Shown here: positions 1 to 42,557 of the stretch, in pieces
Numbering within the stretch: the first letter of the stretch is position 1
Layout of the letters: every line of letters begins with the position of its first letter
IMG/VR virus record: IMGVR_UViG_3300046463_001303
Coordinates: 1-42,557 of that record
Direction: 5' to 3' (one strand)
Source: a virus
Length of the DNA: 42,557 nucleotides
Position numbers and translations under genes: made by a program
Notes under the pieces: generated by a model
The model's input: only the letters and a program-made list of their open reading frames with translations
Database searches by the model: none
What the model was told of the DNA's origin: nothing

Positions 1-357
1 ATGCTGGAACCAAGTCATAACGACGAGCTCCCGCCGATTCCCGGCAAGCGCTACTTCACCATCGGTGAAGTCAGCGACTTGTGCGCGGTAAAGCCCCACG
101 TACTGCGGTACTGGGAACAGGAATTCCCGCAGCTCAACCCGGTCAAGCGTCGCGGCAACCGGCGGTATTACCAGCGCCAGGATGTGCTGATGATCCGCCA
201 GATCCGCGCTTTGCTTTACGAGCAGGGTTTCACCATCGGCGGCGCACGCCTGCGCATGTCGGGGGACGAGGCTAAAGACGACACCACCCAGTACAAACAG
301 CTGATCCGCCAGACCATCTCGGAGCTAGAGGATGTGCTGTCGGTGTTGAAGAAATAA
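1..357 (+). CDS. MerR-family transcriptional regulator (host flank)
   Basis: A 118-residue protein with a MerR-type winged helix-turn-helix at about residues 18-87: the [10 protein letters not shown] helix, the [10 protein letters not shown] segment and the wing [11 protein letters not shown] are all recognisable. There is no effector domain, only a short C-terminal helix (residues 97-118), so it is a minimal family member. In Pseudomonas this gene is known to follow ihfA and precede tRNA-Pro, and the tRNA is indeed downstream here. It is host chromosome, not phage. The start codon is the first base of the window, so an upstream start cannot be excluded, but the length fits the family. The target genes are unknown. 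Confidence 0.9.
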
Positions 358-475
358 GTCGGAAAAAATCCTTCCGTTTTTCAAATGGTTAAGGTATATT
401 TTTTGCGCTTTCAGAGGTTTGGGAGCGGCTTCGAAGCTTAGGTTTCTGGGCCTGATTGTAAGAGTTACGCTCGGT

Positions 476-552
476 CGGGGCGTAGCGCAGCCCGGTAGCG
501 CACTTGCATGGGGTGCAAGGGGTCGAGTGTTCGAATCACTCCGTCCCGACCA
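476..552 (+). tRNA. tRNA-Pro (anticodon GGG); probable prophage attachment site
   Basis: A 77-base tRNA with a complete cloverleaf and encoded CCA. The acceptor stem CGGGGCG pairs with CGTCCCG with one G-T wobble. The anticodon stem CTTGC/GCAAG closes the loop ATGGGGT, giving anticodon GGG. The T arm carries GTTCGAATC. Integrase lies 90 bases downstream with its 3' end facing the tRNA, the usual geometry for tRNA-integrated phages, so the 3' half of this gene is the likely attachment core. The gene is intact, so the phage restores the tRNA end on integration. Confidence 0.97.
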
Positions 553-580
553 TTTATTCCTGAGTAAAATCAGACACTTA

Positions 581-606
581 AGCCACTTCCTGAAAGTGGC
601 TTTTTT
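581..606 (+). terminator. Rho-independent terminator after tRNA-Pro
   Basis: AGCCACTT (581-588) pairs perfectly with AAGTGGCT (594-601) around the loop CCTGA and is followed by a T run. It sits 28 bases after the tRNA. Because it lies beyond the tRNA end it is probably phage-derived; it would stop tRNA transcription from running antisense into integrase. Confidence 0.85.
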
Positions 607-611
607 GTGCG

Positions 612-643
612 TGCGCAAAACATGCGCAAAACTGGCGCAAAAC
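612..643 (+). repeat. Three phased direct repeats, candidate integrase arm-type sites
   Basis: TGCGCAAAAC starts at 612 and again at 623, and GGCGCAAAAC starts at 634, giving an exact 11-base period. The last copy runs into the integrase stop codon. Short direct repeats in helical phase between a tRNA attachment site and integrase are typical of arm-type binding sites of lambda-like integrases; that assignment is inference. Confidence 0.6.
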
Positions 644-1749
644 TATCCCGCAATACCGCTGATATCCAAGTCCGCTTCGACCTCCGACCAGACCACGTCT
701 GCATGGTCTCGTTGGTAGTTGCGCGTCATCTCCTCGCTGGCATGCCCGGCGATCTTCTGCCCGTCCTTTCCGGCGCGCTTGTACAGGTGCAGCGACAGGG
801 CGCGGATCTCGTGAAACCCCGGCATCTCCTCTTCTTTCCACCCCTTGTAGCACCCGCATGCATCGCGCGCGTCCTTGAAAGCCCTGGTCAAGAATCGCTC
901 GTCGACCTTGGTCCAATGATCCTTGCCTTCGCGTTTTTTCTTGCGCTCCGGGCGGCGGTGGATCAGGTAGGGCGACAGGACATCGTCGCGGCACCGCGTG
1001 AGCACCGCCTGCAGCTGCGGCGTGATTTTGATCTTCAGCCAGCCCGCGTCAGCAGCCTTTGCGGTTTTGTTCTGCACCACGTACAGGAAGCCCTCGCGCG
1101 CGTCCTCGAACTTCATGTCCAGAATGTCGCCGCGGCGCTGGGCAGTGAGCAGGCCGATATCGATAGCGTTTTGAAGCCATAGTGGTGCCCGCGCGCGGAT
1201 CGCGGCCAAGCCTTCAACCGTGTGGCGCTTGCGCTGTTTTTTCTCGATCTTGGGGATAGTGCTGGAGGCGGGGTTATCGGGGCACAGGCCCTTCGCCGCG
1301 GCATGGGTGAACACGTCAGCCAGCAGCGCGCGCGCCTGGTTAGCCGCGCGTGCCGTGAGCGGCTCCAGAAACTCGGCCACCATGCGGATGGTGATTCGGT
1401 CGATGACCTTGCCACCTAGAACCGCCCGAATCTGCTTAAAGCGAACCTTGTACAGGTCGAGGGTGGCTTGGGCGAGTTCGCGCTGAGGCAGGACTTTGGC
1501 CTCGTAGTCATCCAGAAAAGACGCCAGGGTGACGCTGTGTTCGTCCAGCACGGCGGATACCAGGTCGCCGCCGCGAAGGAACGTGAGGTTCAGTTGCTGG
1601 GCAGCATCGATCGCGCGGCCCCGGTCGGCGCCGAATTGAAACCACTTGCCGTCCGTGGGGCGCCGGTAGCGGTAGGTGCCCCGGCGCCCGTCGAAGTACA
1701 GGTTGGCCGGGAGGCCTTTGTTCGCCTTGTTGCGTGGTCGTGGGACCAT
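643..1749 (-). CDS. int: Tyrosine-recombinase integrase
   Basis: A site-specific tyrosine recombinase that would integrate and excise the prophage at tRNA-Pro. The N-terminal ~60 residues form an arm-binding region (LYFDGRRGTYRYRRPTDGKW), followed by a SAM-like core-binding domain (about 70-165) and the catalytic domain. Numbered from the GTG start at 1752, the catalytic set is complete: R206 in TAQRRGD, K229, H314 and R317 in HEIR, H337 in GHAS and Y346. The ATG at 1749 is preferred because AAGGAG stands 7 bases before it; the GTG would be only 4 bases from the same site. The excisionase-like gene ends on the ATG as TGATG, implying translational coupling. Confidence 0.95.
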   Translation of the reverse strand: MVPRPRNKANKGLPANLYFDGRRGTYRYRRPTDGKWFQFGADRGRAIDAAQQLNLTFLRGGDLVSAVLDEHSVTLASFLDDYEAKVLPQRELAQATLDLYKVRFKQIRAVLGGKVIDRITIRMVAEFLEPLTARAANQARALLADVFTHAAAKGLCPDNPASSTIPKIEKKQRKRHTVEGLAAIRARAPLWLQNAIDIGLLTAQRRGDILDMKFEDAREGFLYVVQNKTAKAADAGWLKIKITPQLQAVLTRCRDDVLSPYLIHRRPERKKKREGKDHWTKVDERFLTRAFKDARDACGCYKGWKEEEMPGFHEIRALSLHLYKRAGKDGQKIAGHASEEMTRNYQRDHADVVWSEVEADLDISGIAG

Positions 1750-1961
1750 CACGCGGCTCCTTTCATCACCATGTCGACCAGCGGATTGCCCGTCAGCCGC
1801 TGGTATGCGGCCCAGTCAACGTACCAGATGTTACCGATGCGCTCTCCGGGAATCTTCCGGTCGCGCAGGTAGTTGCGAATAGCCTGGGAGCAGAGGGGCG
1901 TTCCATTCTCACCCCATTTGCGCCGCTGGAATTCGCTGATCTTGATCAGTTCTTTTCTCAT
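1749..1961 (-). CDS. Excisionase-like DNA-binding protein
   Basis: A 70-residue basic protein with a small winged-helix or MerR-like HTH: ISEFQRRKWGENG, then SQAIRNYLRDRKIPGERIGN, then IWYVDWAAYQRLTG. This layout resembles phage excisionases that bend DNA and direct integrase toward excision. ATG at 1961 was chosen because AGGTG lies 6 bases upstream; an open frame extends further but looks unlike coding sequence. Its position directly upstream of and overlapping integrase supports the call. It could instead be a general regulator of the attachment region. Confidence 0.75.
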   Translation of the reverse strand: MRKELIKISEFQRRKWGENGTPLCSQAIRNYLRDRKIPGERIGNIWYVDWAAYQRLTGNPLVDMVMKGAA

Positions 1962-1998
1962 TGTGCACCTGGTGGCCGCCCAGTGGCGGCAGAAGGGG

Positions 1999-2346
1999 TT
2001 ATTCGGTGGCTTTGGCGATGGTCGCTTCGAAGCGCGAAGCAAGCGCAGCGTTGACCTCGGCTTTGGCCGTGCTGTCGTCGGTGCCCTTGGCTCGGTGCAG
2101 CGTTTCGTAGCGGCGCAGGGTGGCGGCGGCTTCGACCAGGTCGGCCAGCAGATCGGGCGCCGCAGCGATCAGCTTGGTGTTCGCCTGGCTTCGCTCGTCG
2201 TGTTTGGTGTTCAGGTCTATACCCCAAACTTCGCAGACCTCGAAGTTTTCTCCGTCGGCCGGGTCTTTGGCGTCGATGCCGATTCCGCCGGCCGCGCCGT
2301 GTTTCCCAATGGCCCAAGGGCCGGGCGTGTGATTTTTTTCGGTCAT
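1999..2346 (-). CDS. Phage protein of unknown function (TPGPW family)
   Basis: 115 residues beginning MTEKNHTPGPW and carrying ANTKLIAAAPDLLADLVEAA. Both patterns are hallmarks of a common small phage family seen in leftward operons of many temperate phages; no biochemical role is known to me. The C-terminal half is helical and alanine-rich. It is separated from the upstream methyltransferase gene by about 134 bases containing repeats, so it may have its own promoter. There is no membrane segment or signal peptide. Confidence 0.8.
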   Translation of the reverse strand: MTEKNHTPGPWAIGKHGAAGGIGIDAKDPADGENFEVCEVWGIDLNTKHDERSQANTKLIAAAPDLLADLVEAAATLRRYETLHRAKGTDDSTAKAEVNAALASRFEATIAKATE

Positions 2347-2392
2347 GACAATGCTCCGCCCGCCACGAACCGGCAGGCATTCAAAGATGAGT

Positions 2393-2450
2393 GATTCGTA
2401 TATGGGGCATGCGGCCGGGTTATGACTCGTATGCGATGCGTATCCGGCCG
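2393..2450 (+). repeat. GATTCGTAT-type repeats and inverted repeat in an intergenic gap
   Basis: In the 134-base gap between two leftward genes, GATTCGTAT (2393), GACTCGTAT (2424) and GATGCGTAT (2435) are three near copies with steps of 31 and 11 bases, close to whole helical turns. CGGCCGG (2412-2418) and CCGGCCG (2444-2450) form an inverted repeat spanning two of them. These may be regulator or recombination-factor sites; no function is proven. Confidence 0.4.
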
Positions 2451-2480
2451 ATTGGCCCGGGATGCATAGGATTTGATGCG

Positions 2481-2951
2481 TTACCGCTTCATGAAGGTGA
2501 TCCAGTGCGTTTTTTCACGCTTTCCGGACTTGTGGCCAAACAGGGGCTTTTGATCGGTGAGAGCCAGTAACTCGCTGACCAGCACCTGGGCTTCAGCCCA
2601 TTTGAAGATCAGCACGCCCTCGGGCTCCAGCACCCGGAAGCACTCCGCAAAGCCCTTCTTGATGTCGTCCCTCCAGTCGCTGGTCAGCACGCCATACTTG
2701 GCGCGCATCCAGCTATCGACGCCGGCGCGGGTCAGGTGGGGCGGGTCGAACACGACCAGCTTGAACGTGGCGTCTTCGAAGGGCAGCGACCGGAAGTCCA
2801 TGATCACGTCCGGCTCGACCTTCAGCACCCGGCCATCGCAGAGCAGATGCTCTTCGTCACGGATGTCGCCGAACAGGGCGCGTTGGTCCTGCTTGTCAAA
2901 CCACATCATGCGGCTGGCGCTGCACGGGTCGAGTACTTTAACTGCGCTCAT
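2481..2951 (-). CDS. Class I SAM-dependent methyltransferase
   Basis: 156 residues with a Rossmann-type methyltransferase core. VLDPCSASRMMWF at residues 6-18 is a motif I variant, and FDPPH at 68-72 is a motif IV of the D/N-P-P-Y/F/H type used by amino-methyltransferases. GVLIFKWAEAQV follows as the later strand and helix. DPPH with no target-recognition domain suggests a DNA or other nucleic-acid N-methyltransferase, perhaps for protection of phage DNA; the substrate is unknown. ATG at 2951 has AGGAGG just upstream, and the preceding small gene ends over it as ATGA. It is shorter than stand-alone Dam-type enzymes. Confidence 0.75.
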   Translation of the reverse strand: MSAVKVLDPCSASRMMWFDKQDQRALFGDIRDEEHLLCDGRVLKVEPDVIMDFRSLPFEDATFKLVVFDPPHLTRAGVDSWMRAKYGVLTSDWRDDIKKGFAECFRVLEPEGVLIFKWAEAQVLVSELLALTDQKPLFGHKSGKREKTHWITFMKR

Positions 2952-3103
2952 GCCGCCTCCTGCCCGCGCTGCCACCAGTGCCAAGCCCGGGCCAGATACC
3001 GGTCCAGATAGCTGCCGTTGATCATGCGCTGGCTCTGGCACCACTGGACGGTGCAGTTGGCGAACTCGGCGTAGGCCTGTTCGAATTGGTCGCGGCTGGT
3101 CAT
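2948..3103 (-). CDS. Small phage protein, Trp-rich C-terminus (51 aa)
   Basis: An open frame of 51 residues starts MTSRDQFEQAYAEFANC and ends ARAWHWWQRGQEAA. Its ATG overlaps the stop of the upstream gene (ATGA) and its stop overlaps the methyltransferase start (ATGA), so it fills the gap exactly as translated genes in this operon do. GGGAG lies upstream of the start. The sequence is amphipathic with no membrane segment. Function is unknown; similar short W-rich proteins occur in other Pseudomonas phages. Confidence 0.75.
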   Translation of the reverse strand: MTSRDQFEQAYAEFANCTVQWCQSQRMINGSYLDRYLARAWHWWQRGQEAA

Positions 3104-3441
3104 GGCATAGCTCTCCCTATCCCTGCGGCTACGCGGACGATGGCTCGGCGCGTCCCGACATCGTCCAACTGATGTACTGCGGTCACCGATTGCCCGAGGT
3201 CCAGACCAGCGACCACGCTGTCGCAGGCCGTGTCGAAGGTGAGGCCGATATGCAGCTTCACCGCTAGGCGCAGCGCGTCGCCGTCGTCCTCAAGCGGATT
3301 CCACAGATACCCATCGGCAATCCTATTGTTGGGCTGAGGGTAGAGCGCAGTAACCGTCTCAAGCCCGTTTGCATGGCTCAGGAATTCAACACTGAGCCCG
3401 GCAGCCTTGGCCGCCAACTCCAGCAGTTCGCGGTCGTTCAT
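3100..3441 (-). CDS. Conserved phage protein of unknown function
   Basis: 113 residues starting MNDRELLELAAKAAGL. It contains LWNPLEDDGDALRLAVKLHI, a pattern shared with phage proteins whose product is described only as hypothetical. ATG at 3441 is favoured over a GTG two codons earlier because the upstream stop overlaps it as TGATG. It sits in a run of overlapping small genes and is probably expressed only from the leftward promoter. There is no membrane or catalytic motif. Confidence 0.75.
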   Translation of the reverse strand: MNDRELLELAAKAAGLSVEFLSHANGLETVTALYPQPNNRIADGYLWNPLEDDGDALRLAVKLHIGLTFDTACDSVVAGLDLGQSVTAVHQLDDVGTRRAIVRVAAGIGRAMP

Positions 3442-3857
3442 CAGCACATACCCCAGTTCATCTCTTTGAAGTACTCACCACCCTCACAGAGGTGCTTGCG
3501 TTCAGGCGGTACGGTGATTCGATTGATCTCGGACAACGCAGTCTTGGCGCGCTGGAACGCATGCTCTGTATGCCTTAGCTGCCAATGCTTGCGGATTCGA
3601 TAGGAGTTAAATGCTTCCTCGCGAGTCTGGTAGCAGCGCTTCTTCCCGCCGGCGTATTTGCTGATGCGCTTCCGTGCCAGTTTCAGCGAGTCGCCCCAGC
3701 CCCTGCCCAGCAGGTAGCTCTTGTGTTCGGGAATGACGTACCAGCATTGGGGCGTTTCACCGCACACGACCCACGTCTCGCAGAGGATCGTTACGCCTTC
3801 CGGCCCGATGTCGTCGACATAGCGATAGTGGTCTGGGCCAAGTTTTTGATTGTCCAC
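3441..3857 (-). CDS. Phage protein of unknown function
   Basis: 138 residues with a GTG start; GAGGA lies 7 bases upstream. The first third is rich in aromatic residues and cysteine (ILCETWVVCGETPQCWYVIP) and looks like a small beta domain; the second part is strongly basic (RISKYAGGKKRCYQTREEAF) and may bind nucleic acid. Its stop overlaps the start of the next gene, supporting that it is translated. I do not recognise a named family. Confidence 0.65.
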   Translation of the reverse strand: MDNQKLGPDHYRYVDDIGPEGVTILCETWVVCGETPQCWYVIPEHKSYLLGRGWGDSLKLARKRISKYAGGKKRCYQTREEAFNSYRIRKHWQLRHTEHAFQRAKTALSEINRITVPPERKHLCEGGEYFKEMNWGMC

Positions 3858-3913
3858 GGTTCATCCTCACCGCCAAAGCGGCAGACAAATTAGAAGGGGG
3901 TGTAGATCTGGAG

Positions 3914-4015
3914 TTATCGGGCGACGACTGCAGATTGGCGAATGGCGCGACCCAGGAGCGGGCCGGCGATGCAGGTAGCGGCGAACCAGGCGCCGAGGTA
4001 GGGGAGCAGGGTCAT
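3914..4015 (-). CDS. Possible 33-residue single-pass membrane peptide
   Basis: A short frame beginning MTLLPYLGAWFAATCIAGPL has a hydrophobic stretch at residues 3-21 followed by a basic end, consistent with one membrane segment. Its ATG overlaps the stop of the upstream gene (ATGA) and GAAGG lies 7 bases before it. Overlap, ribosome site and membrane character argue for expression; the small size argues for caution. No known family. Confidence 0.55.
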   Translation of the reverse strand: MTLLPYLGAWFAATCIAGPLLGRAIRQSAVVAR

Positions 4016-4518
4016 GGCGCGACCTTCAGGCCGGCTGCCTCAATGGCTTTGGCGCACGCGGTTCGCATCCGGCGCGCCGCGTGGTAGGCGTCCATATAGC
4101 TGTCGTCGTCAGCGCAAAGCGGTTCTTCGGGCATCTCCGGCGCGGGCGGGAGAATCACCGCGGCCGGGGCTGGCGGGCTGAGGTGCAACGGCACGCAGAA
4201 TCGGTCGTCTTTCACCAGCTTCGCGCCAACCCGGCCGATGCCGCTGCCAGCCTGGATAGCCTTGGCGACTTCGACCATGCCGGTGGTGGTGTAGCAGAAG
4301 GGCTCATTGGTAAGGGCGCCATCCGAGGGCTGGGCGAGCGCCGACAACACGCGGCTGAGGTCGACGCTTATCGGGTGGTCAGCAGGCAGCTTTCGCCCCA
4401 GCTTGTCTTTCTGCTGGGCGCGAGCGAAAGCAGTCTGCACGTAGGACTCTGCGATACGCAGGGCATCAATCAAATCGTTTAGCTGCTTCTGCGACACCAG
4501 CACTTTGTCGTCACTCAT
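4012..4518 (-). CDS. Phage protein of unknown function, Pro-rich centre
   Basis: 168 residues beginning MSDDKVLVSQKQLNDLIDAL. A helical N-terminal third is followed by a loosely structured middle (HLSPPAPAAVILPPAPEMPE) and a helical tail (YMDAYHAARRMRTACAKAIE). The layout recalls Ea22/Ead-like accessory proteins of lambdoid phages, but no diagnostic motif is visible, so this is only a resemblance. It overlaps its neighbours on both sides, consistent with membership of the leftward operon. Confidence 0.7.
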   Translation of the reverse strand: MSDDKVLVSQKQLNDLIDALRIAESYVQTAFARAQQKDKLGRKLPADHPISVDLSRVLSALAQPSDGALTNEPFCYTTTGMVEVAKAIQAGSGIGRVGAKLVKDDRFCVPLHLSPPAPAAVILPPAPEMPEEPLCADDDSYMDAYHAARRMRTACAKAIEAAGLKVAP

Positions 4519-4912
4519 TGATCCTTCCCCTGTGATCGCTATTGATCGGGTGAGCCTTGGCGTGGCTCAGCGTGAAAGCCGCCTGATCGATGGCCTGGTC
4601 GATGACCTCGGTTCGATGCTGGGGCGCGAGGCAGGCTACGGCGCACAGAGCCGTTTGCGAGGCTTCCAGCGCGGCAATCACTTCCGCCAGCTGCTCACGC
4701 AGTTTCTCCACCTGCAGCGCCGCATCGAACAGGCCGCGTGCCCGACCCATGGCGTACGCCTTGTCTTGGAAGGTCATCAGGTCGTCGTTCACGCGATCAA
4801 AGCGGTTGATGAACTCGACGTGTAGCTTTTCGATGGCGCCTTGGTCGTCGGGATGGTTCGGCATGGTTTTCTCCATCTCGCCGGTGAGTTGTTGCTGTGG
4901 GGTGGGGGTCAT
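4511..4912 (-). CDS. Coiled-coil phage protein of unknown function
   Basis: Up to 133 residues, mainly helical, with a coiled-coil-like stretch ALQVEKLREQLAEVIAALEA. Three starts are possible: ATG 4912 (weak ribosome site), ATG 4876 and ATG 4864. GGAG lies 6 bases before 4864, so a 117-residue product beginning MPNHPDDQ is quite possible. The stop overlaps the downstream gene start. No enzymatic motif; probably an accessory or regulatory protein. Confidence 0.65.
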   Translation of the reverse strand: MTPTPQQQLTGEMEKTMPNHPDDQGAIEKLHVEFINRFDRVNDDLMTFQDKAYAMGRARGLFDAALQVEKLREQLAEVIAALEASQTALCAVACLAPQHRTEVIDQAIDQAAFTLSHAKAHPINSDHRGRINE

Positions 4913-4923
4913 GCTGCCTACGT

Positions 4924-5649
4924 TTAAAGTGCCATCTCGGCCTGGGCTTCGCGCTGCCAGATCGACGAACTGTTGTGGGCTTCGATGCGATCAGCGATCA
5001 CGCAGGCGCGCTGGCCGGCTGTGGGCGGGGCATACATACCGAAGCGGCTAATGCTGCCACCGTTCACCGCCGCGTTCGTGGAGTCAGCCGAGGCAAATGG
5101 CAGGTTCTGGAAGATGGCAGGGTCGAGCATGCGCAGGCCGTGCAGCCGGCATGCTGGCCGGCCCTGGTCATCGCAGATCGCGTCCATGGCCGCTGCCATG
5201 CGCTTCCACCATGCCGCCGTACCGGGCGAGCGCCACTGGCCGGAGCTCCCAAACGCAACCGTTGGCCACTCGCTGGCGAGCCGCTGCAGGCGCTCGAGCG
5301 ATTCGTGCAGATGCCACACCGGAACGCCGCGAAGCGCCCGGGGCCATGCCGCCAGCAACGCATCGTTCGCTGCTTCATCCCCATCGATCACATCGGGGAT
5401 TAGCGCCCAGTCGAAGCCCGGGTGCCGGTGCCAGTCCTCGACCCACCGGGTGTAGCCATCCACGTCGAGCGTGCCACCCTTGTTCCAGATGCTGAAGGCG
5501 CCGTTGTCGAACACGAACGACTGGCAAACCTCTGCGACAATGCCCATGTCATCCTGGCGCGGGAAGGGCACCAGGGCATGCCGACCGGCGAGGAACCTGG
5601 CGCCGTCCTGGCGGGTGCCGCCAACTGGCGTGCCGTGGTAATGGATCAT
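4924..5649 (-). CDS. Phage TIM-barrel-like protein, possibly transglycosylase (DpdA/TGT)-like
   Basis: 241 residues starting MIHYHGTPVGGT. Segments in order are RHALVPFPRQDD, SFVFDNGAFSIW, DWALIPDVIDGDEAAN, VPVWHLHESLERL, VAFGSSG, LHGLRMLDP and FASADSTNAAVNGG. The alternation of strand-like and helical segments with acidic residues at strand ends suggests a TIM barrel. The late LHGLRML...SADSTN pattern resembles DpdA and tRNA-guanine transglycosylases, which exchange a base in DNA or tRNA. No zinc-binding cysteine cluster and no 7-deazaguanine synthesis genes are visible, so modification of phage DNA is only a hypothesis. It is a widespread phage family usually left unnamed. Confidence 0.7.
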   Translation of the reverse strand: MIHYHGTPVGGTRQDGARFLAGRHALVPFPRQDDMGIVAEVCQSFVFDNGAFSIWNKGGTLDVDGYTRWVEDWHRHPGFDWALIPDVIDGDEAANDALLAAWPRALRGVPVWHLHESLERLQRLASEWPTVAFGSSGQWRSPGTAAWWKRMAAAMDAICDDQGRPACRLHGLRMLDPAIFQNLPFASADSTNAAVNGGSISRFGMYAPPTAGQRACVIADRIEAHNSSSIWQREAQAEMAL

Positions 5650-5891
5650 CCGCTCAACCTCACGGTCTCGATTTCCACACCTTGGTGCACAGCCTTGATC
5701 GTTTGGTCACCGCCCAGGCGCTCGACCAGTTCATCTGCGATGCGTTCGTGGTAGCCCGACTTTATCAGCGCTGTGGCCGTCCTGATGTGTTCAACCATCA
5801 CCACCGCCAGCGAGCGAATCTCGATGCTGTAGATGATCGTGTCGCCGTCCGAAGGGCAAACGGCCGTGAACGTGTGGCGGTAGATGTTCAT
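5646..5891 (-). CDS. Small phage protein of unknown function
   Basis: 81 residues beginning MNIYRHTFTAVCPSDGDTI. An N-terminal beta-like half is followed by an alpha-helical half (ELVERLGGDQTIKAVHQGVE). Its stop overlaps the start of the transglycosylase-like gene (ATGA), so the two are probably coupled. I do not recognise a family or motif. Confidence 0.7.
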   Translation of the reverse strand: MNIYRHTFTAVCPSDGDTIIYSIEIRSLAVVMVEHIRTATALIKSGYHERIADELVERLGGDQTIKAVHQGVEIETVRLSG

Positions 5892-5955
5892 GGATACTCC
5901 AGACAGCCGCCCGCCTGCCGAGGCGTTCAGCGTTATAGGTGATGTAGGGGGAGGG

Positions 5956-6381
5956 TTAGGCGGCTACGGCGTGCTCGAACTTGATGATCAAGCGACGGTT
6001 AGGGTGTTCGTCACCATCCTCTTTGACCTCGTAGCAGGCCGGCGAATAATCGCTGAAGCCGGTGATTAAGCCCCTTGTGATGCGCGTTCCCAAGGGGAAT
6101 GGCGGCTGCGGGTTGTGCTCAGCAGCCCAGGCTTTGATCGCTGCACGCTCTGCGCTATCTACCAAGCAGTCCAGCTCGTCCAGCGCTTCCATGTCGTCCC
6201 GCGTGGTATCCCAGCAGGCATACTTATCAAGCTCCTTCGCCAACTCGAAGCCATCCATGTGGCGACGGTAGTGCTCGGCGATGGTCTCGGCGTCAGCGCC
6301 ATCCATCTTTTCAGCGACTACGGTGCAAGCCGCGAGGATCATCGCCTTGTCAGCTTTCGGGCGTGGTGGGATATTTTGCAT
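5956..6381 (-). CDS. Phage protein of unknown function
   Basis: 141 residues starting MQNIPPRPKADKAMILAACT. Two upstream ATGs exist (6393 and 6429), but GGAG stands 6 bases before 6381. The N-terminal half is helical and acidic (ETIAEHYRRHMDGFELAKEL); the C-terminal part looks like a small beta domain (FPLGTRITRGLITGF) of the kind seen in SH3-like phage accessory proteins. The promoter-bearing interval upstream of it also serves a rightward gene. Function unknown. Confidence 0.7.
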   Translation of the reverse strand: MQNIPPRPKADKAMILAACTVVAEKMDGADAETIAEHYRRHMDGFELAKELDKYACWDTTRDDMEALDELDCLVDSAERAAIKAWAAEHNPQPPFPLGTRITRGLITGFSDYSPACYEVKEDGDEHPNRRLIIKFEHAVAA

Positions 6382-6422
6382 GGCAATCTCCATTGCTACG
6401 CCGCTCCCCGATATCTCGGTGA

Positions 6423-6473
6423 GTGGCAAATTGGGTGGGGTGGGCTATAACTTGTGTCCGGCATGGGGCCGGA
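6423..6473 (+). promoter_or_regulatory. Candidate rightward promoter and leader hairpin
   Basis: TATAAC (6446-6451) is a good -10; the -35 region is weak (TGGCAA-like near 6424). Between it and the next start codon, TCCGGC (6457-6462) and GCCGGA (6468-6473) form a perfect 6-base-pair hairpin with a five-base loop. It would drive the rightward gene at 6488 against the surrounding leftward transcription. Confidence 0.5.
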
Positions 6474-6487
6474 TCAAGGAGCTTTAT

Positions 6488-6682
6488 ATGAGCAATCAAG
6501 CACAGGTAGATGCCGTTGAACGCCTTCTTATGGCTCTTCTCAAGTCAAACCAAATGAGCCTTACCGCCTATAAAGTTTTCGATCAAGCAGAAGGGTTGAT
6601 TGCTGGTAGTGATGGACCGCCTGGGGCGGAAGAAAAATCAGCGGCAGCTGAATATCTGAAGCATCTCAAGCGTCAGCTGTAG
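6488..6682 (+). CDS. Small rightward protein within the leftward operon
   Basis: 64 residues starting MSNQAQVDAVERLLMALLKS, entirely helical by appearance. AAGGAG lies 6 bases before the ATG, one of the best ribosome sites in the region. The gene faces the opposite way to its neighbours and overlaps the end of the LexA-fold gene by 10 bases. Its own promoter would let it be expressed in the lysogen when the leftward promoter is repressed, the usual behaviour of a moron gene. Function unknown. Confidence 0.75.
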   Translation: MSNQAQVDAVERLLMALLKSNQMSLTAYKVFDQAEGLIAGSDGPPGAEEKSAAAEYLKHLKRQL

Positions 6683-6927
6683 TCGGTTATCGCTGGAGTA
6701 CAAATGTGCCCCGCTGGTCGAACGCTGCGCGCGATGCCCGGCGTCTTGGTTACCAGGCCGAACTTCACCAAGGCGCCCATGCGCTCGGCGATGCAGTTCT
6801 GGGCGACACCGGCTTCCACCGCGAGCTCCGCCAGGGTGGGCGAGTAGCCGTGCACCGAGATGTACTTGCGGATGTGCTCCAGGGTTTCCAGCTGCGGGGC
6901 GCTGGCCTGGCTATTCTTGGTCGCCAT
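6673..6927 (-). CDS. LexA-like winged-helix DNA-binding protein (no protease domain)
   Basis: 84 residues whose core, LETLEHIRKYISVHGYSPTLAELAVEAGVAQNCIAERMGALVKFGLV, matches the LexA N-terminal winged helix (LexA: 'ILDFIRxYIxxxGYxPSxREIAxxxG'). The S24 protease half is absent; full LexA has about 200 residues. It may compete at operator or SOS-box-like sites, or simply regulate phage genes; the target is unknown. The start overlaps the upstream gene by 17 bases. Confidence 0.75.
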   Translation of the reverse strand: MATKNSQASAPQLETLEHIRKYISVHGYSPTLAELAVEAGVAQNCIAERMGALVKFGLVTKTPGIARSVRPAGHICTPAITDYS

Positions 6928-7240
6928 CGTCCGGCTCTCCTGTTTCTGCGAACTCGCGAAGCTGACGCGCGTGTTTCGGTTTGATCTGAAATTCTGACGC
7001 GCTAGGGCGCTTGAGCATCCTTGCGGCCAGGTCGGGCGGGGCGTCGATCAGGTTCAGCGCTAGGGTCTGGAAAAGCTCTTCGAACTGCTCGAAGCCCTGG
7101 GCCTTCATCACGATGCCAAGGCGCTGCTCAACACCGGCCGACACCTCAACGGCTAGAAGCTTCACGCCCAGGGCTGCGGCCTTGGCCTTCCTGCGCGCCC
7201 GGTACTCTTTCGAGTTCTGCGCGGCTGTCTTCGCTGCCAT
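6911..7240 (-). CDS. Phage protein, basic N-terminus, possible DNA-binding
   Basis: 109 residues starting MAAKTAAQNSKEYRARRKAK. The highly basic start is followed by LLAVEVSAGVEQRLGIVMKAQGFEQFEELFQTL, which resembles a ribbon-helix-helix strand and two helices, and an acidic tail (ETGEPDDGDQE). A strong AAGGAGG stands 6 bases before the ATG. The 81 bases upstream of it hold no convincing gene. I treat DNA binding as likely but unproven. Confidence 0.7.
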   Translation of the reverse strand: MAAKTAAQNSKEYRARRKAKAAALGVKLLAVEVSAGVEQRLGIVMKAQGFEQFEELFQTLALNLIDAPPDLAARMLKRPSASEFQIKPKHARQLREFAETGEPDDGDQE

Positions 7241-7321
7241 GGGCAGCCTCCTTGATTCCTGATGCGGGTATGGCGAGCCAGAGCTGCCGGCGGCGCTGGC
7301 GCACCTGGTGGCTGACTCGCC

Positions 7322-7780
7322 TCATGCTGCCTTGGCCTGATTCCAGGCACCGGCGGTGGTGAACAGCTGGGCGGCCTGAGCTTCGTCGAGCGACATGGCG
7401 CTGGGTATGGCTATCCACCCGTGGGCCACCAGGTGCTTCGGGTTGCAGCCGGCGCGCAGCTCGGTGTAGTAGTGCTCGATGACCTCGGTCAACTGCTTGG
7501 CCAGGTACATGCCGTTGGGCGCCACCTCGACCGACTTGATGTACTCGGCGCCGGCCTGGTCGATGCACATGCAGCCGATGTAGATAGTCCAGCGGTGCGA
7601 TACGTCGAAGATGGCGTCGACCACCTGGCGGCTGCGGATCACGCGGCAGGTCTTCCAGTTGAACATCCACTGGCGGCCCGCGGGATCGATGTTCACCACG
7701 CACACGTGGTTGGTGGCGAGGATCGAACGGCAAGAGCGCTCGACGCGTGCACGCAGGTTGTGGGGTTTGCGTTTGCTCAT
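7322..7780 (-). CDS. Conserved Pseudomonas phage protein of unknown function
   Basis: 152 residues starting MSKRKPHNLRARVERSCRSI. It contains TNHVCVVNIDPAGRQWMFNW, VVDAIFDVSHRWTIYIGCMC and a C-terminal NPKHLVAHGWIAIPSAMSLD. I recognise this arrangement from many Pseudomonas prophages, where it is unnamed. GGAGG lies 4 bases before the ATG at 7780; a longer in-frame start lacks such a site. Several cysteines are spaced unevenly and do not make an obvious metal site. Confidence 0.8.
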   Translation of the reverse strand: MSKRKPHNLRARVERSCRSILATNHVCVVNIDPAGRQWMFNWKTCRVIRSRQVVDAIFDVSHRWTIYIGCMCIDQAGAEYIKSVEVAPNGMYLAKQLTEVIEHYYTELRAGCNPKHLVAHGWIAIPSAMSLDEAQAAQLFTTAGAWNQAKAA

Positions 7781-7799
7781 GATGCCTCCGGGAGGCTTA

Positions 7800-8114
7800 C
7801 TACTTGGCGAACTTGATCCCGTTCTCACGGGCGATCAGCTTCACGCGCTTAGGGACGGTGGCCAGGGCTTCGGCGGCTTCCTTGATGGATTTGCCTTCGC
7901 TGGCCAGGTACTGGACCGTGGGCGCGAGCTTGTCGCGCTCGGCGCGCATGCGGTCATGGTGGGTGGCCATGCTCTGGCCGCCGGTGCGCTCACCGCTGAC
8001 GCCGGATTCGATCACGCGCACCGTGCGGCCCGCGGCAAAGAAGCTGTCGATCTGCGCGGACAGGTCGTTAATCACCGCGGTGCGCGGATCGGGGAGGGGC
8101 TGGCCGATGTTCAC
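7800..8114 (-). CDS. Phage protein with a C-terminal HTH-like segment
   Basis: 104 residues from a GTG start that overlaps the upstream stop (GTGA). The first half (RTAVINDLSAQIDSFFAAGR) is helical; the C-terminal half (SEGKSIKEAAEALATVPKRV followed by KLIARENGIKF) reads like a helix-turn-helix of the resolvase or sigma-4 kind. A regulatory role in the leftward operon is plausible. It is followed after 19 bases by the next gene. Confidence 0.7.
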   Translation of the reverse strand: MNIGQPLPDPRTAVINDLSAQIDSFFAAGRTVRVIESGVSGERTGGQSMATHHDRMRAERDKLAPTVQYLASEGKSIKEAAEALATVPKRVKLIARENGIKFAK

Positions 8115-8389
8115 TGCACACCCCCGAAGCGGCGCGCCGCGGCATCGGCCTTGGCCTCCAGCTGCTGGGCGAAGTTGATCGCGTCGACCCACTTCCAACG
8201 GAAGCCGCGAACCTTGCCGCTGGACAGCTCGACGATGTGATAGGCCTTGCCGGCCGTCTTCACCTGGTAGCGAATCTTCTGCACGGGCTGCTCCTGGCCG
8301 ATCATGGCGTAGAGGTCTGCGGTTGCGATCTGGGTGCGCTGACGCAGGGCATTGAGGCCCTGCACGCGCTGCTGCATTGATGGGTGCAT
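8111..8389 (-). CDS. Phage protein of unknown function
   Basis: 92 residues starting MHPSMQQRVQGLNALRQRTQ. The centre (IRYQVKTAGKAYHIVELSSG then KVRGFRWKW) looks like an antiparallel sheet and the ends are helical. AGGGAG lies 6 bases before the ATG at 8389; a longer frame to 8413 lacks a ribosome site. It is the first clear gene after the leftward terminator at 8459-8485, so its expression from the early promoter needs read-through or antitermination. Confidence 0.7.
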   Translation of the reverse strand: MHPSMQQRVQGLNALRQRTQIATADLYAMIGQEQPVQKIRYQVKTAGKAYHIVELSSGKVRGFRWKWVDAINFAQQLEAKADAAARRFGGVQ

Positions 8390-8458
8390 GTGTTTCTCCC
8401 TGGCTGTAGGCATTGGTCAGAACCCTGGTCCAGGGTGCTGGCGAATATCGACAGGCGT

Positions 8459-8485
8459 AAAAAAGCCCGGAGTGACCCGGGCTTT
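8459..8485 (-). terminator. Leftward rho-independent terminator (tL1-like position)
   Basis: On the minus strand AAAGCCCGG pairs with CCGGGCTTT (8462-8485 on the plus strand) and is followed by six T residues (complement of 8459-8464). It lies between the first leftward gene and the rest of the leftward operon, as tL1 does in lambda. The flanking 20-base sequence GACAGGCGTAAAAAAGCCCG (8450-8469) is repeated exactly at 9681-9700. Confidence 0.8.
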
Positions 8486-8486
8486 A

Positions 8487-8837
8487 CCTTCCGTACCGCA
8501 GGTACCACCCTACGGGGGTTGTTGCTGGCGCCGCATGAGGCGGGGCCGTCGGCTGAAGTTCACATGGCCTTGTCCTCTGGAGTTGGTCGGGATGCTTCGC
8601 GCATCGGGGTGCGATCTGCCGTCCGGGGTAGCCTGTCCGGATTGCTGGCCGAAACCTGCTAGATCACCTGCCTCCCCTTGAGAGGCATATGTATTTAGGT
8701 GCAGAAAGATCACACCCCGATGCGGCCTGCCGAAGCAGGGCAGCGGGTGGTTTCGCCGGGTTCGTCCTGACCACCCAGGACCTCAACCATCACCGGAATA
8801 GGGCCATTGACGCCAGGCGGGCGTGGCGCTGGTTGAT
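8487..8837 (-). other. 351-base leader without a convincing gene; inverted repeat and possible short ORF
   Basis: GCATCGGGGTGCGATC (8601-8616) and GATCACACCCCGATGC (8708-8723) are inverted copies with one mismatch, able to close a large stem. Within them GCCTC and GAGGC form a small hairpin near 8670-8687. A GTG-started leftward frame (8510-8713, 67 codons, ending RPRLMRRQQQPP) is possible but has no clear ribosome site. The segment lies between the first gene after the leftward promoter and its terminator, where antitermination elements are found in lambdoid phages. Confidence 0.4.
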
Positions 8838-9020
8838 CTATCGGAAGCGCGCGTCGATCTCGGCGTGCTTAGCCTGCAGCTGCTCGATGAGCTTCAGGCG
8901 TTCTTCGCTGGGCAGCGACAGCGCGGCGTAGAGGATGCCCTCGGCCGCGCCGCCGTCGAACTCGGTGGTGCTGGTGGGCTGCCACAGCTTGAACTTGATG
9001 CGGTCAGTCGGTCGCTTTTC
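8838..9020 (-). CDS. First gene of the leftward operon, unknown function
   Basis: 60 residues starting MEKRPTDRIKFKLWQPTSTT, with a helical charged tail (SEERLKLIEQLQAKHAEIDA). AAGGAG followed by six A residues precedes the ATG at 9020, an excellent ribosome site; an in-frame TTG at 9134 would add 38 residues but has none. It is the first gene after the PL-like promoter and precedes a terminator, which is the place of gene N in lambda. It is not arginine-rich like N, so antitermination is speculative. Confidence 0.7.
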   Translation of the reverse strand, partial: EKRPTDRIKFKLWQPTSTTEFDGGAAEGILYAALSLPSEERLKLIEQLQAKHAEIDARFR

Positions 9021-9205
9021 CATTTTTTTCTCCTTCGATTTCCCGTCTGGCCCTCGTTGGAAGGCCAGCCAGTGAAATCCGTCTCGCTTAAAGAACTTGG
9101 TTCCAGTCGATCCCTCGCGGGGCTGGGAGGCCAATTCGCTGACCCCGTGCTAACTGGCGGCTTCACCAGTCGTGTCCCGATCCGCCGTGGCGTCTCGATG
9201 GATAT

Positions 9206-9234
9206 AAATTAGCAACTGCTAAATTACAGGTCAA
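9206..9234 (-). promoter_or_regulatory. PL-like early leftward promoter
   Basis: On the minus strand TTGACC (complement of 9229-9234), a 17-base spacer and TAATTT (complement of 9206-9211) form a near-consensus sigma-70 promoter. Two operator dyads overlap or abut it, so it should be silent in the lysogen. It would transcribe 8838-9020 and, past the terminator, the leftward operon toward integrase. Confidence 0.7.
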
Positions 9235-9247
9235 TAGCAAATGCTAA
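9209..9247 (+). promoter_or_regulatory. Left operator pair (OL-like)
   Basis: TTAGCAACTGCTAA (9209-9222) and ATAGCAAATGCTAA (9234-9247) are dyads of the form TAGCA-N-TGCTA with centres 25 bases apart. The same dyad occurs beside the repressor gene at 11513-11566, again with a 25-base spacing between two copies. They lie over and next to the leftward promoter, as expected for repressor binding. Confidence 0.7.
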
Positions 9248-9327
9248 ATTATTTTGGTGGGTTGGCTAGCGCAGAAATCTCCGACGGAGAGGGTTCACTT
9301 TTCCTACAGCCGCCGCTATGCTTCCGC

Positions 9328-9348
9328 TATAACTGGATGGATATACAG
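9328..9348 (+). promoter_or_regulatory. -10 element with LexA/SOS-box-like sequence
   Basis: TATAAC (9328-9333) is followed directly by CTGGATGGATATACAG (9333-9348), which matches the CTG-N10-CAG rule and has a perfect ATATACAG right half. It ends 16 bases before the start of the DUF1654 gene, so LexA bound here would block that gene. The -35 region is poor. Confidence 0.6.
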
Positions 9349-9364
9349 CTTTCGGAGGTGGGTT

Positions 9365-9682
9365 ATGGCGGGGCAGAGCGAAGCGGCGCAACAGGAGCGC
9401 CAGGGAATGTCAGGGATGGAGCGGCTGAGCCTGCGGGTGTCCGAGATGATCAATCACCCGATCGCGCAGCTGCAGCGCTGGGTGCTGATTCACCGGCTTG
9501 ATAGCGACGGGGATCAGGAGTGGGAGGAAGCGCTGAGCCAGATGGCCGCGACCGAAGAGCTGGAGCTGGAGTACCGCGACGACGGGAGCGTGCTGGTGCG
9601 CTGGGAGGAGCCGGAGAAGGAAGGAATACCAGGTGTGGACGAGTGGGAGCAGGAGAGGGTGGAGGCAGAGGCGCCTTTCTGA
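9365..9682 (+). CDS. DUF1654 family protein, probably SOS-controlled
   Basis: 105 residues. The segment ERLSLRVSEMINHPIAQLQRW, continued by VLIHRLDSDGDQEWEEAL and a charged RDDGSVLVRWEEPEK end, matches the Pseudomonas DUF1654 family, which has no agreed biochemical role. GGAGGT stands 5 bases before the ATG. The gene points away from the leftward operon, lies inside the immunity region between the two operator sets, and has a LexA-box-like sequence over its promoter. This suggests induction on DNA damage, perhaps as an antirepressor or a modulator of lysis; that role is inference. Confidence 0.8.
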   Translation: MAGQSEAAQQERQGMSGMERLSLRVSEMINHPIAQLQRWVLIHRLDSDGDQEWEEALSQMAATEELELEYRDDGSVLVRWEEPEKEGIPGVDEWEQERVEAEAPF

Positions 9683-9689
9683 CAGGCGT

Positions 9690-9715
9690 AAAAAAGCCCG
9701 CTCTGGTTGGCGGGC
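9690..9715 (-). terminator. Terminator of the repressor operon
   Basis: On the minus strand GCCCGC and GCGGGC (9696-9701 and 9710-9715) form a stem with an eight-base loop, followed by six T residues (complement of 9690-9695). It lies 15 bases after the last gene of the repressor operon and just past the end of the convergent DUF1654 gene. Confidence 0.8.
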
Positions 9716-9729
9716 CTATACGGAGATAG

Positions 9730-10095
9730 CTACTTTGCTGTCGCTGCCAAGATGGACAAGATTTGCTCGAAACGGTTATTGAATATCCAGCCAATAATTG
9801 CCGCCAAAATAAGTCCGGCGCCGGAAAAATAGGCAATACGACGCTTGATGGAGGTCAAGTCTCCCTTGACCTCTTTCATATCTTCGCTCATGGAGTCCAG
9901 GTCGCGACGAATGTATTCGACATGGGTCTCGAGGCGAGCTACGCGCGCTTCCATTGGATCTCCTCCCGGTGGCTCACCACCAGTATTGCCTTCTTTTCTG
10001 CGATTGTCATCGGCCTTATCTGTGGGAAGCGACCTGGGTGCGCCTTTCGAATCTGCCACCAAAAACAAAGGCGGCTTGGAGTTTCTTTCGATCAT
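9730..10095 (-). CDS. C-terminally anchored membrane protein of the repressor operon
   Basis: 121 residues: a loose polar N-terminus (to ~45), a coiled coil (MEARVARLETHVEYIRRDLD onward, ~48-88), and one hydrophobic segment (YFSGAGLILAAIIGWIF, ~90-106) with a short tail. This layout, a coiled coil anchored by a single membrane helix, occurs in holin-associated and exclusion proteins. It is the last gene of the transcript that carries the repressor, so it should be made in the lysogen. A role in superinfection exclusion, like RexB, is a hypothesis from position and membrane character. Confidence 0.75.
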   Translation of the reverse strand: MIERNSKPPLFLVADSKGAPRSLPTDKADDNRRKEGNTGGEPPGGDPMEARVARLETHVEYIRRDLDSMSEDMKEVKGDLTSIKRRIAYFSGAGLILAAIIGWIFNNRFEQILSILAATAK

Positions 10096-10424
10096 TCCCG
10101 GTCACCAAGCAGCTCCCTAGCATCGGCGTGCTGCACCATAGCTGCAAGCGTGCTGGCAAGCTCTCGGGCTGTCTCGAGCGGAATTGTAAGGCCTGCTACA
10201 TCGAGCCTGATAACATCCATATCTCCGGATTCTACGCTGGAGACCCCATCTTGAATAAAGAACTTGGTGTTTTTGACATTCACTGTATTCCGGCCAAACG
10301 TTAGGTGTATAGCCTCGGAACCGTTCCAGGCAATGCTGAACGCGTCGAACTTATCTACCTGTTCATCGACATAGGACGAAGCCTTGATATGGGATATGAC
10401 CGCCGTAACTGTTTTTTCGCTCAT
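10092..10424 (-). CDS. Repressor-operon protein of unknown function
   Basis: 110 residues starting MSEKTVTAVISHIKASSYVD. The first 75 residues look like a mixed beta sheet (SIAWNGSEAIHLTFGRNTVN), the last 30 are helical (LETARELASTLAAMVQHADA). The stop overlaps the next gene start (ATGA), so it is probably coupled to the membrane protein that follows. No known family is recognised. Co-transcription with the repressor places it where lambda carries rexA. Confidence 0.7.
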   Translation of the reverse strand: MSEKTVTAVISHIKASSYVDEQVDKFDAFSIAWNGSEAIHLTFGRNTVNVKNTKFFIQDGVSSVESGDMDVIRLDVAGLTIPLETARELASTLAAMVQHADARELLGDRE

Positions 10425-10452
10425 GACCCTTCCTTGCGTTTATCGAAAAATT

Positions 10453-10689
10453 CTAGTCGAATCGGGAAAGCGTGGCTCTCACTACGCGGCCGCCGGATAC
10501 CTCATCTGCATACCCCTTCAAGCGATCAGCTTGGATGTGCAGCGCCTCGATTCTGTCGAGGACCGGCATAACCTCTGACGAATTCCTTTGGCCAACCCCA
10601 GCAAACAGCTCACGGGCAGCCTCTTCCAGATCGCGTGCGGCGGCCTTGAGGTCGCGGCGCAACTCTTGGTTCGGCCTAGTCAGGCTCAT
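10453..10689 (-). CDS. Small helical protein coupled to the repressor gene
   Basis: 78 residues starting MSLTRPNQELRRDLKAAARD. The middle is a continuous amphipathic helix (DLEEAARELFAGVGQRNSSE) and the end is basic. The ATG overlaps the repressor stop (ATGA), so both should be translated from the same lysogenic message. Function unknown; no DNA-binding motif is evident. Confidence 0.7.
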   Translation of the reverse strand: MSLTRPNQELRRDLKAAARDLEEAARELFAGVGQRNSSEVMPVLDRIEALHIQADRLKGYADEVSGGRVVRATLSRFD

Positions 10690-11492
10690 ACCGGATTCCC
10701 ATTCCACACGTACAGCACGCGAGCCAGGATGTGCGTGTCGTCCACGCGGATATCCTCGGGGTCATGGAGCTTGTTGTCCGAGATCATCTTGAAGAGAGAT
10801 TTGCCCTTCTTCTGCAGCCGCTTCACGTAAAGCATTTCGTCGTGGGAGAACAGGTAGATCCCGTCGCCCGTGAACTCTCGGATCGTGACGTCCACCAGCA
10901 ATGGGTCGCGGTCCTTGATCGTCGGCGCCATCGACTGGCCCCAGCCGGTGATCATCTTGAGGTGGAAGTGCTCTTTGAAGGTCACGCCCATCTCGCGCAG
11001 GTGCCGCGGGCTAACCCTGATGTCCTGTAGCATTTCCGGGTATTCGTGCGGGATCTGGCCGCCACCCATCGCCGCGCGCACGTCGTAGTGGGCAATCCAC
11101 ACCTCGTCGCCTACTTGGCCTGGGCGGGAGAAATCCACCGCGATGACGTTAGAAGGTGGCTCTTGAGCTGCAGCCAGCAGGCGCTGGCGAGTTTCGGGCG
11201 CAATGCCTTTCCCGCTTTTCGCGAGCATGTCCTTTACCAGATCCGACGCAGTCTTTGGTTCCGGCTGCGCATCTATCAGCCCTGTGCCACGGGAGGGGGC
11301 GACCAGGGTGCCAGCTGTCAGGCCAATCTTCTGCTCGAGCGTCATCGCGGCCTTTTCGCCCAAATTCCTATGCCCATTGAGAATCTGGGATAGGTAGGAG
11401 GCGTCGAGTCCGTGCTGGTTTGCGAAGTCTTTTTGGGATGCGCCGGCCATTACTGCCTTGAGCGCATCCACCCTCAGTTTATTGGTATCCAT
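10686..11492 (-). CDS. cI: CI-like repressor, S24 peptidase family
   Basis: 268 residues. An N-terminal HTH spans about residues 7-56 (GASQKDFANQHGLDASYLSQ) and a C-terminal S24 domain about 125-265. The catalytic serine is S187 in GWGQSMAPT and the lysine is K224 in YVKRL, so autocleavage chemistry is present. The expected cleavage segment reads RAAMGGG (139-145), with Met-Gly where Ala-Gly or Cys-Gly is usual. It maintains lysogeny by binding the operators at 11513-11566 and 9209-9247. ATG 11492 is preferred; a TTG nine codons earlier lies within an operator. Confidence 0.9.
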   Translation of the reverse strand: MDTNKLRVDALKAVMAGASQKDFANQHGLDASYLSQILNGHRNLGEKAAMTLEQKIGLTAGTLVAPSRGTGLIDAQPEPKTASDLVKDMLAKSGKGIAPETRQRLLAAAQEPPSNVIAVDFSRPGQVGDEVWIAHYDVRAAMGGGQIPHEYPEMLQDIRVSPRHLREMGVTFKEHFHLKMITGWGQSMAPTIKDRDPLLVDVTIREFTGDGIYLFSHDEMLYVKRLQKKGKSLFKMISDNKLHDPEDIRVDDTHILARVLYVWNGNPV

Positions 11493-11512
11493 CCAGCAAT
11501 CATCGCTTCCAG

Positions 11513-11566
11513 TTAGCAATCAGTAAATTACGGTTTGCTATTGCCTTGCACATTAGCAAACGCTAA
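11513..11566 (+). promoter_or_regulatory. Right operator triplet (OR-like)
   Basis: Three dyads are visible: TTAGCAATCAGTAA (11513-11526), TTACGGTTTGCTAT (11528-11541, best read on the minus strand) and TTAGCAAACGCTAA (11553-11566). Their centres are 15 and 25 bases apart. Only the last is near perfect. They lie between the divergent repressor and Cro-like genes. Confidence 0.7.
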
Positions 11567-11569
11567 TCT
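11541..11569 (+). promoter_or_regulatory. PR-like early rightward promoter
   Basis: TTGCCT (11541-11546), a 17-base spacer and TAATCT (11564-11569). The strongest operator dyad covers the spacer and -10, so repressor binding would shut it. It would transcribe the Cro-like gene at 11593 and the replication genes. Confidence 0.6.
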
Positions 11570-11592
11570 GGCGGCTGACAAAGGAGGTGCAC

Positions 11593-11835
11593 ATGAACCT
11601 GCACGAATTTTTGAAGCCGCTCGACGCCGCGTCGCTTGATGGCTTCGCAAAAGCTTGTGAGACCAGCGTTGGCCAGCTGAAGCAGGTTGCATACGGCCAC
11701 CGCCGCCCGAGCGCATCACTCGCTATCAACATCGATCGTGAAAGTCGAGGAGCTGTGACTTGCGAGGTGCTTAGGCCCGATATCGATTGGGCTTACATCC
11801 GCAGTACCGCTTCGGCATCGACAGTGGCTGCTTGA
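11593..11835 (+). CDS. Cro-like regulator
   Basis: 80 residues starting MNLHEFLKPLDAASLDGFAK. The core ACETSVGQLKQVAYGHRRPS is a helix-turn-helix of the YdaS/Cro type, with basic recognition-helix residues. AAGGAGGT lies just before the ATG. It is divergent from the repressor gene across the operators, the position of cro in lambda, so it most likely represses the repressor gene and sets the lytic choice. The rest, about 30 residues, has no clear domain. Confidence 0.85.
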   Translation: MNLHEFLKPLDAASLDGFAKACETSVGQLKQVAYGHRRPSASLAINIDRESRGAVTCEVLRPDIDWAYIRSTASASTVAA

Positions 11836-12338
11836 TGCGCATGTCGCCGATGAGTGAGGCCATGGTCCCAAATGCGGCGTATTGCCACCACATAAAGAAT
11901 CCTGAGGTTTTAGGAATGCAGAATTTTCTCAAGGCTTGCGACGACGTTGTGGGCGAGGCCAACACCAAGGGCCTGGCCACCCTGATGAACATGCCTGCGG
12001 TGAGCCTGCTGCAGCGCGCCAACGCCAACTACGACGGCGCCTGGTTCAACGTGAAGCACCTGTATGCGCTGATTCTGCACACCGGCGACATGCGCCCGAT
12101 CGCTGCGCTGGCCGAAGAGTTCGGGCACAGCATCGTGAAGCACGAGCTGCCTGCGGCCATCGACGTTTACAAGGCGCTGAGCAAAGTCGCGCTTGAGATT
12201 TCGGAGCTGACTGTCGAGACCCACGGCGCCATGGGCGACGGTCGTGTCGACCAAGTTGAGCGGCAGCGGATCCTCCGCGAGATCGATCACGCGGAACAAG
12301 CACTGTCGCAGCTGAAGGCGTCGGTGAAGGTGGCCTGA
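11835..12338 (+). CDS. Phage regulatory CII-family protein
   Basis: 167 residues. MSPMSEAMVPNAAYCHHIKN, LGMQNFLKACDDVVGEAN and GLATLMNMPAVSLLQRANAN match the phage CII-like regulatory family (PF06892, CP76-like). The first helices form an HTH; the C-terminal part is helical and likely oligomerises. The ATG at 11835 shares a base with the preceding stop (TGATG). By position it is the early regulator affecting lysis/lysogeny choice; the promoter it acts on is not identified. Confidence 0.85.
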   Translation: MRMSPMSEAMVPNAAYCHHIKNPEVLGMQNFLKACDDVVGEANTKGLATLMNMPAVSLLQRANANYDGAWFNVKHLYALILHTGDMRPIAALAEEFGHSIVKHELPAAIDVYKALSKVALEISELTVETHGAMGDGRVDQVERQRILREIDHAEQALSQLKASVKVA

Positions 12339-12361
12339 GCCACCGAATTGCAGGCACAAAA

Positions 12362-12388
12362 AAGCCGACGGTCAAGGTCGGCTTCTTC
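12362..12388 (+). terminator. Early rightward terminator (tR1-like)
   Basis: AAGCCGAC (12362-12369) and GTCGGCTT (12377-12384) form a perfect stem around a seven-base loop, followed by CTTCT rather than a pure T run, so termination is probably partial. It separates the regulators from the replication region. Confidence 0.65.
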
Positions 12389-12417
12389 TACAGCGGTAAC
12401 GCAATGTGAGGTCAATT

Positions 12418-13167
12418 ATGCACAGCCAGCCCACCCACCGCAATACCCAGCCTGATTCGTCAGGTTTCGCAATCAGCCACAATATGACGCGTCAGGTCAT
12501 GTCGTCCCGCGAGATCGCGGAACTGCTCGGTTCCAGGCACGACAAGGTCAAGCAGTCGATTGATCGGCTCATCGCGCGCGGCACAATCGTCCAACCCCCA
12601 GTGGGGGATGAACAAGAGCCCGACAGCTTGGGCCGCCCTCGCTCTCTCAAGGTGTACCTGATCGGCAAGCGCGACACCTATGTGATCGTTGCGCAGCTCA
12701 GCCCAGAGTTCACGGCTCGCTTGGTCGATCGCTGGCAGGAACTTGAAGCGCAGGCCGAGCAGCCGCGCCTGCCCACCAACTTCGCCGAAGCGCTGCAAGT
12801 GGCCGCCGACCAGGCACGCGAGAACCAGCACCTGCACCTGGTCATCGAGCAGCAGGCCCCCAAGGTCGCGGCGCTGGAACAGCTCGCCGGCACGCGCGGT
12901 TCGATCTGCATCACCGAGGCAGCCAAGCACCTGGGCATGGGCCCTTTGAAGCTCTTTAACTGGATGTCCGCCAATCGCTGGATCTACCGGCGCACCAGCT
13001 TCGCCAACTGGTCGGCCTTCCAGCCTCGCCTTTCCGCCGGCCTGCTTGAGCACAAGCTGGTCCGCATCCCCAACAACGAATCCGAAGAGCTGAAGACGGT
13101 CGAGCAGGTGATGGTCACCCGCCGCGGCTTGGTCCTGCTCGCTGAAAAGATTGGAGCTCCACTGTGA
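12418..13167 (+). CDS. Rha-family/KilAC antirepressor-like protein
   Basis: 249 residues. The N-terminal region (MTRQVMSSREIAELLGSRHD through DRWQELEAQ) is a Rha-type regulatory domain. A linker (about 118-150) leads to a C-terminal KilAC/ANT domain (about 155-245: APKVAALEQLAGTRGSICIT, then RWIYRRTSFANW and VMVTRRGLVLLAEKI). This pairing is common in phage antirepressors, which bind and disable repressor. GAGGT precedes the ATG at 12418. It overlaps the replication gene that follows. Confidence 0.85.
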   Translation: MHSQPTHRNTQPDSSGFAISHNMTRQVMSSREIAELLGSRHDKVKQSIDRLIARGTIVQPPVGDEQEPDSLGRPRSLKVYLIGKRDTYVIVAQLSPEFTARLVDRWQELEAQAEQPRLPTNFAEALQVAADQARENQHLHLVIEQQAPKVAALEQLAGTRGSICITEAAKHLGMGPLKLFNWMSANRWIYRRTSFANWSAFQPRLSAGLLEHKLVRIPNNESEELKTVEQVMVTRRGLVLLAEKIGAPL

Positions 13168-13946
13168 GTGTTCAAGCAATGTCCTGGGCACTGTCCCGCC
13201 GCGACCTCGGGAAAGACTCGAGCGCGCGCCACGTGCTGCTGTGCCTGGCCAACTACGCCGGTACCGATGGCCGTGGCGCCTTCCCATCCGCGAAGACCCT
13301 GACTGACGACACCGGCCTATCGGAGCGCACGGTGCGCCTGAAGCTCGACCTGTTGGAAGAGCGCGGCCTGATTGTTCGCGGTAACCAGGCACTGGCAGCC
13401 GTGTACATCGATCGCCATGACCGCCGTCCGGTTGTGTACGACCTTCTCATCAAGCGGGGTGCAGCAGTTGCACCCCGTGAAGATGGAACGGGGTGCAGCC
13501 AGCAACAGAACGGGGTGCAGCCTACGACAGAACGGGGTGCAGCCACTGCACCCAATACATCAATTAACCATCAAGTAACCGAACAGCAGCAGCCGCATGA
13601 ATTTGCCGACGTGCTGGACGAGCAGGACCGCGCCGCCGCCGAAGCGCTGGAGCAATCCACCGATGCCCGCAAGCGCTTCTCGATGTTCGCCGAATGGTTG
13701 CCACGGGCAGGAACCTTGAACGCCCAGCTGGTGATCCTTGGCGTGCCGGACTCAGCGCTCGAAAACGCTGACGTGATCGGCTCGTTCATGGGCTTCCACG
13801 TTGCCAAACCCGAGATCCGCGACACCGACGGCGGCTGGTGCCACCGCCTGGCCAAGTGGATCAAGCGCCAGGCCACCGAGAGCGCCAGCGCTGCCGACGC
13901 CGGCGAAGCCCCGGGCGACTGGGCAGCCAAGGGGGTTCGCCTGTGA
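13164..13946 (+). CDS. O-like replication initiator with wHTH and C-terminal DnaT-like domain
   Basis: 260 residues from a GTG overlapping the previous stop (GTGA). Residues 1-95 form a winged HTH of the phage replication O kind (SSARHVLLCLANYAGTDGRG, then LSERTVRLKLDLLEERGLI). A low-complexity linker (~95-140) is encoded by the iterons at 13452-13553. The end (FSMFAEWLPRAG, GSFMGFHVAKPE, WCHRLAKWIKRQ) matches DnaT/primosomal C-terminal domains that contact single-stranded DNA. It probably melts the origin lying inside its own gene and recruits the P-like protein. Confidence 0.85.
   Translation: MSVQAMSWALSRRDLGKDSSARHVLLCLANYAGTDGRGAFPSAKTLTDDTGLSERTVRLKLDLLEERGLIVRGNQALAAVYIDRHDRRPVVYDLLIKRGAAVAPREDGTGCSQQQNGVQPTTERGAATAPNTSINHQVTEQQQPHEFADVLDEQDRAAAEALEQSTDARKRFSMFAEWLPRAGTLNAQLVILGVPDSALENADVIGSFMGFHVAKPEIRDTDGGWCHRLAKWIKRQATESASAADAGEAPGDWAAKGVRL
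13452..13580 (+). other. Candidate replication origin: iterons plus AT-rich flank
   Basis: GAACGGGGTGCAGCC occurs at 13486, 13508 and 13530, exactly 22 bases apart. A degenerate copy starts at 13452, and inverted cores lie at 13469-13477 (TGCACCCCG) and 13547-13553. CGGGGTGCA and TGCACCCCG (13455-13477) form a dyad. The sequence turns AT-rich from 13554 to 13580. The iterons lie within the O-like gene, as in lambda. Confidence 0.7.
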
Positions 13947-14617
13947 AGACTGCAACCAGCGTGCGCGACCTGATCGCCACCCGCCGTACCGACCCAACGT
14001 ACCAGGCACCCGTCGAGCCCGGCGCGGTAGCGGTTGACCCGTCCACCCAAACGGTGATCGACGACCTGTTCCTGCGCCTGCGCGGTGCCTGCGGTGCCTG
14101 GCGCCAGTCCTGGCCCACCGAAGCCGTCATGAACGCTTCGAAGCTGGAGTGGCTGGGCGAGTTCATGCGCTCCGGTATCAACCGCATGGAACAGATCGAC
14201 CACGGCATGCGCGTGCTCAGCGCGAGCAAGGTGGCATTCGTGCCGGCGCCCGGTGTGTTCGTGAGCTGGTGCTTCGCGCCGGAAGGTCTTGGCCTGCCAA
14301 GCGTCGAGAAGGCCTACGCCCAGGGCCTGCGCAATTGCCACCCGGCCGTGCGCGACGGCGCCAAGTGGATGCACCCGGCCGTGTATCACGCCACCGCCGC
14401 CGCCGGCTTTCACAGCCTGCCGCTGCTGTCCCGCGAGCTGGGCATGGCCTCGTTCGAGAAGCACTACCTGGCCCAGTGCCGGAAGCTGTGGCAGGGCGAA
14501 CAGCTCGGCCCCGTGCCCAAGGCCGAGATAGCGCCGCCGGCACCGCCTAGGACTGTTGAAGTGGGGCAGGCCGCGCTAGCGGCACTGCGTTCGAAAAGAT
14601 CAGGAGCGAAATCATGA
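13943..14617 (+). CDS. Replication protein P-like (helicase loader)
   Basis: 224 residues from a GTG that overlaps the O-like stop. FLRLRGACGAWRQSWPTEAV, KLEWLGEFMRSGINRMEQID and KVAFVPAPGVFVSWC match the lambda replication protein P family (PF06992), which brings host DnaB to the O-origin complex. The C-terminus (APPAPPRTVEVGQAALAALR) is a loose tail. The gene order O-P and tight overlap support it. Length is close to lambda P (233). Confidence 0.85.
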   Translation: MKTATSVRDLIATRRTDPTYQAPVEPGAVAVDPSTQTVIDDLFLRLRGACGAWRQSWPTEAVMNASKLEWLGEFMRSGINRMEQIDHGMRVLSASKVAFVPAPGVFVSWCFAPEGLGLPSVEKAYAQGLRNCHPAVRDGAKWMHPAVYHATAAAGFHSLPLLSRELGMASFEKHYLAQCRKLWQGEQLGPVPKAEIAPPAPPRTVEVGQAALAALRSKRSGAKS

Positions 14618-14832
14618 GCGCATTGGATACCCAGGTTGCAGGCGGCCACTACAAGTCGCTGAAGATTCAGCCCATCGAGTACATCCACGCCAACGGCATC
14701 CCGTTCGCTGAAGGCAGCGTGATCAAGTACGTCACCCGGTGGCGCGACAAGGGCGGCATCGCCGACCTGCAGAAGGCCCGTCACTTCCTTGACCTGCTGA
14801 TCGAGCTCGAAGAAAAGGCGGTGAAGCCATGA
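14614..14832 (+). CDS. DUF3310 (SaV-like) protein
   Basis: 72 residues with the DUF3310 signature: DTQVAGGHYKSLKIQPIEYI, VIKYVTRWRDKGGIADLQKA, RHFLDLLIELEE. This small fold is widespread in phages; some members are fused to nucleotide-metabolism enzymes, but the activity is not established. ATG overlaps the P-like stop (ATGA) and its own stop overlaps the next start. Confidence 0.9.
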   Translation: MSALDTQVAGGHYKSLKIQPIEYIHANGIPFAEGSVIKYVTRWRDKGGIADLQKARHFLDLLIELEEKAVKP

Positions 14833-14999
14833 AGCGCTCCGACGTACTTCAGATTGTGGCCGTACTGTGGTTCATCGCGGCGTCTCTGCAGAGTACTGGC
14901 TCTGGAGAAGCCGTTGCATGCATGGCGCTGTTCGCGCTGTGCGGAATCTTGTCTCTGGTCCATCTGTTCTGGCTCGAGCGCGAGGTACAGAAACCATGA
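14829..14999 (+). CDS. Small two-helix membrane protein (56 aa)
   Basis: 56 residues starting MKRSDVLQIVAVLWFIAASL, with hydrophobic stretches at about 6-20 and 29-47 (CMALFALCGILSLVHLF) separated by a polar turn, and a charged end. It overlaps both neighbours as ATGA, filling the interval exactly. No family recognised. A membrane protein among replication genes may be a moron or an exclusion factor; nothing in the sequence decides this. Confidence 0.75.
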   Translation: MKRSDVLQIVAVLWFIAASLQSTGSGEAVACMALFALCGILSLVHLFWLEREVQKP

Positions 15000-15307
15000 G
15001 CATCCGCCAAACCAAGCTGACCAAGGCCGCCCGTGGCCGCGAGTGCCAGATCCGTGTGCCGGGCGTGTGCAACGGCAACCCGGAAACCACCGTGCTGGCC
15101 CACTACCGCCTGGCGGGCACCAACGGCATGGGCTGCAAGCCGAATGACTTCCAAGGCGCCTGGGCCTGCTCTGCCTGCCATGACCATGTCGACGGCCGCA
15201 GTGCCAGTCGCCGCGGTGCCGATCGTGAAGAGGCCCGCCTGCTGCACGCCGAGGGCGTCATGCGCACCCAGGACATTCTGATTCGTGAAGGGAAGGTGGC
15301 ATCGTGA
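14996..15307 (+). CDS. DUF1364/YbcO-like nuclease-domain protein
   Basis: 103 residues. KLTKAARGRECQIRVPGVCN, TTVLAHYRLAGTNGMGCKPN and GAWACSACHDHVDGR match DUF1364 (PF07102), typified by YbcO of a lambdoid prophage. Cysteines at CQ..C and CSACHD with the histidine make a zinc-stabilised HNH-like core. Such proteins sit in the nin region near recombination genes. ATG overlaps the preceding stop (ATGA). Confidence 0.85.
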   Translation: MSIRQTKLTKAARGRECQIRVPGVCNGNPETTVLAHYRLAGTNGMGCKPNDFQGAWACSACHDHVDGRSASRRGADREEARLLHAEGVMRTQDILIREGKVAS

Positions 15308-15702
15308 GCGATTCCTGCGAACTGAAACGCCTCGCCGAGCACTACATCAAGCTCCACGGTGACTCCTGGCACGCCGAGGAATCAAGGGCACTTGATTCGC
15401 TGCCGACGTTCTCTTCGGAGTGGTTCGTCGCGGCGGCAAGTCCGAAAGCCGTGCTGGGGCTGATCAAGGACTCAGAGCGCAACCAGCGCATGCTGTTGGC
15501 CGCATGCTTGGACCTTGGTGCTATCGGCGAGGCCTTGGGGGCAGACATGAACAGCGATGGCGATGAAATACTGGGCATTGTCGTGGACCTCAAGGCGCAG
15601 AACAGCAGGCTGCTTAGCTTCCTGTCCGACATCAGCAAGACGTCTGGCGACAATGGGTCGGTCATGGTCGCGCGTGAACTGCTCAAGGAGTTCGGCCAAT
15701 GA
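15304..15702 (+). CDS. Phage protein of unknown function (nin region)
   Basis: 132 residues from a GTG overlapping the previous stop. The sequence is helical and acidic, with ELKRLAEHYIKLHGDSWHAE at the start and ILGIVVDLKAQNSRLLSFLS, a coiled-coil-like stretch, near the end. It recalls Ea22-like accessory proteins only loosely. No catalytic or membrane motif. Confidence 0.65.
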   Translation: MSDSCELKRLAEHYIKLHGDSWHAEESRALDSLPTFSSEWFVAAASPKAVLGLIKDSERNQRMLLAACLDLGAIGEALGADMNSDGDEILGIVVDLKAQNSRLLSFLSDISKTSGDNGSVMVARELLKEFGQ

Positions 15703-16130
15703 AGCCGGCCGCTATGAAAGCCTTCGGCCCGCGCGCCGCCCGCGCCAAGCCAGCTGACCGCGAAGGCCAGGAGCAGGCGGCGCTGATGCGCGAGGTTGAG
15801 CTTCGGTATCCAGAGGCCTTCAAGCTGATCTACCACGTGCCCAACGGAGGGCACCGGCACAAGGCCGTGGCCGCGAAGTTGAAAGGGCAGGGCGTCAAGG
15901 CCGGTGTGCCGGACCTGGTGCTTCCGATGGCGCGCGGTGGGCACTTTGGCCTGTACATCGAGTTCAAGGCCATGCCGCCGTTCGACGCTGCGGTGTCGGC
16001 CAGCCAGGACGCTTACATTCAGGCCCTGATCGCCCAGGGCTATCTCGCGGTGGTGTGCCGCGGGCACATCGATGCGCTGGAGTGCCTGCGGGCGTACCTG
16101 CTCCAGCCCCCAACGAGGGTCGCAGCGTGA
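15699..16130 (+). CDS. VRR-NUC domain nuclease
   Basis: 143 residues. The core LIYHVPNGGHRHKAVAAKLK, GVKAGVPDLVLPMARGGHFG and LYIEFKA has the VRR-NUC motif: GVPDL carries the metal-binding aspartate and EFK the glutamate and lysine. VRR-NUC enzymes cut branched DNA and are used by phages for recombination or Holliday-junction processing before packaging. ATG overlaps the previous stop. Confidence 0.9.
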   Translation: MKPAAMKAFGPRAARAKPADREGQEQAALMREVELRYPEAFKLIYHVPNGGHRHKAVAAKLKGQGVKAGVPDLVLPMARGGHFGLYIEFKAMPPFDAAVSASQDAYIQALIAQGYLAVVCRGHIDALECLRAYLLQPPTRVAA

Positions 16131-17422
16131 CAATGATCGTGGCTTTCTCAGACGCCGAGCTGCGCCGACGCGCCGATGACCCGGCCTCGGTGCTGATGCG
16201 CGACCCGCGCCACCCAGGCCTGTACTTCCGCTTCACCGAAGCCCGGCCACGAGGCACCTGGAGTCTGGTGGTGCGCAAGAAGTGGTTGCGCATAGGGTCC
16301 TATCCCGAGCTGTCGGCCAAGACTGTACTGGCGGCGCTGCCGGAAACCCGTCAACGACTCGGCGCCGACGCCAAGGCCACTGCCGCCATTTGCCCATGGG
16401 CAACGCTCGGCGAGCTGCTGGCATGGTACAGCGACAGAATGGGTCGCGACCGGCACCTGTCGGCCAAGCGCAAGAACACTGCGAAGTCTGCTATTGCCTG
16501 CCACTTGATCCCGCGCGTGGGAGGCCTGACCTTCGCCGAGATCGATCGCGCCACACTCGACACCACGCTGATGTGGCCGCTGCAGGAAAGCCTGTCGCTC
16601 GAATTCGTGCGGCTGATCTTCGCGCTGCTGGTGCTGGCCTGCCGCCAAGCGTTCGTCTTGGGCATGACCCCCTCCAACCCCATGGCCGGCATCAAATTCA
16701 GTGACTTCTCCAAGACCAAGATCAAGGCCAAGTCGGCGCGCCTGCGTGGTGTGCAGGTCGAGGGCCTGCTCGAGCAACTGGCCGAGGCCTTCGATCGACG
16801 CCCAGCCCACGGCATGCTGGCCTTGATGATGCTCTGCCATGGCACGCGCGTAGGGGAAACCCGTATGGCGCTCTGGTCGCACATCAGCCTGGCCGACCGC
16901 ACTTGGCACCTGCCAGCCGTACACACCAAGACCCGCGTCGAGCATTCGCTTCCACTTACAGAGCAGGTCTGCGCGCTGCTGAGCCGCTACCGCGCTGCCC
17001 AGGTCGCCATCGGCTACTCCGGCCAATACCTGTTCCCGGCGCGCCACGGCAAGGGCATGAGCGAGACCCAGGCAAGCATGGTGTTCACCCAGCTGGGGCA
17101 GGGCGAATGGACTAGTCACGACCTGCGCAAGTTAGCCCGCACCGGCTGGGCCGACCTCGGTATCGACTTCCTGATCGGCGAGATGCTGATCAACCACGCC
17201 ATGGGCCACAACGTGCAGGCCTACATCCACACCACCGTGGAAGCCCGCAAGCGTGAAGCCCTGGAGAAGTGGCACACCCATTTAGACGCCAAGGGATTTG
17301 ATGTGATTCACGGGTTGGAGGGAGTCGAAAACAAAAAGTCCAGCAACGGGCTACAGACCACGTCGCGCATGGGCTGCGAGGCATTTCAAGAATCAACCAT
17401 AGGCGAGGTTTCAAAAGCATGA
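16127..17422 (+). CDS. Second tyrosine recombinase, internal to the prophage
   Basis: 431 residues from GTG 16127 (GTGA overlap); ATG 16133 is an alternative. The N-terminal ~80 residues are an arm-binding-like region (GLYFRFTEARPRGTWSLVVR); core-binding helices follow (WATLGELLAWYSDRMGRDRH). The catalytic set is complete: R241, K268, H331 and R334 in HDLR, H357 and Y366. It lies in the nin-like region far from the attachment end, within an overlapping operon, so it is phage-resident rather than a second insertion. Candidate roles are resolution of genome multimers or a DNA-inversion function; integration is done by the other enzyme. Confidence 0.9.
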   Translation: MTMIVAFSDAELRRRADDPASVLMRDPRHPGLYFRFTEARPRGTWSLVVRKKWLRIGSYPELSAKTVLAALPETRQRLGADAKATAAICPWATLGELLAWYSDRMGRDRHLSAKRKNTAKSAIACHLIPRVGGLTFAEIDRATLDTTLMWPLQESLSLEFVRLIFALLVLACRQAFVLGMTPSNPMAGIKFSDFSKTKIKAKSARLRGVQVEGLLEQLAEAFDRRPAHGMLALMMLCHGTRVGETRMALWSHISLADRTWHLPAVHTKTRVEHSLPLTEQVCALLSRYRAAQVAIGYSGQYLFPARHGKGMSETQASMVFTQLGQGEWTSHDLRKLARTGWADLGIDFLIGEMLINHAMGHNVQAYIHTTVEARKREALEKWHTHLDAKGFDVIHGLEGVENKKSSNGLQTTSRMGCEAFQESTIGEVSKA

Positions 17423-17625
17423 AAAGTGTACGGCGAGACCTCTTTTCACCTCGGGTAAGCATGTGGCAGCACGCGATGACACTCATCGCTGTCGGCATCG
17501 CTGCCTACTCACATGGGTCGACAGCAGGTGTTATCGGCGCGGCTATGTTCTTCGTTGTGAGCGCACCGGCCGGAGCAATGCTTTCGATTGCCTTGGCAGT
17601 TATCGAAGAGCGCAGCCAGCCATGA
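17419..17625 (+). CDS. Small membrane protein
   Basis: 68 residues with two hydrophobic segments (MTLIAVGIAAYSHGS and VIGAAMFFVVSAPAGAML then LSIALAVI) and a basic start. It overlaps the recombinase (ATGA) and the next gene (ATGA). Its position before the late switch could suit a holin-like or exclusion role, but no family is recognised. Confidence 0.7.
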   Translation: MKSVRRDLFSPRVSMWQHAMTLIAVGIAAYSHGSTAGVIGAAMFFVVSAPAGAMLSIALAVIEERSQP

Positions 17626-17942
17626 ATAAGCGCCACGGACCAGAATTCCGCGCCGCCCATCTCGACCTTGCCAAGTGCCCGACGTGCCGGGGCAGGGCGG
17701 TGGTGCCCGGCGTGTTCCATGAGCTGGCCTGCGTGCAGTGCCACGCTTCCGGCTGGGTCTCGGCCGACACCGGTGAGGCGCTGCCTCTGGAGGTGCTGGT
17801 GACTCAGCTGAGCATCCGTCTACAGGCCGCTGACCACCAGATCGAACAATTGAAGCGCCCGGTGCCGATGAATGGCCCGGCCGCGCAGTACGACCAGAAC
17901 AACCGCCGCGGCGCCGGCGGCACGAACTACACAGGGGATTGA
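17622..17942 (+). CDS. Zinc-ribbon-like phage protein
   Basis: 106 residues. CPTCRGRAVV and CVQCHASGW, about 20 residues apart, form a four-cysteine zinc ribbon at roughly 18-45; the rest is helical and then polar (AAQYDQNNRRGAGGTNY). It lies directly upstream of the Q-position gene. It could assist antitermination or DNA binding, but this is inferred from the ribbon and location only. Confidence 0.7.
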   Translation: MNKRHGPEFRAAHLDLAKCPTCRGRAVVPGVFHELACVQCHASGWVSADTGEALPLEVLVTQLSIRLQAADHQIEQLKRPVPMNGPAAQYDQNNRRGAGGTNYTGD

Positions 17943-17945
17943 GCT

Positions 17946-18509
17946 ATGGGCATCTATAAAGACGTGATGGGCACCCTGGTGCGGGTGCTGGCCGCCGACA
18001 ACATCGACAACAGCACCAAGCAGTCCTGGCAAAAGCTGATCGACGCCGACGCGCGCCAAGGCGGCACCGGCAGCACGATCTCGGTCCGTGACAAGTTCGA
18101 TTACGACTGCTGCCTGTACGCGCTGCTGCATCGCGAGCTGGCCCCGGCGCAGTGGGATGTGCTGGTGGCCAAGTACTCCACGCACAAAGCCAACAAGGTG
18201 GCAGCGATCGGGCGCCTGGTCAGCCGCATGAGCACGCCGGCCCCTCAGCTGTTCGTCTACAAGGCGCTCACCGCCTGGGCAATCCCCAAGCTCAAGGGTG
18301 TGCAGACCGGCAAGCGCTCCACCGACATGATCGTGCTGCCCGCCGAGTTCTACGACATGAACAGCTGGGACCCTGACGGCTCGCCAGAGCGCACTCGCCG
18401 CAACTGGCGAGCCGGCATCCACAAGCGTTTGGAGCAGCTGGAAGAGGCCGCAGTGATCCATGCCACCGAGATCTTCGACGCCGAACAAATCTTCGTCGAC
18501 GCCGCTTGA
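17946..18509 (+). CDS. Putative late regulator in the position of antiterminator Q
   Basis: 187 residues, mainly helical and basic: CLYALLHRELAPAQWDVLVA, KVAAIGRLVSRMSTPAPQLF and RRNWRAGIHKRLEQLEEAAV. I see no diagnostic Q motif, so the name rests on context: last gene of the early operon, followed at once by a strong promoter candidate (its -35 overlaps the stop region), a terminator and the late genes. That is the lambda Q-pR'-tR' order. An alternative is a crossover-junction or structural accessory protein. Confidence 0.6.
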   Translation: MGIYKDVMGTLVRVLAADNIDNSTKQSWQKLIDADARQGGTGSTISVRDKFDYDCCLYALLHRELAPAQWDVLVAKYSTHKANKVAAIGRLVSRMSTPAPQLFVYKALTAWAIPKLKGVQTGKRSTDMIVLPAEFYDMNSWDPDGSPERTRRNWRAGIHKRLEQLEEAAVIHATEIFDAEQIFVDAA

Positions 18510-18535
18510 CCATGATGGCCGTTTGGCCGTAAATT
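18506..18535 (+). promoter_or_regulatory. Candidate late promoter (pR'-like)
   Basis: TTGACC (18506-18511), an 18-base spacer and TAAATT (18530-18535) form a near-consensus sigma-70 promoter. The -35 overlaps the stop codon of the Q-position gene. Transcription would begin near 18542 and reach a terminator after about 40 bases. Confidence 0.6.
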
Positions 18536-18578
18536 ACTCCAATCATGTCGATCTTGCGCGTATGAGAGAGACACCAGA

Positions 18579-18605
18579 AGCCCCGCCACTGTGCGGGGCT
18601 TTTTC
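18579..18605 (+). terminator. Strong terminator before the phage tRNA (tR'-like)
   Basis: AGCCCCGC (18579-18586) and GCGGGGCT (18593-18600) form a perfect 8-base-pair stem with a six-base loop and a T run. It stands between the late promoter candidate and all late genes, so late transcription would require antitermination. Confidence 0.85.
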
Positions 18606-18610
18606 GTTTC

Positions 18611-18687
18611 TGCAGGGTGGAGAAGCGGCCTATCTCGCCGGGCTCATATCCCGGAGATCGCTCGTTCGAATCGAGCCCCTGCAACCA
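18611..18687 (+). tRNA. Phage tRNA, anticodon CAT, initiator (fMet)-like
   Basis: A 77-base cloverleaf with encoded CCA. Acceptor TGCAGGG pairs with CCCTGCA; the D stem GAGA pairs with TCTC; the anticodon stem CCGGG/CCCGG closes the loop CTCATAT; the T arm is GCTCG-TTCGAAT-CGAGC. Three consecutive G:C pairs flank the anticodon loop, an A11:T24 pair is present and the 1:72 pair is weak (T:A). In bacteria these features mark initiator rather than elongator tRNA-Met. Discriminator A73 is kept. An isoleucine CAT tRNA is the alternative, but it lacks the three G:C pairs. Confidence 0.9.
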
Positions 18688-18749
18688 TTTCAGTGCTGCT
18701 CCTCAGTGCATTTGCCCGTGCCATGCGGGCCCTTTAATTCGGAGTAACG

Positions 18750-19121
18750 ATGGACCCTACTGACCTCGGCCCAGGAACAGCCACTTGGCTGGGCGGTAGT
18801 GGCACGGTCCTGCTCGCGGCCTTCCTGTGGTTGCGGAAGTTCCTCTCGCGGGACGCCACTGATCGCGCCATGGACAACGCCGATATCGGCACCGTCCGGC
18901 GCTTGAACGAGCTACTAGACATAGAGCGAACGAGAGCCAACGCCGCAGAGGCGCGGGCTGATCAGTTCGCCAAGGAGCGCAACGATCTCGTTGCCGCAGT
19001 TGGAAAACTGGAAGGGAAAATAGAAGCCCTATCCAGCCAGGTAGCGAGCCTTACAGACAGAGTGGCCACGCAAAGCGCGGAGATTTCGCGCTTGCGGTCG
19101 CAACTCGGAGGCGCAGCTTGA
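18750..19121 (+). CDS. Membrane-anchored coiled-coil protein, possible holin-system component
   Basis: 123 residues. One membrane segment near the N-terminus (WLGGSGTVLLAAFLWL, ~13-28) is followed by a long coiled coil (IGTVRRLNELLDIERTRANA to the end). It opens the late operon, before terminase, where many Pseudomonas phages carry lysis-control genes. CGGAG lies 5 bases before the ATG, after a weak hairpin (18714-18730). Holin or anti-holin action is possible but unproven. Confidence 0.7.
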   Translation: MDPTDLGPGTATWLGGSGTVLLAAFLWLRKFLSRDATDRAMDNADIGTVRRLNELLDIERTRANAAEARADQFAKERNDLVAAVGKLEGKIEALSSQVASLTDRVATQSAEISRLRSQLGGAA

Positions 19122-19459
19122 TGGACAGATGTTCGATGGAATTCATCGCGCGGCGCTACTGGCGTCGTGTCGAGGTATGGGTGATTGCGGTGCTCTTGGT
19201 GGCCGGCGGAGCGGTGATAGGGTTCCAGTCTTCGCACTGGGCGTTGGCTCACTGGTACAGCGAGCAAGTCTCCGATGTCCGCAAGGGCTACGACGAGGCA
19301 CTGAAGCAGCGCGACCTGCGCCTGAACAAGCTGGCCGACAACACCGGCAAGGCTGCTGAGCAGGTGGAGCGCGCTGCCGACAAGGTGACACGTGCGGCCG
19401 ATACAGCAGACAAGGCAGCTACCAAGGCCACCGAGGCAGTAGACAGGGCATCGCAATGA
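19121..19459 (+). CDS. Membrane-anchored coiled-coil protein
   Basis: 112 residues. A membrane helix (VEVWVIAVLLVAGGAVIGF, ~17-35) is followed by an alanine-rich coiled coil (DNTGKAAEQVERAADKVTRA) with a heptad-like ADKA pattern. It resembles its neighbour in layout, and the pair may act together. ATG 19121 overlaps the previous stop (TGATG); an ATG at 19136 is possible. Role unknown; lysis timing or anti-holin is conceivable. Confidence 0.7.
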   Translation: MDRCSMEFIARRYWRRVEVWVIAVLLVAGGAVIGFQSSHWALAHWYSEQVSDVRKGYDEALKQRDLRLNKLADNTGKAAEQVERAADKVTRAADTADKAATKATEAVDRASQ

Positions 19460-19662
19460 GCATTCGCGCAGTGTTGTCGTTCATCAAATCGATCTTTATC
19501 AAGGAGCCGATTATGGCCACCACCCCAGTTGAGCCTATCGTTGAAACCCCAGCCACCACCTCTGTGGATACCGACAAGCTGAAGGCGCTGCTGGTAGCGC
19601 TCGGGCATTCGGTTGAAGCTGAGTGGGATCACCTGGTAGCGCTGGCCAAGGCGGAAGCCTGA
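19456..19662 (+). CDS. Small late-operon protein of unknown function
   Basis: Either 68 residues from ATG 19456 (ATGA overlap with the previous gene) or 49 residues from ATG 19513, which has AAGGAG 6 bases upstream. The longer form adds a hydrophobic start (AVLSFIKSIFIKEPI). The shared part is polar and then helical (DKLKALLVALGHSVEAEWDH). No family recognised. Confidence 0.6.
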   Translation: MSIRAVLSFIKSIFIKEPIMATTPVEPIVETPATTSVDTDKLKALLVALGHSVEAEWDHLVALAKAEA

Positions 19663-19665
19663 TCG

Positions 19666-19848
19666 ATGGCATGCAATGCCTGCGCAGCCAGACGCGCCAG
19701 GGCTTTACGTTGGGCTCAGGTGGCGTTGGAGAGGGCACGCACTTGGCTGCCCACGCCTTCCACTCACACCCCGGAGCAGCCCAGCGATGAAGCTCACGAC
19801 GCTGAAGAACAGGCTGCAGGTTCAGCCGGATCGGGTAGGCACCGTTGA
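19666..19848 (+). CDS. Small basic Cys-containing protein
   Basis: 60 residues starting MACNACAARRARALRWAQVA. The CNAC pair and arginine-rich helix recall tiny proteins found next to HNH genes in other Pseudomonas phages. The last 20 codons overlap the HNH gene in another frame, so the true end or reality of this gene is uncertain. Confidence 0.45.
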   Translation: MACNACAARRARALRWAQVALERARTWLPTPSTHTPEQPSDEAHDAEEQAAGSAGSGRHR

Positions 19849-20113
19849 CCCGAACTCATGGCGCGCGGCAAAGACAACCGCGCACCAGCGCGGGTACGGC
19901 TATCGATGGCAGAAGGCGCGCGAGGGCTGGCTCAACGCCCACCCGCTGTGTGCTTACTGCGAGCGCCTGGGCCGAGTCAGCTCTGGCAGCGTAGTCGACC
20001 ACATCGAGCCGCACCGTGGCGACATGGTCAAGTTCTGGGACCGCCGCAACTGGCAGACCCTATGCCGGCCATGCCATGACTCGGTGAAAAAAGCCGAAGA
20101 GGCTGGCCTATGA
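19787..20113 (+). CDS. HNH endonuclease beside terminase
   Basis: 108 residues with the HNH core: CAYC zinc pair, VVDHIEPHRGD (first His), WDRRNWQTLCRPCHDSVK (Asn, second Cys pair and last His). HNH enzymes next to terminase in HK97-type cos phages are known to stimulate cos cleavage with the terminase. The location directly before the candidate cos and TerS fits this role. ATG 19787 begins before the NSWR region typical of the family. Confidence 0.9.
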   Translation: MKLTTLKNRLQVQPDRVGTVDPNSWRAAKTTAHQRGYGYRWQKAREGWLNAHPLCAYCERLGRVSSGSVVDHIEPHRGDMVKFWDRRNWQTLCRPCHDSVKKAEEAGL

Positions 20114-20151
20114 CCGCTCGTCGGTAATGATGCGAATTCTCATTAACCAGT

Positions 20152-20215
20152 GCACCGATATGGTGCGATAGGCTGTCCCTATAGGGGGGGCGGTCAAAAT
20201 ATGGGCGGTCTATCG
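20152..20215 (+). other. Candidate cos region upstream of terS
   Basis: The 160-base gap before TerS holds a GCACC/GGTGC hairpin (20152-20166), the 10-base palindrome CCCTATAGGG (20177-20186), a run of seven G residues, and GGGCGGTC twice (20188 and 20203) around an AAAATAT stretch. A G-run with GGTCAAAA just before terS is common at cohesive-end sites of HK97-like phages. The cut position cannot be read from the sequence. Confidence 0.45.
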
Positions 20216-20273
20216 CTTCCAGACCACGCTGGGCCGCACGCGCAGATTTTTTTCCCCGCACAGGTTTCTGTTA

Positions 20274-20780
20274 ATGGCTTTAACACCCAAGAAACGCGCC
20301 TTTATCGACGCGGTGAGGGGAGGTGCGTCCAATCGAGACGCAGCCGTTGCAGCGGGATGCCCCGAAAAATCAGCCTCCGCAGCGGGTTCGCGGCTCGCGA
20401 AAGATCGCGACGTTGTGCTCGAACTCCAAAAGCTGAACGCCCTGTACCCCAATGCCGGTGGTGTTAAAGCTGTTAAAGGCCCCGGCGACGTTGAACAGCC
20501 AGGCTTGCCTGAAGATGAAGCGGCGCCCGAGACGTTCGACCTGGCTCGGGGCATCGGCCACCGGGATCCCAAGGACTACCTACTGGCGGTCATGAACGAC
20601 CTCGGCAGCGAGGCAAAGCTTCGGGTAGATGCCGCCAAAGCGCTGATGCCCTTCATGCACCAACGCAAAGGTGAGGGTGGCAAGAAGGATCAGGCGAAAG
20701 AAAAAGCCGCCGGCGCCGCCCAAGGCAAATTCGGCGTCCGTGCGCCGCCGCAACTACGCTCAATCCCGGGTGGTAAGTGA
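20274..20780 (+). CDS. Terminase small subunit
   Basis: 168 residues. MALTPKKRAFIDAVRGGASN and AVAAGCPEKSASAAGSRLAK form the N-terminal HTH that recognises the packaging site. The middle (DPKDYLLAVMNDLGSEAKLR) is helical for oligomerisation, and the tail is basic and Gly-rich. It overlaps TerL by one base (TGATG), the standard pair. It forms a ring that loads the large subunit on DNA. Confidence 0.85.
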   Translation: MALTPKKRAFIDAVRGGASNRDAAVAAGCPEKSASAAGSRLAKDRDVVLELQKLNALYPNAGGVKAVKGPGDVEQPGLPEDEAAPETFDLARGIGHRDPKDYLLAVMNDLGSEAKLRVDAAKALMPFMHQRKGEGGKKDQAKEKAAGAAQGKFGVRAPPQLRSIPGGK

Positions 20781-22465
20781 TGGAATGGTCCACGGCCTGC
20801 ACCGACTGGGAACGGCGCATCGTTGCCAAGGAATCACTGATACCCCACGGGCCTCTGTTCCCCGGCTCGGCGGCTGAGGCCCTCGAAGTGTTCGGCGCGC
20901 TGCGCATGGTGGATGCCACCGGCAGCCCGCTGATGTGCGAGACCGTCCGGGCCTGGGTCAACGAATTCGTTGCCGCCATATTCGGCGCCTACGACCCTGA
21001 TGAGGGTAGGCGCAAGATTCAAGAGTTCATGCTCCTGATCAGCAAGAAGAACGGCAAGTCCACCATCGCCGCGGGCATCATGCTGACGGCGCTGATCCTG
21101 AATTGGCGTCCATCGGGAGAGTTCATCATCCTGGCGCCGACCAAGGAAATTGCCGACAACTCCTATCTGCCGATCCGCGACATGATCAACGCCGACGAGG
21201 ACTTGGCGGCGCTTATCCAGGTGCAGAACCACATCCGCACGGTCACCCACCGGGAAACCGGCGCGACCTTGAAGGTGGTGGCTGCCGACAACGATACGGT
21301 GTCGGGAAAAAAGGCCATTGGGATTTTCATTGACGAACTATGGGTATTCGGCAAGCGCCACGGCGCCGAGGCGATGCTCCGGGAGGCCACTGGCGGCCTG
21401 GCATCGAGGCCTGAAGGCTTCGTGATTTACGCTACTACCCAGTCGGACGATCCACCGGCAGGGGTGTTTCGGCAGAAGCTGTTGTACGCCCGTGCAGTAC
21501 GGGACGGCCTGACGGTGGACAAGTCGTTCCTGCCGGTGCTCTACGAGTTCCCGAAAGCCATGCTTGACGTTGGTGCGCATCGCGAGCCGGCAAATGCTTA
21601 CGTGACCAACCCCAACTTGGGGCTTTCCGTGGATGTTCAATTCATTGAGCGCGGCTACGCCCAGGCGCAGCTAGACGGTGAAGAGTCGTTCCGCGGCTTC
21701 CTGGCCAAGCACCTGAACGTCGAGATCGGCCTGGCTCTTTTATCGAACCGATGGGCAGGCACAGACTTCTGGGAAGTGCAGGCCAAGGTTCCCAAATTGA
21801 CCTTCGAGCAGCTGCTCGACCGCTGTGAAGTAGTCGATCTAGGCATCGATGGTGGCGGCCTTGACGACTTGCTTGGCTTCGCCGCCGTGGGCCGCGACAA
21901 GCGCACGCGCGAATGGCTGATCTGGACGCGGGCGTGGGCTCACCCTTCGGTGCTTGAGCGCCGTAAGGCAGAAGCCCCTCGATTCCACGATTTCGCAAAG
22001 GACGGCGACCTGGTGCTGGTGCAGGCCATCGGCGATGACCTGGAAGAGCTTTCGGAGCTGGCTGGCGCGGTGGAAAAGCGCGGTCTACTCGATCAGGTTG
22101 GAATCGACCCGGCCGGAGTCGGAGGGATCATCGACGCGCTGGTCTCCGCAGGCGTTCCGCAGGAAAAAATCATTGGGATTTCCCAGGGCTGGAAGCTCGG
22201 GGGCGCCATTAAGACGGCCGAACGCAAGCTAGCCGAGGGCGTTTTGATCCACGGCGGCCAGCCCATGATGGCCTGGTGCTGTGGCAACGCCCGGGTCGAG
22301 CCGCGCGGGAACGCTATTTTGATCACGAAACAAGCGTCCGGGTCGGCAAAAATTGACCCCCTGATGGCGTTTTTCAACGCTGTTTCGCTGATGTCGCTCA
22401 ATCCTGAGAGCAAAGGCGGGATGGATGACTACCTGAATCGCGGATTCTTTGGACTCGTAGGCTGA
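20780..22465 (+). CDS. terL: Terminase large subunit (HK97-like)
   Basis: 561 residues. The Walker A variant is SKKNGKST (residues 88-95, lysine 93) and Walker B is GIFIDE (181-186). The adenine-binding region and the LAPTKEIAD coupling segment lie between. The C-terminal nuclease has acidic residues in LGIDGGGLDD and VGIDPAGVGG. It cuts the concatemer and pumps DNA into the prohead. ATG 20780 is preferred to GTG 20777 because of the TGATG coupling. The length is standard for the family. Confidence 0.97.
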   Translation: MEWSTACTDWERRIVAKESLIPHGPLFPGSAAEALEVFGALRMVDATGSPLMCETVRAWVNEFVAAIFGAYDPDEGRRKIQEFMLLISKKNGKSTIAAGIMLTALILNWRPSGEFIILAPTKEIADNSYLPIRDMINADEDLAALIQVQNHIRTVTHRETGATLKVVAADNDTVSGKKAIGIFIDELWVFGKRHGAEAMLREATGGLASRPEGFVIYATTQSDDPPAGVFRQKLLYARAVRDGLTVDKSFLPVLYEFPKAMLDVGAHREPANAYVTNPNLGLSVDVQFIERGYAQAQLDGEESFRGFLAKHLNVEIGLALLSNRWAGTDFWEVQAKVPKLTFEQLLDRCEVVDLGIDGGGLDDLLGFAAVGRDKRTREWLIWTRAWAHPSVLERRKAEAPRFHDFAKDGDLVLVQAIGDDLEELSELAGAVEKRGLLDQVGIDPAGVGGIIDALVSAGVPQEKIIGISQGWKLGGAIKTAERKLAEGVLIHGGQPMMAWCCGNARVEPRGNAILITKQASGSAKIDPLMAFFNAVSLMSLNPESKGGMDDYLNRGFFGLVG

Positions 22466-22467
22466 CT

Positions 22468-23682
22468 ATGGCATTTCGTTGGTACAACCCACTGACGTGG
22501 CGCTTTTTCGGCTACGACGATCCGGTCACCGGTGACTACGTCGAGGTCGATCTGGAGATCGGCGGCAAGCGCACAAAGGCCGGCGTGCGGATCACCTCAA
22601 AGAACGCTATGACCGTCGGTATTGTCTGGTCGTGCGTGAAGATCCTATGTGAGTCGGTATCCGGCCTGCCTCTGAAGCTCTACGACGACAAGGACGGCAA
22701 GCGGGTGGTGGTGCCCTATGGGGATCGCATGGCGCGCTTGCTGCGTAAGCCGAACCCGTTCATGACCAGGCTGAATTTTCTCAAGGCCGCTGTGGTGAAC
22801 ATGGCGCTGCGCGGTTCCAGCTTCAACCTCATCGAGCGATCTGACAACGGCGATCCCATCGGTTTCATTCCGCTTCCCTGCGACGCGGTCGAGATCAACC
22901 TCGACGAGGGCTTGCTGTACTGGGTGACCCTCGGTGGCGAGCGGTTCGCAGTATCGCCAGAAAACATGCTGCACTTCCGGCTGTTCAGCAGCGACGGGAT
23001 CAACGCCATGTCGCCGATCGAGTATCAGGCGGAGAGCATGGGGCTCGCCAAAGCCGCGCAAGATTGGTCGGCTCACTTCATGCGCAAAGGTGGGTTTACC
23101 GGCGGATACGTGATTTACGAGCAGTTCCTTACGACCGAACAGCAGGCCCAGGTGATGGCGAAATTCCCCGATGTGCGCAAAGGCGACGCCGCCGACATCG
23201 GGAAAATGGCTATTTTGCAGGGCAACCCGAAGATCGTTCCCGCAGGGCTGAGCCAAAAAGATAGCCAGTTCATCGAATCGCAGCAGTTTCAGGAAGAGGC
23301 ATTGGCCGGCGTCTGGGGTGTACCGCTGTACCTGGCCAACCGAGCCAGCAAGACATCGATCATGGGCTCGAATCTGGAGCAGCAAACCAGCGGGTTTGTC
23401 ACCTTCGGGCTGAAGCCCTATCTCGACGCCATTGAAGATGAGCTCAACGACAAGCTCTTCGCGGGCACGCCTCGATTTGTCGAGTTCATTGTGGAGGGCC
23501 TGCTGCGCGCTGATAGCGCCGGCCGCGCAGCCTATTACACCGCGGCTTTGGGCGGATCGAGCGGCTCTGGGTGGATGGCCATCAATGAGGTCAGGGAAAA
23601 GGAAAACCTCTCGCCGCTGGTAGGGGATCAATACAACCAGGTCACCCGCTGGGAGATGCAGACCAATGCAAACAAAGATTGA
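22468..23682 (+). CDS. Portal protein (HK97 family)
   Basis: 404 residues. Typical HK97 portal features are KNAMTVGIVWSCVKILCESV, a PFMTRLNFLKAAVVNMALRG segment, and the end KENLSPLVGDQYNQ. It forms the dodecameric vertex ring through which DNA passes. It starts 2 bases after TerL and its end overlaps the protease gene by 17 bases. Confidence 0.95.
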   Translation: MAFRWYNPLTWRFFGYDDPVTGDYVEVDLEIGGKRTKAGVRITSKNAMTVGIVWSCVKILCESVSGLPLKLYDDKDGKRVVVPYGDRMARLLRKPNPFMTRLNFLKAAVVNMALRGSSFNLIERSDNGDPIGFIPLPCDAVEINLDEGLLYWVTLGGERFAVSPENMLHFRLFSSDGINAMSPIEYQAESMGLAKAAQDWSAHFMRKGGFTGGYVIYEQFLTTEQQAQVMAKFPDVRKGDAADIGKMAILQGNPKIVPAGLSQKDSQFIESQQFQEEALAGVWGVPLYLANRASKTSIMGSNLEQQTSGFVTFGLKPYLDAIEDELNDKLFAGTPRFVEFIVEGLLRADSAGRAAYYTAALGGSSGSGWMAINEVREKENLSPLVGDQYNQVTRWEMQTNANKD

Positions 23683-24310
23683 AGTACCGTTCGAGCTCAA
23701 GGCCGTCGATGACGCCGGCAATTTCGAGGGCTATGCGTCGGTGTTCAACAACGTCGACCTGGGTGACGACGTGATCCTCCCGGGCGCCTTCACCAAGGTG
23801 AAGACAACCCGTGGTGGTCGCCTGAAGCTGGCCTTATTCCACGACCTCACTCGCCTGGTCGGCTCTTCGGAGTTCGTGCAGGACAGTCATGGCTTATTCC
23901 TGAAGGGCAAGATCAACCTTGCCGTCAGCTACGCACGCGATGCGTACGAGCTGATGAAGGAAGGCACTCTGGACAGCATGTCCATCGGCTTCAACACACT
24001 GCTTTCGAGCTTCGAAGAGCGGGGCGGCCGGCAGATCCGCATCATCAAGGAGGCCGAACTGTGGGAGGCCTCCATCGTCCCCTTCGGCATGAACCCGGAG
24101 GCGACCATCACCGACGTGAAGTCGGATATCAGAATTTTTGAGAAGGCCCTGCGCGATCGAATGGGGCTTTCTCAGAAGGAGGCGGCTGCGGTCGCCTCGC
24201 TCGGCTACCAGGCAGTGCACCGTGACGGTGACACCCAGGCCACGGCGATCGTGGATGAGCTGAAAGCAATCTCCCAACTGTTCAACACTCAATTTGGAGT
24301 TCAGCCATGA
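23666..24310 (+). CDS. Prohead protease (HK97 family)
   Basis: 214 residues. FELKAVDDAGNFEGYASVFN begins the serine protease fold; the catalytic histidine is H59 in ALFHD and the serine lies in LDSMSIGF (S104/S106). LWEASIVPFGMNPEA closes the domain, and a helical tail follows. It removes the capsid delta domain during maturation. Length and context match family members. Confidence 0.93.
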   Translation: MQTKIEVPFELKAVDDAGNFEGYASVFNNVDLGDDVILPGAFTKVKTTRGGRLKLALFHDLTRLVGSSEFVQDSHGLFLKGKINLAVSYARDAYELMKEGTLDSMSIGFNTLLSSFEERGGRQIRIIKEAELWEASIVPFGMNPEATITDVKSDIRIFEKALRDRMGLSQKEAAAVASLGYQAVHRDGDTQATAIVDELKAISQLFNTQFGVQP

Positions 24311-25509
24311 CCGCTGACGTTAAAGAAATCCGTGACTCCCTCGAAAAACAATTGAAAGAGGGTTTCGGCGGCCTGCAGCAGAAGTACGATGCAATCTCGG
24401 ATGACCTGCAGAAGGGCAATACCGCCTCGGCCGAGATGAAAAAGCAGATCGAAAACCAGAAGGGTGAGATCGAGCGCGTCATCGAGCAAGTGCAAAAGCT
24501 CGAAGAAAAAGGCGTTCGACTGCGCACCCCGGGCGGCGAAAAGAAGGGCTTCATCGACTTCGTGAAGGGCAACGATGCCTACAAGGGTCTGATTCAGAAG
24601 AATCAGAACTCCGCCGAGATCGAAATCAGCAAGTCCGACATGGCCAGCATGTCTGAAACCAAGGTTACCAGCGCCGGCTTGGTAATTCCCCAGTACGATC
24701 CGGTGATTCAGGACGTGCCTCGCCAGAACCTGCTGATTCGCGACCTCATCCCGAGCACTCCGGTGAGCGGCCAGTCCTACAGCTACTTCATCGAAAACGT
24801 TCACACTCTGGGCGCTGGCATGGTGGCTGAAGGCGCTGCGAAGCCGACCAGCAGCGTAACCTTCACGCAGAAAACCGACACAGTGAAGAAAATCGCGGTG
24901 TGGATGCCGGTGACCGACGAAGCGCTGGACGATGTTCCTCAGCTCTACGCTTACATCCAGGAACTGCTGCGCTACGACCTGAAACTGACCGAAGAAGGCC
25001 AGATCCTGAAGGGCGACGGCACTGGCAACAACCTGAACGGCGTGATGACCCAGGCGACCGCCTTCGACAGCACCTTGGCCAAGGCCGGCGACACCGCCAT
25101 CGACACCGTGCGCCGCGCGATCTACCAGGTGCGCAAGCAGTCCAAGCGCGCTGCTGATGCCGTGGTCATGACCGACCTCGACTGGATGAACATCGAACTG
25201 CAGAAGGACGGTGAAAACCGTTACTTGTTCGCCAACCTGCAGGGCCTGGTCACGCCAGTGCTTTGGGGCCGCCCTGTAGTGGCTTCCGACAGTATGGACG
25301 AAGGCGACGGTACCGATACCGGCGGCGAATTCCTGACCGGCTCGTTCAGCCAGGGCGCCCGTATCTACGACCGCATGGCCTTCACCGTGAAGGTCGGCAT
25401 GATCAACGACGACTTCGTCAAGAACCAGCGCGTTATTCTCGTCGAAGAGCGCCTGGGTCTGGCAGTGCGTCGTCCTTACGCATTCGTGAAGGGCCGCTTC
25501 GCGGCCTAA
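24307..25509 (+). CDS. Major capsid protein (HK97 fold)
   Basis: 400 residues. The N-terminal ~75 form a coiled-coil delta domain (IENQKGEIERVIEQVQKLEE) acting as scaffold and removed by the protease. The rest shows the HK97 fold: LIPSTPVSGQSYSYFIENVH, VAEGAAKPTSSVTFTQKTDT, ILKGDGTGNNLNGVMTQATA, PVVASDSMDEGDGTDTGGEF. Its ATG overlaps the protease stop. Covalent cross-linking residues cannot be judged by eye. Confidence 0.97.
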   Translation: MTADVKEIRDSLEKQLKEGFGGLQQKYDAISDDLQKGNTASAEMKKQIENQKGEIERVIEQVQKLEEKGVRLRTPGGEKKGFIDFVKGNDAYKGLIQKNQNSAEIEISKSDMASMSETKVTSAGLVIPQYDPVIQDVPRQNLLIRDLIPSTPVSGQSYSYFIENVHTLGAGMVAEGAAKPTSSVTFTQKTDTVKKIAVWMPVTDEALDDVPQLYAYIQELLRYDLKLTEEGQILKGDGTGNNLNGVMTQATAFDSTLAKAGDTAIDTVRRAIYQVRKQSKRAADAVVMTDLDWMNIELQKDGENRYLFANLQGLVTPVLWGRPVVASDSMDEGDGTDTGGEFLTGSFSQGARIYDRMAFTVKVGMINDDFVKNQRVILVEERLGLAVRRPYAFVKGRFAA

Positions 25510-25530
25510 TCGTTCACCCCGCAGCTCAAT

Positions 25531-25547
25531 GGGGGTCGATGACCCCC
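25531..25547 (+). other. Perfect hairpin after the capsid gene
   Basis: GGGGGTC and GACCCCC pair completely around the loop GAT, 21 bases after the capsid stop. There is no T run, so it is not a terminator; it may protect the 3' end of the capsid message or mark a processing point. Confidence 0.55.
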
Positions 25548-25565
25548 TATCGTTAGGAGATTGCA

Positions 25566-25769
25566 ATGAATATCACCGCACTCTGGGGCTTCCATGGTGA
25601 CGCCGAGAAACTCGGCGTTCCTGCTGGCAAGGTTGTCGCTGGCGACAGCTTTGAAAACGTCGACGACGAATATGCGCATCAACTGCTCGGCAAAGGCCTG
25701 GCCGAAGAAACCGGCAAGTCAGCGGCGCCGAAATCCTCGAAACAGGCAGCACCGAAAGAGAACAAGTGA
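25566..25769 (+). CDS. Small head-region protein
   Basis: 67 residues starting MNITALWGFHGDAEKLGVPA, then an acidic middle (NVDDEYAHQLLGKGLAEETG) and a lysine- and alanine-rich tail. Small proteins of this kind follow the capsid in many HK97-like Pseudomonas phages; function unknown. TAGGAG precedes the ATG, and the stop overlaps the next gene. Confidence 0.75.
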   Translation: MNITALWGFHGDAEKLGVPAGKVVAGDSFENVDDEYAHQLLGKGLAEETGKSAAPKSSKQAAPKENK

Positions 25770-26062
25770 TGATCGAGCTACCCCTGGTGAAGACACACCT
25801 GCGTGTCGATCACGACGACGAAGACGCGCTGATTCAGGGGTATCTCGACGCCGCGCTGGCCCACGTCGAGCAGCACTGCGACCGGGTGCTGGTCGATTCC
25901 ACGCCTTTGCTCCCCGACCAGATGGCTCTGACCAAGGATGTGCAGCAAGCTGTCCTGTTATTGGTTGGCCACTGGTATGCAAATCGGGAAGCCGTAGCCA
26001 GCGGGCTCACTGAGGTGCCCTTGGCTGTCAGTCGCCTGCTCTGGTACAGGAAGAAATTCTGA
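25769..26062 (+). CDS. Head-tail connector protein (HK97 gp6-like)
   Basis: 97 residues. PLVKTHLRVDHDDEDALIQG, YLDAALAHVEQHCDRVL and AVLLLVGHWYANREAV are the family signature of the connector that sits beneath the portal ring. The ATG at 25769 overlaps the preceding stop and its stop abuts the head-closure start. Confidence 0.9.
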   Translation: MIELPLVKTHLRVDHDDEDALIQGYLDAALAHVEQHCDRVLVDSTPLLPDQMALTKDVQQAVLLLVGHWYANREAVASGLTEVPLAVSRLLWYRKKF

Positions 26063-26400
26063 TGGATGCGGGAAAACTGCGGCACCGGCTGAGCTTTCAA
26101 GCGCGTGCTGGATGGCAAGATCCTGAAACCGGTGAAAGCCTGCCTGGTGCGTGGACTGATGTCGTCACAGTCTGGGGCTCAGTCCAGCCCCTATCAGCCC
26201 GTGAGCTGCTGGCGGCTCAAGCTGCTCAGTCGGTGGCTACCAAACGGATCATTATTCGCTTCAGGCCCGGCATCGAGCCGACGATGCGGATTGTGCACCG
26301 CGGCGTGGTTTACGACATCGTCGGGCCCGCGCTTGAAGACAAGGTATCGGGCCTCGAATACCTGACGATTCTGGTTTCGGCGGGAGCAACTGATGGCTGA
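26062..26400 (+). CDS. Head closure protein
   Basis: 112 residues. AGKLRHRLSFQARAGWQDPE, WTDVVTVWGSVQPLSAREL and ATKRIIIRFRPGIEPTMRIV match the SPP1 gp16/HK97 head-closure family, a beta-barrel ring joining connector and tail. It overlaps the neck protein gene by 8 bases. Confidence 0.9.
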   Translation: MDAGKLRHRLSFQARAGWQDPETGESLPGAWTDVVTVWGSVQPLSARELLAAQAAQSVATKRIIIRFRPGIEPTMRIVHRGVVYDIVGPALEDKVSGLEYLTILVSAGATDG

Positions 26401-26836
26401 CACCATTTCCTACAAGCTCTCCGGCGCTGATGCGCTATCGGCTAAGTTTCGGGAGCTCAGCCAGGGGGTGCGCAGTCAGGTCGCCGTACCGGCCGCGAAA
26501 GACGCCATGCAGATTGTTCTTGCAGATGCTCAGGATCGGGCGTCTCGAGTGGATGACCCTGAGACCCGCAACTACCTCCCGAAGAACATCTCCCTGGTAG
26601 AGCAGAAGGCCCAGGGCGCCGAATTGGGTGCCGCCATCGTGTCGGTCGGCGTACGCAAGACCCGCGCCGGCCAGCGCGGCGGCAACACTTTCTACTGGTG
26701 GTGGGTTGAGCTCGGAACCGAGTTCGCCCGGGCGCAACCGATGCTTAGGCCTGCGCTGGCCAACAACAGAGAGGCCGTATTCAAGGAATTCTTGAGCTCG
26801 GCGAAATTCCAGCTACTCAAGTTGGGAGAGGCCTGA
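26393..26836 (+). CDS. Neck protein (HK97 gp10-like)
   Basis: 147 residues. SYKLSGADALSAKFRELSQG, followed by PAAKDAMQIVLADAQDRAS and the conserved YWWWVELGTEFARAQPMLRP, marks the HK97 gp10 family, which joins head and tail. ATG is shared with the upstream overlap, and the stop overlaps the tail-terminator start by one base. Confidence 0.9.
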   Translation: MADTISYKLSGADALSAKFRELSQGVRSQVAVPAAKDAMQIVLADAQDRASRVDDPETRNYLPKNISLVEQKAQGAELGAAIVSVGVRKTRAGQRGGNTFYWWWVELGTEFARAQPMLRPALANNREAVFKEFLSSAKFQLLKLGEA

Positions 26837-27201
26837 TGGTTGCCCCTATTTTCAAGGTCTGCGCCGTGGCGCCGGCCGTTACCGCTCTGCTTGGTTTGAA
26901 CCCAACCAGGCTCTACCCGTTTGGCGAGGCCCCGCAAGGCGTCGCGAAACCGTACGCGGTTTGGCAGGTGGTGAGCGGTTCTCCGCTCAACTTCGTGAAT
27001 GGCCAGCCGGCCACGGATCGTTACGGCCTCCAAATCGACGTTTACGCAGATACCGGCTCGGCTGCTGAGCAGGTCGCCTTGGCGATCCGCAAGGCCATCG
27101 GCCCCTACTGCTATATCACCGGCTTCAACCTCGATTCTCGCGACACCACCACCAAGAATTACCGAAAAAGCTTCGACGCTGGATGGCTGGTCGACCTGTA
27201 G
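26836..27201 (+). CDS. Tail terminator protein (DUF3168)
   Basis: 121 residues. VAPAVTALLGLNPTRLYPFG, QVVSGSPLNFVNGQPATDRY, and the late beta strands (SFDAGWLVDL) match DUF3168, lambda gpU-like. It caps the tail tube and attaches it to the head. A terminator hairpin follows. Confidence 0.9.
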   Translation: MVAPIFKVCAVAPAVTALLGLNPTRLYPFGEAPQGVAKPYAVWQVVSGSPLNFVNGQPATDRYGLQIDVYADTGSAAEQVALAIRKAIGPYCYITGFNLDSRDTTTKNYRKSFDAGWLVDL

Positions 27202-27219
27202 TCGCTGCCCGACAACCAC

Positions 27220-27241
27220 ACCCGCTCCGGCGGGTTTTTTT
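27220..27241 (+). terminator. Intergenic terminator before the tail tube gene
   Basis: ACCCGC (27220-27225) and GCGGGT (27230-27235) pair around TCCG and are followed by a T run. It would lower transcription into the tail genes unless the polymerase is antiterminated. Confidence 0.75.
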
Positions 27242-27255
27242 ATGCCCGCTAATTG

Positions 27256-27274
27256 TGATTTTCTCGGAAAATCA
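27256..27274 (+). other. Hairpin abutting the tail tube ribosome site
   Basis: TGATTTTC (27256-27263) and GAAAATCA (27267-27274) pair fully around TCG. GGGAG follows at once and the TTG start is 11 bases further on, so the stem could affect translation or protect the 5' end of a processed message. Confidence 0.55.
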
Positions 27275-27285
27275 GGGAGTGCAAA

Positions 27286-27789
27286 TTGAAAACTCAAGGT
27301 ACCGAGCTGTACGCAATCGACCCCGTTGACTTCACCGTGTTGAACGTGGGTTGCTTCACCTCCCTGGATGGCATCGACACCTCTATCGACCAGATCGAGA
27401 CCACCTGCTTCACCTCGAAGGCTCGCACCTACGAAGCCGGCCTGGCGACCCCTGGATCCGCGTCGTTCGGCATCAACATCGACACGGCTAATCCCGCACA
27501 CATTCGCTTGCACCAGCTGAAGACCGCGGGCACTACCCTGCAATGGGTTGTCGGCCTTTCTGATGGCCCCCGCGATGAAGAAAACCTGGGCGTACCGCCT
27601 ACTGTCGAGGCTACCGCTGGCGCTGATGGTGTGCGCGATTTCGTTCTGCCTACCACCCGCAGCTGGATTCCTTTCGACGGCTACATGAACAGCTTCCCGT
27701 TCACCTTCGGCCTGAATGACGTGATCAAGTCGACCATCGGGATTCAGGTTTCGGGTGAGCCTGGCCTGATCCCCGCGGAGGCTGCGTAA
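27286..27789 (+). CDS. Major tail tube protein
   Basis: 167 residues from a TTG start; no ATG or GTG lies in frame between the preceding hairpin and the conserved KTQGTELYAIDP. GGGAG is 7 bases upstream. Features of phage tail-tube proteins are FTSLDGIDTSIDQIETTCFT, PASFGINIDTAN-like strands and SFPFTFGLNDVIKSTIGIQV. A rare TTG for an abundant structural protein is notable. The protein stacks as hexamers around the tape measure. Confidence 0.85.
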   Translation: MKTQGTELYAIDPVDFTVLNVGCFTSLDGIDTSIDQIETTCFTSKARTYEAGLATPGSASFGINIDTANPAHIRLHQLKTAGTTLQWVVGLSDGPRDEENLGVPPTVEATAGADGVRDFVLPTTRSWIPFDGYMNSFPFTFGLNDVIKSTIGIQVSGEPGLIPAEAA

Positions 27790-27792
27790 CCC

Positions 27793-28158
27793 ATGAGCCA
27801 GGTATTGAGCATCGAATCGCTCCAGGCCGGCGGCGGGTTCGTCGGCGCGCCGGCCAAGAAGGAAATCACCTGGCATGCCGACGGAAAGGCCCACACCGCT
27901 ACCGTCTACGTGCGCAAGGATTCCTTTACTGCCATCTCCAGTCGCTGGGAGCAGGAAGCTCGTGGATCCGACTGGACTGCCAACCGCATCGCATCGTGCA
28001 TCTGCAACGAAGCCGGCGAGCCGGTGTTCACCGTCGACCATGTGCGCGGCTCTCCCGAGCTAGGCCATGACGGTATCACCGCCGAGCTCACCATCGCGTT
28101 GCTCGCCGTCATCTCCGAGGCCAATGGCATGCGCGAGGAAGACGCCGAAAAAAAATAA
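27793..28158 (+). CDS. Tail assembly chaperone (gpG-like)
   Basis: 121 residues. FVGAPAKKEITWHADGKAHT, VYVRKDSFTAISSRWEQEAR and LTIALLAVISEANGMREEDA match the gpG-like chaperone family that coats the tape measure. It ends GAA AAA AAA TAA; the run of eight A residues (28148-28155) is a classic slippery site allowing -1 frameshifting into the next frame, as in lambda G/GT. Confidence 0.88.
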   Translation: MSQVLSIESLQAGGGFVGAPAKKEITWHADGKAHTATVYVRKDSFTAISSRWEQEARGSDWTANRIASCICNEAGEPVFTVDHVRGSPELGHDGITAELTIALLAVISEANGMREEDAEKK

Positions 28159-28475
28159 CGCCCGCCGATGAGTTCTGGCATTCGCTGGTGCTCAACGGAA
28201 TCGGCGGGCGAACGGTTGAAGAAGCCAAGGCCAGCATGAGCTACCCCGAGTTCCTGTCCTGGCAGGCCTATGAACGGCAGACCGGTCAGCTCAATTTGGG
28301 GTTGCGGCTGGAGCAAGGCATCGCGCTGCTAGCGACCATCTTCAATCGTGGCTTTGGTGGCAAGGCCGAGTTTTCAGACTTTCTCCCAGACCGCCAGCCG
28401 GTACCAGAGCCGGTGCAAGAAGCAGGCGCCATGGGCATGGATATTTTGCGGCTGCTCAAGGCAGCGAAAAGGTGA
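28155..28475 (+). CDS. gpT part of the frameshifted tail chaperone (gpGT)
   Basis: A frame open from the slippery site, read -1 relative to gpG: after the A run it reads ITPADEFWHSLVLNGIGGRT, then SYPEFLSWQAYERQTGQLNL and ILRLLKAAKR. There is no ribosome site or credible start of its own (a GTG at 28188 is poor), which supports expression only as a G-T fusion of about 227 residues. The T region recruits the tail tube protein. Confidence 0.8.
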   Translation: MTPADEFWHSLVLNGIGGRTVEEAKASMSYPEFLSWQAYERQTGQLNLGLRLEQGIALLATIFNRGFGGKAEFSDFLPDRQPVPEPVQEAGAMGMDILRLLKAAKR

Positions 28476-28478
28476 ATT

Positions 28479-31328
28479 ATGGCTGGCGATAACCTCGGCA
28501 CGCTGACGGTCGACTTGATCGCCAACACCGGCGGCTTTGAAAAGGGCATGGACCGCGCCCAGCGATCGCTCAAGTCGGCCACCAAGGAAGCGGCCTACCA
28601 GGCCACCCAACTTGACCGGCTGGTTGGTCAGATCGACCCGGTGGTAGCTGCCTACGGCAAGCTCGACAAAATGGAAGAGCAGCTGCGCAAGCACCGCGCG
28701 GCCAACCGCCTGGACGATGCTGATTTCGGGGATTACCTGAAAAAGCTGAACGATCAGCGTGCGGCGCTCACCCAAACTGACGACGCGATGCTCAAGGGCG
28801 GCATGTCGGCCAAGGCCTACGCAGCGGCGCTGCGCAACGTGCCCGGGCAGTTCACCGACATCGCGACTTCGCTCCAGGCTGGCCAAAGCCCGTTGACGGT
28901 TTTCCTCCAGCAGGGCGGCCAGTTGAAAGACCAGTTCGGCGGCGCAGGCGCCGCTGCGAAAGCGCTTGGTGGCTACGTTCTTGGCCTGGTGAACCCGTAC
29001 ACCGTTGCCGCCGCTGCCGTCGCAGTGCTGGCTTTGGCCTACAAGCAGGGTAGTGACGAGGCCTCGGCCTTCCAGAAGGCGCTGGCGCTTACTGGTAGTG
29101 CCTCCGGCGCCACGGTGGACGGCCTGCAGTCCCTGGCGCAGAAAGTCAGCAAGTCCACCGGCACAATTGGATCTGCCTCCGCCGTGTTGGTGCAGCTCGC
29201 CAGCACCGGGAAAATACCGGTGGAGAGCTTCGACGCGATCGCCGTGGCCGCGCTGAAGATGGAATCAGCCACCGGTAAAGCCACTGCTGATACGGTGGCC
29301 GAGTTCGCCAAGCTGGCTGACGATCCGGTTAAGGCATCGAAAGCGCTGAACGACCAGATCCACTACCTGAACGCGGCGGTGTACGAACAGATCGACGCTA
29401 TGCAGCGCAGCGGCGATCAGCAGGGTGCTGCGGCCCTGGCCGAGCAGGCCTACGCCCAGGCGCTGAGCACCCGCGCCGACAGCATCAAGTCGAACCTGGG
29501 CAGCATCGAAAGCGGATGGAATACCGTCAAGAGCGCCGCCAAGGGTGCCTGGGACGCAATTCTCGATATTGGTCGGGAAAAGACCTTCGAAGAGAAAATG
29601 GCACTGCTCAACGAGCAGCTGGCGAATGCTTCAAGGCTCGGCACCGGCGCGCGGGGTGGCGGCGGCCGGGGCGTCGCCGCTGTTCAGTCCGATATCACAA
29701 GCTTGGGGCTGACACAGAACGAAAAAACGAACCGGGCCGCCGCGCAGGCGCTGTACCAAGACATTCAAGACAAGGGTGTCAAGGCATTCGACAGCTTTAA
29801 TAAGGGGCTTGACGATACCGCTAGCAAGTCGGAAAAAATGGCCAAGGAGCTCAAGGCCGCTCGTAGTGAAATAGAAGACATCAACCGCGCTGCCAAAATT
29901 AACGGTACCTCCGGTGTCAGCGATGCTGATGCTGAGAAACGTCTGGCTGGCATTCGCGAAAAGTACAAGGACCCTACCAAAGCCAGCAAGGCCTACACCG
30001 AGGATGCTGGCACCAAGGCCCTCGACAATGCTCGTCAGCAGTACGCGGTTCTGCAACAGCAAAGCCAGTTGATCGGCAGCCAGGGCGCCGGCACCCAAGC
30101 CCTGGGCGAGAACGCCAAAAAGCTGATCGAATGGGAGCAGCAGCTCGCCGACATCAAGTCGAAGAAGACCCTGACCGCCGACCAGAAATCCCTGCTGGCT
30201 AGCTCCGACTTGTACACCGCTCAGCTCAAGCGCAACGCCGCGCTGGAGACGGAGAACACTCTCAAGCAGCGGTCGCTTGAGCAGGCCAAAAAGCTGGCGG
30301 TATTCGAAGAGAACCTGCAAAACCAGCTCTCGAGTGCGCAGCAAGGTCTTGATAGCAGCTTGGCCGGAACCGGCATGGGCGACCAGCAGAAGCAGCGCTT
30401 GCAACAACAGATCGCGATTCGCCAGTCGTACCAGTCGCAGATGGACAAGCTCACTTCCGACTACAACAAGAGCAACAAGGACCAGATCAGCACGGATCTT
30501 TACCAGAAGGAAACCGGGGCCCTGGGCAGCGCGCTGAGCCAGCGCCTGGCGATGCAGCAGAAGTACTACGCAGATGTAGATGCCGCACAGGCTGATTGGG
30601 CGAATGGCTACAGCGCGGCCAACCAAAACTACGTCAACAGCGCGAAGGACATCGCTGGCCAGACCCAATCGGCCTTCACGTCGCTGTATGGCGGCCTGAC
30701 CGATGCGGCGGCGGACTGGGTCACCGGTACCGACACCTCGTTTAAATCGGTCGCCATCAGCTTCGGCAAGATGCTGGTCAAGATGGAGTTGCAGGCCGCG
30801 GCCTCCAGTGTTTTTTCCAGCTTGAGCGGCGCCGGCCTGAGCAGCCTTTTCAGTAGCGGCGCGACCTCCGCTGGCAGCACAGCGGCGGGCTACTCCAGCA
30901 GCTACCTCTCAGGGTGGTCGGGGGCAACGTATTCAGATGGCGGCTACACCGGTGATGGCGGAAAGTACCAGGCGATGGGCGTTGTGCACGGCGGCGAGGT
31001 CGTGATCCGCAAGGAAGTCGTCCAGCAGCCGGGGATGCGCGGCTACCTAGAGAAACTCAACAAGACGGGCAAGGGGTATGCCGACGGCGGTTACGTTGGG
31101 GTCGGGAAAGCTGCTGCTGCCTCAACCCCAGCCACCGCCGCAAGCGGCGTCAGTTTCCATCTTACTGTCGAGGGTGGCAGCGATTCGGCCGCTTCCGTTG
31201 ACCAATCTGCGATAGCGGATTGGGGTCGTCAGCAACAGAAGCAACTGCAGGCAAGTTGGAAAGAATTTGAAGCTAGGTCGCTATCGCCCGGCGGGAACAT
31301 CCGTAAAGCAATCAATGGGAGAGGGTGA
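28479..31328 (+). CDS. Tape measure protein
   Basis: 949 residues, setting tail length. The N-terminus (LGTLTVDLIANTGGFEKGMD) is the prophage tail-length domain. A membrane-like segment (YTVAAAAVAVLALAYK) lies near residues 172-187. Long helical and coiled-coil stretches follow (LKAARSEIEDINRAAKINGT; KKLAVFEENLQNQLSSAQQG), and a C-terminal Gly/Ser region (GGYTGDGGKYQAMGVVHGGE) resembles lambda H-like tails. At DNA entry it can cross the envelope. AAGGTG is 4 bases before the ATG. Confidence 0.95.
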   Translation: MAGDNLGTLTVDLIANTGGFEKGMDRAQRSLKSATKEAAYQATQLDRLVGQIDPVVAAYGKLDKMEEQLRKHRAANRLDDADFGDYLKKLNDQRAALTQTDDAMLKGGMSAKAYAAALRNVPGQFTDIATSLQAGQSPLTVFLQQGGQLKDQFGGAGAAAKALGGYVLGLVNPYTVAAAAVAVLALAYKQGSDEASAFQKALALTGSASGATVDGLQSLAQKVSKSTGTIGSASAVLVQLASTGKIPVESFDAIAVAALKMESATGKATADTVAEFAKLADDPVKASKALNDQIHYLNAAVYEQIDAMQRSGDQQGAAALAEQAYAQALSTRADSIKSNLGSIESGWNTVKSAAKGAWDAILDIGREKTFEEKMALLNEQLANASRLGTGARGGGGRGVAAVQSDITSLGLTQNEKTNRAAAQALYQDIQDKGVKAFDSFNKGLDDTASKSEKMAKELKAARSEIEDINRAAKINGTSGVSDADAEKRLAGIREKYKDPTKASKAYTEDAGTKALDNARQQYAVLQQQSQLIGSQGAGTQALGENAKKLIEWEQQLADIKSKKTLTADQKSLLASSDLYTAQLKRNAALETENTLKQRSLEQAKKLAVFEENLQNQLSSAQQGLDSSLAGTGMGDQQKQRLQQQIAIRQSYQSQMDKLTSDYNKSNKDQISTDLYQKETGALGSALSQRLAMQQKYYADVDAAQADWANGYSAANQNYVNSAKDIAGQTQSAFTSLYGGLTDAAADWVTGTDTSFKSVAISFGKMLVKMELQAAASSVFSSLSGAGLSSLFSSGATSAGSTAAGYSSSYLSGWSGATYSDGGYTGDGGKYQAMGVVHGGEVVIRKEVVQQPGMRGYLEKLNKTGKGYADGGYVGVGKAAAASTPATAASGVSFHLTVEGGSDSAASVDQSAIADWGRQQQKQLQASWKEFEARSLSPGGNIRKAINGRG

Positions 31329-31666
31329 TGGCTGACGAATTCACCTGGTGTCCTTACGTCGAGCCGACCGGCACCAGCACGTTTCGCGTTCGTTCCGCTC
31401 AGTTCGGCAGCGGCTACAAGCAGGTGGCTGGCGACGGGCTAAACGTCGAGTCCCAAAGCTGGCCGCTCACCTTCAAGGGCAATGAAGCATACGCAAATGA
31501 AATTCTCGCCTTTCTACGTGCCCGCGCTGGGCACATTTCATTTGCGTGGACGCCGCCTCTTGGAGCGCAGGCTCGGTGGACTTGCGTAACCTTCACGACG
31601 ACACCGCTTGGAGCAGGGATGTATACCGTGGCTGCCACCTTTGACCAATATTTTGGGGTGACCTGA
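31328..31666 (+). CDS. Tail tip protein M-like
   Basis: 112 residues. FTWCPYVEPTGTSTFRVRSA, FGSGYKQVAGDGLNVESQSW and FLRARAGHISFAWTPPLG match the lambda gpM/phage minor tail family of the tail tip. The ATG is the one overlapping the tape-measure stop (TGATG). Confidence 0.9.
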   Translation: MADEFTWCPYVEPTGTSTFRVRSAQFGSGYKQVAGDGLNVESQSWPLTFKGNEAYANEILAFLRARAGHISFAWTPPLGAQARWTCVTFTTTPLGAGMYTVAATFDQYFGVT

Positions 31667-32364
31667 TGGCCGACAGCATCTACGAGGACATCCAGAAGCT
31701 GGAGGTCGGGCTGTACGTCGAGCTGTTTGAACTGGACCTGACTCCGCTGAGTGGTGACGTCTACTACTTCCACGGCTACACGCAGGTTGGCCCGATCTAC
31801 TGGCAGGGCGTTCAATACTCACCCTGGCCGATCAAGGTCGAAGGCATGGGCATGACCGGGGAAGGCCAGCAGAGCAACCCAAGCCTGTCAGTGGGCAATG
31901 TCAGTGGCTTCATCACCGCACTGTGCAAGGCTTATCAGGACCTGGTTGACGCCAAGATCACCCGGCATCGGACGCTGGGGCGCTACATGGACGCCGCCAA
32001 CTTTCCGGCCGGCAATGACGAAGCCGACCCTGACGAGCACTTCGCCGACGATGTCTACGTCATCGACCAGAAGCAGTCGGCCGACAGTGAACTGGTGGTG
32101 TTTGTCCTGAAGTCCCCGCTGATCGCCACCGACCGGCAGCTGCCGGGCCGGCAGATCATCGCGAACTGCTGCCAGTGGCTCTCAATCGGCGGGTATCGAG
32201 GTGTCTACTGCGGCTACACCGGATCGGTCTATGCCACCGACAAGGACGTCATCACCAGCGACCCAGGCCAAGACAAGTGCTCCGGCACGCTGACTGGCTG
32301 CAAATTGCGCTTCGGCGCGAACAACCAACTCCGGTATGGCAGCTACCCCAGCGCCGGCAACTGA
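31666..32364 (+). CDS. Tail tip protein L-like
   Basis: 232 residues. The N-terminal two thirds match lambda gpL (IQKLEVGLYVELFELDLTPL; LSVGNVSGFITALCKAY). Cysteines at 168/169, 182, 205 and 212 occupy the places of the four that bind an iron-sulfur cluster in lambda gpL. It joins the tape measure hub to the J-like protein. Confidence 0.92.
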   Translation: MADSIYEDIQKLEVGLYVELFELDLTPLSGDVYYFHGYTQVGPIYWQGVQYSPWPIKVEGMGMTGEGQQSNPSLSVGNVSGFITALCKAYQDLVDAKITRHRTLGRYMDAANFPAGNDEADPDEHFADDVYVIDQKQSADSELVVFVLKSPLIATDRQLPGRQIIANCCQWLSIGGYRGVYCGYTGSVYATDKDVITSDPGQDKCSGTLTGCKLRFGANNQLRYGSYPSAGN

Positions 32365-32374
32365 CGAGAACCCC

Positions 32375-33139
32375 ATGGAATTCAGCCCTGACGTTATCGC
32401 CGCGGTATACGCGCACGCGGCAATGGACAATCCGCGCGAGGCCTGTGGGCTGGTGGTGGAGATCGGCGGCGCCCAGGTCTACGTGCCAGCAGCGAACACT
32501 GCCGAGAAGCCGGAGCGGGACTTCCGCATCAGTGCCGAGGCCTGGGCGGACGCCGAAGACCTCGGGAAGGTGCTGTGTGTTGCCCATAGCCACCCGGGCC
32601 AGTCGGCCAAGCTGAGCGGCGCTGACAGGGTGTCGATGGAGGCCACCGAACTGCCCTGGCTGATCGTCGAAGTTCGGGAGGGCGTCCCTACCGCGCACCT
32701 GCTGCACTTGCCGACCGGCTACCAGGCGCCGCTGGTGGGCCGCCCGTTCTACCACGGCGTGCTCGACTGCTATACCTTGGTGCGCGACTTCTACCAGCGT
32801 GAAATGGGCATCGAGCTTCAGGATTATGACCGGAAAGACGAATGGTGGGCCAACGGCGGCGACCTGTACATGCAGAATTACGCGGCATGCGGCTTCGAGC
32901 CAGTGGATGACCTGCAGCATGGCGACGTGGTGATCATGCAGGTCCGAGCGCCAGTGCCGAATCACGCTGGCATCTATCTGGCCGACGGCGTGCTGAAGAC
33001 CGAGCCCGACCACCACCCAGTGCCAGGCGGAATCCTGCACCACCTGCACGGCCGCGACTCGAAGCGCGACGTCTACGGCGGTTACTGGGCAGAAGCCACC
33101 CACTTGGTGCTGCGGCACAAGCATGCGAAATTGGGTTGA
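32375..33139 (+). CDS. Tail tip peptidase K-like (JAB/MPN plus NlpC/P60)
   Basis: 254 residues. A JAMM metalloprotease domain comes first: E22, H71 and H73 of HSHPG, and D84 (S81..D84). An NlpC/P60 cysteine peptidase follows: C132 in LDCYTLVRDFY, H197 in NHAGIYL and a late histidine in LHHLHGRD. The enzyme cuts peptidoglycan peptides during tail entry. ATG 32375 is taken because the N-terminal residues before it are unlike the family. Confidence 0.93.
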   Translation: MEFSPDVIAAVYAHAAMDNPREACGLVVEIGGAQVYVPAANTAEKPERDFRISAEAWADAEDLGKVLCVAHSHPGQSAKLSGADRVSMEATELPWLIVEVREGVPTAHLLHLPTGYQAPLVGRPFYHGVLDCYTLVRDFYQREMGIELQDYDRKDEWWANGGDLYMQNYAACGFEPVDDLQHGDVVIMQVRAPVPNHAGIYLADGVLKTEPDHHPVPGGILHHLHGRDSKRDVYGGYWAEATHLVLRHKHAKLG

Positions 33140-33176
33140 TCTGATACAGTCCGACCTTTCCAAAGGAGGGATTCAG

Positions 33177-33527
33177 ATGCGAGTTTTGATTGGGGCGCTT
33201 GCGGTTGCCCTGCTGGCTGGGTGCGCCACGCCGACCATGCCCGCCATGCGCGATAGAGGGCCGGTAAAGACCTTCTCGTCAGTGAAGAGTCCTGACGCCC
33301 TTGCTAAGTGCGTGCTCTTTGCATGGCAAGACAGCAAGTTATCAGGTGGCGGAATGGTAATGGCCATGCAGCCTGGCCGGAATGGTGGAAGCACTGTCTA
33401 CGCCGGTGATAGGGAGTATTTCGCCGACATCACGCCGACCGGAACCGGATCATCTGTTAAGTATTACGCAATCTCTAACAACTGGGTCTCTCGGGACCTA
33501 CAGGAGCCCATGACCAGCTGCCTGTAA
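33177..33527 (+). CDS. Lipoprotein of unknown function between tail genes
   Basis: 116 residues with a short lipoprotein signal: MRVLIGALAVALLAGC, with the lipid-bearing Cys at 16, then a mixed beta-type domain (SVKSPDALAKCVLFAWQDSK; GGSTVYAGDREYFADITPTG). AAAGGAGGG precedes the ATG. It sits between K and I, is followed by its own terminator, and lacks homology to tail parts, so a superinfection-exclusion or conversion role is proposed. Confidence 0.8.
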   Translation: MRVLIGALAVALLAGCATPTMPAMRDRGPVKTFSSVKSPDALAKCVLFAWQDSKLSGGGMVMAMQPGRNGGSTVYAGDREYFADITPTGTGSSVKYYAISNNWVSRDLQEPMTSCL

Positions 33528-33544
33528 CCGATGAACCTCAACAG

Positions 33545-33565
33545 ACCCGCTACGGCGGGTTTTTT
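33545..33565 (+). terminator. Terminator after the lipoprotein gene
   Basis: ACCCGC (33545-33550) and GCGGGT (33555-33560) pair around TACG, then five T residues. CCCGGAGAAAAGT follows directly and leads to the next ATG, a junction also seen at 38964 and 41268. Confidence 0.75.
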
Positions 33566-33582
33566 CATGCCCGGAGAAAAGT

Positions 33583-34203
33583 ATGTCGCAGCGTGTCCGT
33601 ACCATTCGCCTATACGGCAAGCTCGGCGCGAAATTTGGCAGGGTTCATTATCTCGCGGTCAACTCGGCGGCAGAGGCGGTGCGCGCACTCGGCGTGCTTC
33701 ACCAAGGATTCAATCGATTCATGGCTGAATCCAAGGATATGGGGCTGGCGTTCGCGGTGTTCTACGGGAAGCGCAACATCAGCAAGGACGAGCTGTGCGA
33801 CCCTCCCAGTCGCAACGATATTCGCATCGCTCCAGTGGTGCAGGGCAGTAAGAGCGGCGGCAGCCTACAGACCATCATCGGCGTAGTCATCATCGCGGTC
33901 GCGTCGTTCTATTCTGGCGGCGCCGCAGCCGGTGGCGCTGGGCTGTTCGGTACGGCATCCGCCGGCTGGGCGGCAGTGGGCGCGGTCGGCATCTCGCTCG
34001 CCATAGGCGGCGTAGCCCAAATGATCGCCGGCACCCAGAAGGGCCTGAGCAGTTCCGAGTCTGCAGACAACAAGCCCAGCTATAACTTCTCCGGCATCAA
34101 GAACACCACCACTCAAGGCAACCCGGTCCCGCTGTGCTACGGCGAAATGACTGTGGGTTCTGCCGTCGCTTCGTTTGGCATCGTCGCCGAAGACCAGCAA
34201 TAA
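33583..34203 (+). CDS. Tail assembly protein I-like
   Basis: 206 residues. RTIRLYGKLGAKFGRVHYLA and VNSAAEAVRALGVLHQGFNR form the ubiquitin-like N-terminal domain of lambda gpI. Two hydrophobic stretches follow (TIIGVVIIAVASFYSGG; WAAVGAVGISLAIGGVAQM), and the end GNPVPLCYGEMTVGSAVAS is typical. It acts in assembly of the tip with K and J. Confidence 0.9.
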   Translation: MSQRVRTIRLYGKLGAKFGRVHYLAVNSAAEAVRALGVLHQGFNRFMAESKDMGLAFAVFYGKRNISKDELCDPPSRNDIRIAPVVQGSKSGGSLQTIIGVVIIAVASFYSGGAAAGGAGLFGTASAGWAAVGAVGISLAIGGVAQMIAGTQKGLSSSESADNKPSYNFSGIKNTTTQGNPVPLCYGEMTVGSAVASFGIVAEDQQ

Positions 34204-34212
34204 GGAATCCCC

Positions 34213-37200
34213 ATGTCTGCACTCGCCATTCGCGGCTCGAAGTCCAGTGGCGAAAGCGCCCATACGCCCGTAGAAAGTCCAGATAGCCTGATCAACACCA
34301 GCTATGCGGTCCTGCTGGACGCGATCAGCGAAGGGCCGATCGTGGGCCTGGTGAATGGCGCGCAGTCGATCTACTTCGACCAGACGCCGCTGGCCAACCC
34401 GGACGGCAGCCTGAACTACTCCAACGTCACGTGGGAAGGGCGGACCGGCGAGGCAGATCAGGACTACATCGCGGGCTTTCCAGCGGTTGAAGCTGAAACG
34501 GCCGTGGGCGTGCAGCTGACCTTCGCCCAGTCGTGGACGCAGGCAATCAGCAACACCCAGCTCTCCGCGGTTCGTGTGCGTCTTGGCGTTTCTGTGCTTT
34601 ACACCAGCGAGAGCGATGGCGACACCGTCGGAGCAGTCGTCAACTACGCCATCGACCTGTCGACCAACAACGGCGACTACGTGACCGTGGTCAGCCAGGC
34701 ATTCAACGGCAAGACCACCAACGGTTATCAGCGCACCCACCGCATCGACCTTCCGGCCTCCGCCGGGGGATGGCGTATACGCGTGCGCCGCCTGACCGCC
34801 GACAACGTTTCCGGCACTCAGGCCGTAACCTCGATTGTTGGCTACACGGAGATCGTCGACGCCAAGCTGCAGTACCCTTACACCGCGCTGGTGGGCACCA
34901 AGATTGATGCCAGCCAGTTCTCGTCGATTCCTGAGCGTGCGTTCCGTATCCGTGGGCGCATCATCCAGGTGCCGACCAACTACGAACCCTCCATACGTGG
35001 CTACTCGGGCACATGGGACGGCACCTTCAAGCTCGCCTGGACCGATAACCCTGCTTGGATCTTCCGCGACCTGATCCTGAACGACCGTTACGGCCTCGGC
35101 CAGGTCATCAAGGCCGACCAGGTCGACAAATGGAGCCTGTACCAGATCGCCCAGTACTGCGACCAGTTGGTCGATAACGGCAAGGGCAGCACCGAACCGC
35201 GGTTCACCTGCAACCTGTACCTGCAAAGCCGCGCCAACGCGCTGCAGGTGCTGCAGGACCTGGCCAGTGTGTTCCGGGGCATGAGCTATTACGCCGGTAC
35301 CGAGGTAATGGTCTCCGCCGACATGCCCAGTGACCCGGTCTACACCTACACCAACGCCAACGTCATCGACGGCAAGTTCAGCCGGGCCGCGTCGAGCGGC
35401 ACCACCCGCTACAGCGTGTGCAAGGTGTCTTGGTCCGACACTGAGAACTTTGGCAACGTCCGCACCGAGTACGTTACCCGCCAGGAGGCACTGGCGCGCT
35501 ACGGCGTGCGGGAAACCGAGATCACGGCCTTCGCCTGCACCTCGCAAGGCCAAGCCCAGCGCCTGGGCCAGTACACGCTGCTGACCAACCAACTGGAAAC
35601 GGACACCATCAGCTTCAGCGTGGGCCTAGACGGAACCATTGCGCGCCCGGGTCAGCTGATCCGGGTAGCCGACGAGTTCTATGGCGGCAAGCCTATGGCC
35701 GGGCGTATCAAGTCGGCCACGACGACCACGGTGACCCTCGACAACGACATCGAAGCCGCCGCCGGCGACACCCTGGTGGTGATCCTGCCAACGGGCACCG
35801 CCGAGACTCGAGTTATCCAGGGCTTTACCGGTCGCGTCGTGACTGTGAGCCAGGCGTTCAGTGCGGTACCGGCAGCACAGTCGATCTACAGCATCGAAAC
35901 CACCGAACTGGTGGCCGAGACCTACCGAATCTTGACCGTGGCCGAGAACTTCGGCGACGACAAGCTGCAGTACGACGTTGTGGCCGTGCAGCACAACGCG
36001 AGCAAGTTCGCTGCGATCGACAATGGTGCGCAGATCGTCACGCCGCCTACGTCGGTGCTGCCGAACGCAGTGCAGGCCATTCCTACCAATGTCGCGCTGA
36101 CTACTTATGACGCAGTAAAGCAGGGCGTCAACGTGGCGACCATGCGCATCACTTGGGATGCCCCGTCCGGCGCCGTCTACTACAACGTGTGGTGGCGCCG
36201 CGGTGCCAGCGACTGGATCAACGCTGGAGTGACTTACACGGCGTCTATCGAGGTTGCCGGTATCTACACCGACACCTACACCGCGCGCGTCTCGGCGGTG
36301 GGGGTGACCGGGAACAGTTCGCTCTGGGGCTATTCGCCGGCCACGGACCTGCAGGGCAAGACCGGCACACCGCCGGCGGTGACCAGCCTGACGGCTGCCA
36401 GCCAGTTGTTCGGCATTGCCTTGGCCTGGACCTTCCCGGCGGGCGCCGAGGATACGCAGCGCACCGAGGTCTGGTACGGCAAGTCTCCAAGCCTGGACGC
36501 CGCCGCGAAGCTCAGCGACTTGGCCTATCCGCAGCGCGACTACGTCCTCCAGAACCTGCAGGCCGGAGCCACGTTCTACTTCTGGGCGCGCCTGGTGGAT
36601 CGGATTGGGAACATCGGCCCGTTCTACCCGGTCGGTAATGGTGTGCAGGGCATCGCCAGCACGGACGCCGGCCTGATCCTCGATGCAATTGCGGGCGAGA
36701 TCACTGAAACCCAGCTGGGCCAGGACCTGCTCACCAAGATCGACAAAATCGACGAGATCGACGGCCTGCAGGAGCAGATCGACAACCTGTCGAACCCGAT
36801 CATGTACAAGGCAACGGATGCCTATGCAATCGGCGCCATCGTGTACCAGGGCGACCGGCTGTACCAGGCCATCGCGGCGGTACCTGCGAAGGCCGACGGC
36901 ACCAATGCTCCGCCGAACGCAACCTACTGGAAGGACGTGGGACAGATACTGACCACGGCCAACGGGCTGGTTACGCAGGTCAACCAGAACACCTCCGATA
37001 TCAATGCGGTATCCGCACAAGCCAGCAGCCTGCAGTCGTTGGTGGCGGCCCGCCGGGATGATGGGGCGAGCGGGGCGCTCGCGGATGCGTTGAACAGCTG
37101 GAACTCGATTGCCAGTGCCGCGCAGGAGACGAAGGTCCGGGCAGAGCAGGATTACGCCCAGTCGACGCGCACCACCACGCTCGAAGCCGCGGTTGGCGAC

Positions 37201-37905
37201 AACGCGACCAAGATCACCACGGTGCAGCAGGTGGTGGCGGATAACCAAACAGCCACGGCCCAGCAGATAACGCAGCTGACATCGACGGTGGGTGACAACG
37301 CGGCAACGGTCACGCAGCTGTCGAAGACGGTCGCGGACAACCAGCAGGCCACGGCCACAACCATTAATCAGCTGTCGACAACAGTCGGATCGCAGGGCGA
37401 CACGCTGGGCCAGCAGCAGACCGCGATCACCCAGACGACCTCAATCGTCAACGACATCAACGGCAAGCTCGCGGCCACCTGGTCGGTGAAGATGCAGTAC
37501 ATCACCTCCACCGGGCAGTACATCGCAGCCGGCATTGGCCTGGGCATCGAAAACACGGCAGCAGGCCTGCAGAGCCAGTTTCTGGTTTCTGCAGATCGGT
37601 TCGCCGTGGTCAACACGATTGCCGGTGGCACGGCCACTGTGCCGTTCGCGGTCCAGGGCGGCCAGGTGTTCATCAACAACGCGATCATTCAGGACCTGTC
37701 CCTGTCGTTCGGCAAGATCAGCGATACCTTGCAGTCCGACAATTACGTCGCTGGCAGTCAGGGTTGGAAGCTGAGCAAGGCTGGCGCATTCGAGATCAAT
37801 GGGGTGGTTGCAGGCGGGGGACGGATCACGCTCACGAACAGGGCGCTCAAGGTCTTCGATCAGAACGGTGTCCTGCGCGTGCAACTGGGGGACCTGACCG
37901 CATGA
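34213..37905 (+). CDS. Host-specificity protein J-like (central tail fibre)
   Basis: 1230 residues. The N-terminus (SPDSLINTSYAVLLDAISEG) matches gpJ, and phage-tail-protein domains follow (YNVWWRRGASDWINAGVTYT is a fibronectin-III-like module at ~650-690). A long coiled coil lies at ~990-1100 (ATKITTVQQVVADNQTATAQ). The C-terminus has a DUF1983-like end (FAVQGGQVFINNAIIQDLSL). It binds the receptor and forms the tail tip. Changes in the last third usually set host range. Confidence 0.95.
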   Translation: MSALAIRGSKSSGESAHTPVESPDSLINTSYAVLLDAISEGPIVGLVNGAQSIYFDQTPLANPDGSLNYSNVTWEGRTGEADQDYIAGFPAVEAETAVGVQLTFAQSWTQAISNTQLSAVRVRLGVSVLYTSESDGDTVGAVVNYAIDLSTNNGDYVTVVSQAFNGKTTNGYQRTHRIDLPASAGGWRIRVRRLTADNVSGTQAVTSIVGYTEIVDAKLQYPYTALVGTKIDASQFSSIPERAFRIRGRIIQVPTNYEPSIRGYSGTWDGTFKLAWTDNPAWIFRDLILNDRYGLGQVIKADQVDKWSLYQIAQYCDQLVDNGKGSTEPRFTCNLYLQSRANALQVLQDLASVFRGMSYYAGTEVMVSADMPSDPVYTYTNANVIDGKFSRAASSGTTRYSVCKVSWSDTENFGNVRTEYVTRQEALARYGVRETEITAFACTSQGQAQRLGQYTLLTNQLETDTISFSVGLDGTIARPGQLIRVADEFYGGKPMAGRIKSATTTTVTLDNDIEAAAGDTLVVILPTGTAETRVIQGFTGRVVTVSQAFSAVPAAQSIYSIETTELVAETYRILTVAENFGDDKLQYDVVAVQHNASKFAAIDNGAQIVTPPTSVLPNAVQAIPTNVALTTYDAVKQGVNVATMRITWDAPSGAVYYNVWWRRGASDWINAGVTYTASIEVAGIYTDTYTARVSAVGVTGNSSLWGYSPATDLQGKTGTPPAVTSLTAASQLFGIALAWTFPAGAEDTQRTEVWYGKSPSLDAAAKLSDLAYPQRDYVLQNLQAGATFYFWARLVDRIGNIGPFYPVGNGVQGIASTDAGLILDAIAGEITETQLGQDLLTKIDKIDEIDGLQEQIDNLSNPIMYKATDAYAIGAIVYQGDRLYQAIAAVPAKADGTNAPPNATYWKDVGQILTTANGLVTQVNQNTSDINAVSAQASSLQSLVAARRDDGASGALADALNSWNSIASAAQETKVRAEQDYAQSTRTTTLEAAVGDNATKITTVQQVVADNQTATAQQITQLTSTVGDNAATVTQLSKTVADNQQATATTINQLSTTVGSQGDTLGQQQTAITQTTSIVNDINGKLAATWSVKMQYITSTGQYIAAGIGLGIENTAAGLQSQFLVSADRFAVVNTIAGGTATVPFAVQGGQVFINNAIIQDLSLSFGKISDTLQSDNYVAGSQGWKLSKAGAFEINGVVAGGGRITLTNRALKVFDQNGVLRVQLGDLTA

Positions 37906-38267
37906 GCTATGGCCTGAGGGTTTTCCGCAACGATGGCGTGCTTGCGATGGACACCAACACGTTCACCTACCAGGTGATGGGGCAGTGGGTGCTGGACTTT
38001 TCGGCATCCACCACCGCCAACCCGGTTAACTACACGCTCAATATTCCGGGTTTCGATCCAGCCAAGTGCGCATTCTTCCTGCTGCCTACTCGTGCGCAGG
38101 ACGTGCCTGGCGATAACGATACCCCGGGCAATGCCAAGTGCTATCCCTACGTCACGATTGCATCCGGGCAGGTGGTGGTGAGGGCGCGCAACCCTTCAGG
38201 TTTGTCAGCCAGCACATCCACCGCCCAAGGCATTCTTCGTGGCATCGCAGTGAGGTACAGCAACTAA
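37902..38267 (+). CDS. Tail-fibre-associated protein
   Basis: 121 residues starting MSYGLRVFRNDGVLAMDTNT. It is beta-rich, with NYTLNIPGFDPAKCAFFLLP, and the ATG overlaps the J-like stop (ATGA). It lies between J and the fibre genes, so an additional tip or receptor-contact protein is likely. No family known to me. Confidence 0.75.
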   Translation: MSYGLRVFRNDGVLAMDTNTFTYQVMGQWVLDFSASTTANPVNYTLNIPGFDPAKCAFFLLPTRAQDVPGDNDTPGNAKCYPYVTIASGQVVVRARNPSGLSASTSTAQGILRGIAVRYSN

Positions 38268-38938
38268 TGGCCTTTGGATTCCAGTCGGTAAACGATAGCT
38301 CCTACATCCAGATCGATGCTGAGTCCCCGCGGATGTGTGTGATCGAGAAGGGCAGCTACAGCAGCACGGCGTATAAGGCCAACGTCTATTTCAGCGCGGC
38401 CATCACCACGGTCGAGCCGCCTATGGTTTTCCTGCGCCCCCAGCAGACGAGCAGCCAGGAGCTTTATCTGTCGACGACGCTGCTGGGGTCGGCGGGCGCG
38501 TGGACGGGCTTTCAGGTGACTATGAGCAACATCAACTACAACCCGTCCGGGCTGTGGTTCGTGGCCACCTTTGCATCGCGAAGCACCGACACATTCGGCA
38601 TGCGCCTTTTCGACGCTTCCGGCGCGGTGATCTACGACACTGGCGCCTTTGCCGTGGCATTCACTGGCGTGCTGCAGACCTGGACGTACGCAGGCCGCAT
38701 TCAGTTGACAGTGGGCTATCGCTATAAATGGGTGGCAGGCCGGGCTGCCGCAGCGGACGAGTACTTCCTGCTCAACATTTTCTCCCAGGGCTGCCAGGAC
38801 GTTAACGCGGGCGGCAGCTGCGCGATCTGCATGGACTACACCAATAACCAAAGTTCGATGTGGTCGGCGAGCATCAGCGGCGCCTGGACAGACCAGGGCA
38901 ACCGTCCGGTGATATTCGCCAAGCTGGTCGCTGCCTGA
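38267..38938 (+). CDS. Beta-rich tail-associated protein
   Basis: 223 residues starting MAFGFQSVNDSSYIQIDAES. The sequence is rich in aromatic and serine residues (SSTAYKANVYFSAAITTVEP; NINYNPSGLWFVATFASRST) and likely a jelly-roll-like fold. The ATG shares a base with the previous stop (TAATG). Its place beside the fibre suggests a receptor or fibre-accessory role. Three cysteines lie close together near 175-187 (GCQDVNAGGSCAIC). Confidence 0.7.
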   Translation: MAFGFQSVNDSSYIQIDAESPRMCVIEKGSYSSTAYKANVYFSAAITTVEPPMVFLRPQQTSSQELYLSTTLLGSAGAWTGFQVTMSNINYNPSGLWFVATFASRSTDTFGMRLFDASGAVIYDTGAFAVAFTGVLQTWTYAGRIQLTVGYRYKWVAGRAAAADEYFLLNIFSQGCQDVNAGGSCAICMDYTNNQSSMWSASISGAWTDQGNRPVIFAKLVAA

Positions 38939-38963
38939 TTACCAGCCCCACCAACCATTCAAG

Positions 38964-38985
38964 GCCCGCCGCGCGCGGGCTTTTT
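38964..38985 (+). terminator. Terminator before the fibre gene
   Basis: GCCCGC (38964-38969) and GCGGGC (38975-38980) pair around CGCGC and are followed by five T residues. The sequence then runs CATGCCTGGAGAAACGC into the ATG of the fibre gene. Confidence 0.75.
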
Positions 38986-39002
38986 CATGCCTGGAGAAAC
39001 GC

Positions 39003-40595
39003 ATGCCTTGGCCAAAAGCAGGCACAGTAGCGGTAACGCTCAACAGCACCACGGTCACCGGCACCAGCACGGCCTTCGCGGCCAACGCCCGTGTCGGCGA
39101 CGGCTTCAAGGGGCCTGATGGCGCCTGGTACGAAATCACCAACATCGCCAGCGACACGGTCCTGTCGATCCTCCCTGCCTATGCTGGCGCCACCGGTACC
39201 GGGAAGGCCTACGCCATTGTTCCGGTGCAGGGCTACGACAAGGCCCTAGCCGACGCCTTCAACGCGCTGGTGCAGCAGTTCGGAACGCAACTGGGGTCGA
39301 ACAGCTTCAAGGCGCTGACGGCGCTGGTGGGGGCGGCGAACAAGCTGCCGTACTTCACCGCTGCCGATGGCATGGCTACTACCGATTTCACGGCGCAGGC
39401 GCGCGAGCTGCTGAACGACGCCAGCTATGGTGCGATGCTGACCACGCTCGGCTTCAGCGACTTCATGAAGACGGTGGTCGATGACGCGGACCAGGCTACA
39501 GCGCTGGCCACTCTTGGCGCCGCTTCAGCCGGCCTGCCCGCCGCCGGTACCAACCTGCTGAACGACGACTACAGCTGGCTGGGGGCGACGGCCCCAGTGC
39601 TGGTAATGGGGCAAAGTCTCGCCGCTTTGCCGGTAGCGGTGGCTAACGCAGCTTCCGGTTATGGGTATCAATGTACGCTTGCCAGCACTGCTGCCACTCA
39701 ATACCTGATGCTTTGCCCCGTCCAAAGCGCTGCTGGATACAACATCGACTTGGTCCCGGGCACCTACTTGGTGTCGGCCTACATCCAGGGATCGGCGGCA
39801 GGTACCATCCGCACCTCGCTCTACAGCGGCACCCATCGCTACTCCGACACGGTGGCCTTCACCACCGCTCGCACCCGCGTGACGATGACCGTGGTGGTCA
39901 CCGACTCGGCACGCGCTGCGATCACCTTCTACCCGAACATGAGCGGGCTTGCCGCTGGCACCACGGTCACCATCGACTCGGTGATGATCGAGACGAGGCT
40001 CGGCAGCACCTCAACGCCTTCTGCGTTCGTGGCTGGCCCATCGGCCCCAGCCGTCGCCCGGCTTGCATCCACTAGTGCAAAGTCTGGCGCAAACAGCGAT
40101 ATCACTGCACTTAGCGGGCTCACTACCGCGCTAAGCGTTGCCCAGGGTGGCACGGGCGTTAAGACCATTGCCGCGCTTCTCACGGCGCTCATAACGGCCG
40201 GGGCCTACGCGAAGACAAATATTCTAGGCACGGTATCGCAAGCAAGCGGGGTGCCCACCGGGGCAGTCATCGAGACCGGTACGAACGCTAACGGTACCTA
40301 CACCAAGTATGCGGATGGGACGATGATTTGTACTGGCGCTTCTGCCGGTACGGTAACCACCTCCACGGTAAACGGGACTGTCTATTACGGCACGGTGGGG
40401 ATTCCGGTATTTCCGGCCACTTTTAGTACGGCTCCCAAAGTTAGTTATTCATCCGAGAGGAATGCCAACTTTTTTAGCTGGGTTGCACAAAACACTGGGG
40501 CAACAACAACTGCTCCGGCAAGCGTATATGTTTGTAGTTTGGTTTCTACTGCGGTGGCTGGTGTCTCTTATATTGCTATCGGAAGGTGGTTCTAA
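39003..40595 (+). CDS. Tail fibre protein
   Basis: 530 residues. An N-terminal attachment domain (PWPKAGTVAVTLNSTTVTGT through GTGKAYAIVP) is followed by a carbohydrate-binding-like beta region (~185-345) and a C-terminal receptor module (QASGVPTGAVIETGTNANGT, KYADGTMICTG, AGVSYIAIGRWF). The last ~170 bases are clearly more AT-rich than the rest, as in exchanged fibre tips. CTGGAGAAA precedes the ATG. It is served by the chaperone-like genes that follow. Confidence 0.9.
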   Translation: MPWPKAGTVAVTLNSTTVTGTSTAFAANARVGDGFKGPDGAWYEITNIASDTVLSILPAYAGATGTGKAYAIVPVQGYDKALADAFNALVQQFGTQLGSNSFKALTALVGAANKLPYFTAADGMATTDFTAQARELLNDASYGAMLTTLGFSDFMKTVVDDADQATALATLGAASAGLPAAGTNLLNDDYSWLGATAPVLVMGQSLAALPVAVANAASGYGYQCTLASTAATQYLMLCPVQSAAGYNIDLVPGTYLVSAYIQGSAAGTIRTSLYSGTHRYSDTVAFTTARTRVTMTVVVTDSARAAITFYPNMSGLAAGTTVTIDSVMIETRLGSTSTPSAFVAGPSAPAVARLASTSAKSGANSDITALSGLTTALSVAQGGTGVKTIAALLTALITAGAYAKTNILGTVSQASGVPTGAVIETGTNANGTYTKYADGTMICTGASAGTVTTSTVNGTVYYGTVGIPVFPATFSTAPKVSYSSERNANFFSWVAQNTGATTTAPASVYVCSLVSTAVAGVSYIAIGRWF

Positions 40596-40969
40596 TGAAA
40601 ATCAATCTTTCTCCAATGCGCCGGGATGACACCCTCGAAGTTTCGCGCACTGGTTCGGTGCTCACCATCAACGGCGAGGCCTTCGACTTTTCCCAAATGG
40701 CCGATGGCGACACGTTGCCGGCGGCCGCGATCAGCTCGCCTTGGTTCGCGGGCCAGGTCGACAACACGGGCGGCGAGCTTGAACTGACCCTGATCCTTCC
40801 GCTGCCGGCGAACTACAGCCAGGAGCAGGCTTTCCCCGAGCCGTTGCTGATCACCGCTGATGGCCCTGTGGCGCTGCCGCAGCCCCAGCCCATCCCTGAA
40901 CCGGAGCCGGGGGCGTTGTCCGAAGCCCTGCCCGCTGAAGCCGTAGTCGTCCAGGAGCCTCAAGCATGA
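40595..40969 (+). CDS. Fibre-linked phage protein of unknown function
   Basis: 124 residues starting MKINLSPMRRDDTLEVSRTG. INGEAFDFSQMADGDTLPAA, ISSPWFAGQVDN and a Pro/Glu/Ala-rich tail match a family found after fibre genes in many Pseudomonas phages. ATG shares a base with the fibre stop (TAATG). It may assist fibre assembly. Confidence 0.8.
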   Translation: MKINLSPMRRDDTLEVSRTGSVLTINGEAFDFSQMADGDTLPAAAISSPWFAGQVDNTGGELELTLILPLPANYSQEQAFPEPLLITADGPVALPQPQPIPEPEPGALSEALPAEAVVVQEPQA

Positions 40970-41247
40970 GCGGAAACATCGATTGGACCCAGCTCATCAC
41001 CAAGGCCATGAAGGACCAGGCCGCCGCCGCGCAGCTGCTCGCCGGGGTGGTTGCTGAAACTGCCGCCCGCCGGGCAGTGGCTGATGCCGCGATCGCGCCG
41101 CTGCAGGATGCGGTGGACATCGACGACGCCACAGATGCCGAGACCGCGCTGCTGAAGGCTTGGAAGAAGTATCGCGTGGCGCTGAACCGCCTGCCCGAGC
41201 AGGCCGGCTACCCGACCACCGTGGACTGGCCAGCCGTTCCGGCCTGA
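40966..41247 (+). CDS. Tail fibre assembly chaperone-like protein
   Basis: 93 residues. A helical start is followed by DDATDAETALLKAWKKYRVA and NRLPEQAGYPTTVDWPAVPA, which ends like fibre-assembly (Tfa/DUF4376-type) proteins. It overlaps the previous gene by ATGA. It would help fold or trimerise the fibre tip. A terminator follows. Confidence 0.8.
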   Translation: MSGNIDWTQLITKAMKDQAAAAQLLAGVVAETAARRAVADAAIAPLQDAVDIDDATDAETALLKAWKKYRVALNRLPEQAGYPTTVDWPAVPA

Positions 41248-41267
41248 TTACCGCAAGCACACCGCCA

Positions 41268-41291
41268 CCCGCCATCGAGCGGGATTTTTTT
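41268..41291 (+). terminator. Terminator before the lysis genes
   Basis: CCCGC (41268-41272) and GCGGG (41279-41283) pair around CATCGA, followed by A and eight T residues. TTGCCTGGAGAAAGCC then leads to the next ATG. The stem is short but the T run is long. Confidence 0.75.
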
Positions 41292-41306
41292 TGCCTGGAG
41301 AAAGCC

Positions 41307-41753
41307 ATGCCAAATGCCGCCCGCGGGGTTCGCAACAACAACCCCGGCAACATCGATTTCAATGCTCGCAACGACTGGCAGGGCCAGCTGGGCAAGGAGC
41401 CCGGACCCAGCGGCCGCTTCGCCATCTTCGACTCGCCCGAGAACGGCATCCGCGCGCTGGGCAAGCTGCTGATCAACTACCGCGGCAAGGACGGGATGCC
41501 CGGTGTGGGTGCCCCGGGCATAGACACCGTGCGCGAAACGATCAGCCGCTGGGCACCTGGCGGCGAGAACGATACCGAGGCCTACATCAAGGCGGTGGCC
41601 AAGTCGGTGGGCGTCGAGCCTAACCAGCCGATCGACATCAAGGCATCGGCGGTGCTCGCCGGCATGGTCACCGCCATCATCGCGCACGAGAACGGCGGCA
41701 ACCCCTACGCGCCGGCGATCGTTGCCGAGGGCGTGCGGCGGGCGCTGGTATGA
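41307..41753 (+). CDS. Muralytic enzyme (structural protein P5-like / endolysin)
   Basis: 148 residues. ARGVRNNNPGNIDFNARNDW, GRFAIFDSPENGIRALGKLL and TVRETISRWAPGGENDTEAY match the phage peptidoglycan-degrading family named after structural protein P5. No signal peptide, so release needs a holin. GGAG precedes the ATG. It is followed by spanins, making a lysis cassette; no holin is evident nearby. Confidence 0.85.
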   Translation: MPNAARGVRNNNPGNIDFNARNDWQGQLGKEPGPSGRFAIFDSPENGIRALGKLLINYRGKDGMPGVGAPGIDTVRETISRWAPGGENDTEAYIKAVAKSVGVEPNQPIDIKASAVLAGMVTAIIAHENGGNPYAPAIVAEGVRRALV

Positions 41754-42265
41754 CGGCGGCGGGCCGGCTGGCGGCCGTGCTGTTTCTGCTGGCCGCCATC
41801 GCTGGCGCGCTGTACGGCGCCTACCGCCACGGCGTGACCGTCACCGACCTGCGCTGGGAGGCCAAGCAGGCCGACCAGGCCAACCTGCAGTCGAAGGCCT
41901 TGGCCGCTGACACCGCGACCAAGCGCACTGAAGAACAACGCCGGCAGAAAGCCGTCAACGAGGTAGCAGATGATTCAAGGAAACAGGAAGCGGCCGCTGC
42001 ACCTGGTGTTGCCGCTGCTGGCGCTGCTGCTGACGGGCTGCGAAACGACACAGCCAAGCTGGTCGCCGCCGGTGGCAGCGTGCCCGGTGATCCCAGCCTT
42101 GCCGCCAGAAGCGAAGCAAACCGGCGCGCCGCCATGGTGCTCTCCGGACTGCTCGACCGGTCTGTCGCTCGAAATCGAGAGTTGGCGCAAGGAATTGACG
42201 ACGCCCGACGCCGCGGGCTCACCTGCGAACGGGCCTACGCCGCCCTGACTGGGACCGCGCCTTGA
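41750..42265 (+). CDS. Inner-membrane spanin Rz-like (DUF2514)
   Basis: 171 residues. A single N-terminal membrane helix (RLAAVLFLLAAIAGALYGAY, ~6-25) is followed by a periplasmic helical region (ALAADTATKRTEEQRRQKAV) and the ARRRGLTCERAYAAL end typical of DUF2514 Rz proteins. It overlaps the muralytic gene (ATGA). With Rz1 it fuses inner and outer membranes at lysis. Confidence 0.88.
   Translation: MTAAGRLAAVLFLLAAIAGALYGAYRHGVTVTDLRWEAKQADQANLQSKALAADTATKRTEEQRRQKAVNEVADDSRKQEAAAAPGVAAAGAAADGLRNDTAKLVAAGGSVPGDPSLAARSEANRRAAMVLSGLLDRSVARNRELAQGIDDARRRGLTCERAYAALTGTAP
41970..42248 (+). CDS. Outer-membrane spanin Rz1-like, nested in Rz
   Basis: 92 residues in the +1 frame inside Rz. MIQGNRKRPLHLVLPLLALL then LTGC gives a lipoprotein signal with the lipid-bearing Cys at 24; a proline-rich part follows (QPSWSPPVAACPVIPALPP). 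It is longer than lambda Rz1 (60). Full embedding in Rz is the classic two-component arrangement. Confidence 0.85.
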   Translation: MIQGNRKRPLHLVLPLLALLLTGCETTQPSWSPPVAACPVIPALPPEAKQTGAPPWCSPDCSTGLSLEIESWRKELTTPDAAGSPANGPTPP

Positions 42266-42266
42266 G

Positions 42267-42557
42267 CTATTGCGTGTGGTCGCCGTAGACGTAGCCCATC
42301 TGCCGGGTCGCTGCCTCGGACTCCTTCAGGTAGATCGCGGATAGGGTGCTGGTGGCCTTGCGCAGATCGGCCAGCAGCTTGTCACGCTCGGCCGTCACGG
42401 TCTGGTTGATGAGCACCATCTGGGCGAGCCTCTCGCGCATGCGGCGGATGTCGTCCTGGTATTCCTCGATCTCTGCGGAGAGCAGAACGGTCTGCTGCTT
42501 CCACATTCCTTCGGGGGTAGGGATGCCCAGGCATCCGAAGTCTTCGTCGGAATCCAT
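42267..42557 (-). CDS. Coiled-coil protein at the right edge, unknown function
   Basis: 96 residues visible, starting MDSDEDFGCLGIPTPEGMWK at the last base of the window; whether the gene begins here is uncertain. The middle is a coiled coil (EIEEYQDDIRRMRERLAQMV). It is convergent with the lysis genes and ends 1 base after Rz stops, with no terminator between. Facing the late transcript, it may be expressed in the lysogen. No known family recognised. Confidence 0.6.
   Translation of the reverse strand: MDSDEDFGCLGIPTPEGMWKQQTVLLSAEIEEYQDDIRRMRERLAQMVLINQTVTAERDKLLADLRKATSTLSAIYLKESEAATRQMGYVYGDHTQ

Follow-up and report, generated by a model that had tools for sequence, protein, structure and literature searches.

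Why would a phage carry an initiator tRNA of its own? The reasons that phages carry tRNAs at all are still debated, and an initiator is useless for compensating internal codons, so phage initiators with an altered nuclease site provide a clean test of the hypothesis that such tRNAs evade host nucleases. Phage T5 carries a tRNA-fMet. A preliminary description of the locus considered here recognised an initiator-like tRNA with a CAT anticodon behind a late promoter and terminator, and suggested that it could raise initiation capacity for late proteins or evade host tRNA cleavage. The window, by which I mean the whole stretch of DNA analysed, comprises 42,557 nucleotides of an IMG/VR virus record.

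Initiator features of the tRNA

ARAGORN calls a tRNA-Met(cat) with the exact span 18611-18687 on the plus strand, and the Rfam tRNA model scores 57 bits over 18611-18684 (gathering score 29, E 9e-12); a search of the entire window at the gathering threshold listed no match, apparently because of filtering. The gene and the parts of it that matter below are:

18611-18687, + strand: initiator-type tRNA(CAU) gene with its CCA encoded (ARAGORN, Rfam and identity comparison)
18640-18642 (GGG) and 18650-18652 (CCC), + strand: three anticodon-stem G:C pairs (29-31:39-41), typical of initiators (sequence)
18643-18649, + strand: anticodon loop CTCATAT, in which U38 (18649) adjoins C39 (18650) (sequence and comparisons; the 38|39 bond as the VapC site is from PMC4105405)

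All stems are paired, and the initiator signatures named in the preliminary description (GGG:CCC, A11:T24, a weak T1:A72 and A73) can all be read directly: the acceptor pairs are T1:A72, G2:C71, C3:G70 and A4:T69, the D-stem pair A11:T24 falls at 18621/18635, and A73 is present. Together with the CAU anticodon, the three G:C pairs and A11:U24 are the features by which an initiator is recognised. The first acceptor pair, U1:A72, is a weak Watson-Crick pair without mismatch, whereas E. coli tRNA-fMet has a C1xA72 mismatch; the formylation determinant is an unpaired or weak 1:72 (PMC4611024), and U1:A72 is common to 14 of the 89 distinct initiator-type tRNAs among the viral matches listed.

Identity comparisons point the same way. 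The tRNA is 77% identical to E. coli tRNA-fMet, which had been estimated by eye at about three quarters, and 75-78% identical to the fMet genes of three Pseudomonas genomes, but only 54% identical to elongator Met (metT/metU) and 57% to Ile2 (ileX). These values exclude assignment to the lysidine-dependent tRNA-Ile2 (CAU) and, with the weak U1:A72, to elongator tRNA-Met; fully paired stems and a score of 57 bits likewise exclude a chance match or pseudogene. Judged by its sequence, the tRNA is therefore of the initiator type, as first described.

The anticodon loop is the exception. It reads CUCAUAU where initiators have the conserved CUCAUAA, and for this reason I liken the molecule to initiators rather than claim full membership of tRNA-fMet, although CUCAUAA is a conserved feature and not a functional definition of an initiator. 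The Pseudomonas genomes used for comparison have CTCATAA (the fMet genes of the actual host are absent from the record). According to PMC4105405, which cites the original work, the bond that enteric VapC toxins cut in initiator tRNA is the one joining A38 to C39; the U38 substitution adjoins this bond and is absent from the Pseudomonas copies, which is the sequence pattern expected of a nuclease-evading phage tRNA. This loop change is a feature beyond those in the preliminary description.

Placement in a lambda-like prophage

The first ~550 bases of the window (1-552), the last of which belong to a tRNA-Pro(GGG) gene, match Pseudomonas chromosomes at ~74-77%. In one Pseudomonas genome 48 bases from the 3' part of that gene occur at several sites and may represent a prophage attachment core. 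Because of this host-like left end and the recurring 3' part, the window appears to be a lambda-like prophage integrated in tRNA-Pro(GGG); an integrase gene (646-1752, - strand) adjoins the tRNA-Pro gene. The gene order is lambda-like, running from integrase through antirepressor, replication genes O and P and phrog_3412 to the late genes (terminase, portal, head, tail). There are two tyrosine-recombinase genes, the one at the attachment site (646-1752, -) and another (16055-17422, +) shortly upstream of the late regulator. Around the initiator-type tRNA the features are:

17946-18509, + strand: 187-aa protein of phrog_3412 (unknown function), a homologue of D3 orf84, located where a Q-type late antiterminator would lie
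18506-18535, + strand: promoter-like site, TTGACC-18 nt-TAAATT, overlapping the stop codon of the upstream gene
18544-18560, + strand: block CATGTCGATCTTGCGCG, between promoter and terminator
18576-18604, + strand: intrinsic terminator, tR'-like, an 11-pair hairpin with a T run, 6 nt upstream of the tRNA
18750-19121, + strand: phrog_2658 gene ('hol-like chemotaxis'), the first coding gene behind the tRNA, which opens the lysis and late genes

A putative regulator gene with a late promoter and then a terminator behind it is the layout of a Q-type module. The promoter, block and terminator keep their positions in relatives with as little as 32-55% identity in the phrog_3412 protein, and a similar block (CCATC-TG-C--TC-TGCGC) is found in most of the divergent relatives. 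The phrog_3412 protein has no Pfam match and matches no known Q family among the PHROGs profiles, and a Foldseek search with its AlphaFold model gave no confident match; since neither profile nor fold connects it to a Q family, I infer the late antitermination step from the anatomy of the module. The tRNA abuts the terminator, behind the promoter and after the gene in the Q position, and thus its placement in the late operon, as originally described, holds for the window phage and also for related phages.

Is the tRNA a regular part of this module? Of 76 close relatives of the phrog_3412 gene for which at least ~300 nt downstream are available, only one carries it, and aligned close relatives have unrelated DNA between the terminator and the late genes. 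That sole sister copy (L388, 3179-3255) has A58 changed to C and other T-arm changes, keeps U38, and is possibly decaying. The gene can therefore be done without and may decay, and from these alignments it reads as an optional cargo gene, placed as the first late transcript. The slot behind phrog_3412 may hold a tRNA with U38, C33 or the canonical loop depending on the phage; L074, a relative with the same gene order, has the canonical one.

Pseudomonas phage D3 (Detrevirus) has a tRNA-Met in the same slot, after its phrog_3412/orf84 gene, promoter and terminator and before its holin genes. It is identical to the window tRNA at 67 of 77 positions (about 88%) and shares its initiator features, although the D3 record annotates it merely as 'tRNA-Met'. 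The two differ in the loop (CCCATAA, with C33 and A38, in D3 against CTCATAT) and at 1:72 (a C1xU72 mismatch against U1:A72), and in D3, unlike in the window, tRNA-Gly, -Asn and -Thr follow. A lone tRNA-fMet(CAU) is reported in Sinorhizobium phiLM21-like prophages (PMC12429752), again in a temperate phage, of another lineage. Initiator-type tRNAs are common on viral contigs and are found in named phages, D3 among them, and in these prophages, and the supposition that phages usually carry elongators, which would make this locus exceptional, is not supported in that form.

Loop changes in viral and cellular initiators

How unusual is the altered loop? A pattern scan of viral contigs that was blind to the loop gave at least 89 distinct stem-valid initiator-type tRNAs, a sample that is not phylogenetically independent and in which part of the canonical copies may be host DNA. 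Among the matches listed, 26 of 89 are changed at position 33, 37 or 38, mostly to U38 or C33 (12 depart from U33, six from A37 and 14 from A38), and the majority, 63 of 89, retain the canonical 33-38. The universal U8, A14, G53, T54, C56, A58 and C61 are each altered in none or one of the 89 listed. The same pattern applied to bacterial genomes of three phyla, minus the seed genomes, gave at least 146, 125 and 136 matches (counts that include multiple copies per genome), and 405 of the 407 listed have TCATAA at 33-38. Of the two that depart, L465 lies amid phage head genes in a prophage and L466 was given no tRNA call. The difference between 26/89 viral and 2/407 cellular matches listed has a Fisher p of 4e-19, which is nominal, given the phylogenetic dependence within the viral sample.

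With U38 required, the pattern matched 115 stretches in viral contigs. Across genomes from 84,980 species it matched 34, of which about half are not tRNAs. Canonical copies are also present in most of the 22 genomes with U38-pattern copies that were searched. All variant cellular copies that were profiled (L465, L469 and L470) lie in prophages, and phage genes flank the odd copy in two Pseudomonas genomes. Host contamination as the origin of the variant loops is excluded by these prophage locations and by the 2/407 listed for cellular genomes. Two further Pseudomonas genomic copies (G114 and G185; L467 and L468) are initiator-like, lack A38 (loops CCCATAG and CTCATGG) and sit beside tRNA-Leu(gag); with their abnormal T arms, they are probably decayed chromosomal copies rather than phage genes. 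The loop change is phage-associated, recurrent and almost absent from cellular initiators.

Have the variant tRNAs otherwise remained initiators? Across all scans, A11:U24 is present in 174 of 174 distinct variant tRNAs (the pattern fixes U24 but not A11), and a strong 1:72 pair (G:C or C:G) occurs in one of 174 as against 384 of 560 other tRNAs from the same contigs. Since they keep A11:U24 and shun a strong 1:72, the variants still resemble working initiators, and loop variation is accompanied by strict retention of the initiator hallmarks. The substitutions that recur among phage initiators are U38, C33, C38 and U37. For their independent origins a tRNA tree, built on few columns, is at most suggestive (84 label changes against 102 with shuffled labels).

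A possible role in evading initiator cleavage

In P. aeruginosa, cleavage in the anticodon loop is reported to produce tRNA-fMet halves (PMC11380944), and changes in the anticodon loops of phage tRNAs have been proposed as nuclease evasion (van den Berg et al., 2023; PMC10264068). In combination with the U38 of the window tRNA these reports suggest the following sequence of events. Once the late regulator acts, the terminator would be read through and the late operon would yield the tRNA before anything else. Host enzymes would charge and formylate it, as expected because the initiator features of its acceptor end and D stem are kept. The change from A38 to U, at the bond cut by host anticodon nucleases of the VapC type (PIN-domain), would block cleavage, and when an abortive response destroys the host initiator tRNA the phage copy would sustain the initiation of late proteins. 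A late-expressed, nuclease-resistant phage initiator altered at the cut site is the most economical reading, and I put its chances near even.

Its main rival is that the phage simply gains a greater supply of initiator for its late burst, the loop changes being neutral drift that is tolerated as initiators enter the P site only. The tRNA is indeed the first late gene by position, many viral copies have the canonical loop, and C33 is the natural state of metazoan cytoplasmic initiators (PMC9023262), so that initiation can work with a loop of this kind. Drift, however, should neither cluster at 33 and 38 while other universal positions stay fixed nor be nearly restricted to phages, and I regard this explanation as unlikely, if credible. 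Alternatively, the gene may be a captured host initiator that decays in the prophage as a non-functional passenger, as its rarity in close relatives and the altered T arm of the sole relative copy might imply, but the window copy is fully stem-paired and scores 57 bits and the variants as a class retain their initiator hallmarks, and this is the least probable of the explanations considered. Only a little easier to credit is a specialised initiator, whose altered loop, rather than resisting nucleases, shifts start-site choice or contact with the ribosome or initiation factors towards phage mRNAs. The changes do flank the anticodon, with the GGG:CCC stem and acceptor features retained, but several different substitutions recur, which is easier to reconcile with escape from recognition than with a single tuned decoding property.

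The preliminary interpretation as a whole is partly supported. Of the two functions that it proposed, evasion of cleavage gains support at the sequence level from U38, and extra initiation capacity is possible without accounting for the loop change. A wider form of the altered-initiator reading, which I advance tentatively and as falling somewhat short of an even chance, is that phages widely encode initiators with U38, eukaryote-like C33, C38 or U37 loops as a nuclease-proof second initiator pool, and that depletion of initiator is a common antiphage defence that has been answered many times. The class of loop-altered phage initiators points to cleavage of initiator tRNA as a defence against phages.

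The window tRNA shares with those of van den Berg et al. (2023) a loop altered near a known nuclease cut site. That study deals with mycobacteriophage tRNAs and other hosts, whereas here it is the initiator itself that is altered, across many phages; the present proposal thus extends the published evasion idea to initiator tRNA and qualifies the remark in the same paper that S. flexneri phages as a rule avoid carrying a tRNA-fMet gene (PMC10264068). The C33 of D3-type copies is also that of the metazoan cytoplasmic initiator (PMC9023262), to which they are unrelated by descent, while the window copy combines U33 with U38. Among viral tRNAs of other isotypes, 30 of 638 also lack U33, so that C33, at least, is not peculiar to initiators, and an effect of the loop unrelated to initiator cleavage is therefore possible. 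In some phages (L335, L326, L058 and L304) several elongators (Glu, Val, Thr, Ser, Leu and others) have C33 or another base in place of U33, as if the change had spread through much of the tRNA set.
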